This document shows positions 1 through 64,000 of a DNA stretch of 64,000 nucleotides, piece by piece. Each line of letters starts with the position of its first letter. The stretch's first letter is position 1. Origin of the DNA: an uncultured Alistipes sp. (GTDB lineage: Bacteria; Bacteroidota; Bacteroidia; Bacteroidales; Rikenellaceae). The position numbers and the translations under genes are program-made. The DNA is taken from assembly GCA_947573795.1 (NCBI GenBank), contig CANPHE010000007.1, positions 1-64,000 on the forward strand, given 5' to 3'. The notes beneath the pieces were generated by a model, which ran no database searches, was not told where the DNA came from, and worked only from the letters and a program-made list of their open reading frames with translations.

Positions 1-143
1 AGTATCTTCGGCGGAGCCAAAGTTCGATTAAGCGAGGGCAAAAGCAACCTTGTTTGCATTTTGCCGAGCGGAAGTATCTTCGGCGGAGCCAAAGTTCGAT
101 TAAGCGAGGGCAAAAGCAACCTTGTTTGCATTTTGCCGAGCGG
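1..143. repeat. Two near-identical tandem copies (period 72 bp) of a dispersed promoter-like repeat; array may continue left of the window
   Basis: AGTATCTTCGGCGGAGCCAAAGTTCGATTAAGCGAGGGCAAAAGCAACCTTGTTTGCATTTTGCCGAGCG at 1 and again at 73; related units at 11610, 39082, 39926 and 47719. Confidence 0.9.
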
Positions 144-189
144 GAGTGATACATCGATAGAAATATTTTCGAAATCACGGATTTTGTGT

Positions 190-197
190 TATTTTTG
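190..197 (+). promoter_or_regulatory. Bacteroidetes -7 element (TATTTTTG) upstream of pepD
   Basis: TAnnTTTG match about 80 nt before the pepD ATG. Confidence 0.55.
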
Positions 198-276
198 TAG
201 AACGATCGCACGTAGGGGCGGAGAGCCGTCCGGTGCGAGTATCGATAGCTTTGCAAACAACACAAAACGGAACGAT

Positions 277-1731
277 ATGTCAGAAATTACCTCTTTGGAA
301 CCGCGCATCGTCTGGGAACAGTTCGATGCCATTACGCGTGTGCCGCGCCCCTCGAAAAAGGAGGCGCAGATTATCGACTATCTGGTCGGTTTCGCCCGCG
401 AACACGGGATAGAGTATCAAAAGGATGCCATCGGCAATGTCGTGATGCGCAAGCCGGCCACTCCCGGATTCGAGGATCGGCCTACGGTTATTCTCCAGGC
501 CCATATGGATATGGTCTGCGAAAAGAATTCCGATGTGGAGTTCGATTTCGAGCATGACGCTATCCGAACGCATATCGACGGCGGCTGGGTGCGTGCCGAG
601 GGTACGACGCTCGGTGCCGACTGCGGTATCGGCATGGCTGCGGCCCTGGCCGTGATGATCGATCCTGCGGTGGAGCACGGTCCCGTCGAGGCGCTTTTTA
701 CGGTCGACGAGGAGACGGGTCTCACGGGTGCTTTCGAACTCGGCGAAGGAATGCTTACGGGCAAATACCTCGTCAACCTCGATTCGGAGGACGAGGGCGA
801 AATCTTCATCGGCTGTGCGGGCGGTATCGACACGGTGGCGACGTTCCGCTATACGACCGAACCCGCTCCGGCGAACTACACTTTCTATCGCGTGGATGTA
901 TCCGATCTGCTGGGCGGCCACTCGGGCGACGATATCGATAAGGGGCGCGTCAATTCGAACAAGACCGTGGCGCGTCTGCTGTGGGACGGCATGCAGAGCT
1001 TCGAACTGCGTCTGAGCTATTTCTCGGGCGGCAATCTGCGCAATGCGATTCCGCGCGAGGCCTATGCCGTGTTCGGCATTCCGACGCGTTTCAAGAGCGA
1101 TTTCGAGAAACGCTATGCTTTGTTCGCCGAGGACCTCGCGGCCGAATTCCGGCTGCGCGAACCGAATTTCCGGATCACGCTCAACGAAATGCCTGCCGTC
1201 GATCGGGTGATCGACGCTCGCACGCAGTTCGGACTGGTCTATGCGCTGGTCGGTGTGCCCAACGGCGTCGTGGCCATGTCGCAGGCTGTGCCGGGATTGG
1301 TCGAGACCTCGACCAACCTCGCATCGGTGAAGTTCGAGGGCGACGATCGGATCGTGGTCACCTCCTCGCAGCGTTCGTCGGTCGAAAGCGCCAAAACCTA
1401 CGTGATGCAGATGGTCGAATCGGTCTTCGCTTTGGCCGGGGCCGATGTCGCCCATTCGGACGGATACCCGGGCTGGACGCCCGATCCGCAATCGAAGCTG
1501 CTCGAAATCACGGTCGAAGCCTATCGGCGTCTCTTTGCCACAGAGCCCAAGGTGCGGGCCATCCACGCCGGCTTGGAGTGCGGTTTGTTCCTGGAGAAAT
1601 ACCCCGACCTGGAGATGGTCTCTTTCGGTCCGACCCTGCGCGGCGTGCATTCGCCCGACGAGCGGCTGGAGATCGCTACGGTGCCGAAGTTCTGGGATTT
1701 GTTGCTCGAAGTGTTGCGCCGTATCGAATAA
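277..1731 (+). CDS. pepD: Aminoacyl-histidine dipeptidase (peptidase D, M20 family)
   Basis: ORF translation MSEITSLEPRIVWEQFDAITRVPRPSKKE... ILQAHMDMVCEKN ... LGADCGIGMAAALA; internal ATG at 277 preferred over ORF start 61, which lies in the repeat. Confidence 0.9.
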   Translation: MSEITSLEPRIVWEQFDAITRVPRPSKKEAQIIDYLVGFAREHGIEYQKDAIGNVVMRKPATPGFEDRPTVILQAHMDMVCEKNSDVEFDFEHDAIRTHIDGGWVRAEGTTLGADCGIGMAAALAVMIDPAVEHGPVEALFTVDEETGLTGAFELGEGMLTGKYLVNLDSEDEGEIFIGCAGGIDTVATFRYTTEPAPANYTFYRVDVSDLLGGHSGDDIDKGRVNSNKTVARLLWDGMQSFELRLSYFSGGNLRNAIPREAYAVFGIPTRFKSDFEKRYALFAEDLAAEFRLREPNFRITLNEMPAVDRVIDARTQFGLVYALVGVPNGVVAMSQAVPGLVETSTNLASVKFEGDDRIVVTSSQRSSVESAKTYVMQMVESVFALAGADVAHSDGYPGWTPDPQSKLLEITVEAYRRLFATEPKVRAIHAGLECGLFLEKYPDLEMVSFGPTLRGVHSPDERLEIATVPKFWDLLLEVLRRIE

Positions 1732-1805
1732 AGGGCGGCTCCTGAGGAGCAGCAGCTTTCCCCTGCGGAAACTTGTTTTGCACGTGTCCGCAGGCTGCAC
1801 CCCGA

Positions 1806-1853
1806 AAACAGTTCCGCCGCATTTACAGACTTGTAAATGCGGCGGAACTGTTT
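1806..1853. terminator. Bidirectional hairpin between convergent pepD and cdaA
   Basis: Perfect 22-bp inverted repeat AAACAGTTCCGCCGCATTTACA-GACT-TGTAAATGCGGCGGAACTGTTT. Confidence 0.9.
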
Positions 1854-1862
1854 CTCAATCGC

Positions 1863-2663
1863 TTATTCCGCGACCTCTTTTTTGGAGCGTTTGCGGCTGT
1901 TGAGCGTCAGGTAGCGTTGCAAGGTCTGTTGCAGACGTACCGGATCGAGGTTTTTACGGAGTTCGCCGCCCTGGGCGATGGAGATTTCGCCGGTCTCCTC
2001 CGAAACGACGATGATGATGGCGTCCGATATCTCGCTGATGCCGATCGCGGCGCGGTGACGCGTGCCGTAGGATTTCGGGACCTCGCTCTGCGTCACGGGG
2101 AGAATACATTTCGCGGCGACGATGCGGTCGCCTTCGATCAGTACGGCGCCGTCGTGCAGCGGGGCGTTCTTGAAGAAGATATTTTTGAGCAGCGACGTGG
2201 AGATTCGCGCATCGAGGGCGATGCCCCCTTCGGCGATCAGTCTCAGGTCGCTCTCCTGGCTGATGACGATCAACGCTCCGGTCTTCGTCTCCGACATTTC
2301 GCGGCAGGCCGTGACGATCGGTACGACGTTCGTCTGCACGCTGTCGTCGGCCGAGGAGAAGATGCGCGTGATGAAGTTGAACTGCTTCTGCCGCATGCCG
2401 ATCACCTGGAGGAAGCGGCGCAATTCGGGTTGGAAGACGATAATCAGGGCGATGGCGCCTACTGAAATCATCTGTCCGAGGATGGTTGACAGCAACTCCA
2501 TGTTGAGCGTGCGGACGACGACCCACAGCAGGTAGATGGCGATGATTCCCGAGAGAATATACGGCGCATTGGTTCCCTTGGTCATGCGGTAGATCCAATA
2601 CATGCTGAGGGCGACCAGGATGATGTCGATGAAATCGATGAATGTGAACGGAACGAATCCCAT
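1863..2663 (-). CDS. cdaA: Diadenylate cyclase, CdaA type (c-di-AMP synthase)
   Basis: N-terminal TM helices followed by a DisA_N domain with DGAV and GTRHRAA motifs. Confidence 0.93.
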   Translation of the reverse strand: MGFVPFTFIDFIDIILVALSMYWIYRMTKGTNAPYILSGIIAIYLLWVVVRTLNMELLSTILGQMISVGAIALIIVFQPELRRFLQVIGMRQKQFNFITRIFSSADDSVQTNVVPIVTACREMSETKTGALIVISQESDLRLIAEGGIALDARISTSLLKNIFFKNAPLHDGAVLIEGDRIVAAKCILPVTQSEVPKSYGTRHRAAIGISEISDAIIIVVSEETGEISIAQGGELRKNLDPVRLQQTLQRYLTLNSRKRSKKEVAE

Positions 2664-2837
2664 GTCTCTGCGTTTTTGTGCGGTCGTGATCCGGGGTACA
2701 CGGGGCGCCCGCCGTTTTTCGGGGTGAGCCTGTTTCGGGGGCAGGTCGGGGGTACCTTTCCGTTGCGAATGACCTTGCCGATGTTTCGCAACGAAAAAAG
2801 TCTCTGCGCCACGGCAAAGACTTTCCGTCTCATCTTG

Positions 2838-2912
2838 TCGGGGAGACTGGATTCGAACCAGCGACCCCCTGCTCCCAAAGCAGGTGCGCTAACCGGACTG
2901 CGCTACACCCCG
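2838..2912 (-). tRNA. tRNA-Pro (anticodon UGG)
   Basis: Reverse complement CGGGGTGTAGCGCAGTCCGGTTAGCGCACCTGCTTTGGGAGCAGGGGGTCGCTGGTTCGAATCCAGTCTCCCCGA folds as a cloverleaf; anticodon loop TTTGGGA. Confidence 0.93.
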
Positions 2913-3068
2913 TTGTCCCGTGTTGCGACGGATGCGCCGGGCGTCCGCCGAATTTGTCGCACAAAGATAGCGGCTTTTTTTCGTTCGGGCAAACATTTCG
3001 GGGATTAATCGCAACGATTGCCCGTCCTGCGGGGACGCATGCCTTTCCCGTCGGTCTACGGCCTCGGT

Positions 3069-3698
3069 TTATTTGCCGATAGCGTCGAGCAGGGGCAGGA
3101 AATCGTCTTCCGGCGAGGGCATGTAGACGGAGAATCCCAACGCGCGGGCCGCCTCGACGTTGCGGGCCCCGTCGTCGATGAATAGCGTCTCCTCCGGTTT
3201 CATGCCGCTGTGGTCGATCATGCTGCGGAAAATCGCCTCGGAGGGCTTCAGCAGGCGCATCTGGTAGGAGAGGTAGATATGGTCGAAGCATTCGTCCATC
3301 GATCGGCCTCCGGCGGCGAACATCGCCCGGATGCAGCGCATCGACGCGGGGTTGTTGTTCGATAAAACATAGGTGCGGATGCCGCGTCGGCGCAGCGTCT
3401 CCAGCATTTCGATCTTCTCGGGAGCGACTCCCGTGAGGAATTCGCCGTAAGCCCAGGCGATCTGCTCGTCGGTAATGTCGGGTCGCTTGCAGAGGTCGCG
3501 CATTTCGTCGCAGGCTTCGTGGAAGGTGATCTGGCCGCTTTCGAGCCGGCCGATCATCTCGGCCGGGTAACAGGGGTCGATTACGCGGGCTACGGCATCC
3601 ATGCCCAGGGAGCGGAATGCCGCGCGGCACCGCTCGATATCGAGACCGACCAGGACTCCGCCCAGGTCGAACACGACGTTTCGGATCGTCGTCATCAT
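3069..3698 (-). CDS. HAD-superfamily (HAD-IA) phosphatase
   Basis: MMTTIRNVVFDLGGVLVGLD...YVLSNNNP...KPSEAIF...LFIDDGARNVEAA; start overlaps the stop of the upstream SDR (ATGATGA). Confidence 0.85.
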   Translation of the reverse strand: MMTTIRNVVFDLGGVLVGLDIERCRAAFRSLGMDAVARVIDPCYPAEMIGRLESGQITFHEACDEMRDLCKRPDITDEQIAWAYGEFLTGVAPEKIEMLETLRRRGIRTYVLSNNNPASMRCIRAMFAAGGRSMDECFDHIYLSYQMRLLKPSEAIFRSMIDHSGMKPEETLFIDDGARNVEAARALGFSVYMPSPEDDFLPLLDAIGK

Positions 3699-4561
3699 TT
3701 CTGGAATTGCATCGTATAACGCCGCAGCGGCCTTAGCAGCCACATGGGCAGGATTTTACAGATAGGTATGAATGCCCGGTTCCACCAGTCGGGCACGATC
3801 GTCCTCTTTCCGCGCCACAGGGCGCCGAGTGCCCGGCGGGCACAGGAGTCGGCCGAAATCAGCACGCCGAGGCGCAAGCCGATCCGCTGCCAGTGGGGCG
3901 TCAGTCCGTAGAGGTCGGTCGCTACGCCTGCCGGACATACGGCCGTCACGCGGACGCCCCGTTCGGCCATCTCCTTGGCGAAAGCTACGGAGAAGGTCCT
4001 TACGTAAGCCTTGGTCGCCGTGTAGAGCGCCATGCCCGGGAAGGGCATCCAGATCGAGAACGAGGACATGTTGAGAATCCATCCCCGGCCGCGGGCCGCC
4101 ATGTCGGCACCGAAGGCGAGGCAGTTTTTCGAAAGCGTCATGTCGTGCAAGAGAATCATGCGCTCGACGCGCTCGGGCGGGGTTTGCAACATGTCGCGGA
4201 ACGAGAAGATGCCCGCATTGTTCACCAGCACGTCGACTTCGATACCCATCGCCCGCACGGCGGCGTAGAGCTCGTCCGAGGCTTCGATGCGCGCCAGGTC
4301 GATGGTCAGGACTCGTACGTCGCGGCCTGTTGCGATCGTCGGTCTGTCCGTCTGCGGAGCCTTACCGGCATCGGCGGTCGGTCGTGTCGTCAGAATCTCC
4401 TCCCGGACCGCTTCGAGCGTCTCGCGGGTCAGCCCCGCGAGGATCAGGTTGTAACCGAGGTTGGCCAGTCGCAGGGCGTAACAGCGCCCGATTCCCGTTC
4501 CGGCTCCGGTCACCAGCGCCCAGCCGTTGCCCGGAGCGATCTCTCCGCGTCTCATCGTCAT
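3695..4561 (-). CDS. SDR-family oxidoreductase, candidate 3-beta-hydroxysteroid dehydrogenase
   Basis: TGAGTGIG cofactor motif, NNAG, catalytic Ser (NMSSFS) and YTATK; ATG overlaps OYE stop (ATGA). Confidence 0.85.
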   Translation of the reverse strand: MTMRRGEIAPGNGWALVTGAGTGIGRCYALRLANLGYNLILAGLTRETLEAVREEILTTRPTADAGKAPQTDRPTIATGRDVRVLTIDLARIEASDELYAAVRAMGIEVDVLVNNAGIFSFRDMLQTPPERVERMILLHDMTLSKNCLAFGADMAARGRGWILNMSSFSIWMPFPGMALYTATKAYVRTFSVAFAKEMAERGVRVTAVCPAGVATDLYGLTPHWQRIGLRLGVLISADSCARRALGALWRGKRTIVPDWWNRAFIPICKILPMWLLRPLRRYTMQFQK

Positions 4562-5784
4562 TTGATTTTGCGCAGTTCTTTCCACAGTTTCTCGGGAATC
4601 TCCTCCGCGCAGTTGTGGCAGCACTGCATGTCGACCGAATACATGCGGGCCATGCAGTAATCGCGGTGGTCGCATCCCGAGCGGGTCGAGCGGTCGCCGT
4701 CGCGGAGTTTGTTGACGAATCCCGGGTCGTTGACCAGGGCGCGGGCCATCTGCACGAGCTCGAAACCTGCGTCGAGCACCCGTTCGATACCTTCGCGCGA
4801 AACCAGACCGCCGACGTAGACCAGCGGTCCCTTCAGCGCCGCGCGGAACTTGCGGGCGTTCTCCAGGAAATAGCACTCCTCGAAATCGTACTGTTTGATC
4901 ATCTGGTTGCCGAAGAGGTTGACGACGATCTTCTGCGGCCACGACGACCAGGGCATGTAGTAGCTCATGGTCTTGGTCGGGATGCGTCCGCGCATGACGG
5001 CCATCGGGGCCTTGGAGACGAATCCCGACGTGAGGACGATGCCGTCGACGTTGTACTGCTCGATGCGGCGGGCGATCTCGATGCTCTCGGGAATCTGGAT
5101 GCCGCTCTTGAATCCGTCCTCCATGTTGTGTTTCACCAGCACGGCCGTACGGGTGCGGGCCGCAGCTTCCATCACCTCGTCGAGGCACATGGTCATGAAG
5201 CGCATGCGGTTTTCGAGCGAGCCGCCGAATTCGTCGCGGCGGCGGTTGGTGTAGGGCGAGAGGAACTGCGAGATCAGGTAGCCGTGTCCGGCGTGTACCT
5301 CCACCGAGTCGAAACCCGCTTCGTGGGCCGTGACGACGGCGCGTCCGAAGTCGCGGGCGATTTCGGCGCATTCGCTGCGCCGCATGCCGCGCACGAAGGT
5401 GGGGGAGTAGAGGTTGAAACCCGTCGAGGCGCCGATGGGGAAGCAGCCGGCCGTAGACCAGTGGGTCATGTTGCCGCAGTGGCCGATCTGAATGCCCGCG
5501 GCGGCGCCTTCGCGGTGGATGGCGTCGGTGATGTCGCGCAGCCCCGGGACGATTTCGGGCCGCAGCCACAACTGTTTGTTGAAGGAGAGTCCGCTGCGGC
5601 ACACGGCGGCATAAGCCAGCGTGGTCATGCCCACGCCGCCGCGGGCCACCGATACGTGGTATTGCTTGAGTTGTTCGGTCGGACCGAAATCCTTGCCCAT
5701 CGACTCGAATGCCGCCGAGCGGATCGTGCGGTTGCGCAAAGTGACGGGACCCAGCTTATAGGGGGTGAAGAGTTTGGAATCCAT
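4558..5784 (-). CDS. NADH:flavin oxidoreductase / Old Yellow Enzyme family, candidate delta4-3-oxosteroid 5-beta-reductase
   Basis: MDSKLFTPYKLGPVTLRNRTIRSAAFESM... VEVHAGHGYLISQFLSPYTNRRRDEFGGSLENRMRF; C-terminal Cys cluster GCDHRDYC...MQCCHNC. Confidence 0.88.
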   Translation of the reverse strand: MDSKLFTPYKLGPVTLRNRTIRSAAFESMGKDFGPTEQLKQYHVSVARGGVGMTTLAYAAVCRSGLSFNKQLWLRPEIVPGLRDITDAIHREGAAAGIQIGHCGNMTHWSTAGCFPIGASTGFNLYSPTFVRGMRRSECAEIARDFGRAVVTAHEAGFDSVEVHAGHGYLISQFLSPYTNRRRDEFGGSLENRMRFMTMCLDEVMEAAARTRTAVLVKHNMEDGFKSGIQIPESIEIARRIEQYNVDGIVLTSGFVSKAPMAVMRGRIPTKTMSYYMPWSSWPQKIVVNLFGNQMIKQYDFEECYFLENARKFRAALKGPLVYVGGLVSREGIERVLDAGFELVQMARALVNDPGFVNKLRDGDRSTRSGCDHRDYCMARMYSVDMQCCHNCAEEIPEKLWKELRKIK

Positions 5785-5800
5785 GACGGAAGTTTTTGGC

Positions 5801-6562
5801 TTAGTAGAGGAACGGCAGGATCGCCTTGCGGTTGAGCGAAGTGAACTCCTCGCCGAATTCGGCGGCATAGCGGCGCCGCAACGACACGGCGCGGGGTGCC
5901 AGGTTGGCGAAGGTCCACCACGCGAAGACCGCTCCGGCCCACGACCACGATGCGACGGCGAAGCCGATCCATTCGGTCAGCTCGCCGAAATAGTTGGCCG
6001 ACGAGACGTAGCGGAACATGCCGCCGCGGGGAATGTAGTGGCGTGTGTCGCCGGGTTTGCGCAGGTTGCGGATGATGTGGTCGGAATGCAGGTTGACGGC
6101 CATGCCGAAAAGGAACAGGGCGCCGCCGATATAGATATAGGGCTTCGCGAACCAGTCGGCGTAGTAATCCGCCGGGGAGACGTAGAAAATCCAGCCGCCC
6201 TGCATCAGTGCGTTGATCGTGTTGAAAAGCATGCCCATCAGGACGATGCCCAACGGCATCTGCGACTTGCCGCGCATGAGCAGCGGGAAGATAAAGGCCC
6301 GTTGCAGGTAGTGGGCCTGGAACAGGAGGAATAGCGTGAGCGGTGCCGCTTCGAACATCCGCTCGGAGCCGGCCCACAAGACGCACATGAGGATGAAGAC
6401 GGGCGATTCCATCAACACCCATCCCACCTTGTTGGGCACGGGAGGGCCGTAGCGGCGGTTGAACAGATAGCCGTATCCGGCTTCGAGGAAATGAAGCGCG
6501 ACGAAGACTCCCAGGCCCGTTACGGCCATGACGATGAGCAGTATGTCGAACGATGCGTTCAT
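5801..6562 (-). CDS. 3-oxo-5-alpha-steroid 4-dehydrogenase (SRD5A) family protein
   Basis: C-terminus PGDTRHYIPRGGMFRYVSSANYFGELTEWIGFAVASWS...RRRYAAEFGEEFTSLNRKAILPFLY is closely similar to eukaryotic SRD5A1; multiple TM segments. Confidence 0.9.
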   Translation of the reverse strand: MNASFDILLIVMAVTGLGVFVALHFLEAGYGYLFNRRYGPPVPNKVGWVLMESPVFILMCVLWAGSERMFEAAPLTLFLLFQAHYLQRAFIFPLLMRGKSQMPLGIVLMGMLFNTINALMQGGWIFYVSPADYYADWFAKPYIYIGGALFLFGMAVNLHSDHIIRNLRKPGDTRHYIPRGGMFRYVSSANYFGELTEWIGFAVASWSWAGAVFAWWTFANLAPRAVSLRRRYAAEFGEEFTSLNRKAILPFLY

Positions 6563-6649
6563 AGGCGGTGCGTGTCGGTTCGAAAGAATGGTTTTTCTGT
6601 CCGCACGGTTCGGGACGTGCGATGTGTCTCGGGAGCGCCCAAAACGCCG

Positions 6650-6679
6650 TAAAGATACGCATTTTTCGTCGTTCGGCAA
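6650..6679 (-). promoter_or_regulatory. Promoter of the SRD5A/OYE/SDR/HAD operon
   Basis: Minus strand TTG-N19-TATCTTTA about 85 nt upstream of the first ATG. Confidence 0.55.
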
Positions 6680-6996
6680 TTCTTTTCGGGAAACTATTGT
6701 TGTTCGCGGAGGGCGGACTTCTCTACGATTTATCTTCGGCGCCCGGATAAGAGGCGGGGCGCCGGAGGTTGAAAGAGAAGGGTGAAAGGATCGTTTTCGG
6801 CGGTTGCGGGGCGCAATTCCCGGTTGCGAAGGGTGGCGGGACCGGGTGCGTATGGCACGATCTGTGCCGGAATGCCGGGTGTAGTCCGGACATGCAGGTT
6901 CCCGAGAGGCACTTCCCCGCGGCCCTTAACGGCTGACCGCAAATTCAGGGACCTTCTCCGCGGCAAGCGCCCCGTTCGGAGCCGATAGTCCGGCGA

Positions 6997-7023
6997 CAGC
7001 CTCCTGCCCAAGGGGGCTGTTTT
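6997..7023 (+). terminator. Intrinsic terminator-like hairpin
   Basis: CAGCCTCCT-GCCCA-AGGGGGCTG followed by TTTT. Confidence 0.5.
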
Positions 7024-7053
7024 CGTGTCGGTCGGTGCGTCGGGGCGAAAGAA

Positions 7054-7746
7054 TCAATACATATATTTTTCCATCAACGGAACCAGCAAAGCCGTGGCCA
7101 GCCCCATGAGCGCCATCGCCAGGCCGCTCAGCGCCCCTTCCACGGCTCCGATCTCGATCGCCCGGGCCGTGCCGATGCCGTGGGCTGCGGCTCCGAGGGC
7201 GAATCCCCGCGCTTCGGGATCGCGTACGCCGCAGCGTGCGAGGATCCACTCTCCGAAGATGCTGCCGAAAATGCCGACGCAGAACACGACCACCGACGTG
7301 ACGCTGACCATGCCTCCCAGCGGTCCCGAAACCGAAACGGCGATCGGCACCGTGACGGATTTGGGGGCTATCGAGGTGAGGATCGTGCGGTCGACCCCGA
7401 AAGCCATGGCGATGTAGACGACGCTCGCCACTCCCGCGATACAGCCCGCGATCGTCGCGACGGCGACGGGCAGCAGACTGCCGCGCAGTCGTTCGACCTG
7501 TTCGTAGAGCAGATATCCGAGGGCCACGACCGACATGCCGAGCGCGAAGTCGAGCATCCGGGTCGCCTCCTTGTAACGTTCGTAGGGAATGTCGGCGCAG
7601 AGCAGAAAGACGATCAGGGATACGAAGGTCAGCAGCACGGGGTGCAGCAACGGCATGCGCATGCGGCGATAGAGCATGCCGCCCGCGCAGTAGAGTCCGA
7701 CGGTGAGCGTCAGCAGAAAGAGGTCCGAGCGGATGAAATCAACCAT
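7054..7746 (-). CDS. lrgB: LrgB family protein (CidB/LrgB)
   Basis: HPVLLTFV..., SIAPKSVTVPIA, GAAAHGIGTARA; adjacent to lrgA. Confidence 0.9.
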   Translation of the reverse strand: MVDFIRSDLFLLTLTVGLYCAGGMLYRRMRMPLLHPVLLTFVSLIVFLLCADIPYERYKEATRMLDFALGMSVVALGYLLYEQVERLRGSLLPVAVATIAGCIAGVASVVYIAMAFGVDRTILTSIAPKSVTVPIAVSVSGPLGGMVSVTSVVVFCVGIFGSIFGEWILARCGVRDPEARGFALGAAAHGIGTARAIEIGAVEGALSGLAMALMGLATALLVPLMEKYMY

Positions 7747-8110
7747 TGCGTCGAAGATTTTTGAGCCGCACCAGACGCGTGCGGCGGTTGAGGCTTTCGT
7801 AGGTCTTGCCTGCGACGACCAGTACGACGACGGTCGACAGCACGGCCGAGATGACGATCGCCCACAGGTTGCCGAGGATTACGTCGTAGGATTCCATCAA
7901 CCCTACGCCGTAGGGGACGAAAAAGAGCGCCATCGTGCCGAGCAGGAAACGTGCGGCGGGACGTACGGTCTCGGCCCGCAGGCGTCCCGAGCAGAGGGCT
8001 CCGAAGAGCAGGATCATGCCGATGATGTTTCCCGAGATATACCCGCCCGTGAGCGAGCTCAACAAATTGCCGATCAGCCAGAAAAGAAGAATGAAAAACA
8101 GTCCGGTCAT
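7739..8110 (-). CDS. lrgA: CidA/LrgA family protein
   Basis: MTGLFFILLFWLIGNLLSSLTGGYISGNIIGMILLF...FVPYGVGLMESYD; overlaps lrgB start. Confidence 0.87.
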   Translation of the reverse strand: MTGLFFILLFWLIGNLLSSLTGGYISGNIIGMILLFGALCSGRLRAETVRPAARFLLGTMALFFVPYGVGLMESYDVILGNLWAIVISAVLSTVVVLVVAGKTYESLNRRTRLVRLKNLRRNG

Positions 8111-8146
8111 TGCATTGCGTGCGTTTCGAAGCCGCAAAGATAATAC

Positions 8147-8299
8147 TTATCGTCTTTTCTTGTCCTTGCGCAGGGGACAATTCGTCTCCGCACAGGACGA
8201 ACAGCCGCCGTCCTTGCGAAAAACGCACCGCATGCGTCTTACGACCCAGATGCATGCGGCGACGGCGATCGCCGCTACGATATATTCCTGCCAGTCCAT
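8147..8299 (-). CDS. FeoB-associated Cys-rich membrane protein
   Basis: MDWQEYIVAAIAVAACIWVVRRMRCVFRKDGGCSSCAETNCPLRKDKKRR, directly downstream of feoB. Confidence 0.8.
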   Translation of the reverse strand: MDWQEYIVAAIAVAACIWVVRRMRCVFRKDGGCSSCAETNCPLRKDKKRR

Positions 8300-8346
8300 T
8301 TGTGTTTTTTCGAGACCGATCATTTTCCGTGCCGCGCGGATTGCTC

Positions 8347-10851
8347 TTAGAACAGCGCGACGAGGTGATAGACGATCCAGGCCAGCCCCCAGGCCAGCAG
8401 CGTGTTGTAAACGGCGGCTCCTACGGCCCATTTCCAGCCGGCTTCGGCTCCGATGGCCGAAATCGTGGCGATGCAGGGGAAGTAGAGCAGGATGAAGACC
8501 AGGAAGGCCGCGGCCGATGCGGTCGTGAAATCGCCGCTGGCGCGCAGTCGGGCCGGAAGCGACGCGTTGTCCGGAGTTTCGAGCAGTTCGATGGCCGGAG
8601 CGCCGTTTTCATCCGGATCGGCGACGTAGATCGTCGTCGAGGAGTCCGCACCGCCGATGATCGCAGCCTCCGGAACCGAAGATGCGGTCGCTTCTTCGGA
8701 GTAGAGTACGCCGATGGTGCTTACGACGATCTCTTTGGCCGGGACGCCCGAAAGAAGCGCCACGCCGGCTTTCCAATCGAGTCCCAGCGGCGAGAAAATC
8801 GGTTCGCACCCTTTGCCCAGGCGTCCGAGGTAGGAGTTTTCGTAATGCGTGACGCTGTGCGTGTCGGTTCGGTCGGTTCGGGGAAAATAGCTCAGCAGCC
8901 ACACGATGATCGATGCCACGAGGATCATGCCGCCCATTTTGCGCAGATATTGTGCGCATTTATCCCACATGTGCGACAGCGTGGTTTTCCACGTCGGCAG
9001 CCGGTAGGGCGGCAGTTCCATGACGAAGGGCGTTTCGTCGACCGGAAAGAGGAAGCGCCGCAGCAGCCGCGACGTAACCACGGCGACGACGACACCTAAT
9101 ATATAAAGCGCTGTCATAACGGCGCCGGCGTGGGCTGCGAAGAACGTTCCCGTGAGCAGGATGTAGATCGGCAGTCGGGCGCTGCACGACATGAAGGGGG
9201 TGATGAGGATGGTGATGAGCCGGCTGCTGCGGCTCTCGATGGTGCGGCAGGCCATGATCGCCGGGACGTTGCATCCGAAACCCATGATGAGCGGAATGAA
9301 CGATTTGCCGTGGAGCCCGACGCGGTGCATCACGCGGTCCATGATGAAGGCTGCGCGGGCCAGGTATCCCGAATCCTCCATGAAGGAGATGAACAGATAG
9401 AGGATCATGATGTTGGGCAGGAAGACGATGACGGCACCCACGCCGCCGATCACCCCGTCGGTCAGCAGATCGCGCAGGATGCCTTCGGGAACGAGCGTGC
9501 GCACGGCATCGCCGATCCATTCGACCAGCGCGGCGATCCACTCCTGCGGGTAGGCTCCCAGGTCGAACGTGCAGCGGAACATCAGCCACATCAGCACGAA
9601 GAAGATCGGAAAGCCCCACAGTTTGTGCGTCACGAAGGTGTCGATCACGGTCGTCGTCGTCACCGCTTCGCTCGTCCCGGGCGTGAAGGTCTCTTTCAGG
9701 GCGCCCTGGATGAATCCGTATTTCTGGTTGGCGAAGGCCGTTTCGACATCTTCGCCCAGGGCGTCGGCGATGCGGCGGGCTTCGCGGTCGCGCAGGGCGG
9801 ACCACTCTCCGTAGCGGGGACAGTCGTGCAGCAGGGCTTCGACCTGTCGGTCGCCTTCGAGCATCTTCATGGCGAAGTATCGGGGCGGGAAGGATTTGGG
9901 CAGCTCGTCGCGGTGGGCGCTCATGTCGGCGTTCAGCCGCCGAAGACCCTCTTCGATGCAGCTTCCCATGCCGATATGGATATGACGCACGCGCGCATCG
10001 CCGCCTTCGTAGACGCCGATCACGGTGTCGAGCAGCTCCTCGATGCCTTTGTTGTTGCGCGCCTCGACGGGAATCATCGGGATGCCCAGCATGGCGCCCA
10101 GACTTTCGTAGTCGAGCTTGGCGCCGCTGGCCTGCAACTCGTCGTACATGTTCAATGCCACGACCATGCGGGGATTGATGTCGATGAGTTCGGTGGTGAG
10201 GTAGAGGTTGCGTTCCAGATTCGATGCGACGACCGAGTTGATTACCACGTCGGGCGTTCGCTGCAACAGGTGTTCGCGTACGTAACGCTCCTCGGGCGTA
10301 TAGGCCGACAGGGCGTAGGTGCCCGGCAGATCGGTGATTTCGAAGCGGTAGCCGCGGTACGTGCGGTGTCCGACTTTGGCTCCGACCGTGACGCCGCTGT
10401 AATTGCCCACGTGTTCGTGACCGCCCGATATGGCATTGAAAAGCGATGTTTTGCCGCTGTTGGGATTGCCGATGAGCGCTACGGAGATCGTGCGGCTGTG
10501 GCGGCGGATCACTTCGTCGAGGGTGTTGCAGTCGCAAGCGTCGGCCGTCGTCGTCTCCGGGACCGGCGCAGTCTCGGTCGTCTCGGTCGTTGCGCGGCTT
10601 TTTTCGCCGAGTTCGCCGGCCGCTTCGTCGTCGGAAAGTACCACGACCATCTCCGCTTCGCTGCGGCGCAGCGAGATGTCGTATCCCATGATGTTGTATT
10701 CGATGGGGTCTTTCAGCGGGGCGTTCAGTTTTACGGTCACCCGCTGGCTGCGAACGAAGCCCATTTCCATAATCCTGCGGCGGAATCCTCCGTGCCCCAG
10801 TACTTTGAGTATCGTTGCCGATTCTCCGGTTTTCAGTTCGGACAGACGCAT
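8347..10851 (-). CDS. feoB: FeoA-FeoB fusion, ferrous iron transport protein
   Basis: N-terminal FeoA domain (MRLSELKTGESATILKVLGHGGFRRRIMEMGF) fused to FeoB GTPase (GNPNSGKTSLFNAISG, DLPGTYAL) and membrane domain. Confidence 0.95.
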   Translation of the reverse strand: MRLSELKTGESATILKVLGHGGFRRRIMEMGFVRSQRVTVKLNAPLKDPIEYNIMGYDISLRRSEAEMVVVLSDDEAAGELGEKSRATTETTETAPVPETTTADACDCNTLDEVIRRHSRTISVALIGNPNSGKTSLFNAISGGHEHVGNYSGVTVGAKVGHRTYRGYRFEITDLPGTYALSAYTPEERYVREHLLQRTPDVVINSVVASNLERNLYLTTELIDINPRMVVALNMYDELQASGAKLDYESLGAMLGIPMIPVEARNNKGIEELLDTVIGVYEGGDARVRHIHIGMGSCIEEGLRRLNADMSAHRDELPKSFPPRYFAMKMLEGDRQVEALLHDCPRYGEWSALRDREARRIADALGEDVETAFANQKYGFIQGALKETFTPGTSEAVTTTTVIDTFVTHKLWGFPIFFVLMWLMFRCTFDLGAYPQEWIAALVEWIGDAVRTLVPEGILRDLLTDGVIGGVGAVIVFLPNIMILYLFISFMEDSGYLARAAFIMDRVMHRVGLHGKSFIPLIMGFGCNVPAIMACRTIESRSSRLITILITPFMSCSARLPIYILLTGTFFAAHAGAVMTALYILGVVVAVVTSRLLRRFLFPVDETPFVMELPPYRLPTWKTTLSHMWDKCAQYLRKMGGMILVASIIVWLLSYFPRTDRTDTHSVTHYENSYLGRLGKGCEPIFSPLGLDWKAGVALLSGVPAKEIVVSTIGVLYSEEATASSVPEAAIIGGADSSTTIYVADPDENGAPAIELLETPDNASLPARLRASGDFTTASAAAFLVFILLYFPCIATISAIGAEAGWKWAVGAAVYNTLLAWGLAWIVYHLVALF

Positions 10852-10876
10852 AGTTGTTTTCGATTCTTTTCGGCCC

Positions 10877-10907
10877 CAAAGATACGTTTTTCATACCGGA
10901 TGCGCAA
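10877..10907 (-). promoter_or_regulatory. feoAB promoter
   Basis: Minus strand TTG-N20-TATCTTTG immediately upstream of feoAB. Confidence 0.7.
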
Positions 10908-11112
10908 TCCCTATTTGTAGGTAGGGACCGGTCGATCGTCCGAACGCAATCGCGACGTGGAACGGGGCGCCGTGCGGGGTACTTACGGGGATGCCGGGAA
11001 TAGCTTCTCGGGCGCTTTCGGCCCGGTTTTTGTTCGGAAGGTCGCAGCAGGGAATTGCGGGAGGCCGTTTGCCGGTCGGTCGCTCGGATGCGTTCCGAGA
11101 ACCGGTGCGTGC

Positions 11113-11592
11113 TCAGCTTCGGTAGATCAACGCCACGGCGCTTACCGAGACGCCCTCCTCGCGCCCTTCGAACCCGAGATGCTCTGTGGTCGTGGCTTTG
11201 ACCGACACCCGGTCATCGTCCACACCCATTGCTCCGGCCATCGCAGCGCGCATGGCATCGATATGCGGTCTCAGTTTGGGCCGTTGCATGCGGATCGTGC
11301 AGTCCACATTCCCGATTTCATAGCCTTTTTCGCGCAGCAGTGCCGCCGTGCGTCGCAGCAGTATCTTCGAGTCTATCCCGGAATACTCGTCCGAGGTGTC
11401 GGGGAAATGGAGCCCGATATCCCCCAATGCCGCGGCACCCAACAGGGCGTCGCATACGGCATGGATCGCCACGTCGCCGTCCGAATGGGCGATGCAGCCT
11501 TTCGAGTGGGGAAGCGCTACGCCTCCCAAAACCAGCGGCAGCCCGTCGGCGAGGGCGTGCACGTCGTATCCGTGTCCGATTCTGAAATCCAT
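11113..11592 (-). CDS. ispF: 2-C-methyl-D-erythritol 2,4-cyclodiphosphate synthase
   Basis: MDFRIGHGYDVHALADG...HSDGDVAIHAVCDALLGAAALGDIGLHFPD. Confidence 0.96.
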   Translation of the reverse strand: MDFRIGHGYDVHALADGLPLVLGGVALPHSKGCIAHSDGDVAIHAVCDALLGAAALGDIGLHFPDTSDEYSGIDSKILLRRTAALLREKGYEIGNVDCTIRMQRPKLRPHIDAMRAAMAGAMGVDDDRVSVKATTTEHLGFEGREEGVSVSAVALIYRS

Positions 11593-11609
11593 GGTGCGGA
11601 GTTTTTCGG

Positions 11610-11690
11610 CAAAGATACGAATAAGCCTCGGAAAAAGGCAAGCTCGTTTGCCTTTTTCCGAGGCGCAGTATCTTCGGTGCGGCCGAAACC
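11610..11690 (-). repeat. Dispersed promoter repeat, hairpin-bearing variant, driving ispF
   Basis: Minus strand ...CGCCTCGGAAAAAGGCAA-ACGAGC-TTGCCTTTTTCCGAGGCTTATTCGTATCTTTG; 16-bp perfect stem 11626-11641/11648-11663. Confidence 0.75.
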
Positions 11691-11730
11691 CGAAAGGTCC
11701 GTTTGCCGGAAGAAAGACCCGACGTCAAAC

Positions 11731-11765
11731 AAAAAGCGCATCTCCGTTGCTGAGATGCGCTTTTT
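11731..11765 (-). terminator. Hairpin terminator downstream of the OmpH-family gene
   Basis: AAAAAGCGCATCTC-N7-GAGATGCGCTTTTT. Confidence 0.85.
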
Positions 11766-11784
11766 CGGTCGAGCCTGTCGAACC

Positions 11785-12360
11785 CTATTTTTTCTTGTCG
11801 GCGGCGTAGAGCTCGTTTACCTTGGCCAGTACGGCGGAAGTGATGTTGAGCGTCGTGTCGGCATCGATGAGCGCCGTGGCGTTGACGATCAGTTTGTACT
11901 TCTTGTCGGCGTTGATCTCCTGCACGGCGCGCTGCAACAAGTCCTGTGCACGGTTGGTGAATACGTAGTTCTCCTCGTCGAGGGTCTGAGCCTCTTTCTG
12001 CGCCGAGTTCTGATAGGCGGCGATGCGCTTCTCGATGGCCTGCTGCTGGTTCTGGGCATCGATGGTCGTAATCAGACCTTTCTGATACTTCTCCTGGAGG
12101 GCGGCGGCTTCGGCCTGGAGATTCTTCTCCTTCTGGGCCCAGCTCTTCTGCGCCTTCTGGGTCTTCTCCTGGAGGGCGGCGCCTTCGTTCAGGTAAAGGT
12201 CGCACTGAGCCAGGACGGCTTCCACCTGTACATAGGCCATGTCATTGGTCGTCACTTCGTTGGCGATTTCGACCGCGGCCTCTGCGGGCTGTGCGGGTTT
12301 CGAGTCGCAGGCCGTCAGGGCGAGTGCTGCCGCCAGGGCCGTAAAAATCGTTTTTTTCAT
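11785..12360 (-). CDS. OmpH/Skp-family periplasmic chaperone, probable lipoprotein
   Basis: MKKTIFTALAAALALTACDSK lipobox; coiled-coil; ...NYVFTNRAQDLLQRAVQEIN. Confidence 0.8.
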   Translation of the reverse strand: MKKTIFTALAAALALTACDSKPAQPAEAAVEIANEVTTNDMAYVQVEAVLAQCDLYLNEGAALQEKTQKAQKSWAQKEKNLQAEAAALQEKYQKGLITTIDAQNQQQAIEKRIAAYQNSAQKEAQTLDEENYVFTNRAQDLLQRAVQEINADKKYKLIVNATALIDADTTLNITSAVLAKVNELYAADKKK

Positions 12361-12476
12361 AACGGAATATCGGTTTTTAGTTAATTATTCGCATCAGAGA
12401 CACAAAGGTAAAAAAAAATCTTTATTTTTGTTGCGCACGAACTAAAAATGAAGGTCGAAATCATACCTTTTAATAC

Positions 12477-13061
12477 ATGTACGAATATATCAACGGAACG
12501 GTCGCCGAAGCGGCTCCGACTTATGCCGTGATCGATGCGGGGGGAGTGGGGTATTATCTCCATATTTCGCTCGAAACGTTTTCGGCGATCGAGCATGCTC
12601 GCGAAGCCAAACTCTACGTTCACCATATCGTGCGCGAGGATGCGCAGCAGCTTTACGGATTTTCCTCCAAGATCGAACGCGAACTCTTCAGGCTGCTGAT
12701 CGGCGTTTCGGGCGTGGGCGGCAATACGGCGCGCATGATTCTTTCCACCTATTCCCCGCGGGAGTTGCAGGGTATCATCTCCGCGGGCAACGCCGTGCTG
12801 CTTAAGAACGTGAAGGGGCTGGGGCTGAAAACGGCCCAGAAGATCATCGTCGACCTGAGCGGAAAACTCACGGCACTCGCAGGCGACGGGACGGCGGAGA
12901 CTGCCGCTCCGGCTGCCGCGGAGTTCGACGAGGCGCTCGCGGCATTGGTCATGCTGGGATTTCCGCGGACGGCGGCCGAGAAGGTGCTGCGTGCCGTCGT
13001 GCGCGAAACATCTTCCGTTTCGGTCGAGGAAATGGTGCGTGCGGCTCTTAAGAAATTGTAA
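12477..13061 (+). CDS. ruvA: Holliday junction branch migration protein RuvA
   Basis: MYEYINGTVAEAAPTYAVIDAGGVGYYLHISLETF...LLIGVSGVGGNTARMILS. Confidence 0.95.
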   Translation: MYEYINGTVAEAAPTYAVIDAGGVGYYLHISLETFSAIEHAREAKLYVHHIVREDAQQLYGFSSKIERELFRLLIGVSGVGGNTARMILSTYSPRELQGIISAGNAVLLKNVKGLGLKTAQKIIVDLSGKLTALAGDGTAETAAPAAAEFDEALAALVMLGFPRTAAEKVLRAVVRETSSVSVEEMVRAALKKL

Positions 13062-13106
13062 ACGGTCCGAATGCGGCTCGAACGGGGCGATAGGATGCTT
13101 TCGCCC

Positions 13107-13137
13107 TTGTGCGGGCCGAAAATTTGTTCTATCTTTG
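13107..13137 (+). promoter_or_regulatory. Promoter of a small membrane-protein gene
   Basis: TTG-N20-TATCTTTG. Confidence 0.7.
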
Positions 13138-13168
13138 CGTTCGATAACCGATATTGATTGATAGATTT

Positions 13169-13318
13169 ATGGGAAACATACCGTTCGGATTCGTGTTGCT
13201 TCTTCTGGGGTTCTTCGCCGGAGCGCTCGTCTTGACGATCGTTTTGTTCGCTATCAAACAGAAACGGTTGCAACGCCTCAAAGACCCCCACAGAGATTAT
13301 TATCGCAATAGAGGATAG
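13169..13318 (+). CDS. 49-aa small single-TM membrane protein (not in supplied ORF track)
   Basis: ATG...TAG: MGNIPFGFVLLLLGFFAGALVLTIVLFAIKQKRLQRLKDPHRDYYRNRG; consensus promoter upstream, terminator at stop codon. Confidence 0.65.
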   Translation: MGNIPFGFVLLLLGFFAGALVLTIVLFAIKQKRLQRLKDPHRDYYRNRG

Positions 13319-13337
13319 CCGTCGGCTATCCTTTTTC
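13312..13337 (+). terminator. Intrinsic terminator overlapping the stop codon of the 49-aa ORF
   Basis: AGGATAGCC-GTC-GGCTATCCT followed by T-run. Confidence 0.85.
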
Positions 13338-13495
13338 GTCGTATTCTGCCCTCCGGGCGATTCCCGAATCGAGGCTGCCCGATCGACCGGATAACCGTGC
13401 CGGAAATTCTTTTCGGCGCCGGACGCGGGTTCTTCGCGCGTTTTTCCGATTTTATGTTCGGAAATCGGATTGTTTTCGTATATTTGCACGATTGT

Positions 13496-14116
13496 ATGCC
13501 CATGAATAAACTGTTTTTCATCCGGATCATTGCCGCGTTGGCGGTGTTCGCGTCGGCGGGATGCTCCGACAAGGAGGATATTCTGCCCGGTCAGCGCGAG
13601 CGGATCGTCACGTTCCTCGAACGGACGCATGTGCCGCATCTGGTCGAAGCGTCGCAGGTGGAGCCGGATACCGAAACGCCGTTCTACACCGTGACGGGCG
13701 ACGCCGCCTACCGTTACATCGTCTCCCAATACAATCCCGATCGGGTGAACTGGCCCGAGGTGACCTCCCGTTCGAAGGTGTCGATCGTTTTCGAGCTTTA
13801 TGTGCTCGACGCGACGGGCTCGATCACCCAGATCGCCGAGGATCGGTTGCCCGAATATTCGAACGATCCGGCGCTGAAGGCGGCCTATGAGGCGGCGGGG
13901 CTGAATACCGAATACTGGTCGTTCGAACCGCTGGAGATCGATATGCGCAGCGGCGACATACTAAAAGGACTGCGCAGTGCGTTAGTGGGATGCCGGCAAG
14001 GCGACCGGGCGGAGGTCTACATGACCTACAACATGGCTTACGGCGACGAATATTTCGGCGTCGTTCCGAAGCAGAGCCCTCTGGCGGTGATGTTCACGGT
14101 GGAGAAAGTAGAATAA
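13496..14116 (+). CDS. FKBP-like peptidyl-prolyl isomerase-type lipoprotein
   Basis: Lipobox VFASAGCSD; C-terminal FKBP-like strands CRQGDRAEVYMTYNMAYGDEYFGVVPKQSPLAVMFTVEKVE. Confidence 0.65.
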   Translation: MPMNKLFFIRIIAALAVFASAGCSDKEDILPGQRERIVTFLERTHVPHLVEASQVEPDTETPFYTVTGDAAYRYIVSQYNPDRVNWPEVTSRSKVSIVFELYVLDATGSITQIAEDRLPEYSNDPALKAAYEAAGLNTEYWSFEPLEIDMRSGDILKGLRSALVGCRQGDRAEVYMTYNMAYGDEYFGVVPKQSPLAVMFTVEKVE

Positions 14117-14131
14117 TTTAACCTGAAGATA

Positions 14132-15712
14132 ATGAATTTTTTCAAACGATTTCTGTGCTTATCGACTTTCGGCCTGCTGTTGGCCGTGTCGTGCGCCAAG
14201 GAGGAAACCGGATCGTTCGATGAGCTGGAAAACCAGTCGCTCAAAGCGTGGATCACGCAGCATCGTCCGGAACTGGTGGGCAACTACCAGGAGGAGGGCG
14301 GCTATTATGTCGACGTGATCGAGGCGGGCGATGCGTCGGCCGCACCGGTCAACGATACGATCTGCTGGGTGTCGTTCGATTTTACGGGGCGCGATTTGGC
14401 CGGAAACATCATCCTCACGCGCAATGCCGCCAATGCCAACCAGGTCGGAACGTTTACCCGTTATACCCATTACGTGCCCTATTACCGCTATTGCGGCGAA
14501 TATAACCTCAATTTGCTCGAAGGTACCCACCTGGCCATGCGCAATACGCTGCATCTGGACAAGGACTACGCTGCGGCACGCGGCCTGGCAGAAGATTTCC
14601 TGCTCCGCGAGGGTTCCGTAGTGGAACTCTACCTGCCTTCGCGTGTGGTCGGTTCGGGCGGCGTCTCCGCATCGGGCGGTTACGAGGGGCAGTATTCGCT
14701 CGACGCGCGGCGGCCTTATTTCGTGCGGATGGAGATTTGCGAACGCGTCAAGAATCCGCTCGAAAAGGAGGGCGACGAGGTGGACGCCTTCTGCGAGATG
14801 CCGCTCAACGGCGGATTGAAGGTCTACAACAAAGACGAGAAGGACCCCGATACCAAGCCGCTGCCTGAGGATCCGAAGGACCCCGAACATCCCTACAACA
14901 TCGCCGAGCGGTGGGTGAGCGTCAACGACTCCATTCCGCAGGTCTATGTCAACTATCGCTACGATCCTGCGCGGGATCGGATCGCTTATCCCAAGGCCTA
15001 TAATCCGGCCGGAACGCCTGCGGGGAACCCCTACAAGGATTTCGCCGCTATGGAGGAGGAGATTCACCAGGCCCTCGTCAAGCGGTTCCATGCCGACGGC
15101 GAGGAGCCCTACGAAGGTGTCGAGGTGCTCGATGCCGATACGGTGAAACTGAGCGGTACGGCCAATATCTGGTATATCACGCGTTTCCTCGACGGTTTCA
15201 TCATCGATACGAATATCGACGAGGTGAAGCAGATCGCTTTCGGCGAGGTGAAAAGTTCGGGTTCGGCGACTTCCTATACGCCCGAGGAGGGCGGGATGAT
15301 TACCTCGTGGTATTATACTATCCCGAACCTCAAATACGGCCAATGGGCGGCGATGATTACCTCTTCGACGAATGCCTACGGCTCGGTCGGCGTGTCGGGC
15401 GGAACGAATACCAGTACGTCGAACAGCGGTTATTCGAGCGCTTATCTCGACTATCTCAACTACATGAGTTATGCCAATGCCTATTACGGCAGCAGCGGCT
15501 ATTATAACCCTTATTACGGCGGTTATTACGGCTACGGAGGTTACGGATCGGGGTACTACGATCCCTATTACGGCTACGGTTATGGCTACGGTTACGGCGG
15601 TTATGGCGACTACGGAGATACCACGACGACGACCGAGACGAGCATCACGACCGAGATTCCGCCTTTTACACCGCTTATTTTCGAAATTTACATCGAACCG
15701 AAATCGAACTGA
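14132..15712 (+). CDS. Large FKBP-like lipoprotein with Gly/Tyr-rich low-complexity insertion
   Basis: Lipobox LLLAVSCAK; region GSSGYYNPYYGGYYGYGGYGSGYYDPYYGYGYGYGYGGYGDYG followed by IPPFTPLIFEIYIEPKSN; adjacent to the smaller paralogue-like gene. Confidence 0.6.
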   Translation: MNFFKRFLCLSTFGLLLAVSCAKEETGSFDELENQSLKAWITQHRPELVGNYQEEGGYYVDVIEAGDASAAPVNDTICWVSFDFTGRDLAGNIILTRNAANANQVGTFTRYTHYVPYYRYCGEYNLNLLEGTHLAMRNTLHLDKDYAAARGLAEDFLLREGSVVELYLPSRVVGSGGVSASGGYEGQYSLDARRPYFVRMEICERVKNPLEKEGDEVDAFCEMPLNGGLKVYNKDEKDPDTKPLPEDPKDPEHPYNIAERWVSVNDSIPQVYVNYRYDPARDRIAYPKAYNPAGTPAGNPYKDFAAMEEEIHQALVKRFHADGEEPYEGVEVLDADTVKLSGTANIWYITRFLDGFIIDTNIDEVKQIAFGEVKSSGSATSYTPEEGGMITSWYYTIPNLKYGQWAAMITSSTNAYGSVGVSGGTNTSTSNSGYSSAYLDYLNYMSYANAYYGSSGYYNPYYGGYYGYGGYGSGYYDPYYGYGYGYGYGGYGDYGDTTTTTETSITTEIPPFTPLIFEIYIEPKSN

Positions 15713-15888
15713 TCTTTTCGGTCTCGGATTCGACGAAACGGACCGCATCTCCCGCAAATGGGGATGCGGTTTGTTCGTTTCGGCCTTTTTTTGTCTTTTT
15801 GCGGTGCTTTTCCCGGTGAAAATTTGGTAGTTCGAAAAAAAAACCTTAATTTAGTTGTGCAGAAATATCAACCAAAAATTCAACGGAT

Positions 15889-16131
15889 ATGATTATTACA
15901 TTTAACGAATTGCGCCGTATCAAGGACCGGCTGCCGAGCGGCAGCTCCCAGCGCATCGCAGACGAATTGGGTATCGACGTGGAGGCTGTCCGCAACTATT
16001 TCGGCGGAAAGCATGAGGCGAAGGAGTGCGTAGGCGTGCATTTCGAGCCGGGGCCGGACGGCGGCGTGGTTACGCTGGACGATACGACGATCCTCGACGT
16101 GGCGATGCGTATCCTCGGAGAGCAGAAGTAA
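15889..16131 (+). CDS. Small conserved putative DNA-binding protein
   Basis: MIITFNELRRIKDRLPSGSSQRIADELGIDVEAVRNYFGGKHEAKE..., HTH-like spacing. Confidence 0.55.
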   Translation: MIITFNELRRIKDRLPSGSSQRIADELGIDVEAVRNYFGGKHEAKECVGVHFEPGPDGGVVTLDDTTILDVAMRILGEQK

Positions 16132-16364
16132 TCTTTTCGTCGGCCATCGGAGCGCCTGCGGCCGGTACGGGTCGTGGGTTTGCGGTAATTCCGGCCTGTC
16201 TTTGAATCCGATTGCTGGTTCCTGCCTGTATGACCGGATGTTTCGAATTCGGTTTTCGAAGCGGTTACTGGTTTTCAGGGTACTCGCAGGAGGCTTCGAG
16301 TGCAGTCGTTTTTCGGAATTCCGCAGATATGGTTAAGACCTTATGGCCGATGGAATCGGTATAG

Positions 16365-16387
16365 GCCCGCTTTCGAGCGGGCTTTTT
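16365..16387 (+). terminator. Intrinsic terminator
   Basis: GCCCGCT-TTCG-AGCGGGC-TTTTT. Confidence 0.8.
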
Positions 16388-16606
16388 CGTGGGTTTTTGT
16401 AGAGGTGAAGTGAGAAACGCTTTTCGCAGCGTCCGGTTAAGGGCGGGCAATTCAGAATTACTTTTTTAGAGCCGGAGCCAATTAATATAAATATTGGTTG
16501 TTCTGTTGTTGGCGTGTCGTAGCCTGCGGGGTGAGCGTAGCGAGCCTCCGCCCGGGGGAGGCTACGGCTCGCGCGATCCTGCGGATCGCAGTTTTGGGGA
16601 ATAATC

Positions 16607-16804
16607 ATCTTCGGCGGCTGGACCGGTACACCAAAGGTGCGAGCCGCCGAAGATGCAATGCCGAGGCGTTGCATTTTAGCGAAAGACGGGTTGCAGTCTG
16701 CGGAGGCCCGGCTAAGAGTCGGGGCATAAGTTATAGCGGGTTGCAGCCTGCGAGGCACGCGAAGCGGGCCTTCGCCGCCGAAGGCTGTGGCCCGCGCAGC
16801 TCGG
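16607..16804. repeat. Cluster of inverted repeats in a structured intergenic region
   Basis: ATCTTCGGCGGCT/AGCCGCCGAAGAT (16607-16619/16642-16654), TGCAATGCC/GGCGTTGCA, GCGGGCCTTCGCCGCCGAAGGCTGTGGCCCGC (16764-); the last is similar to 48998-49041. Confidence 0.7.
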
Positions 16805-16988
16805 AAAGCCGCTGTTTGCAGGAACCGGTTGCACTCGTTGCGAGACGTAGCCTGTGGGGGCGAGCCTCCGTCAGGAGCTTGTGCAGTCTTTCCGGCCGCA
16901 TTTTTTCGAGTCGCGGCGGGGGGCGAGACTGCTTTTCTCGGCTTTCGGCGTGCCAAAATGCCCGATGAATCGTGCCGAAAACGCCATT

Positions 16989-17018
16989 TTCTGCCAAGTG
17001 ACTGACATTTTGGCAGAA
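16989..17018 (+). promoter_or_regulatory. Palindromic element in the dnaK promoter region
   Basis: TTCTGCCAA-N12-TTGGCAGAA about 100 nt upstream of dnaK ATG, just before GACCTTTG. Confidence 0.5.
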
Positions 17019-17116
17019 TCTTTCGATTGGTACGACCTTTGTTCGTTAGAGATGCGTCGTCGCAAAATAAGGAGCGGCGTAAAACAGAAACAAACAATTA
17101 TAAATCTTATACGATT

Positions 17117-19039
17117 ATGGCAAAGATTATCGGTATCGACCTGGGAACCACGAACTCCTGCGTCGCAGTTATGGAAGGTAACGAACCCGTCGTCATCCCC
17201 AACTCGGAGGGACACCGCACGACCCCGTCGGTCGTGGCATTCACCGAAGGCGGCGAGCGTAAGGTCGGCGATCCGGCCAAGCGTCAGGCGATCACCAACC
17301 CCAAACGTACGATCTTCTCGATCAAACGCTTCATGGGCGAGCGCTACGATCAGGTTACGGCCGATATCGAACGTGCACCCTATGCGATCGTCCGTGGCGA
17401 TAACAACACGCCGCGTGTCGATATCGACGGACGTCAGTATACCCCGCAGGAGATTTCGGCCATCACGCTCCAGAAGATGAAGAAAACGGCCGAGGATTAC
17501 CTGGGCCAGGAGGTCACGGAAGCCGTCATCACGGTTCCGGCTTACTTCTCCGACTCGCAGCGTCAGGCTACGAAGGAGGCCGGTGAAATCGCCGGTCTGA
17601 AGGTGCGCCGTATCATCAACGAGCCGACGGCCGCCGCGTTGGCCTACGGTCTCGACAAGAAGAACAACGACATGAAGATCGCCGTTTACGACCTCGGTGG
17701 CGGTACGTTCGATATCTCGATCCTGGAGCTGGGCGACGGCGTATTCGAGGTGAAGTCTACGAACGGTGATACGCACCTGGGCGGTGACGATTTCGACCAC
17801 GTGCTGATCGACTACATGGCCGAGGCGTTCAAGGCCGAGCACCAGATCGACCTGCGTCAGGACCCGATGGCGCTCCAGCGTTTGAAAGAGGCTGCCGAGA
17901 AGGCCAAGATCGAACTTTCGTCCTCGACTTCGACGGAGATCAATTTGCCTTACATCATGCCCGTCAACGGCATTCCGCAGCACTTGGTCATGACGCTCAC
18001 GCGTTCGAAGTTCGAGCAGCTGTGCGACCATCTGATCCGCAAGACCGTCGAACCCTGCAAACTGGCGCTGCGCGATGCAGGCTTGCAGGCTTCGCAGATC
18101 GACGAGGTGATCCTCGTGGGCGGTTCGACCCGTATCCCGGCTATTCAGAAGATCGTCGAGGAGTTCTTCGGCAAGACGCCCAATAAGAGCGTGAACCCCG
18201 ACGAGGTCGTCGCTATCGGTGCCGCTATCCAGGGCGGTGTGCTGACGGGCGAGGTGAAGGACGTGCTGCTGCTCGACGTTACGCCGCTGTCGCTCGGTAT
18301 CGAGACGCTGGGCGGTGTCATGACCAAGCTCATCGAGGCCAATACGACCATCCCGACCCGCAAGTCGGAAGTATTCTCGACGGCTGCCGACAACCAGCCT
18401 TCGGTGGAGATCAACGTCTGCCAGGGCGAACGTCCGCTGGCCCGCGATAACAAATCGATCGGCCGCTTCCACCTCGACGGTATTCCCGCCGCGCCGCGCG
18501 GCGTGCCGCAGATCGAGGTGACGTTCGACATCGACGCCAACGGTATTCTGAACGTTTCGGCTAAGGACAAGGGCACGGGCAAGGAACAGAAGATCCGCAT
18601 CGAGGCTTCGTCGGGTCTGACCGAGCAGGAAATCCAGCGCATGCGCGACGAGGCCAAGGCCAACGAGGCCAAGGATAAGGCCGAGAAGGAGCGTATCGAC
18701 AAGATCAACGCCGCCGATTCGCATATCTTCACCACGGAGAAGCAGCTCAAGGAGTATGGCGACAAACTGCCCGCCGACAAGAAGGCTGCGATCGAAACCG
18801 CGCTCGGCAAGCTCAAGGAGGCGCATAAGAACGCCGACGTGGCTGCTATCGACACGGCGATGAACGAACTCAACGCTGCATGGCAGGCTGCTTCGCAGGA
18901 CATTTACGCCCAGCAGCAGGCTGCGCAGGGTGCTGCCGGAGCTCAGGGAGCGGGTCAGCAGGCCCAGAACAATGCCGGAGCCCAGCCGGGCAACGGCGGC
19001 GGTCAGCCCGAGGACGTCGAGTTCGAGGAAGTGAAATAA
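17117..19039 (+). CDS. dnaK: Chaperone protein DnaK (Hsp70)
   Basis: [42 protein letters not shown]. Confidence 0.98.
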
Positions 19040-19067
19040 GGTTTTTTCGAATAAACCGCACAATGCG

Positions 19068-19103
19068 AGAAGCGCAACCTTTTAGGGGTTGCGCTTCTTT
19101 TTT
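19068..19103 (+). terminator. Intrinsic terminator of dnaK
   Basis: AGAAGCGCAACC-N7-GGTTGCGCTTCT followed by T-run. Confidence 0.9.
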
Positions 19104-19243
19104 TGCGGTTTCTGCGGCCGGGCGTGCGAAGTTTAGCGGAAAAGTGAACGTTTGGCGGGTGCAGCCTGCGGACGAACACTTCGTCGGATGCGGGGCTCTT
19201 CCGTCGTAAGCTGCGGCCCGCGCGATCCGGAGTCTCCCGGCTC

Positions 19244-20212
19244 TTAGTCGGCTTTCGACTCCGCCCGCCACATGCCGTAGAGAATCAGAACGGCACCGGC
19301 CGCAGCTGCCGGCGTAAGTCGCTCGCCGAGGAAAATCGCGGCGGCGATGATCGTGGAGAGCGGATTGAGGTAGATGTAGTTCGTCGTCCTCACGGCACCC
19401 AGATGGCGGATGGCCGCATTCCACAACAGATAGCAGCCCATCGATGCGACGAGTCCCAGGAACAGAAGATTGCCCCATACGGCAGGGTGCAGCAGCGTCG
19501 TTCCCGCGACGCGGAAGGGCTCGACGAGAAACCACGGGAGGATGGTCGCGAGTCCGTAGCCGAAGATTTTTCGGGTGATTTGCAACGCAGTGAATCGGTC
19601 GCCCAGGCGTTTTATGACCAGCGAATAGAGCATCCACAGCAGCGCGGCGCCGAACGCCAGCAGATCGCCCCGAGGCGAGAGGTGCAGCTCGAAATGTCCG
19701 TCGAGTACGACGACCGCCACTCCGACGAAGGCGAGTATGGAACCCGAGATGCGCCGTGCGGACATGCGTTCGGTCCGGTAAACCGCGCCGAGCAGCAGAG
19801 CCGTCCAGATCGGAGCCGTGCAGACGATTAGCGACACGTTCGATGCCGGAGCGTATTCCAGCGCCATGTTCTCGGCCAGGAAGTAGAGCGATCCGCCCGT
19901 GATTCCCGCCAAAGCGAACAACACCTCGTCGCGGAACGAAAAACGGTGTCTGCCGGCCTGTTCCGGTTGTCGGGCCGATTGGCCGGTCGTCTGCTTTTTC
20001 GGGACCCGCGACGCATCCCGTTCGCCGTCCGCTCCGGACCTCCGTGCGAAGGGCAGCAGGCAGAGATAGGCCAGTGCGAAACGGAGCACGAAAATCTCGG
20101 CGGCGGAGAGCCCGTTCGCGAGCAGCACCTTGGTCGAAACGAACGTCGCGCCCCACACCGTAACGGTGAAAAGCGCAGCGAAATGGTAGATGTATTCCTT
20201 CGATCGGGTCAT
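19244..20212 (-). CDS. DMT superfamily (EamA) transporter
   Basis: WGATFVSTKVLLANGLSAAEIFVLRFALAYL; ten TM segments with internal duplication. Confidence 0.88.
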   Translation of the reverse strand: MTRSKEYIYHFAALFTVTVWGATFVSTKVLLANGLSAAEIFVLRFALAYLCLLPFARRSGADGERDASRVPKKQTTGQSARQPEQAGRHRFSFRDEVLFALAGITGGSLYFLAENMALEYAPASNVSLIVCTAPIWTALLLGAVYRTERMSARRISGSILAFVGVAVVVLDGHFELHLSPRGDLLAFGAALLWMLYSLVIKRLGDRFTALQITRKIFGYGLATILPWFLVEPFRVAGTTLLHPAVWGNLLFLGLVASMGCYLLWNAAIRHLGAVRTTNYIYLNPLSTIIAAAIFLGERLTPAAAAGAVLILYGMWRAESKAD

Positions 20213-20364
20213 GCGGCCCCAAAATTACGGATTTTTTGCGCGCGTGGCGCATTTTTAACACGTAAACTCCTATTTTTAATTCTTTTTTTTTATCTTTGCG
20301 TGCTATTGTGCGTAGGACGATAAAGACGACAAATATAACAACATAACAAATTTTTATCATTCAA

Positions 20365-23358
20365 ATGCAAAGTAAAGGTTTTATTAAACTCATCGCGGTG
20401 CTTCTGGCGCTCGCATGCGTTTACCAGCTCTCGTTTACGCTCAAAACGCGGAACGTGGAGAAAAAGGCGGCCGCCTATGCCGCGCAGTTCCCTGTTTCGC
20501 AGCAGGCCGAGGCCGAGCAGCACTACCTCGATTCGGTGCAGAACCTTCCGGTCTACAACATGGGCTTCAAGTCCTTCACCTACAAGGAGTGCAAGGAGAA
20601 GGAGCTGAACCTGGGTCTGGACCTCAAGGGCGGTATGAACGTCATGCTGGAGGTTCAGGTCGAGGATGTCGTGAAGGCTCTTGCGGGCGACAGCAGCCAG
20701 GATCCCGCCTTCGTCGAAGCGATCGCCGAGGCTAACGAGGCGATGCGTCAGGGTACGTCGAAGGATTATATCGGCGACTTCGTGAAGGCTTACGAGCGCC
20801 TGTCGAACGGCCGTTCGCTCGCCGAGATTTTCGTGAGCCCCGATCGCAAGGATATCACGCTCGAAAGTTCGAACGCCGACGTGGAGAAGATTCTCAAACG
20901 TGAAACCGAGGCCGCTATCGCTGCTTCGTTCAACGTGTTGAGAAGCCGTATCGACCACTTCGGCGTCACGCAGCCCAATATCATGCGCCTGCCCAACTCG
21001 CACCGCATCCTGGTCGAGCTGCCGGGTGTGAAGGAGCCGCAGCGTGTCCGCGACCTGTTGCAGGGTACCGCGTCGCTGGAGTTCTGGACCACCTATGACG
21101 CCCGCGAGATTCTGCCCGCAATGGTCGCTGCCGATAAGTTCCTCCGCAGCGAAATGGCCGCCGAAGGTGCCGAGACCGAGGAGACGACCGAACCTGCCGC
21201 CGAGCAGCCCGCAGCCGAAGGCCTGATCGCCGAAGTCGGAGCTGCCGATACGCAGACCGAGGAGGCTCGCTCGGGCCGCTACGATCGCGCCGAGAATCCG
21301 CTTTTCGCCGTACTCGACCCCGGGTTCGCCAGCGGTTCGGCGATCGGTGCCGCTTATAAAGCCGATATGGCCGCTGTCGATGCCTACCTGGCTCAGCCGG
21401 CCGTGCGCGAGCTGTTCCCCGCCGACATCGCTTTCAAGTGGGGCGTCAAGGGCGACGATCAGATCGACGGCCGCTACTTCCTCTACGCGATCCGGGTCGC
21501 TACGCCCGACGGCAAGGCGCCGCTGGACGGTAGCGTCGTGACCGAGGCTATCGAGCGCTACGGACAGCGCGGTGCCGAGGCCGAGGTCGAGATGCACATG
21601 AACGCCGAGGGTACCCAGGAGTGGGGCCGCCTGACGGGCGACAACATCGGTAAATGCGTCGCTATCGTGCTCGACGGTTACGTTTATTCGGCCCCCGTCG
21701 TTCGTTCGAAGATCGACAAGGGCGTTTCGCAGATCACGGGTAACTTCACGATCCAGGAGGCCAAGGACCTCGCCAACGTGCTTTCGTCGGGTAAGGTTCC
21801 CGCTCCCGCCAAGATCATCCAGGATACGGTCGTAGGTCCCTCGCTGGGTCAGGAGTCGATCGATGCCGGTCTGCTTTCGTTCGTGATCGCCTTCATTCTC
21901 GTACTGCTCTACATGGGCCTCTTCTATAAGACAGCCGGTTGGATGTCCGATATCGCACTGCTCACCAACGTCTTCCTGCTGATGGGCGTACTCGTTTCGT
22001 TCGGTGCTGTGCTGACCCTGCCGGGTATCGCGGGTATCGTCCTGACGATGGGTATGGCCGTCGATGCCAACGTCATTATCTACGAACGTATCAAAGAGGA
22101 GCTTCGCGGCGGCAAGGGCCTTTCGCTCGCCATCAAGGACGGTTTCTCGAAGGCTTACTCGGCCATCATCGACGGTAACCTGACGACCATCATTACCGGT
22201 ATCGTGCTCTTCATCTTCGGTAACGGTCCCGTTCAGGGCTTCGCTACGACGCTTATCATCGGTATCATCACCTCGTTCTTCTGCGCCGTCTTCATCACGC
22301 GTCTCTTGATCGAGTGGTTCGTAGGCAAATACGGTTCGATCTCCTTCTCGTACAAGTGGTCGGAGAACTTCCTCAACAATACGCATATCGATTTCCTCAG
22401 CAAACGCAAAGCCGCTTATACGGTTACTGCCGTGCTGATCGCGCTGTCGTGCATCTCGTTCGCGGTTCGCGGTCTGAACCTGGGTGCCGAGTTCACGGGC
22501 GGCCGTGCTTACGTCGTTCGTTTCGACCAGCCGGTTTCGGCCGAGGAGGTGCGTGCCAATGTCGAGGGTGCTTTCGCAGCTCAGGCAGATGCCGATGCCG
22601 CTTCGGTCAGCTCCGAGGTGAAGCAGTACGGCAAGGAGAATCAGATGCGTATCGTGACGCAGTATCGTTTCGACGATACGTCGGACGAGGCTACGGCCGA
22701 GGTCGAGAAAATTCTCTACGACGCCGTGAAGTCGTTCTACACCTATCCCATCACCTTCGAGCAGTTCCGTAATACGCAGACCGACGAAAACGGTATCCTC
22801 ACCGCCGACAAGATCGGTCCCTCGATCGCGCAGGACATGACCTGGAACTCGATCTATTCGGTGCTCTTCTCGCTCGTGGCGATCGGTCTTTACATCACCT
22901 TCCGCTTCAAGCGCTGGCAGTGGGCTTCGGGTGCTACGCTCGCCCTGGCCGTCAATGCCCTGTTCATCATCGGTCTCTTCTCGATGCTCTACGGTATTCT
23001 GCCCTTCAACCTGGAGGTGAACCAGGCGTTCATCGCGGCGATCCTCACCATCATCGGTTACGCCATCAACGATACGGTGGTCGTCTTCGACCGTATTCGC
23101 GAATACCTGGGCCTCTATCCCAAGCGCAGCCTGCGTGAGAACGTGAACAACGCCATCAACTCGACCCTTTCGCGTACGATCAACACCTCGGGTACGACGC
23201 TCGTGACCTTGCTGGCGATCTTCCTGTTCGGCGGCGAGACGATCCGCGGTTTCATCTTCGCGTTGATCGTGGGTGTCGTCGTCGGTACGGCTGCGACGAT
23301 CTTCATCGCAACGCCGATGGCTTACGACCTTATGCAGAAGAAGGGTGACAAGGAGTAA
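20365..23358 (+). CDS. secDF: Protein translocase subunit SecDF fusion
   Basis: LNLGLDLKGGMNVMLEV, GMAVDANVIIYERIKEELR, later AINDTVVVFDRIRE; 997 aa. Confidence 0.96.
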   Translation: MQSKGFIKLIAVLLALACVYQLSFTLKTRNVEKKAAAYAAQFPVSQQAEAEQHYLDSVQNLPVYNMGFKSFTYKECKEKELNLGLDLKGGMNVMLEVQVEDVVKALAGDSSQDPAFVEAIAEANEAMRQGTSKDYIGDFVKAYERLSNGRSLAEIFVSPDRKDITLESSNADVEKILKRETEAAIAASFNVLRSRIDHFGVTQPNIMRLPNSHRILVELPGVKEPQRVRDLLQGTASLEFWTTYDAREILPAMVAADKFLRSEMAAEGAETEETTEPAAEQPAAEGLIAEVGAADTQTEEARSGRYDRAENPLFAVLDPGFASGSAIGAAYKADMAAVDAYLAQPAVRELFPADIAFKWGVKGDDQIDGRYFLYAIRVATPDGKAPLDGSVVTEAIERYGQRGAEAEVEMHMNAEGTQEWGRLTGDNIGKCVAIVLDGYVYSAPVVRSKIDKGVSQITGNFTIQEAKDLANVLSSGKVPAPAKIIQDTVVGPSLGQESIDAGLLSFVIAFILVLLYMGLFYKTAGWMSDIALLTNVFLLMGVLVSFGAVLTLPGIAGIVLTMGMAVDANVIIYERIKEELRGGKGLSLAIKDGFSKAYSAIIDGNLTTIITGIVLFIFGNGPVQGFATTLIIGIITSFFCAVFITRLLIEWFVGKYGSISFSYKWSENFLNNTHIDFLSKRKAAYTVTAVLIALSCISFAVRGLNLGAEFTGGRAYVVRFDQPVSAEEVRANVEGAFAAQADADAASVSSEVKQYGKENQMRIVTQYRFDDTSDEATAEVEKILYDAVKSFYTYPITFEQFRNTQTDENGILTADKIGPSIAQDMTWNSIYSVLFSLVAIGLYITFRFKRWQWASGATLALAVNALFIIGLFSMLYGILPFNLEVNQAFIAAILTIIGYAINDTVVVFDRIREYLGLYPKRSLRENVNNAINSTLSRTINTSGTTLVTLLAIFLFGGETIRGFIFALIVGVVVGTAATIFIATPMAYDLMQKKGDKE

Positions 23359-23469
23359 TCCCATACCTTTTATATAATGGAACGGACCGGGGCCTCGTGC
23401 TTCCGGTCTGTTTTTCTTTGCGGTCGTATTGCCGCGGGAAATAAATTTGGCATTGCACGGCGCTTGTAT

Positions 23470-23477
23470 TATCTTTG
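23470..23477 (+). promoter_or_regulatory. -7 element upstream of the YbbR-like/coaE/folP/lolD-like cluster
   Basis: TTG-N20-TATCTTTG, followed by a ~175-nt untranslated leader. Confidence 0.6.
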
Positions 23478-23653
23478 CGATTGATTAGGAGATGGATTTC
23501 CGTTCGCTCGGCGATGCGCCGGGATTCGGGTGCAGGCCGGGACGTATGTCTGTCCGGAATTGCATAACGATCCGGAATCGTCGCTCCGCACCGGCTTATA
23601 AGACGGATAGCCCGGTCGGAGGATGGAAACCCTGTTCCCGTTTATAACATGGC

Positions 23654-24061
23654 ATGATGGAAAATTTTCTGAGGTGGCTGCACCGCACCGTGTCGCCGGT
23701 CTTTCTGGCGCTGCTCGTGGCATCGTTCATTCTGTGGTATATCGCCAAACTGAGCTATACCTATACTACGGATCAGGTCGTGCATCTGAATGTCGACGGA
23801 GTGCCGTTCGAGGTGACCTGTGTCGTCGAGGGTGTCGGTACCAATCTGTTCGGCTACCGCGTCTATATGGATAAGACGCTCTACATTCCGTTGTCGGAGC
23901 TCAAGTACAAACTCTCCACCGAGGATGGACATGAAAATAAAATCGTGCTGGACCCTCAGTCGTTGCAGAATGCCATATCTTTGAAATTCAGTGATATCAA
24001 AGTGGTGGCAATTCGCTCGGTTCCCGAGATCGACGCTCCTGCAAAAAAGCCGAAGAAATGA
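23654..24061 (+). CDS. YbbR-like domain protein (short)
   Basis: N-terminal TM anchor; VVHLNVDGVPFEVTCVVEGVGTNLFGYRV; overlaps coaE as in other Bacteroidetes. Confidence 0.55.
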   Translation: MMENFLRWLHRTVSPVFLALLVASFILWYIAKLSYTYTTDQVVHLNVDGVPFEVTCVVEGVGTNLFGYRVYMDKTLYIPLSELKYKLSTEDGHENKIVLDPQSLQNAISLKFSDIKVVAIRSVPEIDAPAKKPKK

Positions 24062-24636
24062 TCCGGGTGGGAATTACGGGCGGTATCGGCAGCGGCAAGA
24101 GCACCGTTTGCCGCCTTTTCGCGGCCAAGGGAATTCCGGTCTACGATTCGGATTCCGAAGCCAAACGATTGATGGCCGCGGAGTTGCGCGGGGCGATCGA
24201 GGCACGTTTCGGTCGTGATATATACCGCGAAGGAGAACTTGACCGCGGGCGTCTTGCCACTATCGTCTTCGCCGATTCGCAGGCGCTCGCCGACCTGAAC
24301 GCCATCGTGCATCCGGCCGTCATGCGGGATTTCGCGGCATGGGCGGAGCGACAGACGGCCGATTATGTCGTGCTGGAGAGCGCCATCCTCTACGAAGCGG
24401 GGTTGGAAAATGCCGTCGATCGGGTCGTCGCCGTCCTCGCACCCGTAGAATTGCGCGTCGAACGGGCCTGCCGTCGTGACGGTGCCGATCCCGAAGCTGT
24501 CCGTCGTCGTATCGCAGCCCAGATGGACGACGATACCTTGTGCCGACGTGCCGATTTCACCCTTGTCAACATCCTCGAAGCGGACCTTGTGCCCGCTGTC
24601 GACGAACTCGACCGCCGATTCCGCCATGAAGCCTGA
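24058..24636 (+). CDS. coaE: Dephospho-CoA kinase
   Basis: MIRVGITGGIGSGKSTVCRLFAAKGIPVYDSDSEAKRLM. Confidence 0.96.
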   Translation: MIRVGITGGIGSGKSTVCRLFAAKGIPVYDSDSEAKRLMAAELRGAIEARFGRDIYREGELDRGRLATIVFADSQALADLNAIVHPAVMRDFAAWAERQTADYVVLESAILYEAGLENAVDRVVAVLAPVELRVERACRRDGADPEAVRRRIAAQMDDDTLCRRADFTLVNILEADLVPAVDELDRRFRHEA

Positions 24637-25483
24637 AAAGATACCTTTCGATCCCGCCCGCCGTCAGGTGATGGCGATTCTCAACGTTACTCCGGATTCG
24701 TTTTATGCCGAAAGCCGGATGCCCGATGCCGATGCCGTCGAACGGCGTGTGCGCGAAGCGGTTGCGGCCGGAGCCTCGGTGATCGACGTGGGGGGCTACT
24801 CCTCGCGTCCGGGTGCGGACGAGGTTTCGCCCGAGGAGGAGTGGCGCCGGGTCGAACGGGGTGTCGGAGCCGTGCGGCGGCTGGCTCCCGCGATGCCCGT
24901 CTCGGTCGATACGTTCCGTAGCGAGATCGTCACGCGGACCGTCGAGCGTTTCGGCGAAGTAATCGTCAACGATATTTCGGCCGGGGAGCTCGATGCACGG
25001 ATGGTTCCGACCGTCGCCCGCCTGGGACTCCGCTATATCGCCATGCACATGAAGGGCGACCCGAAGACGATGCAGTCGAGGACCGATTATCGCCGCGATA
25101 TCGTCACGGAGGTCGTCGATTATTTCCGCGTGCGCTGCCGTCGGTTGGAGGAGGCGGGAATCGCGCGTGAGCGGATCATCCTCGACCCGGGGTTCGGTTT
25201 CGCCAAGACGCTGGAACAAAATTACGAACTCTTGGCCGGATTGCACGCGCTGTGCGACCTGGGCTATCCCGTGCTGGCGGGTCTTTCGCGCAAGTCGATG
25301 ATCTACCGGCTGCTCGATGTCGCTCCGGCGGATTCGCTCGCCGGAACCGTCGCCCTCGACTGGGAGTGTCTGCGGCAGGGAGCCTCGATCCTGCGCGTGC
25401 ACGATGTTCGCGAGGCGGTCGACACGGTGCGCCTGTTCGAGGCTTTCGACCGCGCTCGTCAAACCCGACAAACGAACCTTTGA
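24626..25483 (+). CDS. folP: Dihydropteroate synthase
   Basis: [42 protein letters not shown]; overlaps coaE end. Confidence 0.95.
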
Positions 25484-25484
25484 G

Positions 25485-26135
25485 ATGATAAGGATTACGG
25501 ATATTCGAAAACGCTACGGCGACCTGGAGGTGCTTCGGGGCGTTTCGCTGGAGGTCGCCCGGGGCGAGGTCGTCACGATCGTGGGGGCCAGCGGCGCCGG
25601 GAAGACCACGCTGTTGCAAATCATGGGAACGCTCTCGCGTCCCGATGCCGGACGTGTCGAGATCGACGGCGAGGAACCTTTTCGGCTGGGCGATCGGGCG
25701 CTTTCGTCGTTCCGCAACCGCCGCATCGGGTTCGTCTTTCAGTTCCACCATCTGTTGCCCGAATTCACGGCCTTCGAGAATGTTTGCCTTCCGGGCTTCA
25801 TCGGAGGACGTCCGCGCCCCGAGGTCGAACGCCGGGCTGCCGAACTGCTCGACATGATGAACCTTACGGCGCGCCGCGACCATAAGCCGGGGCAGCTTTC
25901 GGGCGGTGAACAGCAGCGTGTGGCGATCGCCCGGGCGCTGGTGAACGCTCCCGCTGTGCTGTTGGCCGACGAACCCTCGGGAAATCTCGATACGCACAAC
26001 CGTGAGGAGATTCACCGCCTCTTTTTCGAATTGCGCGATCGCCTGCAACAGACCGTCGTGATCGTCACCCACGACGAACGCCTCGCCGCGATGTCCGATC
26101 GTAAAATCACCATGTCCGATGGGCTTATCCTCTGA
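25485..26135 (+). CDS. ABC transporter ATP-binding protein, LolD-like
   Basis: Walker [33 protein letters not shown]. Confidence 0.88.
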
Positions 26136-26919
26136 CGACGAGGCGCTGCGCGAGACGCTCGAATGGTTGTACGACCGCTACGATCGTCCCGAGTTCATCG
26201 ACGACGATCCGATCGCCGTTCCCCACCGTTACACCGCGCGTGCCGATCGCGAAATCGCCGGATTTCTCTCGGCGACGATCGCCTGGGGCAACCGACGTTC
26301 GATCGTTCGTAATGGCCATCGCATGATGCTCTGCATGGACGATGCCCCCGCCGATTTCGTGCGCAATGCTTCGGAGCGGGAGTTGCAACGGCTGGATGCG
26401 TTCGTGCACCGGACTTTCAACGGCGGTGATCTGCGCGACTTCGTGCTGGCCCTGCGCCGCCTGGAACGGATGTACGGCGGGTTGGGCAACTTCTTCGAGG
26501 AGCGCTATGTCGCAACGCAGAGCCTTCCGCAGGTTTTGGCCGAGTTCCGACAGGAGTTTTTCGCTGCGGAGCACGCTCTGCGATGCGAAAAGCATCTTTC
26601 GTCGGTGGAGAAGGGTGCGGCGTGCAAACGGCTTTGCATGTACCTGCGCTGGATGGTTCGTCGCGATCCCCGCGGCGTGGATTTCGGCCTTTGGACGCGG
26701 ATTCCGACCGCGGCGCTTCGGCTGCCGCTCGATGTGCATACGGGGCGTGTAGGGCGTGATCTGGGACTCTTGGCGCGCCGTCAGAACGATTGGCGGGCCG
26801 TCGAGGAGATTACCACGTCGCTTCGACGTTTCGATGCGCAGGACCCCGTGCGGTTCGACTTCGCGCTGTTCGGGCTCGGGGTTCAGGGAGGCTTGCCCGG
26901 GAGCGGGAAATCTTTCTGA
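26119..26919 (+). CDS. TIGR02757 family protein
   Basis: [28 protein letters not shown]...[24 protein letters not shown]...[23 protein letters not shown]. Confidence 0.85.
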
Positions 26920-27087
26920 TCGATCTTCTTCGGCGGTAGTAACGGCCGTGCTAAGAGCATGAGCCGCAGAACGTGACAAGACAAAGCCTTGTAATGCCGA
27001 TCCTAAAATCTGCTAAGAGTCGATCGGTTTGTATTTTCCCGATATTCGAGGTATTTTTGTACGAAGAAAATCCTTAATTGATTCATC

Positions 27088-27804
27088 GTGTTCCGTTTCA
27101 AACGATTCTCGATCCGTCAGGACCGCTGCCCGATGAAGGTCGGGACCGACGGGGTTTTGCTGGGTGCCTGGGTCGAAATCCGGTCCGGAGTGCGTCGCAT
27201 CCTCGATATCGGTTCCGGCACGGGATTGATCGCACTGATGCTCGCCCAGCGTACGGCGGAGTGGGCCGAGGAGGTTCGTATCGTAGGCGTCGATGTCGAC
27301 GACGTGTCGCAGGCCCGCGAGAATGCCGACGCTTCGCCGTGGAGCGGTAGGGTAGCCTTCGAGCAGTGTCCCGTGCAGCGTTTCGAGCCGGAAGCGGCGT
27401 TCGATCTGATCGTTTCCAATCCGCCTTTCTTCGTCGATTCGCTCACCTGCCCCGATGCGGGACGTACGCAGGCGCGACATGCCGTAACGCTCCCTTTCGA
27501 GGAGTTGTGCGATGCCGTCGTGCGGCTGCTCGCCCCCGGAGGCCGTTTCGCTGCGGTTCTGCCCGTGACCGAGGCGGCTCGGTTCCGGTCGATCTGCCGC
27601 GGACGGTTGCGGCTCGTGCGCAGTACCGAGGTGCGGACGACGCCCCGCCACCCGGCCAAACGCCTGCTCATGGAGTTCGCGGCGGCCGATGAGAACGCTG
27701 TTGGGGATCCGATTTCGACGTCGCTCACCATCGGCACGGGCGAGCACGAGTGCTATACCCCCGAGTATCGTGCTTTGACGCGCGATTTCTACCTGAAATT
27801 TTGA
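27088..27804 (+). CDS. tRNA1(Val) (adenine(37)-N6)-methyltransferase family
   Basis: GTG start; FRFKRFSIRQDRCPMKVGTDGVLLGAW, LDIGSGTGLIALMLAQR, NPPFF. Confidence 0.88.
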   Translation: MFRFKRFSIRQDRCPMKVGTDGVLLGAWVEIRSGVRRILDIGSGTGLIALMLAQRTAEWAEEVRIVGVDVDDVSQARENADASPWSGRVAFEQCPVQRFEPEAAFDLIVSNPPFFVDSLTCPDAGRTQARHAVTLPFEELCDAVVRLLAPGGRFAAVLPVTEAARFRSICRGRLRLVRSTEVRTTPRHPAKRLLMEFAAADENAVGDPISTSLTIGTGEHECYTPEYRALTRDFYLKF

Positions 27805-27855
27805 CGAAACACCGAAAATGATTTATATTTGCATCTGAGGATAAACAATCGGCTT

Positions 27856-28752
27856 ATGAAAATCAGACTTACGGCTTTCGCGCTGCTGTTCAGCGGTGCC
27901 CTGGCAGCTCAGAATCCCTATATCGCCGTCGAAGGCGCTGTCGAAACCGCCGGCGGAATCGTCGTCTCGCTTCCGCAGACGATCCTGGCCGTGGACCTTA
28001 CGGTCGAACGCGACATGACCCTGTGCGGTCCCTATGCGCGTTATGCGCAGAAGTTCCTCGGGGTGCGTGCTCCGCTCAACGACAAGACGGTTTGGACCGT
28101 TACGGATGCGAAGATCGGATTGCTCGACGGAGATACCTATCTCGATGCCGGAACTCGGGTTCCCGCCGAGAGCCGTCAGCTTTCGCATGCGGACGGCGGC
28201 GAGGAGTTCGCGCGTTTGCAACCCGACAAGATGGCGATGGTTACCCCGTCGCTGGAGGATGCGGCGCGCGCTGCGGCCAACCAGATTTTTTCGCTGCGTC
28301 GTCATCGCCTCGAACTCATCACGGGCGAAGCCGGAGAGAATGTTTTCGGCGAAGGGCTCGCCGCTGCGCTGAAGGAGATCGAACGCCAGGAGCAGAGTTA
28401 TTTGGAACTTTTCCTCGGCAAGCGGACCGTTTCGACCGAGACGCGCCGCTATGTCGTTTGTCCCCAGTCGGATAAAAAACAGTATATCGTTAGCCGTTTC
28501 AGTGCTTCCGCCGGATTGCTTCCCGAGAACGATCTCTCGGGCGATATGGTGATTCTTCAGATCGATCCGTCGGGGGCCGACCTGGCATCGGGTCTGGAAG
28601 CCTCCGCCAAAGAGACTTCGGTGGTGAAATGCCGTGTAGCCGATCCCTCGACTTGCACCGTGATTGCGGGCGGTCGTGAATTCGGCCGTGCCGTGCTGCC
28701 ACTCTACGAGTTCGGCCGTACGATGAATGTCGCATTGCCGCGTCGCAAATAA
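27856..28752 (+). CDS. DUF4831 family protein
   Basis: MKIRLTAFALLFSGALAAQNPYIAVEGAVETAGGIVVSLPQTILAVDLTVERD...GPYARYAQKFLGV; TATATTTG upstream. Confidence 0.8.
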   Translation: MKIRLTAFALLFSGALAAQNPYIAVEGAVETAGGIVVSLPQTILAVDLTVERDMTLCGPYARYAQKFLGVRAPLNDKTVWTVTDAKIGLLDGDTYLDAGTRVPAESRQLSHADGGEEFARLQPDKMAMVTPSLEDAARAAANQIFSLRRHRLELITGEAGENVFGEGLAAALKEIERQEQSYLELFLGKRTVSTETRRYVVCPQSDKKQYIVSRFSASAGLLPENDLSGDMVILQIDPSGADLASGLEASAKETSVVKCRVADPSTCTVIAGGREFGRAVLPLYEFGRTMNVALPRRK

Positions 28753-29516
28753 TGTCGGATCGCACATCGCGTATGGTGGCGCTCCTGGGGCGCATGCGTC
28801 GGGAGCGTAACGGAGCCGTGGCGGATGCGATGGCTCCCTACGGTGCAGCCTATGGGCTCAACTACGGCGTCAGTTTGCCGACCGTGCGGTCGATCGCCCG
28901 CGCCGAAGGGTGCGATCCTGTTTTCGCACGCCTGCTTTATCGTCAGGACGTGCGCGAATTGCGCCTTGCGGCGCTGCATATCGCCGATCCGGCGGCGGTT
29001 ACTGCGGCGGATGCCGATACGTGGGCTGCGGGAATCGTCAATTCGGAAGTCGCCGAGGAGGCGGCTTTCGCACTGTTGAGCCGAATGCCGGCGCTGCCCG
29101 CCTTTTTTGCGCTTTGGGGCGCTTCGTCGAATCCTTTGCTGCAATATGCCGTTTTGTTGGCTGCCGCTCGCAGCGAGGCGACTCCCGCTGCTTGGGCGGT
29201 CGATGCCGTGGAGATCGTGCGGCGCAATGCGATGGCTTCAGCGGTCGGGGAGCGGACGACGGCCGGTCGTCGGGAGGCGACGGGCGATTCGGGCTCTTGC
29301 GGAGTCGAGACACCGGTTGCAGCCGGGCCGACGATCGATTCGCGAGCCGTCCGGTTGACGGCGCAGGGCGCAGTGGCGTTGCTGGCTGCTTTGGGCGGCC
29401 GCAGCGCTGCGGATCGCGAAGCCGTACGCCGGGCAGTCGACACCTTGGGCGACCTTCCGGCCGAAGTCTATGTCCGCGAAGAACTCGCCTGGCGGATAGC
29501 GGAAAGCGACCGATGA
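28752..29516 (+). CDS. DNA alkylation repair-like (HEAT/AlkD-like) protein
   Basis: GVSLPTVRSIARAEGCDPVFARLLYRQDVRELRLAALHIADP; overlaps preceding stop (TAATG). Confidence 0.7.
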   Translation: MSDRTSRMVALLGRMRRERNGAVADAMAPYGAAYGLNYGVSLPTVRSIARAEGCDPVFARLLYRQDVRELRLAALHIADPAAVTAADADTWAAGIVNSEVAEEAAFALLSRMPALPAFFALWGASSNPLLQYAVLLAAARSEATPAAWAVDAVEIVRRNAMASAVGERTTAGRREATGDSGSCGVETPVAAGPTIDSRAVRLTAQGAVALLAALGGRSAADREAVRRAVDTLGDLPAEVYVREELAWRIAESDR

Positions 29517-29606
29517 AAAGTTAACGGTGAAAAATCTTTGGCGGGATTTCACCTCGCCGGCTGCGGTTCGCTCGGACCTTGTTGCCGCAGACCATCGAAA
29601 TCTTCC

Positions 29607-29948
29607 TTATCGCAACTCCTCCGGTTGGCGTCGCTCCAGGCGTTCCAACTTTTCGAGCGCCTGTACCAGATGCTCGTAGCTTACCCGTCCGCTTTGGCGC
29701 CACAGGACCTCTCCGCGGCGGAAAAATATCAGGGTCGGGACCGACATGATGTTGTAACGGCGGATGATTTCGGTCAGGTTGCGGTCGTCGATATCGATCT
29801 TGTAAACGTCTACGCGGCCGTTCATCTGCTCGCGGAACTTGTCGATTACCGGGTGCATGGCCTGGCAGGGACCGCACCAGGTCGCGAAAAAATCTACGAA
29901 AGTCAGCGCATCGCGCCAGATGATTTTGTCGAAGTCTGTCATAATCAT
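29607..29948 (-). CDS. Thioredoxin family protein
   Basis: FVDFFATWCGPCQAMHPVIDKF ... NIMSVPTLIFF. Confidence 0.93.
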   Translation of the reverse strand: MIMTDFDKIIWRDALTFVDFFATWCGPCQAMHPVIDKFREQMNGRVDVYKIDIDDRNLTEIIRRYNIMSVPTLIFFRRGEVLWRQSGRVSYEHLVQALEKLERLERRQPEELR

Positions 29949-29994
29949 GGTGTATTTGGCGATTGAAGTATTCGGCGTGACGGGATGCTGCGCA

Positions 29995-30960
29995 TCAGTT
30001 CATCTCCGCCCAGGTGATTCCGGTATATTGTTTCTCAGTGAGCGTCTGTTCGGCGTATGCGATCGTGCGGCGCAGCCCTTCGAGCAGCGGGGTGCGCGGT
30101 TGCCATCCCAATTCCCGCTGTGCGGCCGTAATGTCGGGCATTCGCCGACGTGCATCGTCGGTGCGGGCTTTGTCGTGTACGATTTGCGAGCGGCTGCCGG
30201 TCAGTGCGACGATCTTTTCGGCCAAAGCACGTATGGCGACTTCGTGGTTGCTGCCGAAGGCGTACGTGCGGGTCGTCTCGGTCGGAGGTGCCTCCATCAG
30301 GCGGACGAGCCCGTCTACGATGTCCTCCACCCAGCAGAAGGTGCGCAGTTGATCGCCGTTGCCGTTCACGTGGATATCACGGTTCTGAAGCGCTGCGACG
30401 ATCATCTTCATCACCACGCGCTGATCCATCATGTCGGCGCCGCTGCCGTAGGTGTTGTAGATGCGGGCTATGCGGGTGTCGGTGCCGTATTCGGCGTGAT
30501 AGGCGCGGTGCAGGGCTTCGGCGGCACGTTTGCCTTCGCAGAGGATATGATGCGTCGAATCGTCCGGCATACTTTCGGGCGGGGCGTTGCGAGCCGTGCC
30601 GTACAAGGCGCCCGACGAGGCGAAAAGCACCCGGGCATGTTCCGCACGGGCGGTATCCAGGGCGTTGATCGATCCCAGGATGCTGACTTTGAGCGTGTCG
30701 ACCGGCAGCGCTTTGTTGTAGCGCACCATCGACGGCGAGGTCAGGTTGTAAATCCGTTCGCAGCGGATGCCGAAGGTGTTGGTGATGTTGTGGTGGACAT
30801 ATCGGAACGCCGGGTGTTGCAAAACGTTGCGCAACAGCGGCGAGTTGGCCGCATCGCGGACGTCCACGCAGAAAACTTCGTGCCCCTCGTCCAGCAGACG
30901 CAGACACAGGTGTGTGCCGATAAACCCCACACCGCCCAGTACGACGATTCTTTTTTGCAT
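29995..30960 (-). CDS. NAD-dependent epimerase/dehydratase, UXS-like, with non-canonical active site
   Basis: Rossmann GGVGFIGTH; YNTYGSGADMMDQRVV; LCEGK in place of YDEGK. Confidence 0.8.
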   Translation of the reverse strand: MQKRIVVLGGVGFIGTHLCLRLLDEGHEVFCVDVRDAANSPLLRNVLQHPAFRYVHHNITNTFGIRCERIYNLTSPSMVRYNKALPVDTLKVSILGSINALDTARAEHARVLFASSGALYGTARNAPPESMPDDSTHHILCEGKRAAEALHRAYHAEYGTDTRIARIYNTYGSGADMMDQRVVMKMIVAALQNRDIHVNGNGDQLRTFCWVEDIVDGLVRLMEAPPTETTRTYAFGSNHEVAIRALAEKIVALTGSRSQIVHDKARTDDARRRMPDITAAQRELGWQPRTPLLEGLRRTIAYAEQTLTEKQYTGITWAEMN

Positions 30961-30993
30961 CTTTAGCTCCTTTACCCGGAGCCAAAGCAAAAT

Positions 30994-32364
30994 CTATTCC
31001 ACAAAGAGCGCTCGCGGGAGCTCGGTGATGCTGTTTATGCCGACGATCTCGATACCCTCGGGACGTTTGCTCCCTTTGGGCAGGTAGCCCGATACGATGA
31101 TGCGCCGAAATCCGAGGCGTGCGGCCTCGCTGATGCGTTGCTCGGTGCGGGGGGCGGGGCGTATCTCGCCCGAAAGTCCGATCTCACCGGCGCAGCAGAT
31201 GCCCTCGCCTACGGGGCGGTCGTAGTAGGACGATACGACCGCCGCGACGACCGAGAGGTCCAATCCCGGGTCGGCGACCTTGAAGCCTCCCGCGAAGTTG
31301 AGAAAGACATCCTTCTGGAACATCTTGAGTCCGAGGCGTTTCTCCACGACGGCCAGCAGCATGCTCATGCGCTTGGCGTCGAATCCCGTCGCCGTGCGTT
31401 GCGGCGTGCCGTATGCGGCACCGCTCACCAAGGCCTGGACCTCGATCAGATAGGGCCGCACGCCGTCCGCCGCCGCACCTACGGCGATGCCGCTCAACGG
31501 CTCCTCGTAGTGGGTCAAGAGGATTTCCGACGGATTGTCAACGCCGCGTAGGCCCGATTCCAACATCTCGAACACGCCGATCTCGAACGTCGCGCCGAAA
31601 CGGTTCTTGTTGCCGCGCAGGATGCGGTAGATGTTGTTGCTGTCGCCCTCGAACTGAAGCACCACATCGACGATGTGTTCCAGGATTTTGGGGCCGGCGA
31701 TGGTGCCGTCTTTGGTGATGTGGCCGATGATGAAGATCGACGTGCCGGTCGATTTGGCGTATTTGAGCAGTGTCGCGGCGCATTCGCGGATCTGCGAGAC
31801 GCTGCCGGCCGACGACTCGATCAGCTCGGTGTAGATGGTCTGTATCGAGTCGATCACCACCACGTCGGGCTGTTGTTCGGTGATCTGCGCCACGATATTC
31901 TCCAGCAGGGTTTCGGGATAGACCAGACATTCGTCGTTGCCGATGCCGATGCGTGCTGCGCGCATCTTGATCTGCTCGGCCGACTCCTCGCCCGAGACGT
32001 AGAGCGTTCGCAATCCGTTCGCCGCCAGGGCGATCTGCAACGAGAGGGTCGATTTGCCGATTCCCGGTTCGCCTCCGAGCAGGATGAGCGATCCGGGCAC
32101 GAGACCTCCGCCCAATACGCGGTTGACCTCGCGGTTGCCGATATCGATCCTGCGGCGGTCGCTTTCGCGAATGTCGCGCACCCGCTGAGGCCGACTCGCA
32201 GGCATGCCTCCGGCTACGAGGGCCGGAACCGATCCGCCGCTCTCTTTGGCGATGATTTCCTCGGTGAAGGAGTTCCATTCACCGCATGCGGGGCATTTAC
32301 CCAGCCATTTCGGGGCTTCGAATCCGCAGTTCTTGCAGAAATAGGCTTTCTTGACCTTGGCCAT
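30994..32364 (-). CDS. radA: DNA repair protein RadA
   Basis: CKNCGFEAPKWLGKCPACGEWNSF zinc finger, GGEPGIGKSTL, KNRFG. Confidence 0.97.
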   Translation of the reverse strand: MAKVKKAYFCKNCGFEAPKWLGKCPACGEWNSFTEEIIAKESGGSVPALVAGGMPASRPQRVRDIRESDRRRIDIGNREVNRVLGGGLVPGSLILLGGEPGIGKSTLSLQIALAANGLRTLYVSGEESAEQIKMRAARIGIGNDECLVYPETLLENIVAQITEQQPDVVVIDSIQTIYTELIESSAGSVSQIRECAATLLKYAKSTGTSIFIIGHITKDGTIAGPKILEHIVDVVLQFEGDSNNIYRILRGNKNRFGATFEIGVFEMLESGLRGVDNPSEILLTHYEEPLSGIAVGAAADGVRPYLIEVQALVSGAAYGTPQRTATGFDAKRMSMLLAVVEKRLGLKMFQKDVFLNFAGGFKVADPGLDLSVVAAVVSSYYDRPVGEGICCAGEIGLSGEIRPAPRTEQRISEAARLGFRRIIVSGYLPKGSKRPEGIEIVGINSITELPRALFVE

Positions 32365-32365
32365 A

Positions 32366-32968
32366 TCAATAGGGATGCGAGGTGTATTCGATGCGTTCGA
32401 CGCGCTGGATCATGTGGTTGGGGTAGAGCCTCTGGAACTGCTCTGTGAGGTCGGCGCGGAACTGGGTAAGCGACGTCGTTCCATAGCGGTAGGAGGCTAC
32501 GGAAAGCGTATAACTGCGGTCCGGAAGGTGGAGGTAGAGCGTCGATGCTTCGGGCGTTCGGGAGAATGCGCCCGCGAGAGGCTCCTCGCCGGCTGACGGC
32601 CGTACGGTCAGAAATCCGGTGTCGAAATGCTTGTATTCGAGACTGTAACTGCCGCCTACCTTTACGGGAGCTTCCGCTAAAACCTGCTCCTGGATAAGCG
32701 CTGTGATGGAAGGTCCCGGCGTGTCGTCGCCGGGAGCGTCGGGACCTTCCTCTTCGTCGGGCGTCGGGTCGGCTTCGTCCCCTCCCTCCGTATTCTTCGT
32801 GCCGGGATTCGCCGGCTTCAGGGGCGTGGCGGCTTGGAAGGTCACGTTGACCTCCATGCGCACGACGTCGTAAGTCGTGGTGTAGAAGACTTCGGATTTC
32901 TCGTCGCAGGCGGCCAGCAGGCAGACGAGCAGCATTCCGAGCAAACAACGGTGCAGTCGTTTTATCAT
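32366..32968 (-). CDS. Hypothetical lipoprotein with acidic Pro-rich linker
   Basis: Lipobox VCLLAACDEK; linker EGGDEADPTPDEEEGPDAPGDDTPGP. Confidence 0.6.
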   Translation of the reverse strand: MIKRLHRCLLGMLLVCLLAACDEKSEVFYTTTYDVVRMEVNVTFQAATPLKPANPGTKNTEGGDEADPTPDEEEGPDAPGDDTPGPSITALIQEQVLAEAPVKVGGSYSLEYKHFDTGFLTVRPSAGEEPLAGAFSRTPEASTLYLHLPDRSYTLSVASYRYGTTSLTQFRADLTEQFQRLYPNHMIQRVERIEYTSHPY

Positions 32969-33591
32969 AATCCCAAATTCTGATCGATCAATACTATCTT
33001 GATGCGTCCGGCGGGTTGGCAGCGGAGCATCTCCAGGCGCGTGTTGCACAGCCGGTCGGGCGAGTCGCAGTCGGCGCACCGGCCCGTATGGATGCAGGGC
33101 GTGCGGAACTCCGGGTGCTGCGCGGCGTTTTGGGGAGCTGCGATTTCGCGGATACGCTCCTCGGCGGCGGTCCGGTCCGCAACGATCTTGTTACGTCCCG
33201 CGACGAGAATCACCTTGCGGGGCCCGAAGGCGAGCGGTGCGATGCGGTTGCCCGTTTTGTCGGTCCAGTGGAGCGAGCCTTCGAGCGTCAGGGCATTGAT
33301 TCCCGTGACGAAAAGGTCCGAAAGCAGCGCTTGACGTCGTATTTCCATGCGCTCGTTGCGCGGTAGCGCAGCGTCGAAACCGTCTAAGAGCGTCGTGTCC
33401 TCCTGCGTACGGACCCACTCCAGGAATCCCGTTGCGCGCAGCGTCGCCGACTCGCCGAATCCCACTGTCCGGGGGTGCCGTTCGGCGACGGCCGCCTGCA
33501 ACGCCGCGAGTGCTTCGGCCGTATCGCGCACCGTTTCCACCTCGAACCGGTGGCGCCGCAATGCTTCGGCGCAAGCTTCCAGTATCTCCAT
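32965..33591 (-). CDS. LUD (LutC/YkgG) domain protein
   Basis: VGFGESATLRATGFLEWV...SDLFVTGINALTLEGSLHWTDKTGNRIAPLAFGPRKVILVAGRNKIV. Confidence 0.85.
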   Translation of the reverse strand: MEILEACAEALRRHRFEVETVRDTAEALAALQAAVAERHPRTVGFGESATLRATGFLEWVRTQEDTTLLDGFDAALPRNERMEIRRQALLSDLFVTGINALTLEGSLHWTDKTGNRIAPLAFGPRKVILVAGRNKIVADRTAAEERIREIAAPQNAAQHPEFRTPCIHTGRCADCDSPDRLCNTRLEMLRCQPAGRIKIVLIDQNLGL

Positions 33592-33593
33592 CG

Positions 33594-34145
33594 TTACTTC
33601 AGTTGGCGTTTTATAACAGCCGGATTTCCTGCGGCCAGCACATCGTCAGGGAGGTCGCGCGTGACGACGCTCCCCGCCGCGACGATCGTTCGGTCGCCGA
33701 TCCGCACTCCCGGACATACGGTCACGTTGCCGCCCAGCCAGCAGTCCGCGCCGATCTCGATGCGCAAGGCCCGTTCCTCGGGTTTGCGGCGTTCGAGGTA
33801 GTCGGTCGGGTGCTGCGGCGTGTAGAACTTGCAGTCGGGGCCGATCTTCGTGCGGGCACCGATTCGGATGCCGCCGCCGTCGAGCATCGTGCAGCGGGCG
33901 TTGACGAAGACCCCTTCGCCGAGCTCCACGGCCGTTCCGTGTTCGCAGTAGAAGGGCGGTACGACCATTGCGCTGCCGGCTGCGCGGGGGAGCAGCTCGG
34001 CGAGTGCTTCGCCATATGCCGCCTCGCCCGGGCGCGTCGCATTGAAGCGGTCGAGCCGTTCGCGGCCGCGACGGCAACTCTCCAGTATCCCGGCGTCCGT
34101 GAAGCAGTAGGGTGCCCCTGCGGCCATTTTTTCGAGTTCGGTCAT
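33594..34145 (-). CDS. Maltose/galactoside O-acetyltransferase family (LbH hexapeptide)
   Basis: FYCEHGTAVELGEGVFVNARCTMLDGGGIRIGARTKIGPDCKFYTPQHPTD; hexapeptide repeats. Confidence 0.9.
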   Translation of the reverse strand: MTELEKMAAGAPYCFTDAGILESCRRGRERLDRFNATRPGEAAYGEALAELLPRAAGSAMVVPPFYCEHGTAVELGEGVFVNARCTMLDGGGIRIGARTKIGPDCKFYTPQHPTDYLERRKPEERALRIEIGADCWLGGNVTVCPGVRIGDRTIVAAGSVVTRDLPDDVLAAGNPAVIKRQLK

Positions 34146-34149
34146 GCCC

Positions 34150-35466
34150 TTATTTCAGGAAAAACCGGTAAATATCGTTTCCGTTGACATAGAGCAACAG
34201 AGCCAGCAGGAAGATCATGCCGGCGTACTGCGCCCATTCCAACACCTTGTCGCTGACTTTGCGGCCCGTTACCATCTCCCAGAAGGTGAAGATCGCATGT
34301 CCTCCGTCGAGCCCCGGGATGGGCAGGATGTTCATGATCGCGAGGATGATCGACAGGAACGCCGCCGTCATCCAGAATCCCTGCCAGTTCCATTCGCCCG
34401 GGAAGATGCTGCCGATGGCGATGAATCCGCCCAACTCCTCGTAGAGCTTCGTCTTCGGTTTGGCGATCAGCTTCAATTGTTCCCAGTAGGAGGAGATCGT
34501 ATGCCCGGCTTTGCGCAGTCCGGCGGGAATCGCCTGGGCGAGGGTGTAGTGCTGCGTCCGCATGACGAACGGCGACAGTACCGTGACCCCGAGGGCACCT
34601 TCGGCCGATACGGGCAGTGTCATTTCGAGCAACATGTCTTCGTCGCGCAGCACGGTGAGGCGCACGGAGTCTCCGGCACGACTGCGGATATAGTTGCGGT
34701 AGGCGGTGTAGTCGGCGCCCCGCAGCGTGTCGATGCCGATCACCTCGTCGCCGTGTTGCAGCGCGGCGGCCGAAGCGGCAGCTACGCTGTCGATCAGGAA
34801 AGGCATGCGCGGTGCGATCATCCCTTCGTAACCCTTCTCGCGCCGCATGTCGATGAGTTTTTCGAGCGGAATCACGAGCGTCCTCCGTTCGCCGTTGCGC
34901 TCGATCTCCACCGTGCGGTCGCCGTCGGTGATGAGCAGGGCGTTGACGATCTTCGCGTAGTCGTCGATCTGCGCGCCGTCGATGCTCAGAATCCGGTCGC
35001 CGTCGCGGAATCCCAGCGTGTGACCCGCTTCGTTGAAGTTGTAACCCCAGCGGGCATCTTCGTTGGCGAAGTAGGAATCGCCCCACGTGTAGCAGATGCC
35101 GACGTAGATCGCTACGGCCAGAATGACATTCATCACCACGCCTGCGATCATCACCAGAAACCGCTGCCAGGCCGGTTTTGCGCGGAATTCGTCTTCCCGG
35201 ACCGGTTGTTTCATCTGCTCGGTGTCCATCGATTCGTCGATCATGCCGGCGATCTTCACATAGCCGCCCATCGGCAGCCAGCCGATGCCGTACTCCGTGT
35301 CGCCGCGCTTGAATTTGAAGAGCGAGAACCACGGGTCGAAGAAGATGTAGAATTTCTCGACACGGATGCCGAACACCCGCGCCATGAGGAAATGTCCCAG
35401 CTCGTGGATGCCGACCAGGATGGTGAAACAGAGGAAGAACTGAATGATTTTGATGAAGATTTCCAT
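34150..35466 (-). CDS. rseP: RIP metalloprotease RseP
   Basis: HELGHFLMARVFGIRVEKF, PDZ domain, NILPIPGLDGGH. Confidence 0.95.
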   Translation of the reverse strand: MEIFIKIIQFFLCFTILVGIHELGHFLMARVFGIRVEKFYIFFDPWFSLFKFKRGDTEYGIGWLPMGGYVKIAGMIDESMDTEQMKQPVREDEFRAKPAWQRFLVMIAGVVMNVILAVAIYVGICYTWGDSYFANEDARWGYNFNEAGHTLGFRDGDRILSIDGAQIDDYAKIVNALLITDGDRTVEIERNGERRTLVIPLEKLIDMRREKGYEGMIAPRMPFLIDSVAAASAAALQHGDEVIGIDTLRGADYTAYRNYIRSRAGDSVRLTVLRDEDMLLEMTLPVSAEGALGVTVLSPFVMRTQHYTLAQAIPAGLRKAGHTISSYWEQLKLIAKPKTKLYEELGGFIAIGSIFPGEWNWQGFWMTAAFLSIILAIMNILPIPGLDGGHAIFTFWEMVTGRKVSDKVLEWAQYAGMIFLLALLLYVNGNDIYRFFLK

Positions 35467-35476
35467 ATTTCGTCGT

Positions 35477-36628
35477 TTACTGATTCAAAAATGCTGCGGC
35501 CAGGGCGCGTGCTTCGGCATCCGCCTCGGCATAGTCCGCCAGGGTGGGGCGCTCGACGAAAGCGGCATGGGCGAGCGCATGTTCGATCGTGCGCACGATG
35601 TCGAGCCAGGCGCAGCGCCCGCCGAGGAATGCCGCCACGGCCACCTCGTTCGCTCCGTTCATCGTGCAGGCTGCCGTGCCGCCGCGCCGCAGGCAGTCGT
35701 AGGCGATGTCGAGCGCCGGGTATTTCGCCCGGTCCACCGCCGCGAAGGTCAGTTGCGGGTGGGCGAGGAAGTCGAAACGCTCGCACGGACGGTGTGCCCG
35801 GTCGGGGTAGAGCAGCGCGAAGCTGATGGGCATGCGCATGTCCGGCGTTCCTAACTGCGCCTTGATCGCGCCGTCCTCGAATTCGACCATCGAGTGGACG
35901 ATCGACTGCGGATGCAGCACGACGTCGATCCGTTCGGGCGGGGTGCCGAACAACCAGTGGGCCTCGATTACCTCGAAACCCTTGTTGACGAGTGTCGAGG
36001 AGTCGATCGTGATCTTGGCGCCCATCTGCCACTGGGGGTGGCGCAGCGCTTGTGCGGCCGTGACGTCGGCGAGCGCCTCGCGCGGCAGGTCGCGGAATGC
36101 TCCGCCGCTGCACGTGACGATCAGCCGTCTTACGGGAGCCCGTTCGCCCACCAGACATTGGAATATGGCCGAGTGCTCCGAGTCGATCGGCAGCACCGGG
36201 GCTTTGCGTTCGCGGGCCAGCGGCATGACGTAGGCGCCGCCCACCACGAGCGACTCCTTGTTGGCCAGGGCGAGTTTCTTGCGCGCCTCGATGGCAGCGA
36301 CGGTGGGGGCCAGTCCGGCGTAGCCCACCAGGGCGTTGACCACTGTGTCGACGTTGCCCGCGGCAGCTACCTGCGCCACGGCGTCGGCTCCGGCGAATAC
36401 CTTGACGTCGGTGTCGGCCAATGCGTCGCGCAGCGGGGCGTAGCACCCTTCGTCGGCGATGACCGCCGTGTCGGCGTCGAATTCCCGGGCCTGGGCGGCG
36501 AGCCGCTGCCAATTGCTGTGGGCCGTGAGGGCCCGGACCTCGAAACGGTCGGGGTTCTCGCGCGCGATATCGAGCGTCTGCACGCCGATCGAGCCGGTCG
36601 ATCCCAATATGGCGAGTCGTTGTTTCAT
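35477..36628 (-). CDS. dxr: 1-deoxy-D-xylulose-5-phosphate reductoisomerase
   Basis: LAILGSTGSIGVQTLDIARENPDRFEV, LPIDSEHSAIFQCL, TIDSSTLVNKGFEVIEAHWLF. Confidence 0.97.
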   Translation of the reverse strand: MKQRLAILGSTGSIGVQTLDIARENPDRFEVRALTAHSNWQRLAAQAREFDADTAVIADEGCYAPLRDALADTDVKVFAGADAVAQVAAAGNVDTVVNALVGYAGLAPTVAAIEARKKLALANKESLVVGGAYVMPLARERKAPVLPIDSEHSAIFQCLVGERAPVRRLIVTCSGGAFRDLPREALADVTAAQALRHPQWQMGAKITIDSSTLVNKGFEVIEAHWLFGTPPERIDVVLHPQSIVHSMVEFEDGAIKAQLGTPDMRMPISFALLYPDRAHRPCERFDFLAHPQLTFAAVDRAKYPALDIAYDCLRRGGTAACTMNGANEVAVAAFLGGRCAWLDIVRTIEHALAHAAFVERPTLADYAEADAEARALAAAFLNQ

Positions 36629-36635
36629 GCGTGTG

Positions 36636-37508
36636 TCAGAATACGATGTAACCTTCCGGATCGACGGGTTTGCCGTTGTTCCAGAGTTCGAATTCGAAGA
36701 GCGGCATCTCGCCGCTGTCGGTATTGTCGGCGTTGTAGCCGATCAGCGTACCCGAACGGATGGTCTGTCCGGGCGTTACGAGCGACTGCGAGAGGTGTTT
36801 GTATACCGAGAGCAGGTTGCCCGCGTGTTGCAGCACGATCATGTAGCCCGTTTCGGGGGTCCAAAGGCTCATCACGGCCGTGCCGTCGTCGATGGCCGTC
36901 ACGCGGTCGTTCGCCGCCGCTGCGATCCGTACGCCGAAGCGCCCTTCGCCGATGTCGAAACGGTCGGTGATGATCCCCTCGATCGGTGTCACGAGTTCGA
37001 TCGCCTCGCGCACCTGGCGGCGCGAAGCCCCCTCGCGGCCCGACAGTGCATAGGGCCCGTCGCCCTCCATCTGGGCGCGCAGCAGCGAATCTTCGCGCGA
37101 GGGTACGACGAGGACTTTGCCCGTGCGCGTGCTGTCCGAATTGGAGAGGGTCCGCACGACGGGGGTCTTGCCCTCCAGGATCAGGGCGATATTCTCGTTG
37201 TAGGTCATCATGTCGTTCATCATGCGCTCCATCGAATCGAGCCGGATGATGTTCTGTACGAGGTTTTCGCGCGAACGGTCCGCCTCGGTGCGGTAGCCCG
37301 GCAGGAACTCCATGACGGGGGTATAGGCCATCAGCGAAAGCACGAGGATGAACAACAGCAGCACGAATGCCACGAGTCCCGCGAAGATGCTCGCGGGCGA
37401 GAGGTGGATGTGCCACTCTTCGCTGTTGTCCGTAGCGTTGAGCATGTTGAAGCGGCGCTTGCGGAATAGGTTGCGCCACAAAGACTGTATTTTCACGAAC
37501 GGATTCAT
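36636..37508 (-). CDS. Membrane-anchored M23/LytM-like protein, probably catalytically degenerate
   Basis: TM anchor; P-IEGIITDRFDIGEGRFGVRIAA...GYMIVLQHAGNLLSVYKHLSQSLVTPGQTIRSGTLIG; Zn ligand positions replaced. Confidence 0.82.
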   Translation of the reverse strand: MNPFVKIQSLWRNLFRKRRFNMLNATDNSEEWHIHLSPASIFAGLVAFVLLLFILVLSLMAYTPVMEFLPGYRTEADRSRENLVQNIIRLDSMERMMNDMMTYNENIALILEGKTPVVRTLSNSDSTRTGKVLVVPSREDSLLRAQMEGDGPYALSGREGASRRQVREAIELVTPIEGIITDRFDIGEGRFGVRIAAAANDRVTAIDDGTAVMSLWTPETGYMIVLQHAGNLLSVYKHLSQSLVTPGQTIRSGTLIGYNADNTDSGEMPLFEFELWNNGKPVDPEGYIVF

Positions 37509-37714
37509 CGGTTTTCGTCGTTTCGTTTCGGGCGCCGCGGCGCTCTTTAATCCGTCAAAGATACACAATCGGGCAATCATATCCAACTTTATGCCGATAT
37601 TCCTGCGGATATTGGCTCGTGCGACCCGCTTTCGGATGCGGCCGGGTCTTTGCCGTTTGCTTTTGTAAAAGCTTATTCCTATTTTTGCCGGACCTAACCC
37701 CGAATACCTCGCGA

Positions 37715-38434
37715 ATGAAAAAAACGTTGCTCCTTTCGTTCTTCGTACTTCTGCTGCAACCCGTTATCTCGCAGACGCTCGTCTGGGAGGATTTGCGCGA
37801 AACGGCCCTGCCCCGGCCGAAGACTTTCGACCACGAACTGGGCATCCGCTACGGTGCCCAAATCTCTCTGGGCAGTACGGACGGGCCCGATTTGCAGGCA
37901 TTCTGCATCGACTATGCCTGGTACGGGCCCTCGAATATCGGCGTACGTACGGGTTTCAATACGTTCCTCGACGCGGATATCGAGAACTACTACTCCGTGC
38001 CCGTGCAGTTCACGTGGCGGACGAAAAGCTACCGCGCGAAAGAATTCCGGTCGAGCGACCGCAGCCATTACTACAACCACCGATATTACCGCGACGAAGA
38101 ATATACGCCTCGCAGTTTTTTCTGGGACTTGATCTGTTCGATCCTCCCCTCGGCCTTGGAGGCGCACGCCGGATTCACGCCCGGTATGATGGGTGGTCCG
38201 CGTACCCTGCCGGAGGGCTACGATCCGGAATGGGGATGGCAACCCTATGTCGTCCGCCATCGTTTCGCCTGCACGTTCGACGCGGGATTCCGGCTCATCA
38301 TCCCCATTTGGCGCTTCAACCTTTTCGGAGACTTCACCTACCACTGTTATCTGACCGATAATTTCCGGGTCGGGGACTACCGCCCGAAACGTTCTTTCGT
38401 CGGACTGAGCGGAGGAATCTCGTTCCGCTTCTGA
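37715..38434 (+). CDS. Putative outer-membrane beta-barrel protein
   Basis: Signal peptide MKKTLLLSFFVLLLQPVISQ; alternating strands, terminal SFRF; TATTTTTG at 37680. Confidence 0.55.
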   Translation: MKKTLLLSFFVLLLQPVISQTLVWEDLRETALPRPKTFDHELGIRYGAQISLGSTDGPDLQAFCIDYAWYGPSNIGVRTGFNTFLDADIENYYSVPVQFTWRTKSYRAKEFRSSDRSHYYNHRYYRDEEYTPRSFFWDLICSILPSALEAHAGFTPGMMGGPRTLPEGYDPEWGWQPYVVRHRFACTFDAGFRLIIPIWRFNLFGDFTYHCYLTDNFRVGDYRPKRSFVGLSGGISFRF

Positions 38435-38487
38435 CCGACGGCCCCTCTGGGACGGCGATATTCGGCGACGCCCGAATGCGGAGGGCG

Positions 38488-39078
38488 TCAAAGCAGCCCG
38501 GCTTCGTAGTAGACGACGATCTGTTCGATGATGCGATCCTCGCCGTCGCGGTCGTATTCCGATTTGAGATTCTGCCCGAAGACCCGCGAGACGCCCTGCC
38601 AGAATCCGGCGACGAAACCTCCGCGGAACTCCTTGAGCACTTCATAGGCCGTGTATTCGGTTTCGCGGTCGATGAGTTTGAGCAATACCTTGCCCTGCGT
38701 GCGGGTCATATGCTTCAGAATGGGGGTATACTCCTCCTTGATCTGGTCGTAGATACCTTTGATATATTCTTTCTGCGCCTTTTTGGTCGGCAGGCGGCAC
38801 AATTCGTCCTCCATATCCTGCATCTTGGCCTTCGCGATCTTGGCGATGGGGTAGACCTTCTTCACCGCATCGACCAACCGGCGGTAACGCCGCAGGTCGA
38901 CCGGACGGCTGAATACGTAGACCGGAAGAATGTGGACCAGCGGGATGGAATCGCCGCGCTCCACGGTCCACTCCTGGTGCCAGAAACCGCGCCCGCGCTG
39001 TGCCTGCGCCTCGAAAACCGAGACGAGGATTGCCGCGATGAGTACGGACGTCCGGAGGATGAATCGTAAACGGATCAT
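38488..39078 (-). CDS. DUF4294 domain-containing protein
   Basis: HILPVYVFSRPVDLRRYRRLVDAVKKVYPIAKIAKAKMQDME...KLIDRETEYTAYEVLKEFRGGFVAGFWQGVSRVFGQNLKSEYD. Confidence 0.8.
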   Translation of the reverse strand: MIRLRFILRTSVLIAAILVSVFEAQAQRGRGFWHQEWTVERGDSIPLVHILPVYVFSRPVDLRRYRRLVDAVKKVYPIAKIAKAKMQDMEDELCRLPTKKAQKEYIKGIYDQIKEEYTPILKHMTRTQGKVLLKLIDRETEYTAYEVLKEFRGGFVAGFWQGVSRVFGQNLKSEYDRDGEDRIIEQIVVYYEAGLL

Positions 39079-39081
39079 GCA

Positions 39082-39136
39082 CAAAGATACGAATAAGCGA
39101 GAGCAATGGCAAATTTATTTGGCAATTGCCGAGCGT
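39082..39136 (-). repeat. Dispersed promoter repeat (single unit)
   Basis: Minus strand CGCTCGGCAATTGCCAAATAAATTTGCCATTGCTCTCGCTTATTCGTATCTTTG. Confidence 0.85.
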
Positions 39137-39197
39137 TAACCGAACGCGAGCCGCGCATCGGCATCCGGATAACGACGATTTTTAGGCGTCCGCCCCC

Positions 39198-39659
39198 ATG
39201 AAAGGAACGGAATTTGCCGGCTCGGGATATCGAAACATAAATCCGCTTGCCATGATCGAGAACGTAACTGTGTCGATGAACCGCGACTCGCGATTCCGAC
39301 CCGAATGCACGCAGAAGTGCGACGAAATGAATCCTCATGAACTGCTGCTCTACGCCGCAGCCGAATGCACCGCTTACACACTGCTCGCGATGCTCGAAAG
39401 CCTGCACATCGAGCCACAACGCATCGAAATCGGTTATTCGGGCGATATCGGTGATGAAAAAAAGACACCGCGGGGTATTTTCCGTTCGTTCCACGTCGTC
39501 TACAACATCGCGTGCGATACCGAGGCCGACCAAACTCGGATAAGCCGGGCCGTCCGGCTCACGCACGAAAAATACGGTCCCATGACGCAGATGCTGCGCC
39601 GCATCGCCCCTGTATCGCAAGAGATCGCCATCGTCACCACTCAGCCCGAAAAAGCTTAG
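39198..39659 (+). CDS. OsmC family protein
   Basis: MNPHELLLYAAAECTAYTLLAMLESLHIEPQRIEIGYSG... alternative start 39252. Confidence 0.75.
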   Translation: MKGTEFAGSGYRNINPLAMIENVTVSMNRDSRFRPECTQKCDEMNPHELLLYAAAECTAYTLLAMLESLHIEPQRIEIGYSGDIGDEKKTPRGIFRSFHVVYNIACDTEADQTRISRAVRLTHEKYGPMTQMLRRIAPVSQEIAIVTTQPEKA

Positions 39660-39761
39660 AGCGACCGAACCCCAATTTCCAGAAAAAGAGTCCCGATGAC
39701 GGAAAATCCGCCTCGGGACTCTCCGTTATGCCTCCGAAACTCGTAAGAAACGCCCTATTTC

Positions 39762-39870
39762 TTGGTGTTTCCGGGAGAAATACATACATTTGTGTAGTTA
39801 ATAAAGCCCATTGCCGGAAAAAAGATTCGTTTTCAAGCGCCTCTTGAAAATATCTTTTTTCGGCAATGCT
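39762..39870 (+). ncRNA. Candidate small hairpin RNA
   Basis: TTG-N20-TACATTTG promoter then CATTGCCGGAAAAAAGATTCGTTTTCAAG-CGCCT-CTTGAAAATATCTTTTTTCGGCAATG hairpin; no ORF. Confidence 0.4.
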
Positions 39871-39925
39871 TATTTTTCGGGTTTTCCGAAGCCGCGACTC
39901 GTGAATTCCCTCGTGTAAGGATACT

Positions 39926-40057
39926 CCCGCTCGGCAATTGCCAAATAAATTTGCCATTGCACTCGCTTATTCGTATCTTTGGCTTCACCGAAGATACTGC
40001 GCCTCGGAAAAAATGCAAGCAAGCTTGCTTTTTTCTCTCGGCTTATTCGTATCTTTG
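39926..40057 (+). repeat. Two tandem dispersed promoter-repeat units upstream of tsaC
   Basis: CGCTCGGCAATTGCCAAATAAATTTGCCATTGCACTCGCTTATTCGTATCTTTG then CGCCTCGGAAAAAATGCAAGC...GCTTATTCGTATCTTTG. Confidence 0.85.
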
Positions 40058-40063
40058 TCCATT

Positions 40064-40663
40064 ATGCTGACGAAAATCCATGCTCGGAATCCTTCGGAAA
40101 AGGAGTTGCGACGTACCGTCGAGACGCTCGAACGGGACGGGGTAATCATTTACCCCACCGACAGCGTATATGCCTTCGGGTGCTCGATCCGCTCGGCGAA
40201 AGGCGCCGAGCAGTTGCAGCGCCTACGGGGCAAACGCGACAGCGAACCGGCGATCGTATTCGCCGACCTGGCGCAGGTGGCCGAATACTGTCGGGTCGAC
40301 AACGCCGCATTCCGGATTCTGCGGCGCAACCTGCCGGGGCCTTTCACCTTCATCCTGCCCGCCTCGTCGCGCATTCCGGCCCGAGTGATCGGCAAGCGCA
40401 AGACGATCGGCGCGCGGATTCCGGCCCATCCCGTAGCCCGGGCGATCGTCGAGATGCTCGGCGCACCGATGATTACCGCCTCGGTATACGACGACGAGAC
40501 GACGGAATACACCACCGATCCCGAGCTGATCCACGAACGCTACGGACGCACGGTCGAACTGGTGATCGACGGCGGCATCGGGGAGACCGCCCCGACGACG
40601 GTAGTCGACCTCTCGCAGGGCGAACCGACGATTCTGCGCGAAGGCAAGGGCACGCTCGACTGA
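40064..40663 (+). CDS. tsaC: L-threonylcarbamoyladenylate synthase (Sua5/YciO/YrdC)
   Basis: GVIIYPTDSVYAFGCSIRSAKGAEQLQRLRGKR...LPGPFTFILPAS. Confidence 0.9.
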   Translation: MLTKIHARNPSEKELRRTVETLERDGVIIYPTDSVYAFGCSIRSAKGAEQLQRLRGKRDSEPAIVFADLAQVAEYCRVDNAAFRILRRNLPGPFTFILPASSRIPARVIGKRKTIGARIPAHPVARAIVEMLGAPMITASVYDDETTEYTTDPELIHERYGRTVELVIDGGIGETAPTTVVDLSQGEPTILREGKGTLD

Positions 40664-40709
40664 CAATATAGGACCTAACGAAAAAGATCATATAACAATA
40701 CACAAAATC

Positions 40710-41291
40710 ATGGAAAAGAATAAATTTTGGGACGAGACCGCACGCTATGGCGCCATACTGGGCGGCATCCTGGCCCTTTCGTTCATCCTGGAAACCTCGA
40801 TGTCGCTCTCGGGACGCATGTCCCTCTATACGTTGCTGGGACTCGAATGGATCGTGGTCGTCGTGCTGCACTACTACCTGCTGCACCGCTTCACCCGACA
40901 GTACTCCACGCGCTACTCCGCCGAGGAGGGATTTTCGTTCGGACAGGGCTATGCCTATCTGATGGCCGTTTCGGGTTTCGCCGGGGCGATCGTCGGCGTC
41001 GTGCAGGCCGTCTATCTCCACCTCGTCATGGGTTACGAGAACTACACCGAGCGTATGTCCGCCGCCATTACGGAGCTTCTCGCCAGCGGCGGCGAAGTTC
41101 CGGCCCAGATGGAAGGAATGATCGAGCAATTGATCGACCAGATGCAGTCGGCCGCGACGCCTTCGGTGCTCTCGACCGTATGGGGCGGCATCTTCACCAG
41201 CCTGCTTTTCGGCGCATTCTTCGGTCTGATTATCGCAGGTGTGCTGTCGCGCGCTCCGCGTCCGTTCGACACGTCCGACAACCTCGAATAG
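40710..41291 (+). CDS. DUF4199 domain-containing membrane protein
   Basis: MEKNKFWDETARYGAILGGILALSF...GYENYTERMSAAITELL. Confidence 0.75.
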   Translation: MEKNKFWDETARYGAILGGILALSFILETSMSLSGRMSLYTLLGLEWIVVVVLHYYLLHRFTRQYSTRYSAEEGFSFGQGYAYLMAVSGFAGAIVGVVQAVYLHLVMGYENYTERMSAAITELLASGGEVPAQMEGMIEQLIDQMQSAATPSVLSTVWGGIFTSLLFGAFFGLIIAGVLSRAPRPFDTSDNLE

Positions 41292-41292
41292 C

Positions 41293-42252
41293 ATGGAAAA
41301 CAAACCCGATATTTCGGTCGTCGTACCGCTCTACAACGAAGCCGAATCGCTGCCCGAACTCCTTGCGTGGATCGACCGCGTAGCCCGCGCGAACGACCTG
41401 AGCTACGAAACGATCCTCGTGGACGACGGTTCGTCGGACGATTCGTGGGCCGTCGTCGAGCAGCTCAAGGGGCGATATCCCGCCGTACGGGGTATTTCGT
41501 TTCGGCGCAACTACGGCAAATCGGCCGCCCTTTACTGCGGTTTCGCAGCCGCCGAAGGCGAGGTCGTTATTACGATGGACGCCGACCTGCAAGACTCGCC
41601 CGACGAGATTCCCGCCCTGCGACGCATGATCGTCGAGGAGGGTTACGATCTGGTGTCGGGCTGGAAAAAACGCCGCCACGACCCTGCGGGCAAGCGCTGG
41701 CCGAGCAAGTTTTTCAACTGGACGGCCCGCCGCGCCTCGGGCATCAAACTCCACGACTTCAATTGCGGGCTGAAGGCTTACCGCCGCAAGGTCGTGAAGT
41801 CGATCGAGGTCTACGGCGAGATGCACCGCTTCATTCCGATTCTGGCGCGTCAGGCCGGATTCCGCCGCATCGGCGAGAAAGTCGTGGAGCACCGCGCCCG
41901 GAAATACGGCTACTCGAAATTCGGACTCGAACGCATGGTGAAGGGCTATCTGGACCTTATCAGCGTGCTGTTCATGTCCCACTTCGGTCGTTCGCCGATG
42001 TACCTTTTCGGCAGCCTCGGCACGCTGATGTTCCTCCTCGGCGGAGGCACGACGCTGTGGGTCATCGCCGAGAAGCTGTGGAAACAGGCGCACGGACTTC
42101 CCCTGCGCGCCGTGACGGAACAACCGCTTTTCTACCTCGCGATGCTGGCCGTCGTGCTGGGCGTACAACTTTTTCTGGCGGGATTCTTGGGCGAAATGAT
42201 CAACCGCAACTCCCCGGACCGCAACCGTTATCTGATCGACAAAACCCTGTAA
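41293..42252 (+). CDS. Glycosyltransferase family 2 (DPM1/GtrB-like) with C-terminal TM helices
   Basis: ISVVVPLYNEAESLPELLAWI, DDGSSDDSW, MDADLQDSPDEIP. Confidence 0.93.
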   Translation: MENKPDISVVVPLYNEAESLPELLAWIDRVARANDLSYETILVDDGSSDDSWAVVEQLKGRYPAVRGISFRRNYGKSAALYCGFAAAEGEVVITMDADLQDSPDEIPALRRMIVEEGYDLVSGWKKRRHDPAGKRWPSKFFNWTARRASGIKLHDFNCGLKAYRRKVVKSIEVYGEMHRFIPILARQAGFRRIGEKVVEHRARKYGYSKFGLERMVKGYLDLISVLFMSHFGRSPMYLFGSLGTLMFLLGGGTTLWVIAEKLWKQAHGLPLRAVTEQPLFYLAMLAVVLGVQLFLAGFLGEMINRNSPDRNRYLIDKTL

Positions 42253-42253
42253 T

Positions 42254-42730
42254 ATGATACAACGCATTCAGAGCATCTATCTGCTCGTCATCACGGCACT
42301 GACCGCCACGGCCTCGTGCCTGCCCCTGGCCTGGATGGCCGACTACAACGACCGGCTCGAACTCTGCGCCTTCGCACTGCGCGACAGCAGCGGAGCGACC
42401 GTGCAGTCGACCGTTTATCTGGGTATTCTGCTCGTCCTGGCGAGCCTGCTGCCCCTGGTCACGATCTTCCTCTACAAGCGCCGCATGCTTCAAATCCGGC
42501 TCTGCGCCGTGGAGATGGTCTTGCTGCTCGGAGCATCGTTGATGGAAGGCATCTACTACTACCTCAGCCGCCGTGCCTTCTTCGGCCTGGAACACCCCGA
42601 AGGCTACGTGCAGTCGGGCATCCAGCCGGTGATTTTCCTGCCCTTGGTAGGTCTGATTTTCGCCTACCTCGCAATCCGGGCGATTTTCCGCGACGAACTG
42701 CTCGTGCGCGGCGTCGACCGCATCCGGTAA
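42254..42730 (+). CDS. DUF4293 domain-containing membrane protein
   Basis: MIQRIQSIYLLVITALTATASCLPLAWM, four TM segments. Confidence 0.8.
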   Translation: MIQRIQSIYLLVITALTATASCLPLAWMADYNDRLELCAFALRDSSGATVQSTVYLGILLVLASLLPLVTIFLYKRRMLQIRLCAVEMVLLLGASLMEGIYYYLSRRAFFGLEHPEGYVQSGIQPVIFLPLVGLIFAYLAIRAIFRDELLVRGVDRIR

Positions 42731-42751
42731 TCAAGGATTGCAGACAAACGG

Positions 42752-42784
42752 AAAACGGTCTTCGGAGATTCCGAAGACCGTTTT
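42752..42784. terminator. Bidirectional hairpin terminator
   Basis: AAAACGGTCTTCGG-AGATT-CCGAAGACCGTTTT. Confidence 0.92.
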
Positions 42785-42802
42785 TCATTGCAAGCACCTT
42801 CC

Positions 42803-44698
42803 TCAGAAATTGAGTTTGACGCCCACCGTGCAGTTGGCCCCGTACTCGGGATACCAGGGGTATTCGTAGAGCCTGCGGTCGAGCAGATTGCGGCCCTCGG
42901 CGAAGATCGCCACCCGCGACGAAATCCGCCAGTCGAACACCGCCCGCAGATCGATGGCGAAAGGCGCGACGAAGGGGGCCGCGGTTTCAGCTTCGAATAT
43001 ATCGCCATATAGAGTCGTCCACTTCCGCTCGCTCTGCATCCGCGCTTCGACGCCGAACGACACTTTGCGCCCCCGGTAATGCACTCCGAAGTCACACGTG
43101 AAGTTCGGCTCACCCGATTCGAGCCGCTCCTGTGCATGATCCGAGATATTCTGCTTCGCATCGTTGTAAGAGTAGCCGTGAATGCCGAGCGAAAGCGTCA
43201 GTTCACTCACCGGGCGGTAAGCGACCTCTCCGCCGAATGACAGCACCGTTTGCCGGTCCTGAATCAAACCCGGCATACCGAACAGATATTCCAGGTAAAT
43301 ACCGTCTTCTGTCCGCGCCGCACGGTACTTGGCGCCGCAGTCGATCCAATACAGGTGGTGATCGCGGATCGAAAAACCGACATAGGCCCGATAGTCGAAC
43401 TTCCCGTGCCCCAAGGTTCCGCCGATACCCGCACGGCCGTTGTAATCCACCGAACTGCGTTCGGGCCGGAGAAAAGAGTTCCCCGAAGCATTCAGCCACG
43501 AATCCGTATAGGGGTTCAGACGCGAGATCGAACCGAAGCTGTTCGGCCGGATGTCGCCGTCCACCTCGACGAAAGGTTGCAAGGCATCCGTACCCAGATC
43601 GAAATTCAAACGGGCGAAAGGAAGCACGTAATTGTCCTTCGTTGCATTGACTTCGGGCACCGGATCGGGCTCTTCGATCGACTCCCACAGCATCCAGGGG
43701 ATACATTCGATCCGGTCGTGATAATAGTCCGCACCGACCTCGAGGCGCACGACTCCACCCCGCAAACCGTAACGGAGTCCGACATGCAACAGTTCCTCCC
43801 AATCGCCATCCAACGCCTTGCGCCCCATCGTGCGATCCCAGCCGGCACTTGCCGAGAAGCGGCTGCGGCCCCAGCCGCGGGCGATACGCCCCGAAGCGCC
43901 GAACGACCATTCGCGCATCGTCCGCCCGTCCTCACGACGGGCCTCGTCCGAAATGCCATACTGGTATCTATAATTCATATTTTCATCCCCGAAGTCCATT
44001 CCGGAATGCCCGTGGAAAAGATTTCCGTGCGCCTCCACCTCGAAATTCGTACGGCTCAGGTCTTGGAAATCGTCACCCACACGCACCCGAAGCGACAGAT
44101 CGCCGTAGTCGATCGGCGAGTCGGGAACATCCAGAATCCCCTTGGTAGGTGCCTCTTTTCCCAATCCGTAGCGATGATACAACCGGTTTTCGTAGGAGAG
44201 TTCGCCCTCGAGCGTATGACGGCCGAGGTATTTGCCCGCCGCGGCACCGAGGCGGTTGGTCATGCGCGTCGAATTGTTCTTCACACCCAGCTCGTTGCGA
44301 ATGTCGGCATAGCGCCCCTCGTGGTTGACATAGCCCACGACATAGCCCGTCGAGGGGTTTTGCGACGAAGCGTAGAAATCCAGCACCGAATTGAGCGGGT
44401 AACCTGCTCCGACCTTCAGGTAGAAGGGCAGCGGGCGGTTGAACTCCCAGTAGGTCACCGTCGCGGGACGGATCGGCCGCGTGGCGAGCGTCGTGCGCAG
44501 CGACAGCGGCGTGACGGTATAATCGATATCGGGCCGCAACTTCACCGTATCGGTCATGTCGGGCGCGATGGCGAGTTTCGCGGCGCTCTCCACGCTCGGG
44601 ACGTAGGCTTTGGTCACCTCGACCTGTTTTTCGACCTGTGCCGCGGCACCCCACGGCAGCGCCGCCAGCAGTGCGGCGGCAAACAGCAGTTTCTTCAT
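42803..44698 (-). CDS. TonB-dependent receptor-like outer-membrane beta-barrel
   Basis: Signal peptide; VEKQVEVTKAYVPSVESAAKLAIAPDMTDTVKLRPDIDYTVTPLSLRT; C-terminal YGANCTVGVKLNF. Confidence 0.75.
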   Translation of the reverse strand: MKKLLFAAALLAALPWGAAAQVEKQVEVTKAYVPSVESAAKLAIAPDMTDTVKLRPDIDYTVTPLSLRTTLATRPIRPATVTYWEFNRPLPFYLKVGAGYPLNSVLDFYASSQNPSTGYVVGYVNHEGRYADIRNELGVKNNSTRMTNRLGAAAGKYLGRHTLEGELSYENRLYHRYGLGKEAPTKGILDVPDSPIDYGDLSLRVRVGDDFQDLSRTNFEVEAHGNLFHGHSGMDFGDENMNYRYQYGISDEARREDGRTMREWSFGASGRIARGWGRSRFSASAGWDRTMGRKALDGDWEELLHVGLRYGLRGGVVRLEVGADYYHDRIECIPWMLWESIEEPDPVPEVNATKDNYVLPFARLNFDLGTDALQPFVEVDGDIRPNSFGSISRLNPYTDSWLNASGNSFLRPERSSVDYNGRAGIGGTLGHGKFDYRAYVGFSIRDHHLYWIDCGAKYRAARTEDGIYLEYLFGMPGLIQDRQTVLSFGGEVAYRPVSELTLSLGIHGYSYNDAKQNISDHAQERLESGEPNFTCDFGVHYRGRKVSFGVEARMQSERKWTTLYGDIFEAETAAPFVAPFAIDLRAVFDWRISSRVAIFAEGRNLLDRRLYEYPWYPEYGANCTVGVKLNF

Positions 44699-44700
44699 CG

Positions 44701-47691
44701 TCAATTGAGTTTGCTGATTCGCGCTTTCGCCTCGTCCACGATGCCGTCGTCGGCAGGCGAATAACCGTCGGCGACACTCTGATAGGTTGCACGGGCCTGG
44801 AACGTATCGCCCTTGCTTACATAGACGTCGCCCAACAGCAGGAACGCCTTGGCGAGCCAGTAGGCTTGCGGTTCGCGCTCGGAGTAGGCGAAGACGGCCG
44901 CTTCGGCGCCATCGGCATCCCCCGCAGCGAAAATATCCTCGATCAGGCGGAAAGCGGCTTCGGAACCCTCCTTCGTGCGGACCTCCGCAGCAAGCTCCTT
45001 ATAATATCGGGCGGCTTCGGCCCGCTGCCCGCTTTCGCGCAACTGCGTGGCCCGGGCATATTTCGCCTCTCGCAAGGCCGTGGTTCCGGCCTCGGGCTGC
45101 GCACAAACGTCGTCCGTCATGGCGGCGATCTTCGCGGCATCTCCTCCCGCGATCGTCGCCCGGACATATCCCGTCATCGCCTCCTCACGCCCCGAGCGGG
45201 TCGATGCCACGTCGTAGAGACGACGGTAAGCCGCAGCCGCCTCGTCGTAGCGGGCATCCTCGAAGGTCATCGGCGCGAATTTTTCGAGCACCCGCACCGT
45301 ATATTGGTTGTTCTCCAGGGCGGCCAGCTCGCCGAGCGCCCCGAGGGCCCCGGCACGGTCGCCCTGACGCAGATAACAATCGCTCAGGTAGTAAAGCGCA
45401 TCGGTCAGGTAATACCCCTTCGGGTAACTCTTCACGTAGCTGCGCAGCGACTTCGCCGCCGGTTCGACCGATCCGTCGAGGTAGAGCTTGCGCGCAGCGG
45501 CAAACGACAACGAGTCGCGCATCACCGCCGTGAGGTCACCCTCCAGACCGCTGCGCGACGCATAAGCGAAATAGCCGTCGGCATCGCCGTCCGAGAGGTA
45601 GATTTCCCGAATGCCCTGCATCGCCTCCTTCGCTTCGGCGGAGCGCGGCGAGGATTTCACTGCCCGGTCGTAATACTCCAGCGACTTCTGTTTGTCGCCC
45701 AGGTTCAGATACGCGAGTCCCAGATCGGCGAATGCCTGCGTGCGGCGTGCCGAGGCGGGATAATCCGCTACGAAGCGCTCCAACTGACGGGCCCCGTCGG
45801 CATAACGCTCCTGGGCGATGAAGCTGCGGCCCAGTTCGTAGGAGGCTTCGTCCACGTAGTCGCCGCGACCATCCGAAAGGATCTGTCGAAGCGCCTGCTG
45901 CTTCTCGGAAGTGCGGCCCAGAATACCCAGCGTGACGGCCCGCTTGTAGCGTGCATAGTGCATTTCGGGAGTCGCCAGACCGATCGTCCGGTCATATTCG
46001 GCAATCGCCGCCTCGAACTTCCGTTCGGAATAGCGTACGTCGCCTAAGCGGTTGCAGGCATCGGCCCGGTAGCTGTCGCGGGGACCGTATGCCGCCAGAA
46101 AGCGCGAGAAAGCGTTTCCGGCCTGCGTCATGTCCTGACGCACGAACGAACAGTAACCCAGGTTGTAGAGCGCCAACGCATACTCCCGCTCGCTGCGCGG
46201 AGCACGCTTGAGGTAGGCGTTGTACTTGGCGGCAGCGACCGTATGGTCGCCCTGCGCGAATGCGATTTCGCCCTGCCAAAAGTCGGCAAGCGCCGAATAT
46301 TTGGGACTGACGTTCACCGCGGCAGACTCCGCCAGGTAGCGCTGCGCGGCACGCAGATCGCCGGCACCGTAAGCCTCCAGCGCCCGGAAGTAGGCGATCT
46401 TCTGCAAAGCGGCACGGATCTCCGCGTCCTGCGTAGGCATCGACTTGATGGCGCGATAGGCAGCATCGTAGTCGTGGGAATTGTAGTAGGCGGCGATCAG
46501 CAGCGTGCGGGCCTCGGGCGTACGCGGCGAAGCGGGATAACGCGTGACGTAGCGCGTCAGCAGGTTGATCGCACCGTTGAAGGCACCTCCCCCGAGTTCG
46601 TATTGCAGCTTGGCGTAGTTGAACAGCGCGTCTTCGGCGATCGCAGCATCGAGCGTATCGTCCGTAGCCATGGCGAAGGCTTGCATCGCCCCCTGCTTGT
46701 CGCCCGTACGCAGGCAGCAGTCGGCCAGGTGATAGGAGGCGTTCTGCGTCATGGCATCATCGGCGCCGCACGCCTTGCGCAGCCACTCCGCCGCTTCGGC
46801 GTAGCGGGCCGTGCGGTAGAGCGAGAAACCTTTCAGGTAGCAGCTTTCGCGGTCCGAACCGACCTCCGTCGTCGCGATAGCATCGAGGCGCCCGAGGTGT
46901 TCGAGCGTACGGTTGTAATCGTCGAGGTGGAACCACGATTCGGCGATGACCCGTTCGATCTCCGCACGACGCTCGGGCACGGCCTTATCGGCCAGCGCCT
47001 CGCCGTTTTCGACGACATAGCGGTAGTTGCCCTCGCGGAACTCGATCTGAAGCAGGTAGTAAGGCACCAGCCGCTTGTAGGCGTCGCTCTGCAACAACGA
47101 CGAAAAGCCCTGCTTCGCGACACCGTAGCGTTCCTCGGCGTAATCGATGTAGGAGCGATAGTAGCGTGCATGATCGGCATACTCGCTGTCGTCGGGCACC
47201 CGCTCGAAACAGGCATAGGCCTCGCGGTAATTGCCGTCCAAAAACTCGACATAGCCCATCCGCACGTCGTACTGCTCCCGGCGCCGGGCACTCAACGAGC
47301 GATAGTCGGTTTTCGTGAAGTATTCGCGCGCCCGCTCGCGGTTCCCCGCTGCGCAGTAGAACGAACCGAGCGAGAACCGCACGTCGTTGGTATAAATCGA
47401 GCCGGGATAACGCTGCTCGAATTCGCGCAGAGCCCCTTCGGCATCGGCGCTTCCCAACTCCACGGCGCAAGCCGCCAGGTAGAAATCCGTTTCCTGCACG
47501 GCGCTCCGCTCGGCAGGCGTCAATGCCTTCCGGGCTTCGAGAAATTCGTGGCGCGCATCGCTCCAGCGTCCCAGGTCGAATAACTCCCGGCCGCGCCGGA
47601 TCGCACCGTCGGCTCCGGGCACTGCGGCCCGCAGTCCGCCGCTACCTGCCGCTACGAGCGCGACAAGCAGCCAAATCCGTATTTTCCGCAT
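44701..47691 (-). CDS. Large tetratricopeptide-repeat protein
   Basis: Signal peptide MRKIRIWLLVALVAAGSGGLRA; many TPR units across ~1000 aa. Confidence 0.88.
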   Translation of the reverse strand: MRKIRIWLLVALVAAGSGGLRAAVPGADGAIRRGRELFDLGRWSDARHEFLEARKALTPAERSAVQETDFYLAACAVELGSADAEGALREFEQRYPGSIYTNDVRFSLGSFYCAAGNRERAREYFTKTDYRSLSARRREQYDVRMGYVEFLDGNYREAYACFERVPDDSEYADHARYYRSYIDYAEERYGVAKQGFSSLLQSDAYKRLVPYYLLQIEFREGNYRYVVENGEALADKAVPERRAEIERVIAESWFHLDDYNRTLEHLGRLDAIATTEVGSDRESCYLKGFSLYRTARYAEAAEWLRKACGADDAMTQNASYHLADCCLRTGDKQGAMQAFAMATDDTLDAAIAEDALFNYAKLQYELGGGAFNGAINLLTRYVTRYPASPRTPEARTLLIAAYYNSHDYDAAYRAIKSMPTQDAEIRAALQKIAYFRALEAYGAGDLRAAQRYLAESAAVNVSPKYSALADFWQGEIAFAQGDHTVAAAKYNAYLKRAPRSEREYALALYNLGYCSFVRQDMTQAGNAFSRFLAAYGPRDSYRADACNRLGDVRYSERKFEAAIAEYDRTIGLATPEMHYARYKRAVTLGILGRTSEKQQALRQILSDGRGDYVDEASYELGRSFIAQERYADGARQLERFVADYPASARRTQAFADLGLAYLNLGDKQKSLEYYDRAVKSSPRSAEAKEAMQGIREIYLSDGDADGYFAYASRSGLEGDLTAVMRDSLSFAAARKLYLDGSVEPAAKSLRSYVKSYPKGYYLTDALYYLSDCYLRQGDRAGALGALGELAALENNQYTVRVLEKFAPMTFEDARYDEAAAAYRRLYDVASTRSGREEAMTGYVRATIAGGDAAKIAAMTDDVCAQPEAGTTALREAKYARATQLRESGQRAEAARYYKELAAEVRTKEGSEAAFRLIEDIFAAGDADGAEAAVFAYSEREPQAYWLAKAFLLLGDVYVSKGDTFQARATYQSVADGYSPADDGIVDEAKARISKLN

Positions 47692-47718
47692 ACTGAAAAT
47701 ATTCTTAGGTAGTGGAGT

Positions 47719-47876
47719 CAAAGATACGAATAAGCGAGTGCAATGGCAAATTTATTTGAACATTGCCGAGCGAAAGTACCTTCGGCGAAGCCAAAGATAC
47801 GAATAAGCCGCGCGCAAAACCAAAGTTGTTCACTTTTTGCCGAGCGAGAGCACCTAAATCGAAGTCGAAGATACCC
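47719..47876 (-). repeat. Two tandem dispersed promoter-repeat units upstream of the TPR/OM-barrel pair
   Basis: Minus strand CGCTCGGCAA...GGCTTATTCGTATCTTTGGCTTCGCCGAAGGTACTTTCGCTCGGCAATGTTCAAATAAATTTGCCATTGCACTCGCTTATTCGTATCTTTG. Confidence 0.87.
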
Positions 47877-47937
47877 GTTTCAGCCGTCTTTTGCAACTTC
47901 GGGGCCGCAGCCGTCGCAGTGCGTCGCGAAATCCGGT

Positions 47938-48951
47938 CTATTTGATCTTGCGACGGTTGAGTTCCGCGCTGTATGCGCGCGCATTGGCGTTGTGTTCGGC
48001 GAGCGTACGGGCGAAATTGTGGTATCCGTCGAACGTGGGCCGAGCGCAGAAGAAGATATAGTCGTGGCGTTCGAAGTCGAGCACGGCATCGATCGCGTTG
48101 CGTCCGGGCATGCAGATCGGCGAGGGCGGAAGCCCCTTATTCACGTAGGTATTGTAGGGCGAAGGGGTCTTCAGGTGGCGGTAGAGGATGCGGCGCAGCC
48201 CGAAGTCCTGCATGGCGTATTTCACCGTCGGATCGGCTTGCAGGGGGATGCCCTTGCGCAGCCGGTTGATGTAGACGCCTGCGATGCGGGGCATTTCGTC
48301 CGTCTTGCGCGTCTCCTCGTAGACGATCGACGCCAGGGTCATCACCTCCAGGCGGCTCAGACCGCTGCGCTTGCGCTTGGCATCCCGTTCCTCGGCCCAG
48401 AAACGGTCGTATTCGCGTTTCATGCGGTGAACCATCTCCTCGGGCGATACGGTCCAGTAGAATTCGTAGGTGTCGGGGATGAACATCGAGAAGAGCGTTA
48501 CGCTGTCGAACCCTACGGCGCGGGCCAGCGAATCCGAAGTCAGTGCCCGCAGGATCGCCGTGGAGTCGGCATCGATCTGGCGGGCCAGTTTCCCGGCCAG
48601 CTGCGTCGGTATGCGCACGTTGTTGATCGTCACGCGCACGGGAGTCTGCAATCCCAGTTTCAGCATCCGCGCGATCTCGATCACGTTCATGCCGGGGCGC
48701 AGGAGGTAGTGTCCGGGTTTATAGGTCGTCGGAAGATCGATCCGCTCGGCATAAAGGTCGAACGCCGCACGGTGCCGGATGTGGGGCATGAGCGAATCGG
48801 TCAGCCGGGCGTAGTCCGACTTCGACGAGACGTAGAGTTCGAACTCCTCCGGTACGGCATCGCCCTTGAACTGTACGAAACCTGCGACGAAAGCTGCAAC
48901 CATTGCGGCGAGGAGTGTGGCCGCAAGATAAAAGATCCTTTTTCTGCGCAT
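47938..48951 (-). CDS. mltG: Endolytic transglycosylase MltG
   Basis: VTLFSMFIPDTYEFYWTVSPEE, LASIVYEETRKTDEMPRIAGVYINRLRKGIPLQADPTVKYA, KGLPPSPICMPG. Confidence 0.93.
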   Translation of the reverse strand: MRRKRIFYLAATLLAAMVAAFVAGFVQFKGDAVPEEFELYVSSKSDYARLTDSLMPHIRHRAAFDLYAERIDLPTTYKPGHYLLRPGMNVIEIARMLKLGLQTPVRVTINNVRIPTQLAGKLARQIDADSTAILRALTSDSLARAVGFDSVTLFSMFIPDTYEFYWTVSPEEMVHRMKREYDRFWAEERDAKRKRSGLSRLEVMTLASIVYEETRKTDEMPRIAGVYINRLRKGIPLQADPTVKYAMQDFGLRRILYRHLKTPSPYNTYVNKGLPPSPICMPGRNAIDAVLDFERHDYIFFCARPTFDGYHNFARTLAEHNANARAYSAELNRRKIK

Positions 48952-48997
48952 TGCGAAACGGTTTTGGAAGTCCTATACGATCGAAAAACGGCGACTT

Positions 48998-49041
48998 GCG
49001 GGCCTTTGCCGGCGAAGGCTGCGGCTCGCACGGCTCCTCGG
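48998..49041. repeat. Degenerate copy of the structured repeat seen at 16764-16804
   Basis: GCGGGCCTTTGCCGGCGAAGGCTGCGGCTCGCACGGCTCCTCGG versus GCGGGCCTTCGCCGCCGAAGGCTGTGGCCCGCGCAGCTCGG. Confidence 0.6.
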
Positions 49042-49122
49042 AACCGAATCGGCGCGATTTCGAAATCGTAGATAATTTCCGATTTTTTTTTGCAAAGATA
49101 TAAAAAAATTCTACCTTTGTGC

Positions 49123-49224
49123 CTGGGTGAGTCTTATACGACCAGCTCCTGCAGAATCCCCCAGGCGAGGAATCGAGCAAGGGTATGCGGTCGTAGCGGT
49201 GCGATATAATCAGCTCACCCTTTT
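49123..49224 (+). ncRNA. ffs: Signal recognition particle small RNA (4.5S-like)
   Basis: Apical SRP motif ATCCCCCAGGCGAGGAATCGAGCAAGGGTA; closing stem GGGTGAG/CTCACCC; TACCTTTG -7 element at 49112. Confidence 0.85.
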
Positions 49225-49234
49225 TTCGTGCCCT

Positions 49235-49270
49235 GCCGCAAACGGAGTTCCACCCGTTTGCGGCTTTTTT
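49235..49270 (+). terminator. Intrinsic terminator downstream of SRP RNA
   Basis: GCCGCAAACGG-N8-CCGTTTGCGGC-TTTTTT. Confidence 0.9.
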
Positions 49271-49326
49271 ATATAATACAACTTTTCACCGGTTTATCGC
49301 TCGTTAACGCACTGTTTACAAATCTG

Positions 49327-49335
49327 CCCCCCCCC
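49327..49335. repeat. C9 homopolymer in the leader region of the DUF5689/nuclease operon
   Basis: AATCTGCCCCCCCCCGCCTCAGGCAG; tract sits in a CTGCC...GGCAG stem. Confidence 0.9.
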
Positions 49336-49495
49336 GCCTCAGGCAGTAAGGACTTAAATTCGGTTTAGTGTGTATGCAGTTGTCTTTTTTATTTCCTCTG
49401 CGGCACTCGGCCGATTCGTGCAGACAGATTCCTGGCATTCGATTTGGAACGCGTATGGAAAACTCCGATAACGGATCAACCTAAATAACGCTTCT

Positions 49496-52279
49496 ATGAA
49501 AAAAACGAATCTTTGGAACCGGTTTTCCACCGCAGTGTTGGCTTTCGCCGCTCTGGCGCTCGGAGCCTGCGTGGACGATGATGAAGACAAGGGCATGCCC
49601 CGCCTGGAGGTGTCGCCCGAAACGCTCGTATTTGCCGCGGACGGTACGCCGCAGGGACCCGGAGCCTTCACGGTGCGTAGCAATCGCCCCTGGACGCTCG
49701 AAATCGCCGAAGGCGGCGATTGGGTGACCCCCTCGGTAAAGCAGGGCGACGGCAACGGCAAAGTCGAATTCACGGTCCCGGCCAGCAACACGGGACGTAT
49801 CGCCAAACTGACATTCTCGTTGCGAAATGCTTACGGAGCCTACCTCACGCGCGAGGTGACGATCGAACAGGGCCAGGCGCCGCGTGCCGGGGAGGTCAGC
49901 GCACTGGTGGCCTATATCAAAAATACCTGGCCGTCGCTCGAAAGCGGGACCGAGGAGCTCAACTATGCGAAAAGCTCGATTCCGGCCGTGATTCTGGCCA
50001 ATAACGAGGGCGGCAACAACTTCGGCAAACTGTATGTGGGCGATAATATCACGCTGCCCAATTCGGCGATCATTCTTTACAGCACTTCGGAATTTACGCG
50101 CGAAAAAAGTGCGAATTACCCGGTCGGACGTAAAGTCATGCTCGACCTGTCGAATGCGAAGTACGCTCCCTACGGCAATCTGCGCGAGCTGAAAGACGTC
50201 GTAGTGACGCTGACCGAAGACGATCCCGTCGAGGTGGTCGTGCCGACGCTCTCCGCCGCGACGCTCAATTCGGGTGAATACCAGGGACAGTACGTGTGCG
50301 TCGCCAATCTGACGCCCCAGGCCGATTTCGTCGGCCAGCCGTGGGCCGAGGCGGCCAAACGCGTGGTGCGCTTCGAGGCTTCGGACGGCGCTACCGTGCA
50401 GAGTTATATGGCTACGGCGACCGATGCGCCCGCATTCGCCGGGATCACCATCGCCGACCGGACGGGTTCGCTTTACGGAACGGCCGAGCAGAACTATCGC
50501 AATATCCAGCTGATCCCGACGCGTGCGGAGGATGTCGCGGCATTCGTCGTGACGGGACCGTCGCTCGCGGTGAATCCGGCGGACGAGCTGATCCTCGCCT
50601 CCGAAAGCGGTGCTACGGCGCAGCTGGCCGTTACGGCCAATGTCGCCTGGCGTACGACCGTTACCGGCAGCGGTTTTACGATCGATCCTGCTACGGGCGA
50701 GAACGACGCTGCGATCGAGGTGACTGCGACGGCAGCCAATGAGACCTCCGCGTCCGTCGAGCTGGGAACCGTGACCTTCGAGGCCGACGGTATCGAGTCG
50801 GTGACGGTACGTATTCTTCAGGCCGCCCAGCCGAGCGCCCAGCCGAAAACGGTCGCCGAGTTCATGACCTTCGTGCGCGGATTGGCTCCCGAAGCCAATG
50901 CCGAAGCATCGTTGGCCGAATGGGCCGGACAGCGTGTCGAGGGATACATCGCAGCCAACAATGCGTACGGCAATCTCTATCAGATGATCTCCGTGGTCGA
51001 TAATACGGGTGCTCCCGGGTCGGGCGTGCTGTTGTCGGATGCCGCTTTCGAGACGGTGGCCGACTATCCGGTCGGTGCGCACGTGACCTGGACGGTCGGC
51101 AGCACGAGTACGGTCTACAACTCCTACGGACTCTACAAGATCAATCGCGTGGCGGTCGAAGTGGACAGTGCGGCGCCCGTCGCCATGAAGGTGCCGGCCA
51201 TTACGCTCGCGCAATTCCTTTCGAACGATTATATGGGTATGAACGTCACCGTTACCGGGTTGCGTTTCAAGGGCGAGGCCGGTGAAACGTGGTACGGCGG
51301 CACGGCGAACTATGCGACGCGTCTGTTCGCCGATGGAAATTCGGAACTTGCGGTACGTGTCTATAAGACCGTGCCCTGGGGCGGCGATATCATCTCTCCG
51401 CTTGCTGCGAATGCTTCGCTGACGGGTGTGGCCGAGATTTACGACGGCACGCCGCAGCTCTATCCCCAGTCGTCGGAGGATATCGCCGCTTTCCGGCTCG
51501 ACGCCTCCGTGCCTCTGATTACCGCCGTGGTTCCGACCTCGTTGTCGTGGGGAGCCGAGGAGACGACGGGCAAGCAGATAGCCGTTACGGTGGTCAATCT
51601 CGGGGCGCATACCCTGACGATCGATCCGGCCGCGATCGCGCCTTTCCGCGCTACGGTCGAGGGTACGACGATCACGGTGACACCCTCCGCAGCCAATACG
51701 AGTGCCGAGGATATCGTACGTACGCTCACGATTTCGGTGGCGGGCGGTAACAGCCGCGAGGTGACGCTCACGCAGTTCGCTGCGGGTTCGTCGGGCGATA
51801 CGAAGGGTGTCTATACGTCGATGTCGCAGTTCATTCCGACAGCCATCAGCACGACGGACCGTTACTATCCCTCCGCTTCGACGATCGACGGCAAGCCCGC
51901 TACGGGTTTCAAGCTCGGCACGAGCAGCCTTGCGGGTGTATTCACTTCGGCGCCGCTCGGTGCGGGCGTAGCCTCCGACCTGAAACTTTCGTTCTATGCG
52001 GTGGCATGGACCGGAAAGAGTGCTACGGTCTACGTGCGGGTGAACAACGGCGGAGCGGTCGAAGGTACGGCCCAGTGCGAGGTGCGAGGCAGCGCGGGCG
52101 CTACGGGTTCGGGCAATGATTTCACCTTCACGGATATCGGCGATTCCGACTATTATACGTTCCGCCTTACGGGTTTGACGCCGCAGTCTACCGTCACGAT
52201 CTCTACCTCTCCCGACTTTACGGCCGCTTCCGACCGTAATACGGGCCGGGCTATTCTTCTGGGCGTGCAACTCTACTGA
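49496..52279 (+). CDS. DUF5689-containing surface lipoprotein with BACON-like domains
   Basis: Lipobox AALALGACVDDD; FTVRSNRPWTLEIAEGGDWVTPS; two DUF5689-like repeats (VGDNITLPNSAIILYSTSEF..., GYIAANNAYGNLYQMISVVDNTGAPGSGVLLS...). Confidence 0.75.
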   Translation: MKKTNLWNRFSTAVLAFAALALGACVDDDEDKGMPRLEVSPETLVFAADGTPQGPGAFTVRSNRPWTLEIAEGGDWVTPSVKQGDGNGKVEFTVPASNTGRIAKLTFSLRNAYGAYLTREVTIEQGQAPRAGEVSALVAYIKNTWPSLESGTEELNYAKSSIPAVILANNEGGNNFGKLYVGDNITLPNSAIILYSTSEFTREKSANYPVGRKVMLDLSNAKYAPYGNLRELKDVVVTLTEDDPVEVVVPTLSAATLNSGEYQGQYVCVANLTPQADFVGQPWAEAAKRVVRFEASDGATVQSYMATATDAPAFAGITIADRTGSLYGTAEQNYRNIQLIPTRAEDVAAFVVTGPSLAVNPADELILASESGATAQLAVTANVAWRTTVTGSGFTIDPATGENDAAIEVTATAANETSASVELGTVTFEADGIESVTVRILQAAQPSAQPKTVAEFMTFVRGLAPEANAEASLAEWAGQRVEGYIAANNAYGNLYQMISVVDNTGAPGSGVLLSDAAFETVADYPVGAHVTWTVGSTSTVYNSYGLYKINRVAVEVDSAAPVAMKVPAITLAQFLSNDYMGMNVTVTGLRFKGEAGETWYGGTANYATRLFADGNSELAVRVYKTVPWGGDIISPLAANASLTGVAEIYDGTPQLYPQSSEDIAAFRLDASVPLITAVVPTSLSWGAEETTGKQIAVTVVNLGAHTLTIDPAAIAPFRATVEGTTITVTPSAANTSAEDIVRTLTISVAGGNSREVTLTQFAAGSSGDTKGVYTSMSQFIPTAISTTDRYYPSASTIDGKPATGFKLGTSSLAGVFTSAPLGAGVASDLKLSFYAVAWTGKSATVYVRVNNGGAVEGTAQCEVRGSAGATGSGNDFTFTDIGDSDYYTFRLTGLTPQSTVTISTSPDFTAASDRNTGRAILLGVQLY

Positions 52280-52281
52280 TT

Positions 52282-53511
52282 ATGTCGAATTTTCGTTTTT
52301 CTTCGATGCTTGTCGCGGCTTCGATCCTCCTTTGGGGATCGGCCGCGACTTCGTGTAGCGACGATTCCGACGAGGATCGGTCGCCTTATTCCGTGTCGTG
52401 GGACCCCGAGAAGACCGTGCATCCCGATCAGGAGGGAGCTGCCGTGCTGATCGTTACGGGGCGCACGGGAACCTCGTGGACGGCCGAGATCGTCTCGGGT
52501 GCCGAGTGGATATCGTTCGACCGGACCGCTCCCGGTTCGCAGACGATCAAGAGCGGAACGACGGGAACGTCGCTCGCGCAGCGCAACCAGTATGTCTATT
52601 ATTGGCCGAACGATACCCATGCCGAGCGGCATGCCGTGATCCGGTTTCTCTTTTCGGGGCAGGAGCCCGTGGACTTGGAGCTGACGCAGTACAGTACCTC
52701 GTCCGACGACGATGTGTACCAGTCGGGGCAATATCTGGCCTGGCCCGAAATCCCGGCGCAGGTGTTGAATGTCGATTATCTCTACGTCACGCACTTCGCC
52801 GATATGCGTTCGGGCGGGAGCGGTGCGACGCTGCGGGCCCGCAACTATACGATGTGCTTCGACCGTACGAAGTTCGCCGCCTGGTGGGTGGCCTATCCGC
52901 TGCACGCCTCCTATACGGGGTCGGGCCGGGTAGAGACCTGGGCCTACGATCCCAAGATCGCGGGCGAGTGGCAGGCCGATCTGTCGCGCAGCTATGTTTC
53001 GCCGACCTACGACCGGGGACACCAGATACCCAATGCCGACCGCAGCGGAAATACCGTCATGCAGGAGCAGACGTTCTATTTCTCGAACATGACGCCGCAG
53101 AATGCCGAGCTGAACCAACGCCCGTGGGCGGCCCTCGAGAAGGCTGCGCGCGACAACTGGATGTGCTCCGATACGCTCTATGTCGTGACCGGTGCCTGGT
53201 GGAGCCCGTCGGATCGTCTGACGACGCCCGACCGCAACGGCAAGCAGTGTCCCGTACCGACGAGCTATTTCAAGGTCTTCCTGCGCACGGTGCGGGGCAA
53301 TATCCGCCAGCAGGGCGACCGCTTGGGCGACTATCCGGCCTCGGACCTGAAGTCGATCGGATTCTGGGTCGACAACCGCAGCGGTCAGGGCACGGCGCGC
53401 GACTGGGTGCGCAGTGTCGCGGAGATCGAGCGCCTGACGGGCTTCGAATTCTTCCCGACGGTGGATGCCGCGGTCAAGACGCAACGGGATGCCGTCTCGT
53501 GGGGGCTGTAA
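52282..53511 (+). CDS. Secreted DNA/RNA non-specific endonuclease with N-terminal BACON-like domain
   Basis: Lipobox SAATSCSDD; YDRGHQIPNADRSGN motif, FYFSNMTPQNAELNQRPW. Confidence 0.9.
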   Translation: MSNFRFSSMLVAASILLWGSAATSCSDDSDEDRSPYSVSWDPEKTVHPDQEGAAVLIVTGRTGTSWTAEIVSGAEWISFDRTAPGSQTIKSGTTGTSLAQRNQYVYYWPNDTHAERHAVIRFLFSGQEPVDLELTQYSTSSDDDVYQSGQYLAWPEIPAQVLNVDYLYVTHFADMRSGGSGATLRARNYTMCFDRTKFAAWWVAYPLHASYTGSGRVETWAYDPKIAGEWQADLSRSYVSPTYDRGHQIPNADRSGNTVMQEQTFYFSNMTPQNAELNQRPWAALEKAARDNWMCSDTLYVVTGAWWSPSDRLTTPDRNGKQCPVPTSYFKVFLRTVRGNIRQQGDRLGDYPASDLKSIGFWVDNRSGQGTARDWVRSVAEIERLTGFEFFPTVDAAVKTQRDAVSWGL

Positions 53512-53526
53512 ATTATGGCTCTTGAG

Positions 53527-53535
53527 CCCCCCCCC
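53527..53535. repeat. C9 homopolymer between nuclease and EEP genes
   Basis: TTGAGCCCCCCCCCGCGGAGGCTCG; tract lies in a GAGCC...GGCTC stem. Confidence 0.9.
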
Positions 53536-53596
53536 GCGGAGGCTCGAAACGCAACGAGGATCGCATTTTGCAGAGCAATATTAACAATACGATAGG

Positions 53597-54628
53597 ATGA
53601 AACGATGGTTTTTCGCGCTGTGCTGCGTGGTGTCGATGGCGGCCGGACTGGCACAGAAGCCCTACAAGGTGGCTTTCTACAACCTGGAAAATTTCTTCGA
53701 CACGATCGACGATCCGGACGTGCTGGACGAGGAGTTCCTGCCCTGTTCGCCCCGCGGGTGGAATACGGCCAAATATACGCGCAAGCTGGCCAATGTCGAA
53801 CGCGTGTTGTTCGATATCGCGGCTACGGACCGCATATTTCCGGCAGTCATCGGACTCTCGGAGGTCGAGAACCGCTCGGTGCTCGAAGATATCGTCGCGT
53901 CGCCCCGTCTGGCTGCGGCCGATTATCGCATCGTGCACTACGATTCGCCCGACGCCCGCGGGGTCGACGTGGCGTTCCTCTACCGTCCGGCGGTCTTCCA
54001 CTTGCAGGGGAGCCGTGCCGTGCGGACCGTCGTTCCGCAGTTGCCGAACTTCCGCACGCGCGATATCCTGACGATGTGGGGCACGATCGATTCGCTGCCG
54101 TTCTATTTCATGGTGGTGCACTGGCCTTCGCGACTGGGCGGTCGCGAAGCCTCGGAGTTCAAGCGCGTGGCCGTCGGCGAGCAGATGCGGCGTCTGGCCG
54201 ATTCGGTGCTTCGGGCCGATCCGGCGACGCGCGTCGTGGCGATGGGCGACTTCAACGACGATCCTTCGGACCGCAGCCTGACCGAAGGCCTCGGAGCCCG
54301 GGGCCGGGTGCGGGACCTTGCTCCCGGGGACTTCTTCAACCCCTTCGCCGCGATGCACCGGGCCGGGCTGGGAACGCTGGCCTACGGCGATCGGTGGAAC
54401 CTGTTCGACAACATCGTCGTCTCGGCGAACATGGTCGAAGACGCGGACGGCGGCATGCGGCTGGTGCAGGCCCCCGGATCGAAATACTACGGTGCGATCT
54501 TCCGCCGTCCCTATATGGTGCAGCAGGAGGGACAGTTCAAGGGATATCCCCTGCGGACGTATGTCGGCAATAATTTCCAGGGCGGGTTCAGCGACCACTT
54601 CCCGGTCTATATCTATTTCGCGCGTTGA
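53597..54628 (+). CDS. Endonuclease/exonuclease/phosphatase family protein (secreted)
   Basis: Signal peptide; VAFYNLENFFDTIDDP, GLSEVENRSVLEDI, VVHWPSRLGG, MGDFNDDPSDRS, SDHFPVYIYF. Confidence 0.92.
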   Translation: MKRWFFALCCVVSMAAGLAQKPYKVAFYNLENFFDTIDDPDVLDEEFLPCSPRGWNTAKYTRKLANVERVLFDIAATDRIFPAVIGLSEVENRSVLEDIVASPRLAAADYRIVHYDSPDARGVDVAFLYRPAVFHLQGSRAVRTVVPQLPNFRTRDILTMWGTIDSLPFYFMVVHWPSRLGGREASEFKRVAVGEQMRRLADSVLRADPATRVVAMGDFNDDPSDRSLTEGLGARGRVRDLAPGDFFNPFAAMHRAGLGTLAYGDRWNLFDNIVVSANMVEDADGGMRLVQAPGSKYYGAIFRRPYMVQQEGQFKGYPLRTYVGNNFQGGFSDHFPVYIYFAR

Positions 54629-54659
54629 GGCGGACGTTTCCCAAAATCATCCATAATCC

Positions 54660-57416
54660 ATGAAAAGAATTTACCTTATTCTCTTGTTGGCGCTCCTCGC
54701 ACCTCCTCTGTTCGCCCAAAGCGGCGGCATCGAGGGCAGGGTCGTGTCGCGCGGGGGCCGCGTGCCGCTCGCGGGTGTGCGCGTCGAGTTGCAGCCGCTC
54801 GGGGCCTCCGTCGTTTCGGACGACGAGGGCCGCTTCCTGCTCGAGCATATTCCTGCGGGCGATTATGCGCTGCGCTTCGAGACCGCGGAGTTCGAGCCCC
54901 TGACCGTCGCCGTGCGCGTCGGCGCGACGCTGCGCGATATCCGCCAGGTCGTGCTGGTTCCCGACATGCCGCGCCAGACGCTCGACGATGCCGTCTTCGC
55001 GGAATTCGATACCGAGACGGCGGACGACGCCCAGTCGTTGCCCACTTCGCTCGCTGCATCGAAAGACGTCTTCGACAATATCGCGTCGTATAAATTCAGC
55101 GAGATGCGGTTCAACCTGCGCGGTTACGATTCGCAGTACCAGGATGTCTACATGAACGGTATTCCGCTCAACGATGCCGTGACGGGTTATACCCCCTGGT
55201 CGTTGTGGAGCGGTCTGAACGATGCGGTCCGCAATCAGGAGATCACGCGCGGACTCGGCGTCTCGGAAGTCGGACTGGGCGGCATCGGCGGCGTGACGAA
55301 TATCCTCACCGCTCCGTCGCAGATGCGCAAGGGGCTGCGGGTGAGCCTGGCCAACGGCAATGCGATGTACCGGTTTCGGGCGATGGCTACCTATGCTTCG
55401 GGATATCAGGACAACGGCTGGTCCTACGTCTTTTCGCTCTCGACGCGTCAGGGCGGCAACTCCTATGTCGATGGCGTATACTACAACGCCTACGGCTATT
55501 TCGGCGCCGTGGAGAAGCGTTTCGCCGACCGTCATCGCCTGACGCTGACGCTGCTCGGCGCCCCGACCGAGCGCGGCGCGCAGCAGGCTGCCACCGAGGA
55601 GGTCTACGACCTGGTGGGCAACCATTATTACAACCCCAACTGGGGCTGGCAGGACGGCAAGAAGCGAAACGCCCGTGTGCGCGACAGCCACGAACCGATC
55701 GTCGTGCTGAACTATACGTTCGACATTACGGAACGTTGGCGTCTGTCGCTGGCCACGTCGCTGCGTTTCGGACAGAACGGCTATTCGGCGCTGACGTGGC
55801 AGAACGGCCCCGATCCGCGTCCGGACTATTACCGCTACCTGCCGAGTTATTTCGCGGCGGACGGCGATCGCCGGGGCGCTGCGTGGCAGGCGGTCTACTG
55901 GCAAGCCAACTACCTCGATATCCGACACTTCGACTGGGACGGCATGTACGAGACCAACGGGATGCAGCACGATCCGATCGATGCTGCGACGTACGGCCCC
56001 GGGCGTCGTTCGAATTACATGGTCGAGGAGCGCCATACGGATCAGCTCGACTGGAATTTCGTAGCTTCGTTCGCGCATCGTTTCCGCAACGATTCGCGGC
56101 TCAACGGTGGTGTCGGGCTGCGCCGCAACCGGACCGCCTACTACTCCGAGGTCAAGGACCTGCTGGGCGGCGACTATTGGGCCGATATCGACAAATTCGC
56201 CGAGCGCGATTTCGGGTCGGACGTCACGGCCTACCAGAACAACCTGGATTACTACGAGAAGTACGGACATGCGCATGCCGCCCGGACGGGGGATAAGATC
56301 AGCTACAACTACTATGCGCATCTGATTCGTGCACGGGGATGGCTCTCCTATGCGTTCAACGTCGGCGGTCTGGCTGTCGCGCTGGGCGCCGAAGCGGGTT
56401 ATGCTTCTCTGTGGCGCGAGGGTCTGTGGCGCAAAGGTCTCTTCGCCGACAATTCGAAAGGCGATTCCAAGACACTGCGCTACTTCACCTATCGGGGGAA
56501 GATCAATCTCGCCTATCGATTCTCGGGGGCTCATGCCATCGAGGCCAATGCCGTGTGGATGCAGGAGGCGCCTCGGTTCCAGGCGGCGTTCGTTTCGCCC
56601 CGCACACGCAACACCACGACGCCGGGTATCGATGCCGAGCGGGTGCTGGGCGTCGATCTCTCCTACGATTTGCGCATCGGCGATGCGAAATTCCGCGTTT
56701 CGGGGTATTATACGCGTATTTACGACCAGTCGAAGGTCATTTCCTATTACGACGACGTGGCGGCGACCTATACGAACTTCGTCATGACGGGCGTGGACAA
56801 ACTCCATTTCGGTCTGGAAGCGGCGCTTTCGGTGCCCCTCTACCGGGGGCTGACGTTGAACGGGGCCGTAAGCTGGGGACAGTATACCTACGATTCGAAC
56901 CCCGAGTATCTCCAGACGCAGGACAACAGCGGCGACATCATCTCCGCCGGGCGTGTCTACTGGAAGGACCTGCGGGTGGAGAGTACGCCGCAGACGGCCG
57001 TCAACGTCGGGTTGTCCTACCGCACGCGCAACAATATTTTCCTCTCGGCCGATTTCAACTATTACAACAACATGTACCTTTCGATGAGCCCCGTTTACCG
57101 CACGGACGCCGTGATTACGAGTGGCATGGCTGCCGAGGATGTCGCACGGCTGCGGCGTCAGGAGAAATTCGCTGCGGCGCATACGCTCAACGCCAGCGTG
57201 GGCAAGAACTGGTATATCCGTCGTCTCTATACGTTGGGTTTCAGCCTCGAAGTGAAGAACATCCTGAATGACCAGGACATCCGTACGGGCGGTTACGAAC
57301 AGACGCGTCTGCGGAAAAACAACGAGACGACCGTTACCTCGTACGAACCGTTCGACGCCAAATATTTCTACCTGTTCGGTACGACCTATTATCTGAATCT
57401 TTATTTCCGTTTCTGA
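54660..57416 (+). CDS. TonB-dependent receptor with N-terminal carboxypeptidase-regulatory-like domain
   Basis: IEGRVVSRGGRVPLAGVRVELQPLG...; plug FNLRGYDSQYQDVYMNGIPLNDAVTG; C-terminal YYLNLYFRF. Confidence 0.92.
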   Translation: MKRIYLILLLALLAPPLFAQSGGIEGRVVSRGGRVPLAGVRVELQPLGASVVSDDEGRFLLEHIPAGDYALRFETAEFEPLTVAVRVGATLRDIRQVVLVPDMPRQTLDDAVFAEFDTETADDAQSLPTSLAASKDVFDNIASYKFSEMRFNLRGYDSQYQDVYMNGIPLNDAVTGYTPWSLWSGLNDAVRNQEITRGLGVSEVGLGGIGGVTNILTAPSQMRKGLRVSLANGNAMYRFRAMATYASGYQDNGWSYVFSLSTRQGGNSYVDGVYYNAYGYFGAVEKRFADRHRLTLTLLGAPTERGAQQAATEEVYDLVGNHYYNPNWGWQDGKKRNARVRDSHEPIVVLNYTFDITERWRLSLATSLRFGQNGYSALTWQNGPDPRPDYYRYLPSYFAADGDRRGAAWQAVYWQANYLDIRHFDWDGMYETNGMQHDPIDAATYGPGRRSNYMVEERHTDQLDWNFVASFAHRFRNDSRLNGGVGLRRNRTAYYSEVKDLLGGDYWADIDKFAERDFGSDVTAYQNNLDYYEKYGHAHAARTGDKISYNYYAHLIRARGWLSYAFNVGGLAVALGAEAGYASLWREGLWRKGLFADNSKGDSKTLRYFTYRGKINLAYRFSGAHAIEANAVWMQEAPRFQAAFVSPRTRNTTTPGIDAERVLGVDLSYDLRIGDAKFRVSGYYTRIYDQSKVISYYDDVAATYTNFVMTGVDKLHFGLEAALSVPLYRGLTLNGAVSWGQYTYDSNPEYLQTQDNSGDIISAGRVYWKDLRVESTPQTAVNVGLSYRTRNNIFLSADFNYYNNMYLSMSPVYRTDAVITSGMAAEDVARLRRQEKFAAAHTLNASVGKNWYIRRLYTLGFSLEVKNILNDQDIRTGGYEQTRLRKNNETTVTSYEPFDAKYFYLFGTTYYLNLYFRF

Positions 57417-57434
57417 CGGCGAAGCGGAAAAAAC

Positions 57435-58469
57435 ATGCGCATTATGAAAAGAATCTTTCAATGCTTTGCGGTCGCCGTGCTGCTGCTCTCGGCGGGATGC
57501 TATAACGATTACGACGCTCCGGGACCGGGACGGGTCTATACCGACGCCGATTTCGAGGCCGAGGGGCTGACCTATATTCCCATTCGCGAGGTCAAGGCCC
57601 GTTTCCGGGCGGCCAATCCGGGGATGAACGACGGTTCGGTCGCCTCGTGGCCGATCGAAGAACCGCTCTATACGCGCGGCAAGGTCGTGTCGAGCGACCG
57701 GGCCGGGAATATCTACAAATCGCTCTACATCTACGATGCGGGGAGCGGCTCGGCCATCGAGCTGAAGCTCACGTCGGGCAACTATTTGTTCCATCCCGTC
57801 GGACAGATCGTCTACGTGAAGTTGCAGGGGCTCGTCGTCGGGAACTACCGGGGGATGCTGAGTATCGGTTCGGCATCGGGTTCGGCGGCCTACTCGAACG
57901 ACAATATCGAGAGCTCGGTCGTGCGTGCGGAGCATATTTTCCGGGGCGAGCAGCAGGCGATGCTGCCTTCGGACACGCTCGTCGTCACGCCGCAGAATTA
58001 TAGGACGGTCCTTTCGGACGACGATCTGGGACGGCTGGTCCGTTTCGAAGGGTTGTACAGCCGTTTCGGAAAGGCGCAGTGGGGCTATCAAAACCTTTTT
58101 CCCAACTATTTCGCCAATTCGACCTCGTACGATGCGACCTCTCCCGGATGGGAGGATATCGACGAGTGGGCTACCTGGGCCGCTTTCCGGCGCGAACCTT
58201 TCCCGGGCGGCGAAGGGTTCGTGGATACCTATTTTTACGGCTCGGCGTGGTTCACCTACGGCGATCTTTCGGGCAGCTACGGGCGATACACCCCCGGAAA
58301 CTATGTCGTCCGAACGAGCGGTTACAGCTCGTTCCGCGACGAACGCATTCCGACCGACGGCACGCAGGTCGACCTTACGGCGATCTATACCAAATTCACC
58401 AACGGTTCCGGCGGCAATGTCTCCTATCAGCTGACATTGTGCAGCGCAAGAGACGTCGAGGTGAAATGA
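57435..58469 (+). CDS. DUF5689 domain-containing lipoprotein
   Basis: Lipobox LLLSAGCYND; GKVVSSDRAGNIYKSLYIYDAGSGSAIELKL...FHPVGQIVYVKLQGLVVGNYRGMLSIG. Confidence 0.83.
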   Translation: MRIMKRIFQCFAVAVLLLSAGCYNDYDAPGPGRVYTDADFEAEGLTYIPIREVKARFRAANPGMNDGSVASWPIEEPLYTRGKVVSSDRAGNIYKSLYIYDAGSGSAIELKLTSGNYLFHPVGQIVYVKLQGLVVGNYRGMLSIGSASGSAAYSNDNIESSVVRAEHIFRGEQQAMLPSDTLVVTPQNYRTVLSDDDLGRLVRFEGLYSRFGKAQWGYQNLFPNYFANSTSYDATSPGWEDIDEWATWAAFRREPFPGGEGFVDTYFYGSAWFTYGDLSGSYGRYTPGNYVVRTSGYSSFRDERIPTDGTQVDLTAIYTKFTNGSGGNVSYQLTLCSARDVEVK

Positions 58470-58471
58470 CA

Positions 58472-58500
58472 GAAGCGGCGGCCCGAAAGGCCGCCGCTTC
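58472..58500. terminator. Hairpin between convergent DUF5689 and sulfatase-like genes
   Basis: GAAGCGGCGGCC-CGAAA-GGCCGCCGCTTC. Confidence 0.85.
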
Positions 58501-58503
58501 GCG

Positions 58504-60561
58504 TTATCGTTCGTTCCACTTGCAGGAGGTCTGGTAATAGTAGACCGCCCGGTCGATCTGCCCCCCCCCGCATACGTCCAGCGGTTCGAGGTTGTGGGGG
58601 TCTTCGTCGGTCGGTACGACGCGATATTGTTCGACTTGCCGCACGGGCGAGAGCACCGTGAAGATGTCGCCTTCCAGATAGCCAAGGTCCTGATAGGTGG
58701 CGATGAAGGCGCGGTTTTCGTAGCCGGGCTCGAAGACGCTGCGGCCGAAGAAATGGGATTCGTATTCGAGGCCCAGGAGCGACAGCAGGGTAGGCATCAG
58801 GTCGATCTGCGAGACGGTGCCTTCGATGCGCTGGGGTTCTACGAAGCCCGGGGCGTAAATCAGCGCCGGGATGTGGTATTTGCGCAGCGGAATCTCCGTG
58901 CGTCCGGCGCTCGAAGCGCAGTGGTCGGCCGTGATGAGGAAGATCGTATCGTCGAACCAGGCGTGTTGCGAGGCTTCGGCGAAGAACTGTCCGAGGGCGT
59001 AATCGGTGTACATCACGCCGCCGTTGCGCGATTTGGCGTCGTGCGGGATGGAGATTTTCCCGGCGGGGTAGGTGAACGGACGGTGGTTGCTGACCGTCAT
59101 GACATGGGCGAAGAAGGGGGCTTCTCCCGCAGCCTGTTCGTCGAGCGTGCGGATCACCTTGCGGTAGGCGTCCTCGTCGCAGACGCCCCAGATGTTGGCG
59201 AACGTGATCTCCTCGGGAGCGTATTGCCGCTGGTCCACGATGTCGTAGCCGTTGCCCGAGAAGAAGGTTTCCATGTTGTCGAAATAGCTGTTGCCGCCGT
59301 AGAAATAGGTCACGCGATAGCCTTTGTCGCGCAGAACGGCCCCCGTAGAGTGCATGCCGCCGTTGTTGCGCCGTTTGATGATGCTCTGACCCGGGCAGGG
59401 CGGCAGCGAGAGCGTCACGGCCTCCAGCCCGCGCACGGTGCGGTTGCCGGTGGCGTAGACCCGTTCGAAGGCCAGGCTGCGGTCGTAGAGCGAATCGAGC
59501 GTCGGCGTGAGATGCTGCGTATTGCCGAAATGCTCCAGGAACGAGGCGCTCATGCTCTCGATCGTGATGAGCACGATGTTGCGGCGGCGCTCGGTGCTGT
59601 CGGGGCGGACGATGCGGCGGTTCTCCGCTTCGCTGCCGTAGGTGCGGTGGATGAAGGCTTCGGCCTCATCGGCGGGGCGTGTAATGTAAAAACGGTCGTA
59701 GCTCAGTTCGTTCTTGACGAAAGCGTCGTAGAGCTTATAGAGTCCGTTGGCCTGCAATTCGTTGACGTAGACGTTCGGACTGTTTTGGAACCGGGTGTCG
59801 AATTGCAGCAGCGCGATGCTCGCGGCGAAGGCTGCGAGGTAGAGGGGCGCTGCGACGGCTTTCCACCGCCAGCCGATCCAGGCGTCCGTGGAGCGCAGTT
59901 CCTTGCGGAATCCGTACCAGAGGATCGCCAGCGTGACGATGAGGATCGCGGCCGCCATCGGCAACACGGGGTAGGACTCCATGATGTTGCCCACGACCTC
60001 GTTGGTGTAGATCAGGTAGTCCACGGCGATGAAGTTGTAGCGCACGCCGAATTCGTTCCAGAAAAGGTATTCGCTCACGCCGTTGAAGACGATGGCTCCG
60101 ACGTAGAGGGCGAGGATCACCGTGAACCAGATGCAGGTCCACGTGCTGCGCATTCCGGGGCGCAGCAGACGCAGGGCGAAGCTCGCGGCCCAGTAGCCCA
60201 GCACGCTCGCAGCGATGGTCGGGACGACGCTGCCGTACTCGTCGAAGATCGTGTTGCAGAAGGCGACGTAGCAGAATGCCGCGACGAGCACGCCGAGAAT
60301 CGCATAGCCCCACGGTTTGCGGTACTTCCGTTCCGAGACGCTCATTAGGAAGAGCCACAGGAAGAGGAATCCGATGGTCGCGGCGCAAAGATCGTTCACG
60401 GCGCCCAGCAGGAATATGCGGCACCATTCGCCCAATGAGAATCCGAGTTCGGTGGTCTGTTCGTTGAACGGCAATACGATGCGCAGAATGGCGCCGACGG
60501 CGAGCGTCAGCGCAACCAGTTTGAGGTAGAGACTGCCGAGCAGTCCGAGGCTTTTTCGCAT
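58504..60561 (-). CDS. LTA synthase-like membrane sulfatase/phosphotransferase family protein
   Basis: Five N-terminal TM helices; NIVLITIESMSASFLEHFG, RTVRGLEAVTLSLPP, ITADHCASS. Confidence 0.88.
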   Translation of the reverse strand: MRKSLGLLGSLYLKLVALTLAVGAILRIVLPFNEQTTELGFSLGEWCRIFLLGAVNDLCAATIGFLFLWLFLMSVSERKYRKPWGYAILGVLVAAFCYVAFCNTIFDEYGSVVPTIAASVLGYWAASFALRLLRPGMRSTWTCIWFTVILALYVGAIVFNGVSEYLFWNEFGVRYNFIAVDYLIYTNEVVGNIMESYPVLPMAAAILIVTLAILWYGFRKELRSTDAWIGWRWKAVAAPLYLAAFAASIALLQFDTRFQNSPNVYVNELQANGLYKLYDAFVKNELSYDRFYITRPADEAEAFIHRTYGSEAENRRIVRPDSTERRRNIVLITIESMSASFLEHFGNTQHLTPTLDSLYDRSLAFERVYATGNRTVRGLEAVTLSLPPCPGQSIIKRRNNGGMHSTGAVLRDKGYRVTYFYGGNSYFDNMETFFSGNGYDIVDQRQYAPEEITFANIWGVCDEDAYRKVIRTLDEQAAGEAPFFAHVMTVSNHRPFTYPAGKISIPHDAKSRNGGVMYTDYALGQFFAEASQHAWFDDTIFLITADHCASSAGRTEIPLRKYHIPALIYAPGFVEPQRIEGTVSQIDLMPTLLSLLGLEYESHFFGRSVFEPGYENRAFIATYQDLGYLEGDIFTVLSPVRQVEQYRVVPTDEDPHNLEPLDVCGGGQIDRAVYYYQTSCKWNER
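58561..58569. repeat. C9 (G9 on coding strand) homopolymer inside the 3' end of the sulfatase-like gene
   Basis: Coding strand TGCGGGGGGGGGCAGATC (Cys-Gly-Gly-Gly-Gln). Confidence 0.9.
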
Positions 60562-60761
60562 GGCAGAAATGTCTGATATCGTTGCAAAGTTAATTATTTC
60601 GGTGGGAATATGCGCCTGTCGAGGGGCGAATTCGTTTTAAAAGCGGGGAAATGGCTTCGGCGGTAGGGGCCGAACCCAACAAATCTTTGCGCTGGAGAGG
60701 CTGCGGCGCGCGATCGTACGAGCCGGGCGCAAGTTGTGTCCGCGAAACCGATCGGCTTTTG

Positions 60762-61211
60762 CTACCTGCTGATCCGCAGATGCCACATGATGCGCAACAA
60801 CTGTCGCCGCACCCACTCCGGAACGGCGAGCCACAGCCGCGACTGAATCCGCCAGCGGCGCGAGGCGCAGTCGACGATCCGCCCCGAAGGCCGCACGACG
60901 CAAACCATGCGGGCCACGATATCGTCCGACGTGCACTGTTCGCGCAGGCGGTAGTTGCCGTCGCCGGCCAGGAGAAAATGCGCTCCGTCGCGTCGGAGTA
61001 TCCGGTGGAGGATATGTTGTCCCCGGTAGCGGAACAGCACTACGTCGCCCGGGCGGAGCCGGCGGACGTCGCATCGCCGCAGCACGACCGTATCCCGCTC
61101 CTGGCGCAGCAGCGGGCGCATGCTGTGCCCCTTCATGCGGATACGCACGTCTTCGCCTTCGGTCAAAACCTGTTCGACCTGTTCGAAAAACAGTCGGTTG
61201 GGCAGCAGCAT
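60762..61211 (-). CDS. S24/S26 family peptidase (signal-peptidase-like)
   Basis: VRIRMKGHSMRPLLRQERDTVVLRRCDVRRLRPGDVVLFRYRGQHILHRI. Confidence 0.8.
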   Translation of the reverse strand: MLLPNRLFFEQVEQVLTEGEDVRIRMKGHSMRPLLRQERDTVVLRRCDVRRLRPGDVVLFRYRGQHILHRILRRDGAHFLLAGDGNYRLREQCTSDDIVARMVCVVRPSGRIVDCASRRWRIQSRLWLAVPEWVRRQLLRIMWHLRISR

Positions 61212-61212
61212 C

Positions 61213-62103
61213 TCAATTGCGTTTTGTGTCGGCTTCGGAAATGCCGAATACGGTGTCGTGGGCTAGTCGGGCTGCCGCGGCGTCGGGCAGGCAGGCCAGA
61301 TGGTAGACCGGAACGCGGGCGATCGTCTCCGAAACGATGTCGTACAAGGCGTCCTGCAAACGTTCGTCGCGGGCGAAGGCCGGGGGGACCGACGGCAGCA
61401 GCGCCCCGAGTGCTTCGAGCGTGCGCAGTCGCCGGATGCGGTTTTCGGGGGCCTGCGAGAGCCGCACGACGGCGGCGATGGGCAGGCAAACGTTGTGGTA
61501 GCAGGGGGTCTTGCCGCTCCAGGGCGAGCCGTAGACCCGGGCTTCGCCGCTGAGGACCGAGACGATCGGACTGTCGTCGTTCAGGAGCCGGGCTCCGGCG
61601 ATATGTTCGCGCCACAACCGCGTGTGGGTGCTCTTTCCCGTTCCCGATTCGCCCAGGAACAGTACGGCTTTGCCGCGGCAGGCGATCACCGACGCGTGGA
61701 AGGCCGTCGACCGCTCGCGTACGGCCGTCAGGTTGTAGAGGGTCCACAGCCCGAAGCGCAGCAGGGCCGGATCGTGGGCCGTCGTGTAGTCGGTCGTCGC
61801 TTCTGCTCGGTCGAAGCGCTTACGGAAGCGTGCCGGGGCGGAGCCGTCGCGCGGCGTTATCTCCAGCAGATATCCGTCGGCGTCGCTTCCGAAGCGGCAG
61901 TCGGCGTCGGCATCGGCGAAGTCGAACCGGTCGAGTTCGCGGTAGTCGGGCTGGGGCTGAAGGTCGGCGCCGTCCGTGCGGAGCGTTAGCCGCGGCACCT
62001 CGCAGGAGTCCGGTGCGGCGAAGGGGGCGAGGGCCCGGGCGAAAGGTCGGGCGAGCAGCGGTTCGGGCAGTTCGACCGGTATGTCGGCGATTCGGTATAT
62101 CAT
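61213..62103 (-). CDS. HPr-kinase-like (HprK-related) ATP-binding protein
   Basis: FHASVIACRGKAVLFLGESGTGKSTHTRLWREHIAGARLLNDDSPIVSV...GSPWSGKTPCY. Confidence 0.82.
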   Translation of the reverse strand: MIYRIADIPVELPEPLLARPFARALAPFAAPDSCEVPRLTLRTDGADLQPQPDYRELDRFDFADADADCRFGSDADGYLLEITPRDGSAPARFRKRFDRAEATTDYTTAHDPALLRFGLWTLYNLTAVRERSTAFHASVIACRGKAVLFLGESGTGKSTHTRLWREHIAGARLLNDDSPIVSVLSGEARVYGSPWSGKTPCYHNVCLPIAAVVRLSQAPENRIRRLRTLEALGALLPSVPPAFARDERLQDALYDIVSETIARVPVYHLACLPDAAAARLAHDTVFGISEADTKRN

Positions 62104-63809
62104 CGTTTTTCGAGTGTTATGATTCGGTTGCAATAGGCTAACGAGGATTCGCGGTGGGCGATGGCGACGATCGTAAGTTGCTGCTGATGGTCGGCCAGGG
62201 CGGCTATCGAGCGGTTGATCTCCTGCTCGGTGCGGTTGTCCAGCGCCGAGGTCGCTTCGTCGAAGAACAATACGTCCGAACGGCGGTAGAGTGCCCGGGC
62301 GATGCCGATGCGCTGGCGCTGTCCGCCCGACAGGCGGCATCCGCACTCCCCGATACGGGTATCCATCCCTGCGGGCAGTGCGGCGATGAACTCACCCATC
62401 TGCGCCGCTTCGAGCGCTTCGGCGACCCGCGTGCGGTCGATCTCCTCGGGCCGGATGCCCAGGGCGACGTTTTCGGCGAAGGTGCCGTCGACGAGAAAAA
62501 GATTCTGGGAAACGTATCCGATACGGTTCTGCCAGGCCCGGCGGTTGGCTGCCGTGAGCGGTTGGCCGTCGATCGCGATGCGGCCCGCGGTCGGGGTGTA
62601 GAGCCCTAACAGGAGGTTGAACAGCGTGGTTTTTCCGGCTCCCGAAACGCCGCGGATGCCGATGCGCTCGCCCTTGCGGATCGAGAGCGTCAGCCCCGTG
62701 AAAAGGTCCCGCTGGTCGTCCTCGAAGCGGAACGAGAGCCCTTCGACGTCGATACTGCGCTCGAACGGAAGTTTCGCCGTCGTCTCCCGAGCTTCGTTAT
62801 CGGCAGGGGAGTCGGCTGCGGTCAGGGCCTCGCGCAGAATATCGATCGCATAGCGGTTGTAACGAATCGTCGTCCAGGCACTCATGATGTTGCGCACGGA
62901 GGGCATCAGGCGCAGGGCCGCGATGGCGAAGACTCCGAACAGCAGCCGGATATCGGCGCCGCCGCTGCGGAGTCCGAAGGCCACGAGCAGGGCCATGCCT
63001 GCGGCCAGCCCGACTTCGGTCAACGCCGGAGGGAGCATCCCGATCGCCGATTCGCGCAGCCGCATGCGCACGACCTCCTCCATCGTGCGGTCGAACCTCC
63101 GGAGCATCTGCGGGAAGGCGGCGTTGATCTCGATGTCGGCATAGCCGCGGAAAGTCTCGGCCACCAAGCGTGCCTTCTCGCGCTGGGCGCGGTTCTCCTC
63201 CTCGCCGTAGCGGTTGATGCGGTTGCGTATCAGGGCGTAGTAGACCCACAGGGCGGGCAGGAAGACGCCGACGGTCAAAAGGGCGGCGGCCGGTGCATAG
63301 AGGGTCAGTGCCGTGAAGAGCAGCCCGAAAAGCAGTGCTTCGGCCGCGATCGCGGCGGCGGGTTTGAGCACTCCGGCGGCGAATTGCAGGCAGACGACAT
63401 TGACGTTGCGCGTCAGCACGGCGGAGTTCGAGCGTTTGACGAACGGAAGTCCGCGATCGTGGTAGGCGACGAAAAGCCGTCGCGAGAGGGTGCGATACAG
63501 TTCGTAGATATAGCGGCGTTCGGCCCGGGCCAGCGCCAGGTTGGCGGCGCACTTCACGGCGATGACCGCCACGACGCCGATGCAGACCGTCAGGGCGAAA
63601 GCGCCTTCGGTCGCAATGCCCGAGCGGGCGAATATCCGTGCTGCGAAGCCCGATCCCGTCATGCTCGTCGGGTCGAGTACCAGCATCAGTGCGGGGAGCA
63701 GGGCGGCCAGCCCCACGAGGTTGAGTCCCGCGCGCAGGAGCAGCGTCGCGGCGACCCAAAGGCCGCGGCGGCGGAATGCGCGGGGTATGATGTCGATAAT
63801 GCCTTGCAT
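62100..63809 (-). CDS. ABC transporter, fused permease/ATPase (MsbA-like)
   Basis: Six-TM domain; [45 protein letters not shown]. Confidence 0.93.
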   Translation of the reverse strand: MQGIIDIIPRAFRRRGLWVAATLLLRAGLNLVGLAALLPALMLVLDPTSMTGSGFAARIFARSGIATEGAFALTVCIGVVAVIAVKCAANLALARAERRYIYELYRTLSRRLFVAYHDRGLPFVKRSNSAVLTRNVNVVCLQFAAGVLKPAAAIAAEALLFGLLFTALTLYAPAAALLTVGVFLPALWVYYALIRNRINRYGEEENRAQREKARLVAETFRGYADIEINAAFPQMLRRFDRTMEEVVRMRLRESAIGMLPPALTEVGLAAGMALLVAFGLRSGGADIRLLFGVFAIAALRLMPSVRNIMSAWTTIRYNRYAIDILREALTAADSPADNEARETTAKLPFERSIDVEGLSFRFEDDQRDLFTGLTLSIRKGERIGIRGVSGAGKTTLFNLLLGLYTPTAGRIAIDGQPLTAANRRAWQNRIGYVSQNLFLVDGTFAENVALGIRPEEIDRTRVAEALEAAQMGEFIAALPAGMDTRIGECGCRLSGGQRQRIGIARALYRRSDVLFFDEATSALDNRTEQEINRSIAALADHQQQLTIVAIAHRESSLAYCNRIITLEKR

Positions 63810-63820
63810 GTTCGGTGTTT

Positions 63821-64000
63821 TTATGCTGGTTCGACCTCCTCGACCGTTCCCAGTTTCACGTACCAGAGGTAGCCTTTCGTCTCGGTGTAACCCATCCGTC
63901 GCAGCAGGTCGCAGTATTCGCGGATCTGCCGCCGGTTGCGCTCCGCCTGGCGGGTGCCGAACTTGTAGTCGACCACGACGGCGCGCTCTCCGGCGGTCAT
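63821..64000 (-). CDS. C-terminal part of a RecB/AddA-like PD-(D/E)XK nuclease (partial, runs off window)
   Basis: Own translation of the minus strand: ...MTAGERAVVVDYKFGTRQAERNRRQIREYCDLLRRMGYTETKGYLWYVKLGTVEEVEPA*. Confidence 0.65.
   Translation of the reverse strand: MTAGERAVVVDYKFGTRQAERNRRQIREYCDLLRRMGYTETKGYLWYVKLGTVEEVEPA

Follow-up and report, generated by a model that had tools for sequence, protein, structure and literature searches.

A tandem FKBP-like lipoprotein conserved in Alistipes, with a predicted disordered, tyrosine-rich insert in the flap of its second domain

The window, a stretch of 64,000 nucleotides from the genome of an uncultured Alistipes sp. (contig CANPHE010000007.1), contains two neighbouring FKBP-like lipoprotein genes separated by a gap of 15 bp (Table 1). 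An earlier note, made from the letters alone, had described the larger gene as encoding an FKBP-like lipoprotein with a Gly/Tyr-rich insertion; the ORF, its coordinates and the sequence that the note quoted all proved correct, and the signal peptide with the lipobox Cys21 agrees with a lipoprotein. The family of this 526-aa protein has no name in Pfam or NCBIfam, and a Pfam search with the single sequence misses the FKBP fold. A single-sequence search of the PDB returned only Tyr-rich antibody chains, which were discarded as composition noise. No relevant FKBP with a Tyr/Gly-rich flap was found in the literature.

Table 1. Features of the two-gene locus, in positions of the window
Feature	Position	Strand	Basis
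Small upstream FKBP lipoprotein, 206 aa, short flap, conserved pair	13496..14116	+	
Tandem-FKBP lipoprotein, 526 aa, family unnamed	14132..15712	+	ORF, profile, predicted model, Foldseek
Signal peptide and lipobox, residues 1-21 (...AVSC), then AKEE (surface-export-like)	14132..14194	+	
FKBP-like domain 1, residues ~30-210, without canonical pocket residues at inspected positions	14219..14761	+	
Region with FKBP-like domain 2, residues ~262-526, pocket residues conserved	14915..15709	+	
Tyr/Gly-rich insert in domain 2 flap, residues 418-508, Thr-rich tail	15383..15655	+	

The insert lies between the AYG motif (residues 415-417) and IPPFTPLIF (from residue 509), where the earlier note had placed it, although its length is 91 aa and not ~85 aa. 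It contains 25 Tyr, 21 Gly, 12 Ser, 11 Thr and 5 Asn, and no Lys or Arg. Its densest 40-aa window, with 18 Tyr, ranks first among the 8,677 ORFs of at least 80 aa in 1.664 Mb of the 2.75-Mb genome (~60%, window included), and the next two in this ranking have 15 and 11. The runner-up with 15 Tyr (L238) is a different-looking Trp/Tyr-rich lipoprotein, a 221-aa ORF on the minus strand with the sequence CQKEPST and the Trp/Tyr/Pro-rich stretch YYVGYDNPYWWWYYPYYWAPSYW. The DNA coding for the insert is not a simple repeat tract, since TRF detects a 12-bp unit in no more than 2.6 copies. The Thr-rich tail was also considered as a site of O-glycosylation, but the D[S/T]x motif was found in 13 of the 47 homologous loops against 8.8 expected from shuffles, which is unconvincing. 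Elsewhere in the window, positions 1-147 hold a 72-bp unit twice, head to tail, the copies being 98% identical, and clusters of interspersed GC-rich, partly palindromic repeats are found at ~16555-16640, 39082, 39962-40042 and 47719-47793; 16-mers of these GC-rich repeats, such as CCCCTCCGAGGAGGGG and ATCTTCGGCGGCTCGC, occur in ~20-32 copies each in 1.66 Mb.

A profile of 47 homologues places the protein within the FKBP fold (FKBP3, E 1e-5), and the match stops at AYG-x-x-G, the start of the insert. The AlphaFold2 model built on the same alignment has a mean pLDDT of 76 and falls below 50 at residues 427-499, which are located between strands 405-410 and 515-521, that is, in the loop at the active site (80s/flap) that precedes the last strand, as had been proposed. 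By Foldseek the model matches tandem FKBPs (wheat FKBP73, FKBP52) over ~470 columns with E 1.6e-7, so that the FKBP-like fold put forward in the earlier note holds. It also matches chain 9hjm_I of PgBAM (E 4.7e-5), which is BamJ-like by sequence; BAM subunits were not singled out among the Foldseek matches of either lipoprotein.

The presence of two FKBP-like domains, with a pocket in the second alone, goes beyond the earlier note, as does a composition of the insert that matches the EL3 loop of BamA in related bacteria. The pocket residues of domain 2 are Y348, D359, I390, W393, Y416 and F517, corresponding, by equivalences assigned by eye, to Tyr26, Asp37, Ile56, Trp59, Tyr82 and Phe99 in FKBP12 numbering. 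Across the 47 homologues they are kept as Y in 47, D in 45, I or V in 46, W in 38, Y in 47 and F in 43 sequences. In domain 1, the pocket residues are not kept at the positions inspected, again with equivalences set by eye.

When the protein is aligned to the SlyD of its own genome, the insert falls where the insert-in-flap domain of SlyD sits, and both this alignment and the model locate it between AYG and the last strand. In SlyD, an FKBP domain is joined by a chaperone domain of the insert-in-flap type (PMC5034536), and grafting chaperone domains near the active site of FKBP12 yields a far better folding catalyst (PMC11013033). The low pLDDT of residues 427-499 and their low complexity do not indicate a folded insert-in-flap chaperone domain, and the insert is predicted to be disordered. 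For this reason the protein is best likened to the SlyD type, as it would work like an insert-in-flap FKBP of that type, without being a member.

A match to the gene was obtained in 59 of the 61 genomes from the genus, and the two genomes without a match are 73% and 77% complete. Further matches are labelled Alistipes or Rikenellaceae; one of them (L056) shares its protein tail with a member of the genus (G045). In all 47 aligned Alistipes/Rikenellaceae homologues the loop measures 66-95 aa and contains 16-31 Tyr, with Lys and Arg nearly absent (25 in total over the 47 loops). Y452 and Y462 are invariant, many further Tyr columns are at least 90% conserved, and the lipobox C21 is invariant as well. 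The insert is not due to chance, because the gene recurs in 59/61 genomes and the loop in 47/47 homologues, with invariant or near-invariant Tyr columns. The earlier note had suggested comparing loop lengths among orthologues for repeat expansion; in this comparison the insert is conserved throughout the genus instead of being expanded locally by repeats.

When a profile was run against 247 genomes of the order, 12 genomes besides the source genome yielded relatives, two from a sister genus (g42) and the remainder from other families. The nine relatives measured in four other families (L060-L068) have an ordinary flap without a Tyr-rich insert, the positions of Tyr82 and Phe99 being 16-23 residues apart, compared to 102 in the 526-aa protein. 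The sister-genus proteins (L058, L059) also have an insert at this point of the flap, of 61 aa and with 5-10 Tyr but not rich in Tyr/Gly/Asn, which is an intermediate state. From the ordinary flaps in other families and the Tyr-poor insert of the sister genus, the insert probably originated inside the family and acquired its richness in Tyr in Alistipes.

The gene is immediately preceded by that of a small FKBP lipoprotein in 48 of 48 loci. In the window, this neighbour is predicted to have an FKBP fold and has a short flap, in agreement with the short form noticed earlier; by Foldseek it resembles 6h3i_B, one of many FKBPs matched. An early weak match had made it a candidate for BamJ, but it reaches only 23-27 bits with the BamJ model (cut-off 100), and another FKBP of the genome fits this model better, also below the cut-off.

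Acidic residues follow the lipobox cysteine in both proteins (CAKEETG in the 526-aa protein and CSDKEDI in its neighbour) and, similarly, in most homologues. This is the pattern of BAM surface lipoproteins, taken here as a lipobox cysteine followed by at least two acidic residues within six, and it has been described for BamH-K (PMC12578637). Of the two locations that had been left open for the 526-aa lipoprotein, surface or periplasm, CAKEE points to the cell surface, and the periplasm is less favoured.

Surface FKBP lipoproteins of the Bacteroidota BAM complex include BamJ and BamK (PMC12578637) and, in Flavobacterium, BamM (PMC12611786). The BamJ model NF053689 (cut-off 100 bits) does not match the 526-aa protein, and its best match in the genome is a different, Mip-like FKBP with 88 bits, below the cut-off. 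Similarly, the sole match of the BamK model NF053690 (cut-off 120 bits) in the genome lies elsewhere and is at chance level (13.6 bits). BamK was undetected in the three Alistipes genomes tested, and its model gave 104-132 bits in four genomes with a Tyr-rich BamA EL3. The match in one genome (L171 in G079) is BamK-like and has a short Tyr cluster of its own, ESYYNTDYSYYYQEY. By hhalign, domain 2 aligns with BamJ-type sequences with E 2.4e-8.

In B. thetaiotaomicron and P. gingivalis the EL3 loop of BamA is rich in Tyr and shows no cryo-EM density (PMC12578637), and bacteroidetocin resistance mutations map to EL3 (PMC8546649). In each of the 37 Alistipes genomes measured, the EL3 region of BamA has 38 aa, of which 2-5 are Tyr. 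A Tyr-rich EL3 of 51-108 aa with 6-28 Tyr was found in 28 other Bacteroidales BamA, and in 46 others EL3 is short, except for one 88-aa loop with 3 Tyr. The core of the FKBP loop consists of 40% Y, 16% N and 15% G, versus 28% Y, 15% G and 13% N for the Tyr-rich EL3, which gives a cosine of 0.96 between the core compositions, and the top five dipeptides (YY, YG, GY, NY and YN) are common to both loops.

In a BamA tree built without EL3 (a quick tree with a midpoint root, the root thus not being fixed), the Tyr-rich EL3 requires two changes, and the Alistipes BamA lies outside the main Tyr-rich clade, among short-EL3 lineages. Two BamA of family f73 (L203 and L205) have an EL3 of 105-108 aa with tandem SPYGYGG-like repeats and 23-28 Tyr; they stand apart from the main clade on the tree, possibly as a separate gain. 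The tandem-FKBP profile found no match in the sampled genomes with a Tyr-rich EL3. As the Alistipes BamA has a short EL3 and lies outside the main Tyr-rich clade, the FKBP flap loop and EL3 seem to have been gained independently, as similar elements of two different proteins. A simple move of the loop from BamA to the FKBP was considered and rejected, because independent gain fits the placement of Alistipes in the short-loop group better than transfer. This complementary distribution is suggestive and not a statistical proof, because it includes few independent events, namely one gain in Alistipes and one or two of EL3. The resemblance of the two loops suggests that two lineages separately solved the same surface-folding problem. 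Since the relatives in other families carry neither loop, the loop is not required for BAM in general.

The reading that we favour, at slightly less than even odds (roughly 0.45), is that of a disordered insert-in-flap surface FKBP with an isomerase pocket in domain 2 and a client-binding Tyr segment, acting most likely at the BAM dome. Domain 1 would be a degenerate module, probably structural, and domain 2, with its conserved pocket residues, may have kept prolyl-isomerase activity. The flap above its pocket is replaced by the Tyr/Gly/Asn/Ser/Thr segment of 66-95 residues, presumably disordered in vivo as in the model. By analogy with SlyD, this aromatic and nearly uncharged segment could bind chains that are still unfolded when they emerge at the surface of the outer membrane, and hold them beside the isomerase pocket; most simply, the disordered segment would perform a looser version of the job of the SlyD insert at the cell surface. 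The likeliest site of work would be the extracellular dome of the BAM complex, because surface FKBPs and the Tyr-rich EL3 have been placed there in Bacteroidota/Bacteroidales. The predicted fold, the insertion site, the conservation, the match in composition and the complementary distribution come from the present analysis; work at BAM is what we infer from the surface signal, fold and composition. A wider proposal, which we advance only tentatively, is that a Tyr/Gly/Asn-rich disordered loop was gained independently in the BAM dome on two subunits, on BamA as the EL3 of one large clade and on the tandem FKBP of Alistipes in its flap, as an interchangeable chaperone element, an aromatic brush holding emerging outer-membrane clients, which in Alistipes would be coupled directly to a prolyl isomerase.

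The same insert-in-flap chaperone and isomerase might instead fold secreted or surface lipoproteins at sites other than BAM; the resemblance to EL3 would then be only the generic look of a sticky disordered surface loop. We regard this as unlikely, but as a serious rival, because the fold, pocket, insertion site and surface signal all stand without BAM, and neither of the curated BAM PPI models (BamJ, BamK) passes its cut-off. However, the composition closely matches that of EL3, and few segments of this kind occur in the sampled genome; moreover, the known Bacteroidota surface FKBP lipoproteins in solved complexes belong to BAM or to the T9SS translocon (PMC12578637, PMC12611786). A partnership with the latter, like that of the SprA-bound PPI (6h3i chain B), which the upstream neighbour resembles among many FKBPs, is very unlikely; no SprA match was found in the genome, which is ~90% complete, in a search run without a positive control.

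The aromatic, low-complexity composition rich in Tyr/Gly/Asn and the predicted disorder would also permit an adhesive or prion-like segment, self-associating or sticking to surfaces, mucin or cells, with the FKBP domain as a mere scaffold. This is improbable given the conserved isomerase pocket residues beside the loop, the fixed Tyr positions, the bounded length and the location inside the flap rather than at the end of the protein; a client-binding insert-in-flap role fits this position and the relatives better. Finally, the variation in length from 66 to 95 aa and the many successive Tyr and Gly codons might be taken for repeat slippage in a tolerated, functionless loop. Such a neutral expansion is very unlikely, as the gene is kept in 59/61 genomes, Tyr columns are invariant, Lys and Arg are almost absent (25 in 47 loops) and TRF found no long DNA repeat.

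What is new here is an insert-in-flap FKBP present throughout a genus, whose insert is predicted to be disordered and resembles BamA EL3 in composition. If the favoured reading, a client-binding insert-in-flap FKBP at the BAM dome, is true, it would represent a disordered counterpart of the insert-in-flap chaperone of SlyD, acting on the surface of a common genus of gut bacteria. As part of BamA, which is essential, the Tyr-rich EL3 is difficult to study on its own; an EL3-like composition on a different, possibly dispensable lipoprotein would make its role testable by deletion or loop swap, so that this FKBP would offer a direct experimental handle on it.

Compared to known systems, the protein shares with SlyD and SlpA an extra segment that sits next to the isomerase pocket, between AYG and the final strand of the FKBP fold (PMC5034536, PMC11013033). 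However, SlyD is a small protein with one FKBP domain and its insert is a folded chaperone domain, whereas the Tyr-rich insert described here is predicted to be disordered and belongs to domain 2 of a lipoprotein. With the Tyr-rich EL3 it has in common a near-equal composition and dipeptides, disorder, length and few charges (PMC12578637; PMC8546649), but EL3 is part of the BamA barrel in a different clade, and the Alistipes BamA is without a Tyr-rich EL3. BamJ, BamK and BamM are likewise FKBP-type surface lipoproteins with acidic export-signal-like residues (PMC12578637, PMC12611786); BamJ and BamK differ in size (~185-200 aa), and the members read have no Tyr-rich insert. The short-flap tandem-FKBP lipoproteins of other families (L060-L068) have the same two-domain plan and, in several cases, an adjoining small FKBP lipoprotein gene, and are distinguished by the 16-23 residues of their flap versus 102 in the Alistipes protein.

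Follow-up and report, generated by a model that had tools for sequence, protein, structure and literature searches.

What is the function of an operon that joins two secreted nucleases to an outer-membrane barrel and a pair of lipoproteins? The question is raised by five consecutive genes, A to E, in a 64,000-nucleotide stretch of DNA from an uncultured Alistipes sp. (hereafter, the window). In the ORF list of the window the genes are tightly packed on the + strand at 49496-58469, with intergenic gaps of 2 bp (A-B), 85 bp (B-C), 31 bp (C-D), and 18 bp (D-E). The initial annotation had described five consecutive same-strand genes spanning 49327-58469; the arrangement and the end hold, while 49327 lies in the leader and the first ATG is at 49496. 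The genes are as follows:

Gene A, 49496..52279, + strand: 927-aa putative surface lipoprotein with two DUF5689 regions and BACON (Pfam, signal read by eye).
Gene B, 52282..53511, + strand: 409-aa lipoprotein, DNA/RNA non-specific endonuclease of the NucA/EndA family with a DRGH motif (Pfam).
Gene C, 53597..54628, + strand: 343-aa EEP-family (Exo_endo_phos_3) nuclease/phosphodiesterase with a type I signal peptide (Pfam).
Gene D, 54660..57416, + strand: 918-aa TonB-dependent-receptor-type barrel with a CarboxypepD_reg domain and plug; putative RA0C_RS04915 orthologue.
Gene E, 57435..58469, + strand: 344-aa DUF5689 lipoprotein with a predicted OB-fold; putative RA0C_RS04920 counterpart minus the choice-of-anchor-J/DUF5017 part.

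We favor the view that A-E are probably the outer-membrane DNA-uptake module of Bacteroidota natural transformation, here equipped with extra nucleases, as judged from sequence comparison. The Pfam matches bear out the parts list of the initial annotation. A carries DUF5689 in two stretches (1.4e-30) and BACON_2 (1.1e-5), the BACON match being confined to A and absent from B, and its C-terminal stretch (∼800-866) is weakly similar to a T9SS-dependent surface DNase family. B is an Endonuclease_NS protein (8e-41) with the expected DRGH motif, C matches Exo_endo_phos_3 (3e-110), and E is the second DUF5689 protein (3e-33). Signals read by eye are of the lipoprotein type in A (Cys25-VDDDED), B (Cys25-SDDSDED), and E (Cys22-YNDYD), each with acidic residues after the cysteine, and of type I in C and D. 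Profile searches found no SusD-like lipoprotein among A-E, and none is adjacent, as the annotation had noted. Its label “PUL-like” is a misnomer for a locus that has no SusD, carbohydrate enzymes, or PUL regulator.

The assignment of D as a TonB-dependent receptor, made in the initial annotation, agrees with the predicted fold. D matches CarboxypepD_reg (8e-10) and, weakly, Plug (4e-4), and its predicted structure (pLDDT 82), for which the top Foldseek matches are TonB-dependent receptors (E 3e-31), displays the plug and barrel of roughly 22 strands that characterize this class. D and E are putative orthologues of Riemerella anatipestifer RA0C_RS04915 and RA0C_RS04920, as judged from their domains, the order and count of genes next to ComEC, the degree of identity, a protein tree, and gaps in profile score. 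The comparison was made with a Riemerella-like reference (G246, single contig of 2,164,087 bp), which we infer to be equivalent to Riemerella. Its series ComEC-145 aa-542 aa-EEP-D-E has as many genes as locus tags RS04895 to RS04920 allow for; DprA lies 54 kb further on, at the expected place of RS05130, and HhH and DUF1343 genes are found near the expected places of RS02645 and RS09020. The domains of the reference proteins agree with those reported in PMC8459023, and the reference D is 65% identical to a Chryseobacterium D, compared with 65.9% in that paper. The window D aligns with the reference D over its full length (28% identity over 962 columns, E 2e-115). A profile of the D family scores 1048 bits against D in the reference and 171 bits against the next barrel; in the host genome it recovers three D-family barrels (1111, 1107, and 375 bits), with all others at or below 43 bits. 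In the tree, the Bacteroidales and Flavobacteriales D proteins form one family with a split that follows the species. D is thus assigned by sequence to the RS04915 family of CarboxypepD_reg outer-membrane barrels. Barrels of families f2, f7, f8, and f10 were considered as D orthologues and rejected, as profile scores fall sharply; those of their loci that were inspected showed neither an EEP gene nor a stand-alone E-type lipoprotein alongside. D and E, searched against PDB sequences, returned nothing useful.

In Riemerella, RS04915 is a CarboxypepD_reg outer-membrane protein and RS04920 a DUF5689 + DUF5017 protein, and markerless deletion of either lowers transformation from 5.4e-5 to below detection (PMC8459023). 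Both tonBA and tonBB mutants show reduced transformation, the tonBA mutant without an iron defect (PMC8383284). These phenotypes bear on the function proposed in the initial annotation, namely scavenging of extracellular DNA or RNA, in which B and C would digest the polymer and D would import oligonucleotides or nucleotides as a source of carbon, nitrogen, or phosphate without gene transfer. A pair of nucleases, of which one is predicted to be surface-located, together with a TonB-dependent-receptor-type importer would suit such a role, as would duplicated copies (a nutritional expansion) and the fusions of DUF5689 to Endonuclease I or to a PLD/NucT-type nuclease found beside related barrels of other families. 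However, transformation requires the orthologues of D and E (PMC8459023), and neither the operon nor its immediate flanks contain a nucleoside or phosphate transporter, any other nucleoside or phosphate gene, a phosphatase, or a PUL regulator. The annotation's nucleic-acid import locus is supported, while scavenging is unlikely to be its main function.

A different surface function, involving polysaccharide, antigen, or adhesion, would make the Riemerella transformation phenotype indirect. M949_1556, an E-family member from a different Riemerella strain, was initially described for antigenicity/pathogenicity and is cited as LPS-related, and the mature forms of E and A are acidic, with pI values of 4.9 and 4.5. 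Against this explanation stand the complete loss of transformation in both single markerless mutants (PMC8459023), the conservation of the nuclease with D and E, the predicted OB-fold of DUF5689, and the nuclease fusions in cousin loci, and we give it little credence.

For the DNA-uptake module that we favor, E is the second member of the pair. A DUF5689 lipoprotein lies directly downstream of D here and in most loci, and the window E shares 31% identity with the reference E over 81 residues (7e-7). Domain searches found no DUF5017/choice-of-anchor-J part in the window E; DUF5017 is encoded as a separate protein in the Flavobacterium columnare of PMC8459023 and in locus L097, so this part appears variable rather than defining. 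The model of DUF5689 from E is confident for core residues 31-200, and its PDB matches are led by OB-fold proteins (LysRS/AspRS first, also CcmE, CST/POT1-TPP1, and HIN domains) with E-values of only 3e-3 or weaker, which lends qualified support to the annotated OB-fold resemblance. The acidity of E and A does not favor simple DNA binding. DUF5689 alone was rejected as a marker of the system, since 11 matches occur in the host genome and several of them lie in different contexts.

C may supply a missing enzymatic step. Residues N29, E31, E89, N92, H175, D218, N220, D333, and H334 are shared by at least 90% of 112 homologues, and the secreted protein is probably periplasmic. C is 34% identical to the reference EEP protein (3e-73), which identifies it as a putative orthologue of RA0C_RS04910, the EEP gene adjoining the RS04915/RS04920 pair, and its gene adjoins D in 19 of the 29 genomes compared (∼0.04 expected). 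The locus had also been likened to a split ExeM-type nuclease; OB-fold and EEP parts are indeed present, but C is not an ExeM member (25.9 bits against ExeM/NucH family NF033681, cut-off 300 bits). In Riemerella and 10 further genomes, ComEC consists of OB and channel domains only and lacks the strand-degrading beta-lactamase domain (PF00753). The domain is likewise absent from ComEC in genomes that have no D, which counts against the reading. A separate nuclease can take over when ComEC has no nuclease domain or an inactive one, as EndA does in pneumococcus (PMC12455585). Because Bacteroidota ComECs lack this domain, C or B could supply strand degradation.

The complete A-E set is found again in related genomes, a check that the initial annotation had proposed, and the host itself holds two full copies and a third D-family barrel; the window copy may therefore have diverged in function. 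This recurrence and the adjacency of C and D place the gene set far beyond chance. A homologues head the same operon in loci L193-L197, L199, L201, and L202 and in the second copy (contig C4), and in Alistipes-type loci B keeps its place between A and C. Homologues of B in other Rikenellaceae loci (L205, L210) look anchored in the membrane, whereas B of Alistipes-type loci is a lipoprotein. A point against uptake is that a nuclease at the surface could destroy the transforming DNA. One importer might instead serve both nutrition and transformation, the nucleases setting the share that is eaten or kept; this would join the phenotype of the orthologues (PMC8459023) with the surface nuclease added in the Rikenellaceae form, but we consider a dual role quite improbable.

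The natural-transformation set of the host includes ComEC, DprA, a multi-HhH membrane-anchored (ComEA-like) protein, and a DUF1343 protein. ComEC occurs in all 49 genomes examined; being universal in the class, its presence is weak evidence, and its co-occurrence with D is uninformative. Nor is adjacency of ComEC to D a general rule, as it holds in some Riemerella-like genomes (G246, G271, and G260) and not in most others. The host ComEC (480 aa) could be taken as broken, a view we rejected because its reading frame closes at a normal stop just ahead of the next gene and the channel domain is matched in full. The secretin PilQ (PF00263) was found in 0 of 11 genomes including the host, a draft 90% complete, with matches in 6 of 14 controls.

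For A-E as an uptake module we infer the following route. The OB-fold DUF5689 domains of surface lipoproteins E and A would capture extracellular dsDNA, which B, at the surface, would nick or trim. D, powered by TonB, would move the DNA inward through the outer membrane, where the periplasmic HhH protein would bind it. C, and perhaps B, would degrade the non-transported strand in the periplasm, and ComEC, DprA, and RecA would finish uptake, making the host competent for transformation. The Riemerella authors presented the barrel as a channel by way of speculation and listed the dsDNA-to-ssDNA nuclease as still to be found (PMC8459023); C is a concrete candidate. Homologues of RS04915 had been reported in Flavobacteriaceae only (PMC8459023), and our results extend the barrel/DUF5689 pair to gut Bacteroidales. 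In Porphyromonas gingivalis, also of the Bacteroidales, both ComEA and ComEC are required, and the authors leave DNA entry into the periplasm unsettled (PMC11532111). A literature search that took in few subscription papers and set preprints aside found no later study of the Riemerella pair. These results suggest that free DNA may be acquired by abundant commensals of the gut, with consequences for gene exchange there and for the genetic tractability of these organisms. A more specific proposal, which we advance tentatively and with some doubt, is a pilus-free, phylum-specific machine in which OB-fold lipoproteins capture dsDNA, a TonB-driven 22-strand barrel passes it, and a dedicated periplasmic EEP nuclease, C, stands in for the strand-degrading domain that ComEC lacks, the Alistipes version adding an EndA-type surface nuclease.

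Compared with known systems, the locus is close to Riemerella RS04915-RS04920, with an orthologous CarboxypepD_reg barrel and DUF5689 lipoprotein encoded side by side on one strand, an EEP gene next door, and a genome that also encodes ComEC, DprA, HhH, and DUF1343 proteins. The EEP gene is divergent in Riemerella and within the operon in the host; the Riemerella E has the choice-of-anchor-J/DUF5017 part that the window E lacks; A and B, present here, were not seen at the Riemerella locus; and ComEC is linked there and unlinked in the host, which has two operon copies. Uptake by type IV pilus and PilQ in Vibrio cholerae and Neisseria does the same job of delivering dsDNA through the outer membrane to ComEA/ComEC, but the host, with no secretin found, would use a TonB-dependent-receptor-type barrel and lipoproteins instead. 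The pneumococcal entry nuclease EndA, which we take to belong with B to one Pfam family (Endonuclease_NS), likewise operates alongside a ComEC without an active nuclease domain, whereas B in Alistipes-type loci is a lipoprotein. ExeM/NucH proteins also combine OB-fold and EEP domains, and C matches their EEP part weakly (26 bits, far below cut-off); in the window these are separate proteins, with no LTD and with a barrel associated. Finally, SusC/SusD PULs, like A-E, pair a TonB-dependent-receptor-type barrel bearing an N-terminal CarboxypepD_reg domain with a downstream surface lipoprotein, but they do so with the SusD, carbohydrate enzymes, and regulator that set them apart from this locus.

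The operon consists of five consecutive same-strand genes, as the initial annotation had proposed, which form contiguous + strand ORFs from 49496 to 58469 with a small RNA gene just upstream:

49118-49224, + strand, Bacteroidales small SRP RNA (RF04183, 107 bits)
49496-52279, + strand, ORF of gene A, DUF5689/BACON lipoprotein
52282-53511, + strand, ORF of gene B, Endonuclease_NS lipoprotein
53597-54628, + strand, ORF of gene C, EEP nuclease (Exo_endo_phos_3)
54660-57416, + strand, ORF of gene D, TonB-dependent transporter (TBDT)-type barrel
57435-58469, + strand, ORF of gene E, DUF5689 lipoprotein

The gaps between these ORFs are 2 (A-B), 85 (B-C), 31 (C-D), and 18 bp (D-E). Pfam and NCBIfam bear out the domains that the initial annotation assigned to the five products, with the qualification that the BACON match is confined to A. 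As read from their sequences, A, B, and E begin with lipoprotein-like signals and then acidic residues, a combination that usually marks surface display in Bacteroidota; C and D carry type I signals. Neither flank is related to the operon: upstream lie the small SRP RNA and YceG, and downstream is a sulfatase-family membrane protein in convergent orientation. The host's gene content points to a relative of Alistipes. A promoter-like TTTG-N-TACCTTTG lies at 49089-49119, ahead of the SRP RNA, and a run of about 10 C residues in the gene A leader (49327-49336) might permit slipped-strand variation of expression.

Counterparts of D and E have been characterized in Riemerella anatipestifer, where transposon and markerless mutants demonstrated that RA0C_RS04915, an outer-membrane protein with a CarboxypepD_reg domain, and the adjoining RS04920 (DUF5689 plus DUF5017) are both essential for natural transformation (PMC8459023). 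We examined these genes in G246, a Riemerella-like genome of the Chryseobacterium family (2,164,087 bp) with the gene order ComEC, a 145-aa gene, a 542-aa gene, EEP gene, D, and E. Because the gene count from ComEC to E is exactly that of locus tags RS04895 to RS04920, we infer, together with the other matches, that G246 is R. anatipestifer: its D carries CarboxypepD_reg; its E carries DUF5689 plus DUF5017, has a choice-of-anchor-J domain, and qualifies as a full member of the “M949_1556” lipoprotein family of NCBIfam (the name is that of a Riemerella gene); its DprA, HhH, and DUF1343 genes lie near the expected places of RS05130, RS02645, and RS09020, respectively; and its D and a Chryseobacterium D share 65% identity (65.9% in PMC8459023). 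Downstream of the D-E pair in this genome, genes that by eye resemble a type II-C CRISPR-Cas set (112, 299, 264, and 801 aa) were also seen (locus L153, 15491-19900).

The window proteins match those of G246 with E-values of 2e-115 (D), 3e-73 (C), and 7e-7 (E). A D-family profile scored the G246 D at 1048 bits and the next barrel at 171; in the host genome (G000) it scored the window D at 1111 bits, a second copy on contig C4 at 1107, a third barrel on contig C16 at 375, and all others below 43. Sequence searches with the window D recovered full-length relatives across class Bacteroidia, with a sharp gap between D-type barrels (∼1e-98 or better) and the next matches (1e-52 and weaker). The same EEP-D-E arrangement occurs in Chryseobacterium, Epilithonimonas, Kaistella, Flavobacterium, Polaribacter, and others, and D is present in nearly all of 150 Chryseobacterium-family genomes. 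In one Flavobacteriia locus (L097), D and E are separated by a stand-alone DUF5017 protein, as described for F. columnare (PMC8459023). In a quick maximum-likelihood analysis with SH-aLRT support, the window D groups with families of the Bacteroidales type, and the D of Riemerella with Flavobacteriales, the pattern expected from vertical descent with duplications in the host's family.

We therefore favor, with moderate confidence, a role for the operon as an outer-membrane DNA-uptake module of natural transformation, which has direct experimental support at the level of the Riemerella orthologues. Our confidence is held there because E and A are acidic, an E-family gene was earlier linked to antigenicity and pathogenicity, and the phenotype comes from Riemerella only. 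In Riemerella, transformation is poor in tonBA and tonBB mutants, and iron does not explain the tonBA effect (PMC8383284), which fits a TonB-driven D without proving it.

The five families also co-occur elsewhere: the A-B-C-D-E order is repeated in close relatives (L193-L197, L199, L201, and L202), and the host itself holds further copies:

L039 (host contig C4, 2333-12000), complete second copy of the A-E operon, D 59% identical
L040, 7710-10130 (host contig C16, ∼37712-39811), third D-family barrel of 806 aa, no CarboxypepD match

Between the C4 and window operons, B and A have diverged more than C and D. Such duplication means that one of the two copies could have shifted to nutrition. Scavenging of DNA and RNA by the operon, as the initial annotation suggested, has the presence of nucleases as its basis. 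The C16 barrel has no DUF5689 or nuclease genes among its neighbors; its relatives in other family members stand beside two DUF5689 genes and close to Obg-like and Era-like ones. In other members of the host's family the barrel is shorter, with one or two DUF5689 genes after it and, in several loci, an Endonuclease_NS gene a few genes further; in L205 and L210 this nuclease is apparently membrane-anchored, between Obg-like and Era-like genes. Host contig C43 also has an adjacent DUF5689 gene pair (L217, 12744-14298) with no D-type barrel near and the HhH gene ∼10 kb away. Outside the host's family, the EEP gene is usually divergent beside D. A PF19580 gene lies within 1 kb of D in 19 of 29 genomes (∼0.04 expected under random placement), these genomes representing five families and being related, so that no formal probability is attached. 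The EEP active-site residues are conserved among 112 homologues.

For transformation, R. anatipestifer also requires ComEC, DprA, ComF, RecA, and two further proteins, one a periplasmic HhH protein and the other with DUF1343 (PMC8459023); the host has ComEC, DprA, a multi-HhH membrane-anchored protein, and a DUF1343 protein. No secretin was found in the host or ten other genomes, G246 included, which makes uptake through PilQ unlikely. In the relative G037 (L223, 5710-8945), the HhH (ComEA-like) gene overlaps the comEC start by a few bases, suggesting translational coupling and supporting a ComEA role for the HhH protein. ComEA and ComEC are experimentally essential in P. gingivalis, also of the Bacteroidales, where the outer-membrane step is unknown (PMC11532111). 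In ComEC, the beta-lactamase domain serves to degrade the strand that is not translocated; S. pneumoniae, in which this domain is inactive, relies on EndA, and in H. pylori something else must serve (PMC12455585). In Riemerella and ten further genomes, we found that ComEC has OB and channel domains and no beta-lactamase domain, and the strand-degrading nuclease of Riemerella was left unidentified (PMC8459023). We infer that C, which would degrade this strand in place of the missing domain, and B, a further candidate in Alistipes-type loci, are natural candidates for that nuclease.

The predicted structure of D comprises a plug and a ∼22-strand barrel (pLDDT 82), with TonB-dependent transporters as best PDB matches. 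The E model is confident in its N-terminal two thirds only; lysyl- and aspartyl-tRNA synthetases head its PDB matches, and CcmE, a CST/POT1-TPP1 complex, and a HIN domain come lower, all of them OB-fold proteins. The earlier suggestion that DUF5689 is an OB-fold is thus plausible, although E-values of 3e-3 or weaker leave it short of proof. Cousin loci in two other families place a related TBDT beside T9SS-exported DUF5689-nuclease fusions, which gives DUF5689 an independent link to nucleases and TBDTs:

L241, 6110-12170, T9SS-sorted LTD protein and TBDT, followed by a DUF5689-Endonuclease I fusion
L242, 6198-12321, T9SS-sorted LTD protein and TBDT, followed by a fusion of DUF5689 with a PLD/NucT-type nuclease

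The LTD protein of these loci resembles the N-terminus of ExeM. RS04915 homologues have been reported from Flavobacteriaceae only (PMC8459023), and in the literature searched we found no description of the five-gene form with two nucleases, the spread into Bacteroidales, or the EEP co-conservation; the type of system is itself already known from Riemerella.
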